Source: Bacteroidales bacterium
GTDB lineage: Bacteria; Bacteroidota; Bacteroidia; Bacteroidales; JAIPAP01
Direction of reading: 5' to 3'
DNA length: 32,407 bases
Assembly (NCBI GenBank): GCA_021740045.1
Contig: JAIPAP010000050.1
Span: 1-32,407 of the forward strand
Part shown: one piece after another, positions 1-32,407 of the stretch
Layout of the letters: every line of letters starts with the position of its first letter
How positions within the stretch are numbered: the first letter of the stretch is position 1
The notes under the pieces: generated by a model
What the model saw: the letters and a program-made list of their open reading frames with translations, nothing else
What the model was told of the DNA's origin: nothing
Databases searched by the model: none
Made by a program: the position numbers and the translations under genes

Positions 1-2633
1 GTTGATGGGGTTCCTCCCTCAAAGGTCCATTCCCAGCTGGTGGGATTACCGCTTGAGATATCGGTAAACTGTACGCTCTGCCCTTCGAAAATAAATGTGT
101 TATTGGCCTCGAAATCAGCCTCAGGCGGTACCGGCAATGAAACCGGGGGGAACTGTATTAAATCGATCCAACCGCAATCGCTACCGTTTGAAACCGAATA
201 ATCCTTGTAATATTCCCAGGTAAAGGTGTGGTTTCCGGTGGTCACAGCATAGCTCACCTCACCCCATGAAACTTCACCCGACCACTGGTCTTCCATGTTT
301 CCGTCAATATAAAAACGCAGGTAATCATAACCGGATTCCGATGAGACCTTGCGGTAAAAGGTAATTTCCCCATTAGCCGTTACATCCAGGTTAATATTTA
401 CGGAAGTGGTTTGCTGGTCACCGATGCTGCCCGATTTGGCACAATAATTCCCTTCATAGGGATTACCGCTTGTAATGGTCCAATCGGCATTGCCATCCAT
501 GGTCCAGGGAAGATTGTTAAAGGTGCCGGTTTCCCAGTCTTCCACCACCAGGCCCACGGTAAAGCCCAACTCGAAGGCTTCGGTATAAGTACCGCCATTG
601 GCTTCCACATCGAGGTCGGCAACAAAGCTTTCACCTACGGGGGTGCTTTCATCGGCAGTGAGGGTAAAAATGGCCTCGCCTTCTTCGTATTGCCCCAGTG
701 TACCAAAATCGTCTGTTCCGTCTTCAACGGTTATGTATTGATTATCCACCGTAAATTCTCCGGATGTGTTTTCCGACAGGATATCGCCATTATTTCGGAT
801 GGTAACTGCAATATCAACCGTTTCACCGGGATCGATCTGACCATTGTTATTACCCGAGGCATCATCAACCGAATAACCGACCAGTGAAAGGTAAACGCCC
901 GATTCATGCTCCAGTGACTCGATAGCATCCAGGTCGAAACCGGCATTGTTGGTATTGGCCGGACCATCACCATCATCCATGATCTTTATGAATTGTGCTT
1001 CGAACACATCGCCACTCACAAAATCAAATTCCATGGTTCCTTCTCCTGCACCCAGCATGGCCCAAGGGCCGTCCATGCTCATAGACGCATAGCAAGTATA
1101 ACCCTCGGGGCTTCCATCACCTTCATGCACCTTAATATCATTTCCGGGGCCATCAATAAGAATCTGACCCATATCGAGCACACACCAGCCATTTTTGCCA
1201 ATGCTGTAGTTAATATCATCGGGGGTGCCGATAACGGCAGGGGTATTGCCCTCGTCAGCGGGATTGTTGTCCGGAATTTGTGAAGAAGAGAACTTCAGCA
1301 CATAATCCCCGTCATTGGGCTCCAGTTCAAAATCGGTAATCGTTGAGGAGAATTCTGTAACGGTAACATCGCTAATGGTCATGGTTTGATAACCATTGGC
1401 TTTAACCGTTATGTCATAGGTTCCCGGCAATACATATTTATGATAATCGCCAGCATCCGAATCGGAATAGGTGGGTATGAAATCATTTATAAAAATCGCT
1501 GCCTGAATGGGATCCCCGGTGTTGGCATCGGTAACGGTTCCTTCGAGGCCATAACCGGCATATTCCACCATGGCCAGCATGGAGGGATAATTCCGGTTGT
1601 AATACATCATAATTTGTGAGGGTGGGGGTTGCTTGTCATAGGAAATCTCCATCGACCAGCTTACCGAGCCCATAATCCCGTAATTGGAATCCTTGGTGCT
1701 GCCATTAATGGCATACATGCCCGTATTACCTTGCCCGTATTCCAGGTTGGGATACAAAGACACGTCCGAATAAACCCATGCCAAATGGTCTATATGATCT
1801 TTATCGGGACAAATATCGCTACGATAGCTCCACGGATAGGAAATATACTCGGTTCCTCCATGGAAAGTAGTGTGCACCACAAATTGATTGTTGTACATGC
1901 ATTCACGCAAAGCTTTGGATTCCACCTGCGAATAAGCTCCTGAAGAACCTCCCCAGGCATCCCACATGTAGCCCCAGTCGCGGTTCAGATCAACCCCGTT
2001 GTTGTTATAACGGCTCATGTTGACACGGCCATCGGGGTTAACCATGAGATACATCCATATTTCGCGGTTGTTGATCAACTCCGTTATATTTTCATCTGTG
2101 CCATAATCAAGAATAATATCCCGGGAGAAACGGATACACAACTCGGGTCCCATTAACTCATCGCCATGAATTCCTCCATCAAACATGACTTCCGGCTCAG
2201 CCTCGTCTTCCTCAACATTATCACTAATCTTTAAAGCCACTAATTGCCGGCCTCCCATAGACGTTCCGAAAGTGTACTTTTTGCAGATGTTTGGGAAATT
2301 TTCGGCCAGACTATCAGCCACGTAGATTATATCGGCATAAGAGTAATATTCTTCTTCACTGTCCCAAAAGCCTTGATAATACTGATTCAAATCGGCTTTA
2401 AGTATCTCATAATCGATCCCGGCAGCCTCAAGTTGTTGCAGCTCTTCCGGAACAACATATACAACTGCATGGTCTTTATAAAAATCGCCATTGACCTGTA
2501 ATTTATGGAGCAGCTCAAATTGACTTTTTTCAGTAAGCTCAATTTTGACTTCCATTTCACCCTTGCGCCAGCCATCGGCCCATGCCGTGGCAACAAAAGC
2601 CAGCACAAGCAAAAGTGTTAAAATCCGTTTCAT
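1..2633 (-). CDS. Secreted M14 zinc carboxypeptidase, multidomain (3' end outside window)
   Basis: This is the N-terminal 877 residues of a large exported peptidase; no stop codon is reached before the window edge. The start MKRILTLLLVLAFVATAWA is a clean signal peptide of about 19 residues. A propeptide-like segment follows (about 20-95), then the M14 catalytic domain (about 105-345). Visible catalytic features are the zinc ligands H156 and E159 (HGDE), the substrate-binding N217-R218 (DLNRDW), the third zinc ligand H258 (FHGG) and the catalytic E329 (SWSMEISY). C-terminal to this I see a carboxypeptidase regulatory-like beta domain (about 360-440), a discoidin-like stretch, a CARDB-like repeat (about 575-680), a jelly-roll/MAM-like domain (about 695-830) and the start of a PKD domain (about 835 on). 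It probably digests proteins outside the cell. Export by the type IX system is an inference from the domain layout, because the C-terminal sorting signal would lie off the window. Confidence 0.9.
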   Translation of the reverse strand, partial: MKRILTLLLVLAFVATAWADGWRKGEMEVKIELTEKSQFELLHKLQVNGDFYKDHAVVYVVPEELQQLEAAGIDYEILKADLNQYYQGFWDSEEEYYSYADIIYVADSLAENFPNICKKYTFGTSMGGRQLVALKISDNVEEDEAEPEVMFDGGIHGDELMGPELCIRFSRDIILDYGTDENITELINNREIWMYLMVNPDGRVNMSRYNNNGVDLNRDWGYMWDAWGGSSGAYSQVESKALRECMYNNQFVVHTTFHGGTEYISYPWSYRSDICPDKDHIDHLAWVYSDVSLYPNLEYGQGNTGMYAINGSTKDSNYGIMGSVSWSMEISYDKQPPPSQIMMYYNRNYPSMLAMVEYAGYGLEGTVTDANTGDPIQAAIFINDFIPTYSDSDAGDYHKYVLPGTYDITVKANGYQTMTISDVTVTEFSSTITDFELEPNDGDYVLKFSSSQIPDNNPADEGNTPAVIGTPDDINYSIGKNGWCVLDMGQILIDGPGNDIKVHEGDGSPEGYTCYASMSMDGPWAMLGAGEGTMEFDFVSGDVFEAQFIKIMDDGDGPANTNNAGFDLDAIESLEHESGVYLSLVGYSVDDASGNNNGQIDPGETVDIAVTIRNNGDILSENTSGEFTVDNQYITVEDGTDDFGTLGQYEEGEAIFTLTADESTPVGESFVADLDVEANGGTYTEAFELGFTVGLVVEDWETGTFNNLPWTMDGNADWTITSGNPYEGNYCAKSGSIGDQQTTSVNINLDVTANGEITFYRKVSSESGYDYLRFYIDGNMEDQWSGEVSWGEVSYAVTTGNHTFTWEYYKDYSVSNGSDCGWIDLIQFPPVSLPVPPEADFEANNTFIFEGQSVQFTDISSGNPTSWEWTFEGGTPS

Positions 2634-2687
2634 AAGTTAATTGATTTATACGGTTAGCATTAAGTTGATTTGTTTCTTTAGATCATT

Positions 2688-2695
2688 CAAAGTTA
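2688..2695 (-). promoter_or_regulatory. Putative -7 promoter box for the M14 peptidase
   Basis: On the minus strand this reads TAACTTTG and fits the Bacteroidota TAnnTTTG consensus. It lies 55 bp upstream of the peptidase ATG. No TTTG -33 box is evident at the usual distance, so the call rests on the -7 element alone. Confidence 0.4.
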
Positions 2696-2736
2696 AGTTT
2701 TTTTTATCAGACATAAGGGTAATTTTTATATGAAGG

Positions 2737-2744
2737 TACTTTTG
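2737..2744 (+). promoter_or_regulatory. Putative -7 promoter box for RNase R
   Basis: TACTTTTG matches TAnnTTTG, 67 bp before the rnr ATG, in the 178-bp gap between divergent genes. No convincing -33 box is seen. Confidence 0.38.
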
Positions 2745-2811
2745 CATGATTTTTTCGGTTTGTTATCCTGAAAAAATTCGTTGACCTTTGAGGTAGCAAA
2801 ATCTTGAAATT

Positions 2812-4980
2812 ATGGGAAGTAAACGATCAGGAAGGAAAAAGCGCAAGGCAAAAAAGATGCAACATAATCAACTGGCCGAAACCGTTTTAAAGGTTTTTTC
2901 CGATCATCCGTTTAAATCATTTAACCTGTCGCAAGTTTATAAACAACTTGGGGTAAAGGACAGGAGCAGCCGTAAAATAGTCAGTGAAATGGTGCATCAG
3001 CTTGCCGATGAGGAGGCTATTGTTAAAAAGGAACGTGGAAAATATCAACTCAATCCAACTTACATCAGTGAAAAAATTTCCAGCTCCATCATTACCGGCC
3101 GGGTTGATATGAAGCAAACCGGCAAGGCCTATATCATTACCGATGAATTGGGTGAGGATGTGTTTATTGCTGCCAACAACACCGGTCAGGCTATGGATGG
3201 CGATACCGTTAAGGTTCATCTCTTTCCGAAGAGAAGCGGCCGGAAAACCGAAGGTCAGATCATTGAAGTGCTTAAGCGCGGCCATGAAAAACTGGTGGGA
3301 ACCATCATTGTTTCTCCCAAGATATCCTTCCTCATTCCCGATCTTTCCACCATTCCCATTGATATTTTGATCCCCGATGATAAGCTGGGCGGAGCCCGTG
3401 ATGGTGATAAAGTTACGGTTCAACTTACCAACTGGCCCAAACACGCCAAAAACCCGTTCGGTGAAGTGATCGACATTTTGGGTGAGCCGGGTGAGAATAA
3501 CGTGGAGATGAAATCCATCCTGGTAAATTACAATTTTCCGGTAACTTTTCCCAAACCGGTAACTTCCGAAGCTGAAAAGATCGATCCGCATATTCCTAAA
3601 AAGGAATATAAAATACGCCGCGATTTTCGCGATGTGATAACCTGCACCATAGATCCACCGGACGCCAAGGATTTTGATGATGCTTTGTCGCTTCGGAAAC
3701 TGGAAAACGGCAATTGGGAGGTGGGCATTCATATTGCCGATGTAAGCTATTATGTGCGGCCCGAATCCGCTATTGATCAGGAAGGCTTAAAGCGTGCCAC
3801 TTCCGTTTACCTGGTGGACCGGGTGAATCCCATGTTGCCCGAGAAACTTTCCAATTTGGTTTGTTCCCTCAGGCCTAATGAGGACAAGCTGTGCTTTTCG
3901 GCAGTGTTTGAGTTGGATGACGAGGCCAATGTCCATAACGAGTGGTTTGGACGCACCATTATCAATTCCGACCGCCGTTTTAATTATGAGGAGGTGCAGG
4001 CCATGATCGAAGGCGGTGAGGGGGATTTTAAGGAAGAATTGCTCACCCTCAACAAATTAGCTCAAAAGATGCGGGCCGAGCGTTTTCAAAAAGGATCGAT
4101 CGCATTCAGTTCACAGGAAGTAAAATTTGAACTGGATGATGAAGGCAAGCCCCTTAAGGCTTATATCAAAGAGCAGAAGGAATCGAACCAACTGGTGGAG
4201 GACTTTATGTTGCTGGCCAACCGCAAGGTAGCCGAGAAAATGGGCCGGCGCCGGGGAAAGTCCAAACCACGTACGTTTGTTTATCGTGTTCACGATCAGC
4301 CCAACCCCGAAAAGTTGGAAACCTTTGCTGAGTTTATCAGTAAACTGGGTTATCACATTAAGTTAACTTCCATGCGCACCCTGGCTAAATCGCTGAATAA
4401 ATTATTCCAGCAAATAAAGGGCAAGGCCGAGGAAAACATGATAGAAAGCATTGCCGTGCGCACCATGGCCAAGGCCGAGTATTCCACCCAAAATATCGGG
4501 CATTATGGTCTGGGCTTTAAGTATTACACTCATTTCACCTCCCCCATTCGCCGCTACCCCGACCTGATGGCCCACCGCCTGCTGGCCGATTATTTGGATG
4601 GCAAGGACAATCCCTCGCCGGCTAGCTACGAGGACAAATGCCAGCACGCTTCCGAAATGGAGCGCAAGGCTGTGGAAGCTGAGCGCGAATCGGTTAAATA
4701 CAAACAGGCCGAATACATGCTCGAAAGCGTGGGACAGGAATTCGATGGCCTGATATCCGGGGTAAGCAAATGGGGTATTTTTGTTGAAATCGATGAATCC
4801 AAAGCAGAGGGGTTAGTTCGCCTCCATGATATGGATGATGACTTTTATTACCTCGACGAAGATAACTACCGGGTGGTAGGCAGCCGGCATGGTTCCAAAT
4901 ACCAATTGGGCGACCGGGTACGCATATTGGTTAAAAATGTGGATTTGCAAAAAAAGCAGATGGATTTTAAGCTGGTGTGA
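2812..4980 (+). CDS. rnr: Ribonuclease R
   Basis: A 3'-5' exoribonuclease of the RNase II/R (RNB) family, which degrades structured RNA and takes part in mRNA turnover and rRNA quality control in the cytoplasm. The 722-residue length is typical. A Lys/Arg-rich N-terminus is followed by a winged-helix-like segment (about 20-80), cold-shock OB folds (about 90-230), the RNB catalytic core and a C-terminal S1 domain (about 640-722, from EFDGLISGVSKWGIFVEI). The active-site signature TIDPPDAKDFDDA starts at residue 279. Aspartates D281, D287, D289 and D290 have the same spacing as the four Mg-binding aspartates of RNase II. TSPIRRYPDL, another RNB signature, lies further on. The ATG at 2812 is the first in frame and gives a complete N-terminal domain. 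The gene stands alone, divergent from the peptidase gene and followed by a repeat region. Confidence 0.96.
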   Translation: MGSKRSGRKKRKAKKMQHNQLAETVLKVFSDHPFKSFNLSQVYKQLGVKDRSSRKIVSEMVHQLADEEAIVKKERGKYQLNPTYISEKISSSIITGRVDMKQTGKAYIITDELGEDVFIAANNTGQAMDGDTVKVHLFPKRSGRKTEGQIIEVLKRGHEKLVGTIIVSPKISFLIPDLSTIPIDILIPDDKLGGARDGDKVTVQLTNWPKHAKNPFGEVIDILGEPGENNVEMKSILVNYNFPVTFPKPVTSEAEKIDPHIPKKEYKIRRDFRDVITCTIDPPDAKDFDDALSLRKLENGNWEVGIHIADVSYYVRPESAIDQEGLKRATSVYLVDRVNPMLPEKLSNLVCSLRPNEDKLCFSAVFELDDEANVHNEWFGRTIINSDRRFNYEEVQAMIEGGEGDFKEELLTLNKLAQKMRAERFQKGSIAFSSQEVKFELDDEGKPLKAYIKEQKESNQLVEDFMLLANRKVAEKMGRRRGKSKPRTFVYRVHDQPNPEKLETFAEFISKLGYHIKLTSMRTLAKSLNKLFQQIKGKAEENMIESIAVRTMAKAEYSTQNIGHYGLGFKYYTHFTSPIRRYPDLMAHRLLADYLDGKDNPSPASYEDKCQHASEMERKAVEAERESVKYKQAEYMLESVGQEFDGLISGVSKWGIFVEIDESKAEGLVRLHDMDDDFYYLDEDNYRVVGSRHGSKYQLGDRVRILVKNVDLQKKQMDFKLV

Positions 4981-4989
4981 ACGCTGGGA

Positions 4990-5025
4990 GCAGAGCGCTA
5001 AGCGCAGAGCGAAGAGCGGAGAGCG
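4990..5025 (+). repeat. Degenerate GAGCG-rich short tandem repeat
   Basis: A run of variants of GCAGAGCG / AAGAGCG / GAGAGCG directly after the rnr stop codon. It is low-complexity purine/GC sequence unlike the neighbouring coding DNA. Confidence 0.6.
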
Positions 5026-5031
5026 AAAAAC

Positions 5032-5068
5032 GCAGGAAGCCCGCTGGCGCGCGTTTGTAACTCATGCC
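5032..5068 (+). repeat. REP-like 37-bp repeat, copy 1
   Basis: This starts GCAGGAAGCCCGCTGGCG and ends CATGCC. It is identical to copy 2 (5097-5133) at 33 of 37 positions by direct comparison. In this copy the right arm of the internal palindrome has decayed. Confidence 0.7.
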
Positions 5069-5096
5069 TTCTAAACAGCTGACTGGCGTGCTTTTT

Positions 5097-5133
5097 GCAG
5101 GAAGCCGGCTGGCGCGCGTTTGCAACGCGTGCC
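5097..5133 (+). repeat. REP-like 37-bp repeat, copy 2, with intact hairpin
   Basis: A second copy, 65 bp downstream of copy 1 in the same orientation. It contains the near-perfect palindrome GGCGCGCGTT-TGC-AACGCGTGCC (5111-5133, 9 of 10 pairs). Short GC-rich palindromes of this kind resemble REP elements, which RAYT (TnpA-REP) transposases can mobilise. No transposase is present in the window. Confidence 0.7.
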
Positions 5134-5144
5134 GAATGGTTTCC

Positions 5145-5159
5145 CTCGCTTGTAGCGAG
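5145..5159 (+). repeat. Small perfect hairpin CTCGCT-TGT-AGCGAG
   Basis: A 6-bp perfect inverted repeat with a 3-nt loop, 11 bp after REP-like copy 2. It probably belongs to the same repeat cluster. There is no T-run on either side that would make it a standard intrinsic terminator. Confidence 0.5.
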
Positions 5160-5373
5160 ATAACATACTGCCCATTGATAAAAAACCAATCTTGCTGTTT
5201 GTAAATAATTTTTCTATCCCGTTCAAAACGAGGGGATGTATTTGGTACGCGTTAACTTCTTGAAAAACGGTGGCTTAGAGGATATATTAAACGATCAACT
5301 TTTCGTTGCCGACGGATGGAGATTTCCTGCCTCGCCTGAGGTTTCCCCGTCATGTTCCAGCGCCTGGCAACGA

Positions 5374-6228
5374 TTACCTTATCAACTCCCGCTCGGCATC
5401 CCCCGGCGCTTCAAGAGTGAATCGTATGAGTGCCAATTCAGGGCCGTCGTGGGCCGCGGTGAACGCCCAGGTGTTACCGATTTGTTGCTTCCAATGACCG
5501 GTTAGCCTTGCCGATTCGTGAATGTGTCCGTGCAGGGTAAGCAGTGGCTGCCGTTCTTTTATGAAACGCTCAATGGCAATGCTTCCAACATGTACATCAA
5601 GCGGCACATGATCGATCATTTGCCCGTCGAGGGCGGCCCGGTCGAGGTAGGTGTTATAAGGCGGAGAATGAAACAAAAAGATTGAGCGGCTTAAATCATC
5701 CTCCCCGGCAAGCTTGTTCAGATCTTTTACAATGGTCGCATATTCAATATCTTCGTTCACCTCCACCGTTCTAATACCTTCGGTGGGATGGATACAGCCG
5801 GGATCAACATACCGCGAAACATCATAACGTTCCCAGTCTTTTAACCGGAATGGGGTGGGTGGAACGTGAGCGTAACCAAAAATCGAAAAATCTTCAATAT
5901 TAAAAACCGTATTATGGGCATAATGCCAAAGTTGTCCGTTTTTAATGCCCGAAAATTGTGATTCATAAACCCTTGCATCATCATTACCCAAAATCAGATA
6001 TATCTCCGGATATTGATCACCAAGTTGTTTTTTGAGTTTTTCCAGGTTATGTGCGAAAAAATCATCAAAGAAATCTTCGCCTTTTGCTGCGTCGGCAAAG
6101 GAACCGCCGGGCAACAAATCGCCTCCAAAAAATACAATATCGGGTTTCTCATGCTTAATAGCCTTGAACAAGGCCTTATAGCGCGAGAATTTTCCGTGAA
6201 GGTCGGAGACAAAAAAACAATTCGTCAT
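5374..6228 (-). CDS. Calcineurin-like metallophosphoesterase
   Basis: A 284-residue cytoplasmic protein with no signal peptide or membrane segment. It carries the full calcineurin-like phosphoesterase motif set: D9 and H11 (SDLHGKF), D37 (FGGDLLPG), N82-D83 (LGNDD) and H233-G-H235-x-H237 (LHGHIHES), which together bind two metal ions. It should hydrolyse a phosphomonoester or phosphodiester; the substrate cannot be read from sequence. Its ATG lies 4 bp after the stop of the upstream nucleotidyltransferase gene on the same strand, so the two are almost certainly co-transcribed and may act on the same compound or target. Convergent with rnr. Confidence 0.88.
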   Translation of the reverse strand: MTNCFFVSDLHGKFSRYKALFKAIKHEKPDIVFFGGDLLPGGSFADAAKGEDFFDDFFAHNLEKLKKQLGDQYPEIYLILGNDDARVYESQFSGIKNGQLWHYAHNTVFNIEDFSIFGYAHVPPTPFRLKDWERYDVSRYVDPGCIHPTEGIRTVEVNEDIEYATIVKDLNKLAGEDDLSRSIFLFHSPPYNTYLDRAALDGQMIDHVPLDVHVGSIAIERFIKERQPLLTLHGHIHESARLTGHWKQQIGNTWAFTAAHDGPELALIRFTLEAPGDAERELIR

Positions 6229-6232
6229 TGCA

Positions 6233-7090
6233 CTACTTTCGGTTTGGGTGGGATCTCACTTTGATGGGATGGGCGCCATTGTCTTTGGATTCAATCATGA
6301 CGGCATAGCTGGTTTTATTCTTGATATCTTCATCGGTTACGATATGAAGATCGATGAGGCCATCGGTATAATACCCGGTTTTCATGTAGTTGATCTCGTC
6401 CAGGCCGTAACTCCAGCCGTTGATCCATGATTGAAGCTGGCAGTGCTGTTTTTCATCCCCATTGAAGTGGATCAGCAGATCAATGTCACTACCGGGACCG
6501 GCATTGGCATTTTTGGTGGAACCGATCAGGTAAATACCCTCCACCCCGAAATAATCGAAATCCATTTTCTCTGAAAGGCGTTTAACCATGTGATACCGCC
6601 ATTTCCAGTGCTCATCCGAATCGCCGGGTAAAATATTTTTCAGGTCCTCTTTATTCTTGAACTCATCATCGGGTTGCTCAAGATAGGCCAGGGTTTTTTT
6701 CAAGCGTTTATGGAACAGGTAATTACTCACCAGGCTGGCGATGGTGTTCAGCAGCTTTTGTTCCTCGGGCAAAAATTGGCTATCGCGATGCAGCCGTATA
6801 AATTGTGTATAATATACCTGAATATGGCCAACGATCTTATTATCCACAATAATATCGGCCGATTGATACCAGGGCGACTCCTGGAAATCTTCGGTGGTGT
6901 AAGTTTTATCTTCATAGAAGATCCTTACTTCACACACGGTAGGATGTTGCCATCCCGGTGGGATCAAAGTTTTCAGTTTATTAAAAAACTCATCGAGCGT
7001 CAGGCTGCGCTTATGCAAAAGCTCTTCTATACTATACAAACAGCTTAGCTCTTTTTCCCGTTCTTTAAGCCTGGTAAGTACAATATCCAT
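6233..7090 (-). CDS. GAF-like sensor domain fused to a Pol-beta-type nucleotidyltransferase
   Basis: A 285-residue protein if started at MDIVLTRLKEREKELSCLY. That opening helix resembles the linker that precedes GAF domains in bacterial sensors. Residues about 10-135 look GAF-like. The C-terminal half has the Pol-beta-superfamily signature: G190-S191, then GPGSDIDLL with metal-binding D202 and D204, and a plausible third acid D247 (LIDLHIV). It should transfer a nucleotide to a protein or small molecule in response to a ligand; both are unknown. The open frame extends 20 residues further upstream (to 7150), but a TAACTTTG promoter box lies inside that extension, so I prefer the ATG at 7090. 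Transcribed with the phosphoesterase that follows after 4 bp. From memory, similar nucleotidyltransferase modules occur at the ends of PEP/pyruvate-binding-domain proteins; I cannot check this here. Confidence 0.78.
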   Translation of the reverse strand: MDIVLTRLKEREKELSCLYSIEELLHKRSLTLDEFFNKLKTLIPPGWQHPTVCEVRIFYEDKTYTTEDFQESPWYQSADIIVDNKIVGHIQVYYTQFIRLHRDSQFLPEEQKLLNTIASLVSNYLFHKRLKKTLAYLEQPDDEFKNKEDLKNILPGDSDEHWKWRYHMVKRLSEKMDFDYFGVEGIYLIGSTKNANAGPGSDIDLLIHFNGDEKQHCQLQSWINGWSYGLDEINYMKTGYYTDGLIDLHIVTDEDIKNKTSYAVMIESKDNGAHPIKVRSHPNRK

Positions 7091-7108
7091 AATCACTGTT
7101 TTAACTAA

Positions 7109-7116
7109 CAAAGTTA
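7109..7116 (-). promoter_or_regulatory. Putative -7 box for the nucleotidyltransferase-phosphoesterase operon
   Basis: This reads TAACTTTG on the minus strand, the same eight bases as the box before the M14 peptidase. It lies 18 bp upstream of the ATG at 7090 and helps decide that start. Confidence 0.42.
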
Positions 7117-7168
7117 AGGATTTAGTTGAATAATACAGGATATAACTCATTATGAAACCTTAATCCGT

Positions 7169-7176
7169 TATATTTG
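7169..7176 (+). promoter_or_regulatory. Putative -7 box for pdxA
   Basis: TATATTTG matches TAnnTTTG. It would give a leader of roughly 100 nt ahead of the pdxA ATG at 7288, containing the long hairpin at 7196-7246. Confidence 0.4.
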
Positions 7177-7195
7177 TAAATTGATAAGGAGTTCA

Positions 7196-7246
7196 CTGGT
7201 GTCTGGAAGAAATCTCCATGTTAGATGCAATTTCTCCGGACACCAG
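7196..7246 (+). promoter_or_regulatory. Long inverted repeat in the pdxA leader
   Basis: The left arm 7196-7213 (CTGGTGTCTGGAAGAAAT) and right arm 7229-7246 (AATTTCTCCGGACACCAG) pair almost completely, with one wobble position and one bulge. The loop is about 15 nt. It sits between the putative promoter and the pdxA ATG. It may be a leader RNA structure or the remnant of a small palindromic element. It matches no riboswitch class known to me. Confidence 0.6.
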
Positions 7247-7287
7247 AGAAAAAAGCAGCTTTAACAACGAATAAAAAACAACTATAT

Positions 7288-8478
7288 ATGCCCAGAAATA
7301 ACAATGATGAACACAATACCGAAAAACTGATCAAGGTAGGAATAACGCATGGTGATGTAAATGGGATCGGCTACGAAGTGATCATTAAGGCCTTTCAAGA
7401 CCCCCGGATCATTCAAATGTATACTCCCATTGTATATGGAGCTTCCAAGGTGGCTTCCTATCATCGTAAAACATTGAGTGTGGGAGATTTTACGTTTAAC
7501 TTGATCAAGAGTCCTGAACAGGCCCATCCCCGTAAGCCCAATATCATCAATTGTGTGAATACAGAAGTAAAGATAGAGCTTGGAAAATCAACCGCCATTG
7601 CCGGGGAATTGTCATTGTTGGCCCTCGAGCAGGCTGTTAATGACCTGAAGAAAAATAAAATCGATGTTTTGGTTACGGCTCCCATAAACAAGAAGAATAT
7701 TCAAACCTCGGGCTTTGATTTTCCGGGACATACCGAATATTTAGCCCGCCGGTTTGAAACCGAAGATTACTTAATGCTAATGGTGAGCAAGCAATTACGC
7801 ATTGGTGTGGTTACCGGGCATATTCCCATTAACCAGGTTCCGGAAGCAATCAATAAGGATTTGATCCTTCAGAAAATTAAAATCATGAACCATTCCCTTA
7901 TCAGGGATTTTAATATCCGTAAGCCCCGGATAGCTATATTGGGGCTTAATCCTCATGCCGGTGATGAAGGTTTGCTGGGGAAGGAAGAGCAGGAGATCAT
8001 CAAGCCGGCTATTGATCAGGCAAATGAAGAAAACATGTTGGCTTTTGGCCCTTATCCTGCCGATGGTTTCTTCGGCTCCGATACCTTTGGGCAATTCGAC
8101 GGCATTCTGGCCATGTATCACGATCAGGGGTTGATCCCGTTTAAAACCATGTCGTTCGACAGCGGTGTGAACTTTACCGCAGGCCTGCCGATTGTAAGAA
8201 CCTCCCCTGCCCATGGCACAGCCTATTCCATTGCCGGCAAAAATCAGGCTTCCGAAAGCTCCATGCGCGAAGCCGTATACCTGGCCGTGGATATCTACAG
8301 CAATCGGGAACTTCACGATGAAATCAACCGGAAACCCCTGAATGTTTCACTGGAAGAGCTACAGAATAACCAAAATAACCATGAAGCTGAAGAGGAGCAA
8401 GCCGGTAAGGCCGATAATAAACAGGACAGCAGCAACAACTATCAAAAGCATAAACCAGGAAACAATACAAACGGGTAA
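7288..8478 (+). CDS. pdxA: 4-hydroxythreonine-4-phosphate dehydrogenase
   Basis: The NAD-dependent, metal-requiring oxidase of the DXP-dependent pyridoxal 5'-phosphate pathway. It converts 4-phosphohydroxy-threonine to a product that PdxJ condenses with DXP. It has 396 residues from the ATG at 7288. The N-terminal signature KVGITHGDVNGIGYEV is characteristic of the Bacteroidota form. The three metal-binding histidines are visible: H148 (GHTEYLARRF), H223 (NPHAGDEG) and H278 (HDQGLIPFK). An in-frame ATG at 7225 lies in the loop of the leader hairpin and would add unrelated residues, so I reject it. The last ~37 residues are an Asn/Gln/Glu/Lys-rich tail that looks disordered and is not part of the usual fold. 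It lies 30 bp before murF-alr, whose racemase half needs PLP. Confidence 0.94.
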   Translation: MPRNNNDEHNTEKLIKVGITHGDVNGIGYEVIIKAFQDPRIIQMYTPIVYGASKVASYHRKTLSVGDFTFNLIKSPEQAHPRKPNIINCVNTEVKIELGKSTAIAGELSLLALEQAVNDLKKNKIDVLVTAPINKKNIQTSGFDFPGHTEYLARRFETEDYLMLMVSKQLRIGVVTGHIPINQVPEAINKDLILQKIKIMNHSLIRDFNIRKPRIAILGLNPHAGDEGLLGKEEQEIIKPAIDQANEENMLAFGPYPADGFFGSDTFGQFDGILAMYHDQGLIPFKTMSFDSGVNFTAGLPIVRTSPAHGTAYSIAGKNQASESSMREAVYLAVDIYSNRELHDEINRKPLNVSLEELQNNQNNHEAEEEQAGKADNKQDSSNNYQKHKPGNNTNG

Positions 8479-8508
8479 CCGGCTCTCTTACTGTGAATCA
8501 AATTGCAT

Positions 8509-10998
8509 ATGACCCAACCATGGTATAGCATACAAGAATTCGCCCGTATTACCGGAGGCAAAATCCTTCAGGAGGAATACAAAGAAACCGGCATACGGCA
8601 TTTGCTCATCGACAGCCGCCTGCTCAACATTGCCGAACACTGCCTGTTTTTTGCCATTAAAAGTGAACGGAATAACGGACATAGGTTTATTGCTGATCTT
8701 TTTGAAAAGGGCGTTAGAAACTTCATAATCACCGAAGATGTTGATACAGCTCAAATACCTGAAGCCAACCTGATTTTTGTTGAAAATGCCGTTGAAGCGC
8801 TGCAAAAGCTTTGTGCCCATCACCGAAGCCGGTTTAGCATACCGGTTGTTGGAATAACAGGGAGCAACGGCAAAACCATTGTGAAGGAATGGCTCTATCA
8901 TCTACTTTTTAAGGACTTTACCATTACCCGAAGCCCCAAAAGCTACAACTCGCAGATAGGGGTACCCCTGGCCATTTGGCAAATGGCCGAAGCGGACGCT
9001 CTGGGAATCTTCGAAGCCGGTATTTCCAAAACCGGTGAAATGGATAAGCTTCAATCCATTATTCAGCCTACAGCCGGCATCTTCACAAACATCGGCTCGG
9101 CCCATGATGAAGGATTTCAAAACCGGGAACAGAAAATAAGGGAAAAACTAAAACTTTTTAAAAACACCTCCTTGTTGATATACCGCTCCGATCATAAACA
9201 GCTCGATAACATTATCCGTGAATCCCTTGGTAAAACGGATACCAAGCTTTTCCGCTGGGGTGAAAAAGAGGATAACGACCTTATTATACGATCGGTGGAG
9301 AAAAAGGCCGGAAAAACAACTATACATACTGGTTTTGCAGAAAATGGACTACAAGTAACCATTGATCACACCGATGATGCTTCCATTGAAAATGCTTTGC
9401 ATTGTTTGGCCTATATGATAACCGCAAGATATAATGCGGAGGTCATTCAACAAAGAATGCAACATCTGCCATCCATTGCCATGCGCCTCGAAATGAAAGA
9501 GGGGATCAACAACTGTTCGTTAGTGAACGACAGCTACAGCTCCGACCTCGATTCACTAAAAATAGCGCTGGACTTCATCAATCAGCAAAAGCAACATCCA
9601 AAGAAGACCATTATATTGTCCGATATCGTACAAAGCGGAAAAGAAGACCGGCAATTGTATTCGGAAGTGTCCAGGCTTCTTAAGCGAAATAACATTAATC
9701 GCTTGATTGGGATAGGCGATCACATTGGGGCTTACCAGGATGTATTCGATTTTGATAAAGCTTTTTTTAGCAATACCGACACCTTTATCATGGATTTTCC
9801 GGTTTCGAAGCTCAGCAATGAAACCATCCTTTTAAAAGGTGCGCGGAAGTTTGAGTTTGAGAAGATCAGCAACCATCTTCAGCAAAAGGCGCATGAAACG
9901 GTGCTTAATATCAACCTGAATGCCTTGATCCATAATTTAAACTACTATCGGCAACAAATCGGAAGAGAAACAAAGATCATGGCTATGGTAAAGGCCTTTT
10001 CATACGGCAGTGGCAGCTTCGAAATAGCCAACATCCTGCAATTCCACCGCGCCGATTACCTGGCCGTGGCCTATGCCGATGAAGGGATCGAGCTTAGGAA
10101 AGCCGGCATTACCTTGCCCATTATGGTGATGAATCCCGAGGTGGATAGCTTTGACGGAATGATCAACTATAAGCTGGAACCCGAAATATATAGCTTTCGA
10201 ACCCTGAACATCCTGCTAAAAGCTATCGAACGGAACCTTTTCGGAAAAGATGAAAAAGTCGCCATCCATCTTAAGCTCGACACGGGTATGCACCGGTTGG
10301 GATTTGAGGAACAGGATATCGACCCATTGATCGAGCTTCTTCAGGGCCATCCGCAAATCAATATAAAATCGGTATTCTCTCACCTGGCAGCCAGCGAAGA
10401 CCCGGAGGAAGAAGAGTTTACGCGCGGACAGATAGAGCTTTTTAAAAAACTATCGGATAAGATCAGGAAGGCATTTGATTACAGCATTATGCGGCACATC
10501 CTCAACTCGGCCGGCATCACACGTTACCCCGATGCGCAATTTGACATGGTCAGGCTGGGGATCAGCCTGTATGGTGTAGCGGCCGACCGTCAACAGCAGA
10601 AGATGCTGCAAAATGTAAGTACCTTACGGTCTACCATTTCACAAATCAGGAAAGTGAAAAAAGGCGGGAGCATCAGCTACGGGCGTAACTGGATAGCTGA
10701 AGAAGATATAAAGATCGCTGTGGTGGGCATTGGCTATGCCGACGGCCTGAACCGAAAGCTCAGCAACGGCGTTGGGGATATTATGGTTCACGGAAAGCGA
10801 GCCAAAATTGTGGGTGATGTGTGCATGGACATGTGCATGATCGATATTACCGGTATTGATGCGGAGGAAGGCGACGAGGTAATTATTTTCGGGAATGAGA
10901 TTTCCATTAAGGAAGTCGCCCGTAAGCTTGAAACCATTCCTTACGAAATTTTAACCGGTATTTCACGAAGGGTTAAACGCGTGTATTATCAGGAATAA
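8509..10998 (+). CDS. Bifunctional MurF ligase / alanine racemase
   Basis: An 829-residue fusion characteristic of Bacteroidota. Residues 1 to about 450 are UDP-MurNAc-tripeptide:D-Ala-D-Ala ligase (MurF), with the ATP-binding loop G115-I-T-G-S-N-G-K122-T and the Mur central domain. Residues about 461-829 are a PLP-dependent alanine racemase: K495 in MVKAFSYGSG is the Schiff-base lysine and Y724 in GGSISYGRNW the expected catalytic tyrosine. The protein thus supplies D-Ala and carries out the last cytoplasmic step of UDP-MurNAc-pentapeptide synthesis; D-Ala-D-Ala ligase acts between the two and is not in this window. The ATG at 8509 is chosen; an in-frame TTG six bases earlier (8503) is less likely. 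Probably co-transcribed with pdxA, 30 bp upstream. Confidence 0.95.
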   Translation: MTQPWYSIQEFARITGGKILQEEYKETGIRHLLIDSRLLNIAEHCLFFAIKSERNNGHRFIADLFEKGVRNFIITEDVDTAQIPEANLIFVENAVEALQKLCAHHRSRFSIPVVGITGSNGKTIVKEWLYHLLFKDFTITRSPKSYNSQIGVPLAIWQMAEADALGIFEAGISKTGEMDKLQSIIQPTAGIFTNIGSAHDEGFQNREQKIREKLKLFKNTSLLIYRSDHKQLDNIIRESLGKTDTKLFRWGEKEDNDLIIRSVEKKAGKTTIHTGFAENGLQVTIDHTDDASIENALHCLAYMITARYNAEVIQQRMQHLPSIAMRLEMKEGINNCSLVNDSYSSDLDSLKIALDFINQQKQHPKKTIILSDIVQSGKEDRQLYSEVSRLLKRNNINRLIGIGDHIGAYQDVFDFDKAFFSNTDTFIMDFPVSKLSNETILLKGARKFEFEKISNHLQQKAHETVLNINLNALIHNLNYYRQQIGRETKIMAMVKAFSYGSGSFEIANILQFHRADYLAVAYADEGIELRKAGITLPIMVMNPEVDSFDGMINYKLEPEIYSFRTLNILLKAIERNLFGKDEKVAIHLKLDTGMHRLGFEEQDIDPLIELLQGHPQINIKSVFSHLAASEDPEEEEFTRGQIELFKKLSDKIRKAFDYSIMRHILNSAGITRYPDAQFDMVRLGISLYGVAADRQQQKMLQNVSTLRSTISQIRKVKKGGSISYGRNWIAEEDIKIAVVGIGYADGLNRKLSNGVGDIMVHGKRAKIVGDVCMDMCMIDITGIDAEEGDEVIIFGNEISIKEVARKLETIPYEILTGISRRVKRVYYQE

Positions 10999-11112
10999 CT
11001 ACAACATGGTTTTCCAAAAAGCATTATTTTAGCCTGTCTGATTTGTAAAAGCATTCAAGGTGTGCATATCCCGAAGGATGTTTAATAGGACAGATGGCTC
11101 TAACAGCTTGAT

Positions 11113-11856
11113 ATGGAAACTAAAACATTAACAATACTGGTTCCGGCCTACAACGAGGAGGCGACGATTGAGCAAATCCTCGACCGCATCATCGATGCAC
11201 CTTTGATCAATAACATCCAAAAAGAAATTATTGTTATTAATGACGGCTCCCTGGATAATACCAAAAAAGTGGTTGAAAACTATATTCAAACCCATCCCGG
11301 TTTCAACATCCGCCTCCAGAACCAGGAAAAGAACCGTGGTAAGGGAGCAGCTATTCATAAGGGCATAGAGCTTGCCACAGGCAACTACATTGTTGTGCAG
11401 GACGCCGACCTGGAATACCACCCCAATGAATACAATATTTTGCTGAAACCCATGGAAGACGGCGTAGCTGATGTGGTATATGGCTCCCGGTTTATGGGGG
11501 GCAATGCCCACCGCATTTTGTTTTTCTGGCACACCATTGGCAACCGCTTTCTTACCTTTATCAGCAATATGTTCACCAACCTGAACCTTACGGATATGGA
11601 AACCTGTTACAAGCTTTTTAAGGCAGAAATCCTTAAAAAGATCCAATTTCAGGAAAAGCGCTTTGGTTTCGAGCCGGAAGTGACGGCTAAAATGTCGCGC
11701 ATCCCGGGCATCCGGGTTTACGAGGTAGGTATTTCCTACTATGGCCGCACCTATGATGAAGGGAAAAAGATCAAAGCGAAAGATGGAATCTGGGCATTGA
11801 TCTGCACTGTGCGATATAACTTATTTGCGAGAAAGCGTTTTAAGCATGAAGATTAA
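11113..11856 (+). CDS. GT2 glycosyltransferase, DPM1-like
   Basis: A 247-residue GT-A fold glycosyltransferase. The N-terminal TILVPAYNEEATIEQIL, the nucleotide-binding NDGS (D44) and the D97-x-D99 motif (QDADLEYHP) place it in family GT2 close to dolichol/polyprenyl-phosphate mannosyl- or glucosyltransferases. There is no transmembrane segment. Such enzymes move a sugar from a nucleotide donor onto a polyprenyl phosphate at the inner face of the membrane. Its 3' end overlaps the next gene, a polytopic GT-C-like protein, by 11 bp. This suggests translational coupling and that the lipid-linked sugar made here is used by that neighbour. The sugar is not predictable. Confidence 0.88.
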   Translation: METKTLTILVPAYNEEATIEQILDRIIDAPLINNIQKEIIVINDGSLDNTKKVVENYIQTHPGFNIRLQNQEKNRGKGAAIHKGIELATGNYIVVQDADLEYHPNEYNILLKPMEDGVADVVYGSRFMGGNAHRILFFWHTIGNRFLTFISNMFTNLNLTDMETCYKLFKAEILKKIQFQEKRFGFEPEVTAKMSRIPGIRVYEVGISYYGRTYDEGKKIKAKDGIWALICTVRYNLFARKRFKHED

Positions 11857-13555
11857 GCAAAACTCCATTTCCTACTACGTATTTCTGATCCTGATCCCGG
11901 TACTCCTCATTGCCGGATATAATACCAATAAATGGACAAACGAGCAAGTCATCAGTGAGGATGTAAGGGTTTATTATGCTTATCTCCCGGCTGTAGTGAT
12001 ATACCAGGACCTGAGCTTTGAATTCATGGATGAGCTGCCGGATGAATTTATAAAAAGAGTGGCCTATTCAATTTCGCCGGAAAAGGATTTCAGGTATCTG
12101 AAAATGACGATGGGACTGGCTATTTTGTATTTACCCTTTTTTCTTATTGCCCACCTGATAGCCCTGCTTACCCCTTTTGCTGCCAATGGTTATAGCGCTG
12201 TGTATGAAGCAGCCATTCATTTCAGTACGGTTTTTTACGTGCTTGCAGGATTTTATTTTTTGCGAAAGATCCTTTTACGGCATTTTACCGAAAAGGTCAC
12301 ATCATGGACCTTAGTGCTCCTATTGCTGGCCACCAACCTCCTTTTCTATTCCACCATACGAACGGGTACTTCGCATGGATACAACTTTGCCTTAATTACC
12401 GGGACGCTCTATTTTTTCGAACAATGGCATGAAAAACCATCCTGGAAAAACAGCCTGGTCATCGGGCTGACCGGTGGCTTAATGGTATTGATCCGGCCTA
12501 CCAATGCCATTATTGCTTTGGTGTTTATATTATATGGCATATATAACAAACGATCATTGCGGTGGAAAGCAGAACTTTTTCGTAATAACGCAACCAAATT
12601 AATTTTCATTCTCCTCATAGCCTTTCTGGTCCTGATCCCGCAAGTTTTATACTGGAAATGGATAAGCTGCGAATGGGTTTATTATTCTTATGGCGATGAG
12701 AGCTTTTTCTTTTATGATCCGGAGATTTTTAAAGGACTGTTCAGTTTTCGTAAGGGTTGGCTCATTTATACGCCGGTTATGGCCCTGGGTATTGTGGGGA
12801 TGATTGGCCTTTACAGGAATGCAAGAAAATACACATGGGCCATACCTGTATTTTTCCTCATCAATATTTACATCATCTATAGCTGGTGGACGTGGTGGTA
12901 CGGTGGCAGTTTCGGCTCGCGGCCCATGATCGACTCTTATGGATTGATGGCCATCCCTTTGGCGGTTTGCCTGAAATTCGTGTTTAAGCAAAAGACGTGG
13001 ATCAACTATTCGGCTCAGCTTGTTCTTATCTTATTTGTGGCGCTCAACATATGGCAATCGAAGCAATATCAAAAAGGGATCATTCACTACGATGGCATGA
13101 CCCGCGAAGCTTATTTCAGGTGTTTCTTTTCGTGGCATTACCCGAAGAATTACCGGGAATTGATCGACAGACCCGATTACGAAGCCGCTTTACGCAACAT
13201 CGACCGTACTGAAAGCTACCATACCCAAAACATGACGCCCGGTGAGCAGAAATTATTCAACCTGGCCATGAATTCGGAAGATGTGAAAAAACAGATCTAT
13301 GCCCTGGATGTATATCATGGCGATAACTTTATTGGATTTTTAAGAGACGTGGTCACCCATAAGGATCAGCACCCACAATCCTATAACATCATTCAAAAAG
13401 CGGCCAAGGAACGGATACGCAAGCAAATTGTGAATAACAAAAAATGGTATGAAAAGGTAAAACAACAAGCTGCCGAAAAACAAATGCCTGTGGATAGTGC
13501 TTTGAAGAAGCAGGTAAACCACACCTTTTTTCTTAAGTATATAAGAAAGGATTAG
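11846..13555 (+). CDS. Polytopic GT-C-like (GT39-type) membrane protein with soluble C-terminal tail
   Basis: A 569-residue protein with roughly ten or more hydrophobic helices from residue about 8 to 400 and a charged cytoplasmic or periplasmic tail (about 400-569). The first loop holds an acidic motif, SEDVRVYYAYLPAVV, resembling the Asp/Glu-containing first loop of GT-C enzymes that use polyprenyl-phosphate sugars. I recognise no family beyond that. The start at 11846 overlaps the GT2 stop by 11 bp; the upstream in-frame alternative at 11825 is a TTG. The last ~60 residues hold a helical module (KKWYEKVKQQAAEKQ...) whose pattern KW[YF]xKV[KE]xxAxEK recurs in the next gene's lipoprotein, which is otherwise unrelated. 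Confidence 0.72.
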   Translation: MKIKQNSISYYVFLILIPVLLIAGYNTNKWTNEQVISEDVRVYYAYLPAVVIYQDLSFEFMDELPDEFIKRVAYSISPEKDFRYLKMTMGLAILYLPFFLIAHLIALLTPFAANGYSAVYEAAIHFSTVFYVLAGFYFLRKILLRHFTEKVTSWTLVLLLLATNLLFYSTIRTGTSHGYNFALITGTLYFFEQWHEKPSWKNSLVIGLTGGLMVLIRPTNAIIALVFILYGIYNKRSLRWKAELFRNNATKLIFILLIAFLVLIPQVLYWKWISCEWVYYSYGDESFFFYDPEIFKGLFSFRKGWLIYTPVMALGIVGMIGLYRNARKYTWAIPVFFLINIYIIYSWWTWWYGGSFGSRPMIDSYGLMAIPLAVCLKFVFKQKTWINYSAQLVLILFVALNIWQSKQYQKGIIHYDGMTREAYFRCFFSWHYPKNYRELIDRPDYEAALRNIDRTESYHTQNMTPGEQKLFNLAMNSEDVKKQIYALDVYHGDNFIGFLRDVVTHKDQHPQSYNIIQKAAKERIRKQIVNNKKWYEKVKQQAAEKQMPVDSALKKQVNHTFFLKYIRKD

Positions 13556-13615
13556 AGCGATATAAAAGCATATCAGCTCAAATTATTCGAGAACTTCACA
13601 AAAAGCAAAAAATTC

Positions 13616-13623
13616 TATCTTTG
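13616..13623 (+). promoter_or_regulatory. Putative -7 box for the GH16-like lipoprotein
   Basis: TATCTTTG matches TAnnTTTG, 37 bp before the ATG at 13661. It suggests that this gene has its own promoter apart from the GT pair upstream. Confidence 0.42.
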
Positions 13624-13660
13624 GCCGGTAAATTAGCATAATAACTCAAAGGGATCAGAA

Positions 13661-15667
13661 ATGAAAAAGATCAATTTAATTCTTGTTGTATTATTGACCA
13701 GTTTAATCGCAATGCTTACCTATTCATGCTCTTCAGAAAAGGAAAAAGAGCGTTATACTGTAAGTAACTTCACACCGTTCAATTGGGGTGAAATTGAGAA
13801 AGATACCGTGCCTGTAAATGTCGATTTGAACGATGCGATTATAAGTGGAATCCGCATTCCTACAGCCAATCAAACCCAATCAGGGAAATTTGACTTTAGC
13901 TTTTCCGTCAAAAATAATTCGGGTAAGAATACCTCTTTGTATTACAAGCTTTATTATCAAAATGAATCCTACAAGCACCCCTTAACATCCAATATGTTTT
14001 CAGGAACAAAGTACAACCCCGAAGCCGCCCAGAATTTCTATGGGAGTTGGAAAGATTTAAATGTTCAGTTCAAAAAAGCACCTTCACTCAAAAAAGGCGA
14101 TGAGATAGAAATTTCGGATTCATTTTGTATTGTTGGAAACCCCAGGGATGAAAAGAAATATTACGGAAAATCTCAATATTCAAAAGAATTAATCGACATC
14201 ATAGAATCCATTAAAAACGATAATAAGTGGTTTAACAAAGTTGAAAAGGATGCCCAGGAGAAGAACAACACACTTGAAAAGCAGCTTTATCTGGATGCCA
14301 AATATGTATTGAAGCATCGGGATAAAGAATATAATAATCGGTGGAAAAGAAATCCACGGGTTGGGGTTTATAGTTTTATGCTGGTAGTAGCTTCAGAAAA
14401 AGCGATCAATGAAATACCTGAATATATAAAGGACATAAGTAAACGAAATGGGGATAATGTTTTTGTTAATCCGTATTACTATTTTATGCACGGTGATGGC
14501 GCCAAATTAAATGGTGTTCAGGTTATCAAGGCAGACAAGCACCTGAAAGCATCAGCTCACATGCAACCTAAAAAGGGCGTTTATGTTGATTTCTCCAATA
14601 CCTCCGATCCTAAATGCTATGACAGCCTTTGTGGGCAAGGACTTGATCTTTTCCGTAATGCTCATTACAAGCATCATTTTAATTACATTAATAAACAATG
14701 GCCGTTTCACAACATACCACTGGTAAGGGACATTTTTGAAGATGAATACTCGCGTGAAGATTTCAACCGGAATAAAAAGAAATATGATGATAAACGCATT
14801 AAAGATTTTCCTGAGAATCCTGAGTTTCCGTGTAGCACCATTATTCCTGATCCTAATGAAAACACAATTACCCTTATCAATCCAGGCAATAAGGATAAAG
14901 AAAAACCTGCAAAACAGCAAATAGCGATTGAAACCCGTATAGGGTTGACCTATGGAAAATTCAGGGGTAAAATAAAGTTTCCTGAGCTGATTAATAAGTA
15001 TAATGTATGGAATGGTGTTACAAATGCATTTTGGCTCTTTACTCACAGCAGGAAAAACTGGAATAAACGCGATATTTGTGAAGAAGGTTATGTAGCCAAG
15101 GGAGGGGGCGATAAAAAGAATATTGAATATGTGGACCGCGCTACGTATTCGGAAATTGATTTTGAGATTGTGAAGGCTTCAAAGTATTGGTCAAAAAAGA
15201 AGAAGCCACATCACAAAGGATACGAGCCTGAAGAGGCTGATGATATTATTGTGGCATGCACAAACTGGGATTTGGCATGCCAGGACCCACCCAATTTTGG
15301 AGAACCGGAAATGGAATATGGAGGTGAAAAATATTTCCTGCATCGCTGGTATGATACCTACCGGGCCTTAACTTCCAAAAAGCCCATGATTGAGGATGAA
15401 ATGTTTAAGCGGGATTATTACTACTATGAAATCGGGTGGTATCCCGATAGCATTGTTTGGAAAATAGGGCCTTCATTAGATAAATTAAAAACCATTTGTT
15501 ACATGGATGAAACGGTTACCAAGATCCCGAATAACCAAATGGTCATGATGGTCTCCCAGGAATTTCATCATGGAGATTGGTGGCCCACTACGCCATTCCA
15601 TCAAAACAATATTCCGTATCCTAAAAATGATATAAAAGGAGTGATATACGAAATGTGGATAGAGTAA
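13661..15667 (+). CDS. Lipoprotein with C-terminal GH16-like glycoside hydrolase domain
   Basis: A 668-residue predicted lipoprotein. The signal peptide ends in LTYSC-S with C23 as the lipidation site; this lipobox is loose, as is common in this phylum. Residues about 50-165 look like a beta-rich accessory domain. Residues about 173-230 hold a Lys/Glu-rich helical module (NKWFNKVEKDAQEKN). The C-terminal third (about 430-668) resembles a GH16 jelly roll: TYGKFRGKIKFPE and FWLFTH strands, then the catalytic signature S-E498-I-D500-F-E502-I matching the ExDxE nucleophile/acid-base motif, then YYYYEIGWYPDSIVWKIG, like the strand after the active site in laminarinases. It probably cleaves or remodels a beta-glycan or a sulfated galactan at the cell surface. 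The gene looks more AT- and lysine-rich than pdxA or murF upstream. Confidence 0.7.
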   Translation: MKKINLILVVLLTSLIAMLTYSCSSEKEKERYTVSNFTPFNWGEIEKDTVPVNVDLNDAIISGIRIPTANQTQSGKFDFSFSVKNNSGKNTSLYYKLYYQNESYKHPLTSNMFSGTKYNPEAAQNFYGSWKDLNVQFKKAPSLKKGDEIEISDSFCIVGNPRDEKKYYGKSQYSKELIDIIESIKNDNKWFNKVEKDAQEKNNTLEKQLYLDAKYVLKHRDKEYNNRWKRNPRVGVYSFMLVVASEKAINEIPEYIKDISKRNGDNVFVNPYYYFMHGDGAKLNGVQVIKADKHLKASAHMQPKKGVYVDFSNTSDPKCYDSLCGQGLDLFRNAHYKHHFNYINKQWPFHNIPLVRDIFEDEYSREDFNRNKKKYDDKRIKDFPENPEFPCSTIIPDPNENTITLINPGNKDKEKPAKQQIAIETRIGLTYGKFRGKIKFPELINKYNVWNGVTNAFWLFTHSRKNWNKRDICEEGYVAKGGGDKKNIEYVDRATYSEIDFEIVKASKYWSKKKKPHHKGYEPEEADDIIVACTNWDLACQDPPNFGEPEMEYGGEKYFLHRWYDTYRALTSKKPMIEDEMFKRDYYYYEIGWYPDSIVWKIGPSLDKLKTICYMDETVTKIPNNQMVMMVSQEFHHGDWWPTTPFHQNNIPYPKNDIKGVIYEMWIE

Positions 15668-15774
15668 TTCTTATTGATTTCGCTTAGATAAATCACCGTG
15701 TTTGGTTTCAGCCACACAAAGATATACGCAACATCCACCTGCGGTTATTCCTATTTTTCAGAATCAGAGGTTAT

Positions 15775-17202
15775 CTATCCGTCCGTTTTACTTGATTCTG
15801 AATTCTTCCCTTTAGAAAAAATTTGCTTGAAATCACTATATATCATGACCCGGTATTTTATGCCAATAAAAATTGTATAAAATGGCAATAACCAGATAAC
15901 CTTCCCAAAATAACGTTGCGAAACACCAGAAAGTGAGGATGGAAGGCCGGCATCCAATATCAAGAAGGTAGCAATCATAATAAGTACTGCCAGGTCACGT
16001 TTGTCCATTTTTTTTACCAAATTTCTTGCGAATAGGTACAAAAGTGCAAAAACAGTAATTATCATAACTGTTGCTTGCCGTTTGTTTGATGCCCCCCAGT
16101 CCAATTTAAAAGAACCTTGTCTAGCAACTTTGTATTCTTTGAACTCATGCTCAAAATATTCCTTGAGTCTTGGTTCTGCCTCCTTATTTTGATTTAATAA
16201 ATACCCGATTTTGAATTGGGTTAACTGCCGCATTGTATTGGTAAAAACACTCTTGATATGCCAAGCGATGTATCGTGGTTTGGTAAACGATTGTTTTATT
16301 AAATAATTTAATTCCTCTTCCATCTTATACCATCCTCCACATTTACGTAAAGGACTTTTTTTAGTCCAAATATAATTACCACGATATGAGGGAAACTCAC
16401 CTTGGTATTTACAAAAGCAAAGGTCATTGTTCGGCTTTTTACACTCATCTTCAAGGACTTGTTCAAGGATTCCGTTTTCTAGCAACCTTCCAGAGATAAA
16501 AACATGACCATGCGTGTTCATAGTAAAATTTTTGGATATTATAAAATTAATGAACGGTCCCATAAGCCAAGCCCCTACAATTATGGCAGCAACTATAATG
16601 AACTGATTCTTAATAACTCTCCTCCTGAACCATTTAATCGTAAAAAAGAACACAGCCGAAAGCACAAGTAAAACAGTGAATAAAGGATAATGGGAATTGT
16701 GAGTTAATATGCTAAACAAAAGCAAGATAGATAAAAGGATTAATTCAACATGATTTTTTGTCTTGTAGAATAATAATATTAATACCGAAAGAAATGCTAT
16801 GCTGGTAAATATATCGGCCATAATCTGACTAGCGTACCATGAAACTCCTGTGTATAGCACCAGAAAAAAGATAATAGCTAGAAATAAGGCATTATTTTTT
16901 GATTTAAGAAACATCCTAAAAAGACGGAATATCAAGTATGAAAGTATAGTGCTCTGGGCAATTACAACATACCACAGTGATTGAGCTAGACTGAAGACAT
17001 AAACAAAATACCCATATTCTATTGGTCTCTTCATCCATTTTACAGCATTAGTAAACCCCCCTGATATATATTCTTTGGAATCAGGTGTTATCATTGGATA
17101 GCCATTATAAAAAGCTACACCGGAAAGAATTAATCCTCCTAAAAAAATAAAAAGAAAAAGGATAAGGTAGTTATTGAAATTCTTTATTTTTTTCGTTTGC
17201 AT
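15775..17202 (-). CDS. Polytopic membrane protein, GT-C-like
   Basis: A 475-residue protein with many hydrophobic helices (first at about 12-32, last at about 430-450) and one large hydrophilic loop (about 230-350) that contains several cysteines (DECKKPNNDLCFCKY and RKCGGWY). The first loop carries YPMITPDSKEYISGG, an acidic motif in the same position as in GT-C glycosyltransferases of the GT39/PMT type. No family was recognised with certainty. It is the last gene of a five-gene minus-strand cluster that begins with a polyprenyl-phosphate-type GT2, which fits a role in transferring a lipid-linked sugar outside the membrane. Base composition is visibly AT-rich compared with the flippase and sulfotransferase genes. 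It ends 107 bp from the convergent lipoprotein gene. Confidence 0.62.
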   Translation of the reverse strand: MQTKKIKNFNNYLILFLFIFLGGLILSGVAFYNGYPMITPDSKEYISGGFTNAVKWMKRPIEYGYFVYVFSLAQSLWYVVIAQSTILSYLIFRLFRMFLKSKNNALFLAIIFFLVLYTGVSWYASQIMADIFTSIAFLSVLILLFYKTKNHVELILLSILLLFSILTHNSHYPLFTVLLVLSAVFFFTIKWFRRRVIKNQFIIVAAIIVGAWLMGPFINFIISKNFTMNTHGHVFISGRLLENGILEQVLEDECKKPNNDLCFCKYQGEFPSYRGNYIWTKKSPLRKCGGWYKMEEELNYLIKQSFTKPRYIAWHIKSVFTNTMRQLTQFKIGYLLNQNKEAEPRLKEYFEHEFKEYKVARQGSFKLDWGASNKRQATVMIITVFALLYLFARNLVKKMDKRDLAVLIMIATFLILDAGLPSSLSGVSQRYFGKVIWLLPFYTIFIGIKYRVMIYSDFKQIFSKGKNSESSKTDG

Positions 17203-17298
17203 ATTTTTATGTCTTTAAAATTATCTTCAAGTTTTCAAAATTATATCATTATTAAATATCAGACAACTCCAATCTGTTTATAAGGAGCATATAATCAA

Positions 17299-18288
17299 TT
17301 ATTCTCTCTTATTACCAGTCTTAATAATATGCACTCCCTGGCTCACCAACGCCAGCACCACAATAATCACCATCGTTAAAATACGTTGGCCGACTACAAA
17401 AAGCAAGGCTAACTGACTGGAGACTTTAGCCAGTTTGAGGATACCGAACCAGCCAGCTTCAAATATGCCCAGACCACCGGGTGTGAAGGAAAATAAATAA
17501 CCCAGCTGCCCCAGCGGCGTTCCGAGGATGATAATGCCCGGATCAACGATCACATTAACCGCATAGGCAAAAAACACAAAGCGAAACATGGTAAAGAGCA
17601 TCTTGAGCATGCTGGCGGCATAAATGCGCAATACGATCTTTCGCTCAAAATCAGGGATATCAATGGCTTGGGGTATGCGCTTTTTAAGAAACGGCAAAAC
17701 CGAAAAAATCCTGATGAGTAAATTGAGCAATTGCTGCATCAGGTAAAACAGGAAATTTGGTTTATAGGCTAAAATACCGCCAAACAGAATGGCCAAACCG
17801 GCGAGAAAAAAATAGCTAGCGGTTTCCGGAAAAACGCCCAGCCAAAAGGGGATTACCCCGGCTAATAGAATTAACATGGCCAGCAGGTCATACATCCGGT
17901 CGATAAACACGGAAACCCCGGCATCGGACAAGCGGCTGTTGTGGCTCTTTTTGAGCCAGTAGATACGCACCCCGAAATCGGTGAAATCTTTGGGCAGGAT
18001 AAACCCCAATGCCCGGCTTTGAATAAAGTAATGGTAATACTGCCTCCATGTTGCCAGCCTTTCACCGGCAAGGGTATTGGTAATGGTGCCCCATCTATAG
18101 GCAATGGTTCCCGTGATGCCTATGCTTACTAAAAACGCTCCTGCAAATGGTTTCCATTGGATTTCCCTGAGCTTTTGAATAGACTCTTCATTAATGAAAT
18201 AAATGAAGCCAATAAACAGCGCAGCCCCGATAATAAACAAAGCAATATGCTTAAACCATTTCATTTTTCGACTACGCGTTTTATTCAT
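17299..18288 (-). CDS. Flippase-like / lysylphosphatidylglycerol synthase TM-domain protein (AglD/UPF0104 family)
   Basis: A 329-residue inner-membrane protein with about eight hydrophobic helices. The C-terminal signature FSFTPGGLGIFEAGWFGIL is diagnostic of the LPG_synthase_TM family (COG0392). A family-typical loop with Arg and Lys (QSRALGFILPKDFTDFGVRIYW) is also present. There is no aminoacyl-transferase domain, so it is not an MprF enzyme. Standalone members are generally thought to flip or otherwise handle lipid-linked intermediates, but their activity is poorly defined. The start lies 6 bp after the sulfotransferase stop, so the two are surely co-transcribed. The context suggests movement of a lipid-linked glycan or glycolipid. 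Confidence 0.85.
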   Translation of the reverse strand: MNKTRSRKMKWFKHIALFIIGAALFIGFIYFINEESIQKLREIQWKPFAGAFLVSIGITGTIAYRWGTITNTLAGERLATWRQYYHYFIQSRALGFILPKDFTDFGVRIYWLKKSHNSRLSDAGVSVFIDRMYDLLAMLILLAGVIPFWLGVFPETASYFFLAGLAILFGGILAYKPNFLFYLMQQLLNLLIRIFSVLPFLKKRIPQAIDIPDFERKIVLRIYAASMLKMLFTMFRFVFFAYAVNVIVDPGIIILGTPLGQLGYLFSFTPGGLGIFEAGWFGILKLAKVSSQLALLFVVGQRILTMVIIVVLALVSQGVHIIKTGNKRE

Positions 18289-18294
18289 AGGTCA

Positions 18295-19179
18295 TTAACG
18301 ACTAAAATCCGAATAACTCATTAGCTGGATCAAATCGGGGTGCAGATTTTCTTTGATCTGCTGGTTCAGGTATTCCACGTGCTTTTTATCGAGCTCTTCA
18401 CGAAAACCACCCACTTTACCCTTACGGATCTTCTGGGAGTTCTTCTGGTTTTTGGCCCCCGGTTTCATCCAGGGCTCCTTAAGCGATCCGGAAGTTTCCA
18501 TTTTGGTCATCTTCGAAAAACGGCTTTTTTCAATGGCTTCTTTGGCCAGTTTTTCATCAACCTTTAAATCAAAGAAATCCAGCATGTCCTGCAATTGCTC
18601 CTCGGTATTGCGGTGAAAATTTTCGTAGCTCATCACCTTGAAATCGGCGGGAACATTGCGGTTTTCATAAAATACATTAAAAAACCTGATCACTTTTTGA
18701 ATGCCTGTTAAATCTTCATAAATAAAATCATCGAGCGGTTTGTTATAGATGTTTTCGCGGTATTTCAAATGATACCAGCTCGAGACTAACACATCCCGTG
18801 GATCGCGGATAAGGAACAGCACCTTTTTTCCTTTATATTTTTCCCGGTCGAAAACCACATCCTCCAGCTTTGGCGGTGCAGGCACCCAGTTGCCCACATC
18901 ATGCTCAAACTTGATCACCTTATCCGGGGCGATCTCCACCAAGGCGCTGTCGTTGAAGAACCGGGGTTTATGCCCGGTCATTTCGGCATATTTCTGCAGC
19001 ATGATGCGCAGCCAGGTACGGCCACACTTGGGATAAGATACTATGTAGTAATCCGGATCAACATTATCGACCTTACTCAGGATATAGGTTCGCCAATAGA
19101 ACTTAAAGGTCTCCCAGCTTCCCAGTACCTTAACGAATTTATCCCGGTAGTTTCTGAATTTAAATAGCTGTCGGTTCAT
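18295..19179 (-). CDS. PAPS-dependent sulfotransferase
   Basis: A 294-residue sulfotransferase of the Sulfotransfer_1 family, which moves a sulfuryl group from PAPS to a hydroxyl or amine of an acceptor. The 5'-phosphosulfate loop SYPKCGRTWLR (K51) and the 3'-phosphate site R125-DPRDVLVS133-SWYH are both intact. H93 (KFEHDVGNW) is in the expected place for the catalytic base, and the C-terminal RKGKVGGFREEL is the usual nucleotide-closing loop. There is no signal peptide, so it works in the cytoplasm. The spacing (32 bp after the toroid gene, 6 bp before the flippase gene) puts it inside the glycan operon. The acceptor is unknown; a sugar on a lipid-linked intermediate is the likeliest. Bacterial members of this family are less common than animal ones. 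Confidence 0.93.
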   Translation of the reverse strand: MNRQLFKFRNYRDKFVKVLGSWETFKFYWRTYILSKVDNVDPDYYIVSYPKCGRTWLRIMLQKYAEMTGHKPRFFNDSALVEIAPDKVIKFEHDVGNWVPAPPKLEDVVFDREKYKGKKVLFLIRDPRDVLVSSWYHLKYRENIYNKPLDDFIYEDLTGIQKVIRFFNVFYENRNVPADFKVMSYENFHRNTEEQLQDMLDFFDLKVDEKLAKEAIEKSRFSKMTKMETSGSLKEPWMKPGAKNQKNSQKIRKGKVGGFREELDKKHVEYLNQQIKENLHPDLIQLMSYSDFSR

Positions 19180-19211
19180 AAGCTTGCTGTTTTCATCCGG
19201 TGATTTTCTTC

Positions 19212-20903
19212 CTAACTTACCTTCATACCACCGTTTTTGAGGTCGAAGGTTCTGCTAAAGCTTATGTTTTTGTTGCTGTTGAATTCTTCCAGTTTCTCCC
19301 TGCCCGGCACATAAGCTTCCACCTCCAATTCCTGCGACTGAAAATAACGACTTTGCGGAACGTAGCGCACAAAAAATTCATCACCTATGGATAATGAGCT
19401 GAACTTGTCGCTTCCGGAAATTTTTAATTGATCGCTAATTACAAACTCATCTTCATGCAAAGTGAATGTTCGCTCAAAAGAAACCGGCAAGCTCCGTTGC
19501 CCTAATATGAGCGATTTCCTGATCTGTCCTTTAAGCCAGTGCGCCATGGAAGGTATCCAGCCAATAGCAATAAGTGTGGCCCGGAAAAGGATATTTTTAA
19601 AGGGTGTAAACAATTTATTGGAAGGAACCATATGAAAATTCCCTTTTACTTCACCCCGGTATGAGGAGGCTTTTGCCTGATACTGGGGATCAACCCACTG
19701 GTTGGTGGCTACTTTACCATTTTCCAAACGCCCTATGATTCCGCAATCATTTACCAGCAGCTTGCCGGTTTTACGGTTGAACACCTTGATCACCCCTCCC
19801 TTGGCCAGGTTGGAAAGGAGGTAATAATCCCCTTTAGTCGCTGCAAAGATCCTGGAGCGCTCGTAAAAATGCTCAAAATCGTCTTGCTCATACGGTAATG
19901 CAGGAGCATTATCCTGCTTTTGGGTATAATCGATATAGGCCAGCAAAAACTCGGGTACCCGGTAAAACACATAGCGGTCCGAAATGATCTCCGGGGGAAC
20001 CAGCTTATCTTCACTCAATCCTTTAAGCATCTTTTGGGCAATGGCATTGGCCAGCGGGATTTGTTTTCCTAAAATTTCATACCCGTGCGGATAGAAATGA
20101 AGCGTGTTACGGCTTCCGGCGCTGCCGGCATAAAAACCATTGGGATACACAAAGTAGGCTGAGAATTTCACCGATTCTTCCAACACCTTTCTGATTTCGG
20201 GATCGGGATTGGTTTGGTAAATCTTTCCAAGGAAGGATACCGTAGCTGAAAGATAGCCCGGGTCTACCCCGTCGTACTCCCTTGACCAACCTTCATTTTC
20301 ATAGTGATAAGTCTTAAAAGTTTGCCATAACTTGTTATAGCCTGCTTTGAGCTTCTCCTCACCCAGCAATTCATAAGCTTTCCACACACTCATACAAGCC
20401 ATGGCGTGGTGGTTGGCCAGGTGGTCTTCCTCGGTTTCACCTTTGGTAATAAAATAAGCCGCTTTGCGAATGGCGTTTTTGATAATTTCCTTTTCGGTGT
20501 CCGGAATTTCATCTTCAAGCAAACGGTAGGCTTCAATGATGGTGAACATGGTAAAGGCGGTAGGTCCTACCCATCCGCGCTCATAGGGATAAAACTCATC
20601 GAATGAACCGTCGTTATGTTGAATTTTGCTCCAGAACACCATAGCAGCAATGGTCCAGTCCCTTATTTTCGGTTGGCCTTTGTATATGCTTCCTGGAAAA
20701 TCATATGTATAAACCAATGCCAGGGCATGCACACCAAACTGCCGTACCGCATCGGGAAAGTCGGACGTTTTATCCAGCCAGTAATCGCGGTGAAAACATC
20801 CATAGGTAGGTGAAAAAGGATTTCTATCCATGTTACCCAGCAACCGGGGAATTTGTGATATGGCTTTATCTGCGTAAGCGTTTCTTAGTTTATTTTCCTC
20901 CAT
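19212..20903 (-). CDS. (alpha/alpha) toroid + beta-sandwich protein, polysaccharide-lyase-like, no export signal
   Basis: A 563-residue protein. Residues about 1-330 are predicted alpha/alpha-toroid helices with aromatic clefts, for example FYPYERGWVGPTAFTMF and N164-H165-H166 (HLANHHAM). A GWSREYDGVDPGYLSATV motif resembles the active-site Tyr/His region of heparinase II/III and alginate-lyase-type enzymes. The C-terminal part (about 350-563) is a beta-sandwich (FSSLSIGDEFFVRYVPQ). The layout fits the polyanion lyase superfamily, but I cannot assign a PL family. Unlike typical lyases it has no signal peptide or lipobox; the start MEENKLRNAYADKAIS is hydrophilic. It sits between a GT2 and a sulfotransferase in one operon. 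Other possibilities are an epimerase-like or glycan-binding toroid protein. Confidence 0.55.
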   Translation of the reverse strand: MEENKLRNAYADKAISQIPRLLGNMDRNPFSPTYGCFHRDYWLDKTSDFPDAVRQFGVHALALVYTYDFPGSIYKGQPKIRDWTIAAMVFWSKIQHNDGSFDEFYPYERGWVGPTAFTMFTIIEAYRLLEDEIPDTEKEIIKNAIRKAAYFITKGETEEDHLANHHAMACMSVWKAYELLGEEKLKAGYNKLWQTFKTYHYENEGWSREYDGVDPGYLSATVSFLGKIYQTNPDPEIRKVLEESVKFSAYFVYPNGFYAGSAGSRNTLHFYPHGYEILGKQIPLANAIAQKMLKGLSEDKLVPPEIISDRYVFYRVPEFLLAYIDYTQKQDNAPALPYEQDDFEHFYERSRIFAATKGDYYLLSNLAKGGVIKVFNRKTGKLLVNDCGIIGRLENGKVATNQWVDPQYQAKASSYRGEVKGNFHMVPSNKLFTPFKNILFRATLIAIGWIPSMAHWLKGQIRKSLILGQRSLPVSFERTFTLHEDEFVISDQLKISGSDKFSSLSIGDEFFVRYVPQSRYFQSQELEVEAYVPGREKLEEFNSNKNISFSRTFDLKNGGMKVS

Positions 20904-20930
20904 TATCAGTCTGATTAAAAGATGGTTAGT

Positions 20931-21809
20931 TTACTCAGGATAATATTTATTTACATTTCCTTTCCGGTTGATCAAATCGGCGATCATTCCGATTGCCAGC
21001 ACTTGTATGGACGATAGTAACAAAATGGATACCGATGCGTCGAGCACCCTGGGTAACCATATGTAACTGGCCACAAGCACAACTATGCCAATAAGCGCCA
21101 GGACTATAGCCAGGGGAATAAACACTTTAAGCGGGTTGAAATAAATGATGGTTCGAACGATCAATTGAATAAAGTTCAGGGTATCATAAAAAGGCTTGAT
21201 CTTGCTCTTGCCTTCTCTTTTCATGTATTCGATGGGCATATAGTGCACGTCGAGCTCACTGGTGAGCATGGCCAATGAAATGGTAGTGGTAAATGAAAAG
21301 CCCGAGGGAATGATGTGGAAGAAACGCAAAGCATCTTTTTTCCAAAACATCCGCAAACCTGAATTAATGTCGGGTATCTTGTAATCGGCCAGGTAGCTGG
21401 CCAGCTTGGTTATGAATAGCTTTGCCGGTTTGGTAATGGTAGGCAATTGCTTAAAAGGCCTCCGCCCAACGATCATGTTATACTTATGTATCTCTTTAAA
21501 CATGGTGGGGATGTATTCGATGGGATACGTTCCGTCAGCATCGGTAATGGCAATGACCTCATTCTTACTTTCCAGTATGCCTGCTTTCAACGCTGCCCCG
21601 TAACCTTTGTTGATCTCATAATCCACCAGGTGAAACTTGTTCTCGTACTCCCTGAGGATGTCCCCGGTTTTATCGGTAGACCCATCATTCACCACGATCA
21701 GTTCATAATCAATGTCCGTTTCGGACATCATATTGTTAATATTCTCTATGGTTGGAATGATGGAGTTTTCCTCGTTATAAACCGGGATAACAATGGATAG
21801 CTTATGCAT
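20931..21809 (-). CDS. Membrane-anchored GT2 glycosyltransferase (GtrB/ArnC-like)
   Basis: A 292-residue protein. The GT-A domain shows SIVIPVYNEENSI, VVNDGSTDKTGD and the metal-binding D90-A-D92 (ITDADGTYP). Two C-terminal transmembrane helices (about 229-251 and 258-278) end in a short charged tail. This is the architecture of undecaprenyl-phosphate sugar transferases such as GtrB and ArnC. It should load a sugar onto undecaprenyl phosphate at the cytoplasmic face. It is the first gene of the minus-strand operon GT2 - toroid - sulfotransferase - flippase-like - GT-C, with the next gene 27 bp away. The donor sugar is not predictable. No clear TAnnTTTG box was found in the 167 bp upstream. 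Confidence 0.88.
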   Translation of the reverse strand: MHKLSIVIPVYNEENSIIPTIENINNMMSETDIDYELIVVNDGSTDKTGDILREYENKFHLVDYEINKGYGAALKAGILESKNEVIAITDADGTYPIEYIPTMFKEIHKYNMIVGRRPFKQLPTITKPAKLFITKLASYLADYKIPDINSGLRMFWKKDALRFFHIIPSGFSFTTTISLAMLTSELDVHYMPIEYMKREGKSKIKPFYDTLNFIQLIVRTIIYFNPLKVFIPLAIVLALIGIVVLVASYIWLPRVLDASVSILLLSSIQVLAIGMIADLINRKGNVNKYYPE

Positions 21810-21976
21810 AATGTTGTTTGTTGATTTTTGAACCCGCAGGTTTTAGTTCAGTCAAAACATTTAATGTTAATGATTACCAATTAAATAAAGTAACCCAAAT
21901 CAATATAAGGGCACAAATATCAACACTTTTTTTGAAAATGCATATGATCGTTTACACCTGAAGGTAAATTCTTTGC

Positions 21977-24322
21977 TTAAAACCCTCCCCTATCATCACG
22001 CAAGGGGTTGGTTTCTTGTTGTTGCTCATATTTTTCACAATCGATTTCCACGGAGATGCCTTGCGGTGGTTTTTCAAAATCACCTCTCGAAATTTTCAGG
22101 GATGAATCGGCATAAATACGTTTCATATAAAGTGCCCAGATGGGAAGGGCCATATTAGCACCCTGTCCGAGCTTTATGGTTCTGAAATGCACACTGCGGT
22201 CTTCGGCGCCGGTCCATATGCCGGTGGTAAGGTCGGGGGTTATGCCCATAAACCAACCATCGGAATTGTTTTGGGTGGTTCCGGTTTTTCCTGCAATCGG
22301 GTTTTGAAATTCATATTTCCACCGCAAACGCACGCCGGTTCCGGTTTGTACAACGCCCTTCATCAATTCCAGCATCAGATAGGCAGTTTCGGCGCTCATG
22401 GCTTCTTCCTGATAAGGAATGAATTCCTCAATCACATTACCATGCTTGTCTTCAATGCGGGTAACAAAGCTTGGCTTGATATAAACTCCTTTGTTGGCAT
22501 AGGTATTCATGGCGCCCACCATTTCATAAAGCGATAGGTCGGGGGTTCCCAGTGAAATAGCCGGGACAGCGGGAATATGACTTTTCACACCCATCTTGTG
22601 GACCACCTTTTTAACAGCCGATGGGGTGTACCGCTTAATCAGGTAAGCCGATACCCAATTGATAGAGTTTGCCAGGGCCTCTTTTAAAGTGACCATTTGG
22701 CCTTCTTTGTAGTCGGTAGAATTTTTCGGTTCCCAAATCTCGCCGCTGGGTAACTCTACCGATGGTTGAACATTGGGCACTTTTGAGCAGGGTGAATAAT
22801 TTCCATGCTGCATGGCCAGGGTATACAGGAACGGCTTAAAAGTAGAACCAACCTGTCGCTTTCCTTGGGTAACATGATCGTATTTAAAATACTCATAATC
22901 AATACCACCCACATAAGCCCTTACATAACCCGTTTGTGGCTCCATTGATAATAATCCGGATTGCAGAATGGACTTATGATATCGTATTGAATCCATAGGG
23001 GTCATAATAGTATCAATATCGCCACCCCAGGAGAATATCTCCATCTTTGTTGGTGTATTGAAAACCTTTTTGATCGAATCCATTGACATTCCCCTTTCAT
23101 TCAATCTTCTATAACGCTCGGTGCGGCGCATAGCCTGGGTCATTAGCTGTTCGATCTGACGTTCGGCATCTTCCTCGAAATTAAAAGGAGCATTTTCCAC
23201 ATCTTCCCAATGCTCAAAAAAAGTGGGTTGAAGATCCTGGCTCAGATGTTCCTGAACCGCCGCCTCGGCATGTTTTTGCATGCGGGCGTTAATGGTGGTA
23301 TAGATCTTCAGGCCGTCCTTATATAGATTGTATTTGGTGCCATCAGGCCGGGGGTTTTTATTGACCCAGCCATAAACCGGGTTGATCTGCCATTCGATGG
23401 AATCTTCCTTATAAGCCTGGAAGGTATAGTAATCATCGCGTTTAGGTTTATCGGCATAGAGGATATTTCGCAAAAATTCCCTGAAATAGGGTGCAGGACC
23501 GGCAATATGATCCTGCACGCGGTAATCCGACATGTCTACAGGTAAATTTGTAAGTGAATCAAACTGAGGCTTGGTAATGTAATCATATTTTTCCAACTGG
23601 CCCAAAACTACGTTGCGCCGCCGGTAAGCTCTTTGGGGATTTCTTACCGGGTTGTACCAGCTCTGTGCTTTAAGGACTCCCACAAGCATAGCAGCTTCTT
23701 CCTTGTTCAATTCAATAGGGCGTTTATTATAAAAGGTTTTAGCCGCCGATTTAATGCCAAACGTATGGCTCCCAAAAGGAACCGTATTCAAATACATGGC
23801 AACGATCTCGTTTTTGGAATAGTTTCGCTCCAGCTTAATGGCTGTGACCCATTCTTTCAACTTTCGGATAACCAATTCCACAGAGGATAAGTTATCATCG
23901 CGGGGAAAAAGATTTTTGGCCAGTTGCTGGGTAATGGTACTCCCACCCCCTTTGTGTGTTCCGGTCATTAAGCCATAAGCAACGCGTATAAGAGCTTTTC
24001 CATCAACCCCGGAGTGTTGCCTGAAACGGATATCCTCGGTTGCCACCAGTGCATTGACCAAATTGGGTGAAAGTTCCGAATAATGCACATTGGAGCGGTT
24101 TTCGATATAATACTTACCCAATGTCTGCTGATCGGATGAAATGACTTCCGAAGCCAGGTAACTTTTCGGGTTTTCCAGTTGCTCGAAAGTAGGCATAAAA
24201 CCAAGCCACCCCGAAGCGATTCCTACAAATAACATCACTACAGCAGCAAGCCCAACAAGGTATATGCTCCAAAAACCCCAAACGTATGACCTGTAAGATT
24301 TTTTTTCAGCTTTTTCTGCCAT
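21977..24322 (-). CDS. Bifunctional class A penicillin-binding protein (PBP1A)
   Basis: A 781-residue peptidoglycan synthase. One N-terminal membrane helix (about 15-38) is followed by a GT51 glycosyltransferase domain with catalytic E96 (ATEDIRFRQHSGVD) and GGGSTITQQLAKNLF. The C-terminal transpeptidase has S493-T-F-K496 (QVGSTFKPF), a probable SxN in NSINW and K679-T-G-T-T (AGKTGTTQNNSDGWFMG). It polymerises lipid II and cross-links the peptides in the periplasm. It lies 4 bp downstream of gldH on the same strand. The holB-ricT-gldH-PBP1A order is common in Bacteroidota. The final residues are rich in Gln and acidic residues, with no known motif. Confidence 0.96.
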   Translation of the reverse strand: MAEKAEKKSYRSYVWGFWSIYLVGLAAVVMLFVGIASGWLGFMPTFEQLENPKSYLASEVISSDQQTLGKYYIENRSNVHYSELSPNLVNALVATEDIRFRQHSGVDGKALIRVAYGLMTGTHKGGGSTITQQLAKNLFPRDDNLSSVELVIRKLKEWVTAIKLERNYSKNEIVAMYLNTVPFGSHTFGIKSAAKTFYNKRPIELNKEEAAMLVGVLKAQSWYNPVRNPQRAYRRRNVVLGQLEKYDYITKPQFDSLTNLPVDMSDYRVQDHIAGPAPYFREFLRNILYADKPKRDDYYTFQAYKEDSIEWQINPVYGWVNKNPRPDGTKYNLYKDGLKIYTTINARMQKHAEAAVQEHLSQDLQPTFFEHWEDVENAPFNFEEDAERQIEQLMTQAMRRTERYRRLNERGMSMDSIKKVFNTPTKMEIFSWGGDIDTIMTPMDSIRYHKSILQSGLLSMEPQTGYVRAYVGGIDYEYFKYDHVTQGKRQVGSTFKPFLYTLAMQHGNYSPCSKVPNVQPSVELPSGEIWEPKNSTDYKEGQMVTLKEALANSINWVSAYLIKRYTPSAVKKVVHKMGVKSHIPAVPAISLGTPDLSLYEMVGAMNTYANKGVYIKPSFVTRIEDKHGNVIEEFIPYQEEAMSAETAYLMLELMKGVVQTGTGVRLRWKYEFQNPIAGKTGTTQNNSDGWFMGITPDLTTGIWTGAEDRSVHFRTIKLGQGANMALPIWALYMKRIYADSSLKISRGDFEKPPQGISVEIDCEKYEQQQETNPLRDDRGGF

Positions 24323-24326
24323 GTAT

Positions 24327-24851
24327 TTATTGTTGTTTTTCTATATGTAAACCTATATCAGCAATTCCTTTTAGTTTTTTGCGCCTCATAGCTTGCTGTA
24401 TTTTAAATAAATACATACCACTTTGAGGAAAATGAACATTACGATGCAATAAAACCCGGCTGTCTCTGAGTTTTCCATAACCCTGTCCCAGCCATTCCCC
24501 ATCTTTTCGGGCCAGTAAAATTTCAATAGTATCCCTTTCGACCTGTCCATTGGGGTACTGTGTATTCATAAAAAGGAAAATATTCCTGAAATTATAGTCA
24601 GTAGTGTTCCGTAAATTCAGGTATATATTGTAGGGAACAAGGCTGTCATTAATTTCAGGCTTAAATATAGCTAAAGAATCCTTATGCCATGTGTTGTTGT
24701 TAATGTGAATGTTTTCTTCATATACTGTATCATTAGTGCATCCCGAAATCAAAAACACGCCCATCACCAATAATAAGCTGTGAAACCACTTATTGTTTTT
24801 CACCGGTACCGCAAGGGGAAAAATGTGTTGACCTCTGCTATATATGTTCAT
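24327..24851 (-). CDS. gldH: Gliding motility lipoprotein GldH
   Basis: A 174-residue lipoprotein with lipobox LISGC (C38 from the ATG). The mature part has the GldH pattern: an aromatic/acidic start, YNFRNIFLFMNTQYPNGQ, a DT-acidic strand, then GEWLGQGYGKL. In Flavobacterium johnsoniae, GldH is needed for gliding and functionally linked to the type IX secretion machinery. In Bacteroidota that do not glide it is still conserved. The ATG start would put 18 residues before the basic/hydrophobic signal. A GTG at residue 17 (24803), giving MKNNKWFHSLLLVMGVFLISGC-type spacing, yields a more ordinary lipoprotein signal and may be the true start. Between ricT and PBP1A. Confidence 0.82.
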   Translation of the reverse strand: MNIYSRGQHIFPLAVPVKNNKWFHSLLLVMGVFLISGCTNDTVYEENIHINNNTWHKDSLAIFKPEINDSLVPYNIYLNLRNTTDYNFRNIFLFMNTQYPNGQVERDTIEILLARKDGEWLGQGYGKLRDSRVLLHRNVHFPQSGMYLFKIQQAMRRKKLKGIADIGLHIEKQQ

Positions 24852-24938
24852 TTAAAATGGGACCTTTAATGCCTTATCTTTTAATCTTTAAATAACGCCT
24901 ACTTAAATATTTATTTTTATGGGTTGAAAAAATAACAA

Positions 24939-26066
24939 TTATTTATCAAAGCGGTTCAGGTCATCCTGACCCACCACATTAATGAAATCGTTTTTCTTTT
25001 CCCGGATAAAAGCAAATTCTTCAAGGCTATCGGGTTTCTTACCATTTTTATTCATTTTCATGATATTGCGTACTTTATCGATTTCGATAGCCATTAAATT
25101 GGACTCATCATGATCATAAGAGTACCACATCATTTTTTTGATCACATCGGCTTTTTGATAAACCGCATTGCCTTTCTTGGTTTGAAGTTTTGTTTCACTA
25201 TTGGGAAATTCTTTTAACATATCGGCATAAACCGGATATTCATAATTTAAGCAACATTTAAGCTTTCCACATTGCCCGGCCAGCTTTTGGGGATTAAGGG
25301 TTAATTGCTGGGTGCGGGCTGCATTGGTGGTAACCGAATGAAAATCGGTGATCCACGTGGCACAACATAATTCGCGGCCACAAGATCCTATCCCTCCTAG
25401 CCTTCCGGCTTCCTGCCTTACTCCAATCTGCCGCATTTCGATTCTCACTTTGAACTTCTCGGCCAAAATTTTTATCAATTGCCTGAAATCCACCCGGTCT
25501 TCGGCAGTGTAATAGAAAATTGCTTTAGTGTTATCGCCCTGATACTCCACATCGTTGATCTTCATTTGCAAGTCAAGTTCAGCCGCTATTTTCCGGGCCT
25601 TGATCATGGTATTGTCTTCCTTTTCAACAGCGCTGATCCACTTTTCAATATCGGTTAAACGGGCTTTACGGTATATCTTCTTAATTTCTTCCGAGGCCGG
25701 GTTTTCTCCTTTCTTTCGCATTTGCAACCGAACGGCTTCCCCCATAAGGCTTACAATGCCAATGTCATGACCGGGCGAAGCTTCAACGGCAACAATGTCG
25801 CCCACATTCAGGTTCATATCCGGCAAAAACCTGAAAAAGTCTTTGCGGCTATTTTTGAACCTCACCTCAATACAATCAAAAACCTCATTTTTATCGGGTA
25901 ATACAATATCTTCCAGCCAGTTAAAAGAATCGAGCTTACTGCATCCATGCCTGTATATATCCTGTTTTTTATCAAATAAATTTGGTATATGGCAGCATCC
26001 CCGGGCTAAGAAAGAGCGATGCCTTGAAGGATTCTTGTTATCTGTATTATTGTTGTTGTCCTGCAT
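24939..26066 (-). CDS. ricT: RicT/YaaT-like PSP1-domain protein
   Basis: A 375-residue PSP1 C-terminal-domain protein. In Bacillus subtilis the homologue works with RicA and RicF in a complex that carries Fe-S clusters and affects RNase Y activity; its role in Bacteroidota is less clear. The signature cysteines are intact: C229-GRELC234-C235 (GIGSCGRELCCATW) and C266-GKLKC271-C272. A further N-terminal set (C24, C25, C42) precedes the core. Those may join metal binding but are not needed for the family call. It lies 88 bp after holB and 87 bp before gldH on the same strand. Confidence 0.88.
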   Translation of the reverse strand: MQDNNNNTDNKNPSRHRSFLARGCCHIPNLFDKKQDIYRHGCSKLDSFNWLEDIVLPDKNEVFDCIEVRFKNSRKDFFRFLPDMNLNVGDIVAVEASPGHDIGIVSLMGEAVRLQMRKKGENPASEEIKKIYRKARLTDIEKWISAVEKEDNTMIKARKIAAELDLQMKINDVEYQGDNTKAIFYYTAEDRVDFRQLIKILAEKFKVRIEMRQIGVRQEAGRLGGIGSCGRELCCATWITDFHSVTTNAARTQQLTLNPQKLAGQCGKLKCCLNYEYPVYADMLKEFPNSETKLQTKKGNAVYQKADVIKKMMWYSYDHDESNLMAIEIDKVRNIMKMNKNGKKPDSLEEFAFIREKKNDFINVVGQDDLNRFDK

Positions 26067-26154
26067 AAGTGCATTTTATTTTAATGCATGTGCTTTCGAT
26101 ACTTTTTCCTTAACGTTTGGCTAAGGATATTCATATATTAAAAGCCATCATATT

Positions 26155-27306
26155 TTAAGTAGTTATCTGCTTTGGTTTCATCGCCATGATCTTATTGGCC
26201 CTTATGGAGGCATCCATAAAAAGCACTGAAGCGTTCCCATTCCGCTCGATATGGTATGAAACTTCATTGAACAAATCGGCAAATTCTGCCGCATTTCCGC
26301 TATGGATAAAATTGGAGAACTTTTGTAAAAATTGTAATTCCTCCCCATCCATGCGGATCAACTCATGTTTTCCATAGTGATTTAATAATGAATGCCGCAC
26401 AATCTTCAATCCGTAATTTAAAAAGCTTTTCTGTTTCTCGCGGCCGATCTTTGAGATTTTCGACACAAAATTATAAAGGGCTTTGTAATCACCTTTGTAG
26501 CATAGACGCATCCATTCTCTGAACGTGGTAAAATTGAAATCGTCAACACCGGTAGTTGAAGCCATTTCAATGGCTTCCTTCAGATTCCCGTTGGCGAGGT
26601 TGATCATTTTATTGCGTTCGTTACCTTCTTTACCAAATTGCTGTTGAAGGTATCCCGCTACCGCTTCATCGGAATACTTGGGTATCTTCACGATTTGAGT
26701 GCGCGATATAATAGTGTTGATGATCTGTTCATGATTTTCAGCTACCAGGATGAACAGGGTGCGATCCGGTGGCTCTTCCAGTATCTTAAGCAGTTTGGGA
26801 GCTGCCGAATGAAACAGGCGTTCCACCATCCAAATGATCATCACTTTGTAATCCGATTCATAGGATTTATAGTTTAAGGTATGGATTATGTTATTGCAGT
26901 CGTCGGCATTGATGATGCCCTGTTTCTTTTCAATACCAATAGCTTCGTACCACTGCATCAGGCTGGGATGATAATGGGTGTTGGCAAGCGTTTGGCGCCA
27001 TTCCGTAAGAAACTGCTCACTGGTGGGCTTTTTATCCACCTTTTGGGTTACCGCCACCGGGTAAACGAAATGAAGATCGGGGTGGATTAACTTATTGTAT
27101 TTAACACATGAAGGACAATACCCGCAAGCATCATCATCAGTTCGGTTGTGACAATTAATGTATTGGGCATACGCAATAGCCAAGGCGAGTTTGCCCGAGC
27201 CCTCAGGTCCCAATAACATCTGGGCATGGCTAATACGTTCATCGTTTACGGTACCGATCAGTTGTTGTTTAATCTTCTGCTGACCGGGTATATCACTGAA
27301 TAACAT
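26155..27306 (-). CDS. holB: DNA polymerase III subunit delta'
   Basis: A 383-residue clamp-loader subunit, AAA+ family. The N-terminal IPGQQKIKQQL and the P-loop G33-PEGSGK39 are clear. A zinc-finger set C52, C61, C64, C67 (CGYCPSC) is in the usual place. EEPPDRTLFILVAEN and IISRTQIVKIP mark the Walker B / sensor 1 region. Bacterial delta' usually lacks ATPase activity, but the P-loop here looks intact. It loads the beta clamp at primer ends as part of DnaX3-HolA-HolB. First gene of the conserved holB-ricT-gldH-PBP1A block; a TAnnTTTG box lies 38 bp upstream. Confidence 0.93.
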   Translation of the reverse strand: MLFSDIPGQQKIKQQLIGTVNDERISHAQMLLGPEGSGKLALAIAYAQYINCHNRTDDDACGYCPSCVKYNKLIHPDLHFVYPVAVTQKVDKKPTSEQFLTEWRQTLANTHYHPSLMQWYEAIGIEKKQGIINADDCNNIIHTLNYKSYESDYKVMIIWMVERLFHSAAPKLLKILEEPPDRTLFILVAENHEQIINTIISRTQIVKIPKYSDEAVAGYLQQQFGKEGNERNKMINLANGNLKEAIEMASTTGVDDFNFTTFREWMRLCYKGDYKALYNFVSKISKIGREKQKSFLNYGLKIVRHSLLNHYGKHELIRMDGEELQFLQKFSNFIHSGNAAEFADLFNEVSYHIERNGNASVLFMDASIRANKIMAMKPKQITT

Positions 27307-27343
27307 TTATTTATTTGCTTCTATTTACAGTTTCGACAATCTT

Positions 27344-27351
27344 CAAAAGTA
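27344..27351 (-). promoter_or_regulatory. Putative -7 box for holB
   Basis: TACTTTTG on the minus strand, 38 bp before the holB ATG. Confidence 0.42.
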
Positions 27352-27370
27352 ACCAATTTTCAGAATTTTT

Positions 27371-27410
27371 CCATTAGCATGCTGTAATTCAGCATAATTT
27401 CAAATAATGG
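27371..27410. repeat. Nested inverted repeat upstream of holB
   Basis: The outer arms CCATTA (27371-27376) and TAATGG (27405-27410) enclose an inner ATGCTG-TAATT-CAGCAT hairpin (27379-27395). It lies between the end of the nuclease-like gene and the holB promoter box. It could be an operator or a weak terminator; neither strand has a good T-run. Confidence 0.35.
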
Positions 27411-27448
27411 AATGTGGAATCGGTTCCGAAAAGTTAAACCGAAGATTG

Positions 27449-28081
27449 CTAAAACCGTCTTGGTTTAAAATCGCCAGGATTCATCACGGAAATATTATCT
27501 CCTGATTGGGTTAAAATAAGCAATCCATGATCTGCAGCAAGCTCATAGCTATCTTTTGGGATACTCATCCCAGCCATAGCTCCTATAATTTCCTTGCCGC
27601 TGTATTCCTTAAATAAAGGCTTGAATTTTGGTAATTTGCGATTAACAAAATCATTCACATCCTTGGGGTGTACCTTATATTTCACTTCAATAACTACAAT
27701 GGTTTCGCTGTTGTGGAGTACAATGTCATATTCACCCTGCAGATGTTTTGACCGCCTGGCAAGTTGGGAAACTTCATTATAACGGATGCCAAAAATAGAG
27801 TTTCTGCTTTCAAGACCTCTTCTGAAAAATTCCTCAGCTACATCCCTGCTGTTTTCCGAAACACCGCCATAGAGTTTTGCTAACCTGTCGATTTTTCGAT
27901 CGGTTTCCTGAAACTTCTTATCGGTCTCCTTAAATTGCCTATCAGTTTCTTTAAACTGCCTATCGGTTTCTTTAAACTTTTTATCGGTCTCCTGAAACAT
28001 TTGCCATACCTTATCGAAATTCAAAGGTTGCTCATAATTCTCCAGGGGTTCATTGGCTTGATGCTTATCTTTTTCACTCAT
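27449..28081 (-). CDS. PD-(D/E)XK nuclease-like protein with heptad-repeat coiled coil (DUF3782-like)
   Basis: A 210-residue protein in two parts. Residues about 25-65 are a coiled coil made of five near-identical seven-residue units (variants of F-[KQ]-E-T-D-[KR]-[KQ]). Residues about 75-210 look like a PD-(D/E)XK nuclease fold: a helix with AEEFFRRGLE, then GEYDIVLHNSETIVVIEVKYK, giving D and E-x-K in the standard spacing. The family is widespread and usually of unknown function; related proteins occur next to phage or mobile genes. There is no signal peptide. It stands alone between frdB and holB, and does not look like part of either operon. The coiled coil is encoded by a 21-bp DNA repeat, so its length may vary between strains. 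Confidence 0.75.
   Translation of the reverse strand: MSEKDKHQANEPLENYEQPLNFDKVWQMFQETDKKFKETDRQFKETDRQFKETDKKFQETDRKIDRLAKLYGGVSENSRDVAEEFFRRGLESRNSIFGIRYNEVSQLARRSKHLQGEYDIVLHNSETIVVIEVKYKVHPKDVNDFVNRKLPKFKPLFKEYSGKEIIGAMAGMSIPKDSYELAADHGLLILTQSGDNISVMNPGDFKPRRF
27899..28003 (-). repeat. In-frame 21-bp tandem repeat, five units
   Basis: Five consecutive 21-bp units (27899, 27920, 27941, 27962 and 27983 are the unit starts on +), each beginning ATC[AG]GT[TC]TC. The units differ at a few positions and encode the heptads of the coiled coil. There are no spacers, so this is not a CRISPR array. Confidence 0.9.
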
Positions 28082-28335
28082 GATGAATGATTTATTACTA
28101 TAACTCCTTCAAAAATGCTAATATTATTTACACCGGATTTCTTTTCCCTGTATGTTGGGGTGTAATCATCAACGATTTCAATAAGGGTTTCAAACCATAT
28201 ATAGAAGCTTTCTTACCCTATGAAAATGTGGATAAGCAAGTTACTGAATGTTTCTTCTCAATTTGTTTCGATATGGCAAATTTTCCAATACGCTATCGGG
28301 GCCTTTTCTGAATCAGTTTGGTCTTAAAACTGTAA

Positions 28336-29088
28336 TTACTTCTTCCCCGACTTCAGCTTTGCGCCAAAAAATTGTGCGTTCATCCTAGCAATATTACCTA
28401 CCGAGATCTCTTTAGGGCATTCAGCCTCGCAGGAATAATTGTTACTGCAATTGCCAAAGCCTTCAAGGTCCATTTGATTGACCATTTCCAGAACCCTTTC
28501 CTCGGCCTCTGGCTGTCCTTGTGGCAACAGTGCAAGATGGCTTATTTTGGCCCCCACAAAGAGCATAGCCGAGGCATTGGGGCAAGCGGCCACACAGGCG
28601 CCACAACCTATACAAGTTGCGGCGTCAAAAGCCATATCGGCATTTTCTTTTCGCACGGGCATATTGTTGGCTTCCGGGGCCGAACCGGCATTAATGGAGA
28701 TATAACCACCGGAAACCATAATGCGGTCAAATGCACTGCGGTCGACCATCAGGTCTTTGATAACCGGAAAAGCTTTTGCCCGCCAAGGCTCAACGGTAAT
28801 AGTATCTCCATCTTTAAAGGAGCGCATATGGAGCTGGCAAGTAGCCGAACCTTTTTGGGGACCATGGGCACGGCCGTTGATATAAAGACCGCAGGTACCG
28901 CAAATTCCCTCACGGCAATCGTGATCGAATACAACCGGATCATCGTCTTTTTGGATCAAATCCTGGTTGAGCTCGTCCAGCATTTCGAGGAACGAGCTGT
29001 CCGGCGAGACATCATCAAGTTGATATTTGACAAACTTTCCTTTAGCGGTGGCGTTTTCCTGACGCCATATTTTAAGCTTTATCTTCAT
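28336..29088 (-). CDS. frdB: Succinate dehydrogenase / fumarate reductase iron-sulfur subunit
   Basis: A 250-residue subunit that passes electrons between the flavin of the A subunit and the cytochrome b. Cysteines for all three clusters are in place: C58, C63, C66, C84 for [2Fe-2S] ([11 protein letters not shown]), and C159-x2-C162-x2-C165-x3-C169 plus C214, C220, C224 ([16 protein letters not shown]) for the [4Fe-4S] and [3Fe-4S] centres. The length and motif spacing are those of the Bacteroides-type frdB. Last gene of frdC-frdA-frdB, 47 bp after frdA. Sequence alone does not tell which direction the enzyme prefers. Confidence 0.95.
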
Positions 29089-29135
29089 ATCTTTAGGTTT
29101 CTTTGGTCATTCTCAACTAGTTTTTATACGGGTAA

Positions 29136-31073
29136 TTACTTATAACTACGCGTTTTCCTTTCGGTTACCTCGTAAACAATGTCTTCCTTGTGCATTTCAG
29201 GCTTCTGATCATCACCCTTGTATTCCCAGGCACCAACAAAGGAATATTCATCATCCCTGCGAAGCGCTTCGCCTTCTTCCGTTTGATACTCCTGGCGGAA
29301 ATGTCCACCGCACGATTCCTCACGCTGAAGAGCATCACGGGCGATCAATTCGCCCAGCTCAAGAAAATCGGCCACCCAGCCGGCTTTCATCAACTCAGGA
29401 TTAACACCGTGTTGATGACCAGGAATTTTTACATCGTTCCAGAACTCTTTCCTTAGCTCAGGTAACATTTTAAGAGCTTCTTCGAGTGATTCTTTCGTCC
29501 TCGACATTCCAACATGATCCCACATAATGTGGCCCAAGCGCTTATGAATGGCATCAACCGTTTGACTACCCTTAATATTCATTAACTTCTCAAGGCGTTC
29601 ATTGATTTGTTCTTCAACCTCATCGAATTCTTTTTCTTTGGTTGTCAACCGTGGTGTATGAAGTTCATCCGACAGATAATTGCTAAGGGTATAAGGCAAT
29701 ACAAAGTAACCGTCGGCCAAGCCCTGCATCAAGGCTGAAGCGCCAAGGCGGTTAGCCCCGTGATCGGAGAAGTTTACCTCGCCTACTGCAAACAAACCCG
29801 GAACGGTGGTTTGCAGGTGATAATCAACCCAGAGCCCGCCCATGGTGTAGTGTGTAGCAGGGAAAATCTTCATGGGAACTTCATAAGGGTTCTCATCATT
29901 GATCTTTTTATAAATCTCGAAGAGGTTACCATATTTAGCCTCTACGGCTTCTTTTCCCATCCGGTTGATGGCATCCCTGAAATCGAGGTATACGGCCTGT
30001 CCGGTACCTACTCCAAATCCATTATCGCATCGTTCTTTTGCCGCCCTGGAAGCCACATCACGTGGCACTAAGTTACCAAAAGCCGGATATCTTCGTTCGA
30101 GGTAATAATCACGTTCTTCTTCACCAAGATCATTGGGTGAAATTTCCCCCTTACGTAATTTTTCGGCATCTTCCTTTTTCTTCGGAACCCAGATGCGGCC
30201 GTCATTGCGAAGACTTTCACTCATCAAGGTAAGCTTCGACTGGTGCTCTCCTTTCACCGGCATGCAAGTGGGATGGATTTGAACGAAAGCCGGATTGGCA
30301 AAATAAGCCCCCTTCTTGTATGCTTTCCAGGCCGGGGAACCATTGGCCCCCATGGCATAAGTGGAAAGGAAATAAACATTTCCGTAGCCACCTGTGGCAA
30401 GCACAACGGCATGTGCTGTATGCCGTTCAATTTCACCGGTAATCAGGTTACGGGTAATGATACCCCTGGCTTTGCCTTGGTGCAGAACAATATCGAGCAT
30501 GTCGCGACGGGCATAAACCTTCACTTTACCTTGATGAACCTGGCGGTTTAACGAACCATAGGCCCCCAATAACAACTGCTGGCCGGTTTGTCCCTTGGCA
30601 TAAAAGGTACGGGAAACCTGGGCGCCACCAAAGGAACGGTTATCGAGCAAGCCACCGTACTCACGGGCAAACGGTACACCCTGGGCCACAGCCTGGTCAA
30701 TAATGTTGCTGCTCACTTCGGCAAGCCTGTATACGTTTGCTTCGCGCGAACGGTAGTCGCCTCCCTTGATGGTATCGTAAAACAGGCGGTAAATGCTGTC
30801 ACCGTCATTGGGATAGTTTTTGGTCGCATTAATACCTCCCTGGGCAGCTATGCTATGTGCCCGGCGGGGACTATCCTGATAACAGAATACTTTTACATTA
30901 TAGCCTAATTCAGCAAGGCTGGCTGCTGCCGAAGCACCTCCTAATCCCGTGCCGACAACAATAATATCCAGCTTACGCTTATTGGCCGGATTGACCAGTT
31001 TACAGGTATTCCTAAATCGGGTCCATTTTTTGGCTAAGGGTCCTTCGGGTATTTTTGCATCTAGTTTCGTCAT
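29136..31073 (-). CDS. frdA: Succinate dehydrogenase / fumarate reductase flavoprotein subunit
   Basis: A 645-residue catalytic subunit that interconverts succinate and fumarate. The FAD-binding [17 protein letters not shown] is near the N-terminus. H73 in [14 protein letters not shown] is the histidine that covalently holds FAD. Active-site signatures [29 protein letters not shown] and MSRTKESL follow in the usual order. It lies 40 bp after frdC and 47 bp before frdB. It works at the cytoplasmic face of the inner membrane, coupled to menaquinone through the cytochrome b. Confidence 0.96.
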
Positions 31074-31113
31074 AATCCTATATTTTCAATATATAGCTTG
31101 AAGCTGATTATCA

Positions 31114-31779
31114 TTATTCATAAAAAAATAAAAAGTAAATGGGAATGATAGCAAAACCTATGGAGATCACCAGTGAATAGATCGTTCCTATCACTTTGAT
31201 CACCGGGGTGTATTTACTGTGATTTGCCCCAATGGTTTGAAAAAACGACTGAAAGGCATGATTAAGATGCACTGCCAAAAACACAAAGGCCACCAGGTAT
31301 ATTACCGAATATAAAGGATCCCGAAATAACATGATAGCCTGATTGTAAAAATCATGTTCATCGCTCATCACATTGGAGGGTTCCAATAAACCCAACCTGA
31401 TGAAATAAAAGTTGATCAGGTGGATGATCAGGAAGATTAAAACCACTATGCCGGTGTGGAACATATACTTCGACATCCAGTAGGTGTATGCCTTGTTCGA
31501 CACACTGTATCGATTTGGGCGTGCCATCCAGTTCTGGATTTTTAACACGATCCCTATTATGATGTGAATAATAAATGCTGCAAACAACACCGGTTCCACA
31601 ATCTTGATCACCGGGTTGGTGCGCATAAACTCGGCTGCCTCCCTGAATGTTTCCCCTCCGTCAGGCACCAGCATCGTGAGATTGACGCCCAAGTGAACGA
31701 CAAGAAAAGTTATGAGAAAAAGACCAGCCAAACCGGTGATGATCTTCTTGCTAATTGATCGTATGGCTAAGTTGCTCAT
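31114..31779 (-). CDS. frdC: Succinate dehydrogenase / fumarate reductase cytochrome b subunit
   Basis: A 221-residue membrane anchor with five hydrophobic helices, the fused single-subunit (type B) form as in Wolinella and Bacteroides. H29 (VVHLGVN), H72 (FIIHIIIG), H120 (LIIHLINF) and H171 or H174 (AVHLNHAF) are in the right helices to bind two hemes. It exchanges electrons with menaquinone and anchors FrdAB. First gene of the minus-strand operon. The gene starting at 32127 on the other strand is a clear paralogue. Confidence 0.94.
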   Translation of the reverse strand: MSNLAIRSISKKIITGLAGLFLITFLVVHLGVNLTMLVPDGGETFREAAEFMRTNPVIKIVEPVLFAAFIIHIIIGIVLKIQNWMARPNRYSVSNKAYTYWMSKYMFHTGIVVLIFLIIHLINFYFIRLGLLEPSNVMSDEHDFYNQAIMLFRDPLYSVIYLVAFVFLAVHLNHAFQSFFQTIGANHSKYTPVIKVIGTIYSLVISIGFAIIPIYFLFFYE

Positions 31780-31842
31780 AATTCTATTTGGTTACGTTTA
31801 TCTTTATATCTTATGAGTAAATCCAGTTCTAAAGCTTATATG

Positions 31843-31850
31843 CAAAAATA
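31843..31850 (-). promoter_or_regulatory. Putative -7 box for frdCAB
   Basis: TATTTTTG on the minus strand, about 64 bp before the frdC ATG. Confidence 0.35.
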
Positions 31851-32085
31851 GAGATTTAATCGCATATTTCAACCCATGGCTTCAAGTTGTTTATAAAATT
31901 GATATTCAATAATTTATGTGTTCGATGCGGATTTTTTATATGCTGATTATCAGTAATATATACTTTTTTATATATTATTGAGATGCAATATAAATAAGGG
32001 TTATAGCCGTGACACGGATTTAATTAAAATCCATATGAATTGCTATACTTTGTGTTAAAACCATTTTTTACTTTCATTAATTTTA

Positions 32086-32093
32086 TAAATTTG
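32086..32093 (+). promoter_or_regulatory. Putative -7 box for the second cytochrome b gene
   Basis: TAAATTTG matches TAnnTTTG, 33 bp before the ATG at 32127. Confidence 0.4.
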
Positions 32094-32126
32094 TTCAAAA
32101 TGGTTTAATCTTAATGCTATAAACTT

Positions 32127-32407
32127 ATGAGCAATTTCTTTTCTTCATCAATCGGGAAAAAATTCATTATGAGTATCACGGGAATTTTTCTGATGCTCTT
32201 TTTAATTGTCCACCTTACCATTAATTCCATGATCGTCTTCGATGACACAGGCGCCCTGTTCAATAGGGCGGCTCATTTTATGGCCTCCGATCCTATCATT
32301 GGAATTGTGGAACCTATTCTGGCAATCGGGGTGATTGCCCATATTGTGTTTGCATCCATTATCACTCTTGAAAATCAATTTAAACGCGAAGTGAATTATT
32401 CGGGCTT
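32127..32407 (+). CDS. Second succinate dehydrogenase / fumarate reductase cytochrome b subunit (5' part)
   Basis: The first 93 residues of a gene that runs off the window. It lines up without gaps with the N-terminus of FrdC on the opposite strand: both start MSN, share the IGKK/ISKK segment, H29 in a V-H-L motif, DPIIGIVEP/NPVIKIVEP and H72. The heme histidines H29 and H72 are therefore at the same residue numbers. The rest presumably forms a second CAB operon to the right. The divergence in sequence is large, so this is an old paralogue or a separately acquired copy rather than a recent duplication. Confidence 0.88.
   Translation, partial: MSNFFSSSIGKKFIMSITGIFLMLFLIVHLTINSMIVFDDTGALFNRAAHFMASDPIIGIVEPILAIGVIAHIVFASIITLENQFKREVNYSG

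Follow-up and report, generated by a model that had tools for sequence, protein, structure and literature searches.

A core of three genes, encoding a GT2-family glycosyltransferase (GT2), a lyase-shaped protein of an undescribed family (TOR) and a PF03706 flippase, recurs in distant bacteria. This core, not the full five-gene set of the locus described here, is the conserved unit. The slot behind TOR is exchangeable; a sulfotransferase is one occupant, and a methylation gene often replaces the sulfation gene. The DNA analysed, hereafter the window, is a stretch of 32,407 nt from a Bacteroidales bacterium (JAIPAP01; assembly GCA_021740045.1, contig JAIPAP010000050.1, positions 1-32,407). We consider it somewhat better than an even chance (roughly 55%) that the window encodes a three-component-type extracytoplasmic glycosylation cassette supplemented with two cytosolic tailoring enzymes that act on a polyprenyl-phosphate sugar.

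Gene order and the conserved core

The cassette consists of five open reading frames on the minus strand, each with an ATG start, separated by 27, 32, 6 and 96 bp in transcription order. The ORF coordinates thus bear out the same-strand arrangement described in an earlier sequence-only reading of this DNA. Two plus-strand genes of the same island are listed with them.

GT2, 20931..21809 (-), 292 aa, polyprenyl-phosphate sugar synthase-like glycosyltransferase, TM segments at the C-terminus
TOR, 19212..20903 (-), 563 aa, alpha/alpha-toroid and beta-domain protein, apparently cytosolic
SULF, 18295..19179 (-), 294 aa, PAPS-type sulfotransferase in the tailoring slot
FLIP, 17299..18288 (-), 329 aa, LPG_synthase_TM / UPF0104 flippase-like protein
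GTC, 15775..17202 (-), 475 aa, polytopic, candidate GT-C transferase
GTC2, 11825..13555 (+), PMT_2-like polytopic protein, second candidate transferase of the island
GT2b, 11113..11856 (+), second GT2, adjoining GTC2 and conserved at the island

Judged by the short gaps, a single transcript of the five genes is plausible. A promoter scan gave 9 sites, fewer than shuffled sequences (17.5), and terminator-like sites were near chance (9 versus 6.9, s.d. 2.3). The GC content of GTC is 33.8%, compared with 43-45% for the other four cassette genes. A crude hydropathy count, the source of all TM numbers given here, yielded 0 segments for TOR, 0 for SULF, 3 for GT2, 6 for FLIP and 8 for GTC. An orphan lipoprotein (13661-15667) had no match in a PDB search.

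The close TOR set comprises 26 loci (the window and 25 others), all from metagenome-assembled genomes. Duplicates of the window or of loci already counted (L007-L010, L017, L043-L045) and of the remote loci L048-L052 (L011-L015) were left out. L019, which is near-identical to L018, contributes to the 26-locus count; the 25-row alignment A1 and the tree omit it. L016/L053 (24% identity over 316 residues, context not matching) was excluded from the 31 TORs used for motif analysis, and a remote match in genome G711 (L046/L054), assigned to no ORF, enters no count.

GT2 lies directly upstream of TOR at 23 of the 26 close loci, a PF03706 flippase is found within 6 kb on the same strand at 20, and a tailoring enzyme adjoins TOR at 17. 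The gene after TOR encodes a methyltransferase in 12 cases, a sulfotransferase in four and a carbamoyltransferase in one; the flippase follows directly in eight, and one locus has none of these. In five of the 12 methyltransferase cases the enzyme is fused to TOR, which argues that both act on one substrate. TOR is the hallmark of the cassette, a weight that the sequence-only reading had underrated. At L023, neither a slot enzyme nor a flippase was seen in the DNA stretch of that locus. Together with L023, the 8 of 26 loci without a tailoring enzyme next to TOR count against the cassette reading.

The order GT2-TOR-sulfotransferase-flippase was found again at three loci in two genomes of another Bacteroidales family. 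A GTC-like gene is never adjacent there; at two of these loci it lies about 3.5 kb away, beyond two opposite-strand genes, and at the third no GTC match was found. Conservation of all five families in order, proposed earlier as a check, therefore holds for four genes and fails for the full unit. At the remote locus L050, TOR and GT2 are accompanied by GtrA (PF04138) where other loci carry PF03706.

A phylum-wide search with the close-family TOR profile matched 1 of 345 genomes, the window's own. In the class of G655, the genome holding the Chloroflexaceae locus L042, TOR occurs in 3 of 158 genomes, two already known and one remote. The family is thus rare wherever it was sampled. A plasmid collection contained one remote TOR, in Phyllobacterium, on a stretch without annotation there.

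Fold and active site of TOR

The Pfam scan of TOR gave a sub-threshold Pec_lyase match only (E 0.017), PDB sequence searches with the single sequence and with a profile gave no meaningful match, and a viral structure library gave weak matches only. The predicted structure (pLDDT 86.2, pTM 0.89) has as its top Foldseek matches PL33, PL8 and PL17 lyases and human DS-epimerase 1. In VIA-align, 6hzn covers model residues 4-563 (Z 20.5, rmsd 5.2, 460 residues). Prediction bears out the toroid lyase-like fold proposed from sequence. Taken by itself, the toroid half finds its best partners among AGE-type epimerases (Z up to 25.5). In hhalign, where each probability stems from one pairwise run and no database was searched, a TOR profile from which the weak relative L053 had been omitted matched heparinase II/III at 93.7%, compared with 6.9% for AGE, 5.2% for GH88 and 0.1% for reversed. 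Inclusion of L053 gave 94.8-97.7%, close TORs alone 46% and remote ones alone 29%. The comparison sets held 28 of 30 fetched heparinase loci (33 places matched), 11 of 14 for AGE and 12 of 20 for GH88.

TOR carries the signature EGWxxEYxGxDxGY. In the profile alignment, Asn164-His165 and Tyr210 align with the Asn-His pair and the Tyr of the lyases; Tyr217 is a second candidate tyrosine. Glu108, Glu204, Glu209, Asp214 and Asp309 are invariant acids. The beta-domain histidine loop H-x-H/Q-x-D is present in none of the 31 TORs and in 24 of 28 comparison proteins, which were picked by PF07940 and are therefore not blind to this motif; a 12-column alignment gap lies at this position. The histidine after Asn164 is replaced by Gln in five of six remote TORs. 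Because of these two features, the lyase/epimerase mechanism is not transferable to TOR as it stands. With its predicted fold and profile matching heparinase II/III and the His/metal motif of the lyases missing, TOR represents a distinct, apparently cytosolic branch of the heparinase II/III-like superfamily. The window TOR has no hydrophobic segment by crude hydropathy, compatible with the earlier suggestion that it lacks an export signal; three of 25 close TOR loci (L023, L025 and L026) have one such segment in a longer ORF.

Heparinase II/III-type lyases (PL12/PL17/PL33) share with TOR the predicted fold and the profile match, and their Asn-His and Tyr positions may correspond to those of TOR by profile alignment. 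In contrast to them, the window TOR lacks the His/metal motif, shows neither a TM stretch by crude hydropathy nor an evident segment for export, and stands beside sugar-loading and flipping genes. Human DS-epimerases 1 and 2, as covered in the available parts of PMC8006597 and PMC13308652, resemble TOR in toroid and beta-domain over nearly the full length, whereas they act on polymers, reside in the Golgi lumen and bind Mn. TOR lacks the motif that holds His450 and His452 of DS-epimerase 1 (with Mn), and the PDB single-sequence and profile searches gave no sequence match to a DS-epimerase.

In the favoured reading, TOR probably performs uronate C5 chemistry before sulfation, and the reaction is perhaps epimerisation of GlcA to IdoA. 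UDP-sugar dehydrogenase-type genes were considered as support for a uronate and rejected, as the family is near universal (26 of 27 TOR genomes versus 13 of 14 controls).

Partner enzymes of the cassette

GT2 matches PF00535 (101.8 bits). Its best NCBIfam models (AglJ, dolichyl-phosphate hexose transferase, PgfS and ArnC-type) all score far under their cut-offs; most of these closest models represent polyprenyl-P sugar synthases. At the family level, GT2 is thus a putative polyprenyl-phosphate sugar synthase. The earlier assignment to this family stands, and its two TM helices become three in the hydropathy count. FLIP matches PF03706 (92.4 bits, cut-off 33.4) and TIGR00374 (44.7 bits, cut-off 43.2), as anticipated from its AglD/UPF0104-like appearance. 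By its family, it is a putative flippase beside GT2; UPF0104 proteins have been proposed as glycosylation flippases (PMC5898192, available part).

SULF matches PF00685 over residues 41-280 (74.6 bits). Its translation, read by eye, contains YPKCGRTW, RDPRDVLVS and RKGKVGG, which we take to be the PAPS-binding motifs, so that the view of SULF as a PAPS sulfotransferase with intact motifs is upheld. Among its relatives of solved structure, cytosolic sulfotransferases and TEG12/Teg14 predominate. Of 295 genomes of the order, four contain SULF at E <= 1e-20, and three of these are the genomes with a TOR of at least 80% identity. An APS kinase is present in all three genomes with both TOR and SULF (G000, G013 and G129), which would provide for PAPS supply.

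No Pfam family exceeded its cut-off in the scan of GTC, with DUF7657 sub-threshold (E 0.031). Asp41 and Tyr45, located just past the first TM segment, are invariant in 16 of 16 aligned homologues; the alignment represents 16 of 18 genomes and omits G013, which matches like G129, and G235, which matches partially. The family, which moves separately from the rest of the cassette, has members in 18 of the 295 genomes of the order; 13 of these 18 gave no toroid match. An AF2 model from two sequences (the window and L018) reached pLDDT 39 and pTM 0.27, too low to be usable. Accordingly, the polytopic character once ascribed to GTC is retained by the hydropathy count, and the GT-C fold is not borne out by this model. 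GTC2 matches PF13231 marginally (26.2 bits, cut-off 26.1) and has homologues at L020, L048-L051, L147, L152, L156 and L157. Homology between GTC and GTC2 was considered and is unsupported (hhalign 10.8%). GT2b (PF00535, 120 bits) has homologues of 61-71% identity at L049, L147, L152, L156 and L157 and of 65-67% at L020/L056.

Proposed pathway and alternative explanations

In the proposed pathway, GT2 would attach a sugar to polyprenyl phosphate on the inner face of the membrane. TOR would alter this lipid-linked sugar; C5 proton chemistry, with a uronic acid as substrate, is the most likely reaction, and conversion of GlcA to IdoA is its favoured form. SULF would transfer sulfate from PAPS to the sugar. 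FLIP would move the finished polyprenyl-P-sugar over the membrane, and a GT-C-type protein (GTC and/or GTC2) would pass the sugar to a periplasmic acceptor. We infer the substrates, reactions, flip and final transfer from the frequencies of GT2 (23/26), flippase (20/26) and slot enzyme (17/26) beside TOR, the TOR fusions (5/26), the replacement of PF03706 by GtrA in L050, the absence of TM segments by crude hydropathy from the window TOR and SULF, the predicted fold of TOR (that of the lyases and DS-epimerase 1) and its profile match to heparinase II/III, and the APS kinase in TOR+SULF genomes. Against the pathway weigh the missing His loop and the Gln of remote TORs, the alignment of the toroid half with AGE-type epimerases, the drop of the profile match for close or remote TORs alone, the loci that lack a slot enzyme and the unproven GT-C identity. 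A succession of loading, sulfation, flipping and transfer had been suggested before; the four-gene order at three more loci supports the first three steps by context, and the transfer gene does not hold as a member of the set.

The ArnC-ArnD-ArnE/F-ArnT lipid A pathway loads a sugar, modifies it on the lipid, flips it and transfers it by a GT-C enzyme, as proposed for the cassette; it differs in employing a deformylase (ArnD) and an SMR-type flippase (ArnE/F), and in its sugar and acceptor. Three-component systems (GtrA/GtrB/Gtr; Citrobacter youngae pentofuranose) likewise combine a polyprenyl-phosphate GT2/synthase, a flippase, a candidate GT-C and, in Citrobacter, a cytosolic epimerase whose substrate is inferred to be the undP-sugar prior to its export (PMC11127046, available part). 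Their flippase is GtrA/MATE, whereas that of the cassette is PF03706, and the final transferase of the cassette is only a candidate GT-C. The auxiliary enzyme in Citrobacter O2 is an SDR epimerase (PMC11127046), in contrast to the heparinase-fold protein plus sulfo-, methyl- or carbamoyltransferase of the cassette. The Agl pathway of Halobacterium salinarum, with the C5-epimerase Agl32 and two sulfotransferases, also makes a sulfated lipid-carried uronic acid before export, although on a dolichyl-phosphate tetrasaccharide; going by its description, Agl32 consists of the helical domain alone and has no beta-domain, unlike the modelled TOR (PMC13308652 and PMC11980604, available parts). Human DS-epi2 carries a sulfotransferase domain at its C-terminus and so couples, like the cassette as proposed, an epimerase to a sulfotransferase, and the available text of PMC13308652 counts only one bacterial D-glucuronyl C5-epimerase as identified. 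In the accessible part of PMC13390465, sulfotransferases lie within a Wzx/Wzy cluster and the GtrA cluster is separate, an arrangement unlike that of the window. Open-access literature, as far as its available text goes, yielded no paper on a GT2-toroid-tailoring-flippase cassette.

The GT2 neighbour, the fusions and the slot partners give TOR, a member of an unnamed family, a strong functional context, by which a hypothetical protein becomes a testable tailoring enzyme. The exchange pattern suggests a way for bacteria to vary their surface sugars, in which one cytosolic enzyme is replaced while the load-modify-flip cassette stays fixed. Should TOR be a C5-epimerase, it would represent a new bacterial route to iduronic acid. 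A more specific version, which we find doubtful, makes TOR the founder of a class of uronyl C5-epimerases that are cytosolic, work without metal and act on a single polyprenyl-P-uronate. The operon would then make polyprenyl-P-IdoA-sulfate for surface glycans, with methylated or carbamoylated equivalents in other phyla. This would be a bacterial counterpart of the animal pairing of dermatan/heparan sulfate epimerase and sulfotransferase, at the lipid-linked monomer and not the polymer.

TOR may instead have this fold without being a uronate enzyme and act on the lipid-linked sugar by other chemistry (2-epimerase/isomerase-like, glycosidase-like or beta-eliminating), a quite possible reading toward which we lean less. 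The AGE superfamily gives the toroid half its highest scores (Z approximately 21-25 over approximately 300 residues), the His/metal motif of the lyases and DS-epi1 is absent, and the five invariant acids would suit other chemistry. However, sequence profiles favour heparinase II/III over AGE and GH88, Asn164-His165 and Tyr210 line up with the lyase residues, and the beta-domain stands behind the toroid as in the lyases and DS-epi1, in contrast to the one helical domain that makes up AGE enzymes (PMC13308652, available part).

It is unlikely, though it merits some weight, that the product or substrate of the cassette is a short lipid-linked oligosaccharide in the style of haloarchaeal N-glycosylation, with TOR and SULF acting on an internal sugar. 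The sulfated, IdoA-containing lipid-linked tetrasaccharide of Halobacterium, on which a C5-epimerase acts before export, offers a precedent, the C5-epimerases discussed in the available part of PMC13308652 require flanking sugars, and GT2b provides a second GT2 in the island. Yet a single GT2 directly adjoins TOR in the window, GtrA, proposed as an undP-Glc flippase (PMC11127046, available part), can adjoin TOR (L050), and the 19 Pfam-scanned window proteins, a subset of the window ORFs, include no oligosaccharyltransferase or Wzx/Wzy family. We regard as very improbable an accidental neighbourhood of the five genes with an unrelated SULF target, for example a sulfolipid. The independent movement and differing GC content of GTC, the abundance of sulfotransferases (PF13469 matches six places in the window's genome) and a single 33% SULF match in the TOR-less genome G035 point that way. 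Against it stand the recurring four-gene order, the restriction of SULF (E <= 1e-20) largely to genomes with a close TOR, and the position of SULF in the slot where a methyltransferase is fused to TOR elsewhere.

Conserved core and exchangeable slot around TOR

ORF calling placed the five genes where the sequence-only reading had put them, all on the minus strand, and reproduced the gaps of 27, 32, 6, and 96 bp.

Genes of the putative operon
20931-21809, minus, GT2 glycosyltransferase (PF00535)
19212-20903, minus, toroid protein (TOR)
18295-19179, minus, PAPS-type sulfotransferase (SULF; PF00685)
17299-18288, minus, flippase-like protein (FLIP; PF03706 and TIGR00374)
15775-17202, minus, candidate GT-C transferase (GTC)

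TOR and GTC matched zero families over the cut-off in the Pfam and NCBIfam scans. A single scan of TOR against genome contigs gave 25 loci (50-81% identity), every one titled as a MAG; together with the window these are the 26 loci counted here, and the alignment made from them has 25 rows, as L019, nearly identical to L018, was left out. The nearest are Bacteroidales MAGs, from the window's own order, and the titles of the 25 comprise Bacteroidota, Chloroflexi/SAR202, Deltaproteobacteria (including Desulfarculales, Syntrophobacterales, and Myxococcales), Neomarinimicrobiota, Hydrogenedentota, Falkowbacteria, and Parcubacteria. By title, these close TORs span approximately eight phylum-level groups, with five loci titled "bacterium" only and single-contig mis-binning possible.

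Neighbors were counted with models made from these same loci. In 23 of the 26, TOR is immediately preceded by a same-strand GT2, with gaps of at most 145 bp; these include L025, L026, and L030, where the GT2 is more distant in sequence (E ~1e-30). L028 has only a partial GT2-like ORF there, at the contig end, the contig of L033 has no DNA upstream of TOR, and no GT2 was found in L039 within 6 kb of TOR on its strand. In 20/26 loci, TOR has a PF03706-type flippase no more than 6 kb away on its own strand; the flippase precedes GT2 in L024 and is a weak match at 4.7 kb in L037, and Pfam confirmed PF03706 in L031, L034, L037, and L041. Among the loci without a counted flippase, the contigs of L029 and L035 stop 632 and 27 bp past TOR, respectively, L040, closely similar to L037, carries the equivalent ORF but scores under the model threshold, and none was found in the stretch covered in L023, L032, and L036.

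The next gene after TOR is variable. It is a SAM methyltransferase in 12 of the 26 loci, fused to the TOR C-terminus in five (L022, L027, L034, L035, and L042) and separate in seven; three of the 12 were checked with Pfam (L021, L032, and L042). The flippase follows directly in eight, a sulfotransferase in four (the window, L018, L019, and L020), and a carbamoyltransferase in one (a Hydrogenedentota MAG, L036:3344-5194; PF16861, PF02543), while L023 has no module member at this position. The TOR-methyltransferase fusions point to a common substrate for TOR and the tailoring enzyme. In a 31-row TOR tree, in which several long branches make the deep joins unsure, all TORs followed by a sulfotransferase fall in a single clade (100/100), which joins a Neomarinimicrobiota TOR lacking a tailoring gene weakly (83/59), and the methyltransferase-bearing TORs are scattered.

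Within the order, TOR (E<=1e-5) was found in 10 of 295 genomes and SULF (E<=1e-20) in four. A TOR at least 80% identical occurs in three, the source genome, G013, and G129 (the latter two of one family, the source genome of another), with SULF adjoining in each. G013 has two SULF-TOR modules (L055 and L056), diverged GT2-TOR-sulfotransferase-flippase copies in a Bacteroidales MAG. The fourth SULF match (33% identical) comes from G035, where TOR found no match, and G153, whose TOR is 51% identical, has no SULF match. GTC is present in 18/295 genomes, five of which also hold TOR; in G153 the two sit on separate contigs. In L018 and L019, GTC lies ~3.5 kb past the flippase on the same strand with two opposite-strand genes intervening, and no GTC match was found in L020. 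Given this distribution and its GC content of 33.8%, versus 43-45% in the four upstream genes, GTC seems to move independently of the other genes. The proposed five-gene set is a real finding; it is less interesting as a full unit, and TOR is more interesting, than had been claimed.

Fold and family of TOR

The structure prediction proposed for the toroid protein was run with AF2 on 25 sequences (pLDDT 86.2, pTM 0.89). The top Foldseek matches were PL33 lyases, human dermatan sulfate epimerase 1 (DS-epi1; 6hzn), and PL8 and PL17 lyases. In VIA-align, AGE-type 2-epimerases were best over the toroid half (Z up to 25.5, ~300 residues), and 6hzn aligned nearly full-length (Z 20.5, 460 residues, rmsd 5.2). 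The TOR profile matched that of 28 heparinase II/III proteins at 93.7%, versus 6.9% for AGE, 5.2% for GH88, and 0.1% for reversed heparinases, falling to 46% with close TORs only and 29% with remote TORs only. At the profile level, this comparison separates heparinase II/III from AGE and GH88 as the probable relatives.

In the profile alignment, N164-H165 stand opposite the lyase Asn-His and Y210 opposite the Tyr, with Y217 as an alternative. The lyase loop H-x-H/Q-x-D falls on a 12-column gap in TOR, after K368-G-G; this motif occurs in 0/31 TORs versus 24/28 comparison proteins. Among the DS-epi1 residues that match this loop by motif and spacing are His450 and His452, the latter a Mn ligand (PMC8006597). 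EGWxxEYxGxDxGY is common to all 31 TORs. TOR is thus a branch of its own, whose active site looks intact but is altered, and it ought not to be classed with either the lyases or the DS-epimerases. The TOR family was not met in the literature searched.

Proposed pathway and known systems

The pathway is a new version of a known kind, with one protein family lacking a Pfam or NCBIfam model over the cut-off. The proteins would act in the order GT2, TOR, SULF, FLIP, and lastly GTC or GTC2 (a PMT_2-like candidate transferase). The layout resembles three-component systems, where undecaprenyl phosphate receives a sugar from a synthase and is moved outward by a flippase before a GT-C enzyme passes the sugar on; in Citrobacter O2, a cytosolic epimerase is inferred to work on the lipid-linked sugar ahead of export (PMC11127046). 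UPF0104/PF03706 proteins are proposed glycosylation flippases (PMC5898192). For TOR we favor C5 chemistry on a uronate, because its profile relatives and full-length structural neighbors perform such chemistry and because an epimerase is paired with a sulfotransferase when animals make GAGs, the two being fused in DS-epi2 (PMC13308652), and also in Halobacterium, where they act on a lipid-linked glycan (PMC13308652, PMC11980604). APS kinase was found in all three TOR+SULF genomes.

Alternative modules at the same site

The window is one of 161 contigs of a 3.9 Mb genome. Its left flank carries PdxA, a Mur ligase-alanine racemase fusion, a second GT2 (GT2b), GTC2, and an orphan lipoprotein-like protein, and its right flank a PBP1a-type gene (by eye), GldH, PSP1, and a DNA polymerase III delta-prime-type gene. 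The lipoprotein-like protein (13661-15667, plus strand; 668 aa) had no match in Pfam, NCBIfam, or PDB searches, and a 68% identical homologue lies near the same module in L057. Its very conserved C-terminal half contains an EIDFE motif reminiscent of GH16 enzymes.

The remote TORs (~25-31% identity) come from other Bacteroidales families and Phyllobacterium.

Gene order at the remote TOR loci
L047 (Phyllobacterium): GT2-TOR-flippase-polytopic protein
L048: flippase, TOR, GT2, GTC2/GTC-type protein, FrhB-like protein (Pfam)
L049: flippase, TOR, GT2, GTC2/GTC-type protein, FrhB-like protein (by eye)
L050: TOR, then GtrA (PF04138; 3149-3631), then GT2; GTC2 nearby
L051: PF03706 protein adjoining TOR; nearest GT2 match on the opposite strand
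L052: sequence ends at TOR

Judging from the order in L050, GtrA stands where other loci have the PF03706 protein. L156 and L157 carry counterparts of PdxA, of the alanine racemase fusion, and of GT2b next to a module without TOR, which consists of GT2, a methyltransferase, an FrhB-like protein, a flippase, and an SDR, plus GTC and GTC2 (FrhB, methyltransferase, and SDR assigned by Pfam in L157); in L157, a PBP1a-type homologue is on the other side. Therefore, alternative load-modify-flip modules occupy the GT2b-PBP1a gene island within the order. In the window, the island (11113-21976) is bounded by the alanine racemase fusion/GT2b on one side and by the PBP1a-type gene on the other, and its GT2-tailoring-flippase modules vary among Bacteroidales families. 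FrhB/FdhB-type proteins (PF04422, PF04432) are located at L048:1272-2573 and L157:5204-6520, next to modules with a remote TOR or with none, which hints that the lipid-linked sugar undergoes a redox step. The genome of L147 gave no TOR match in the search of the order's genomes. Its TOR-less module has a sulfotransferase-like gene (PF13469 under the cut-off, E 5e-4) directly before a PF03706 flippase (the pair at 263-1919), followed by GTC2 and GTC.
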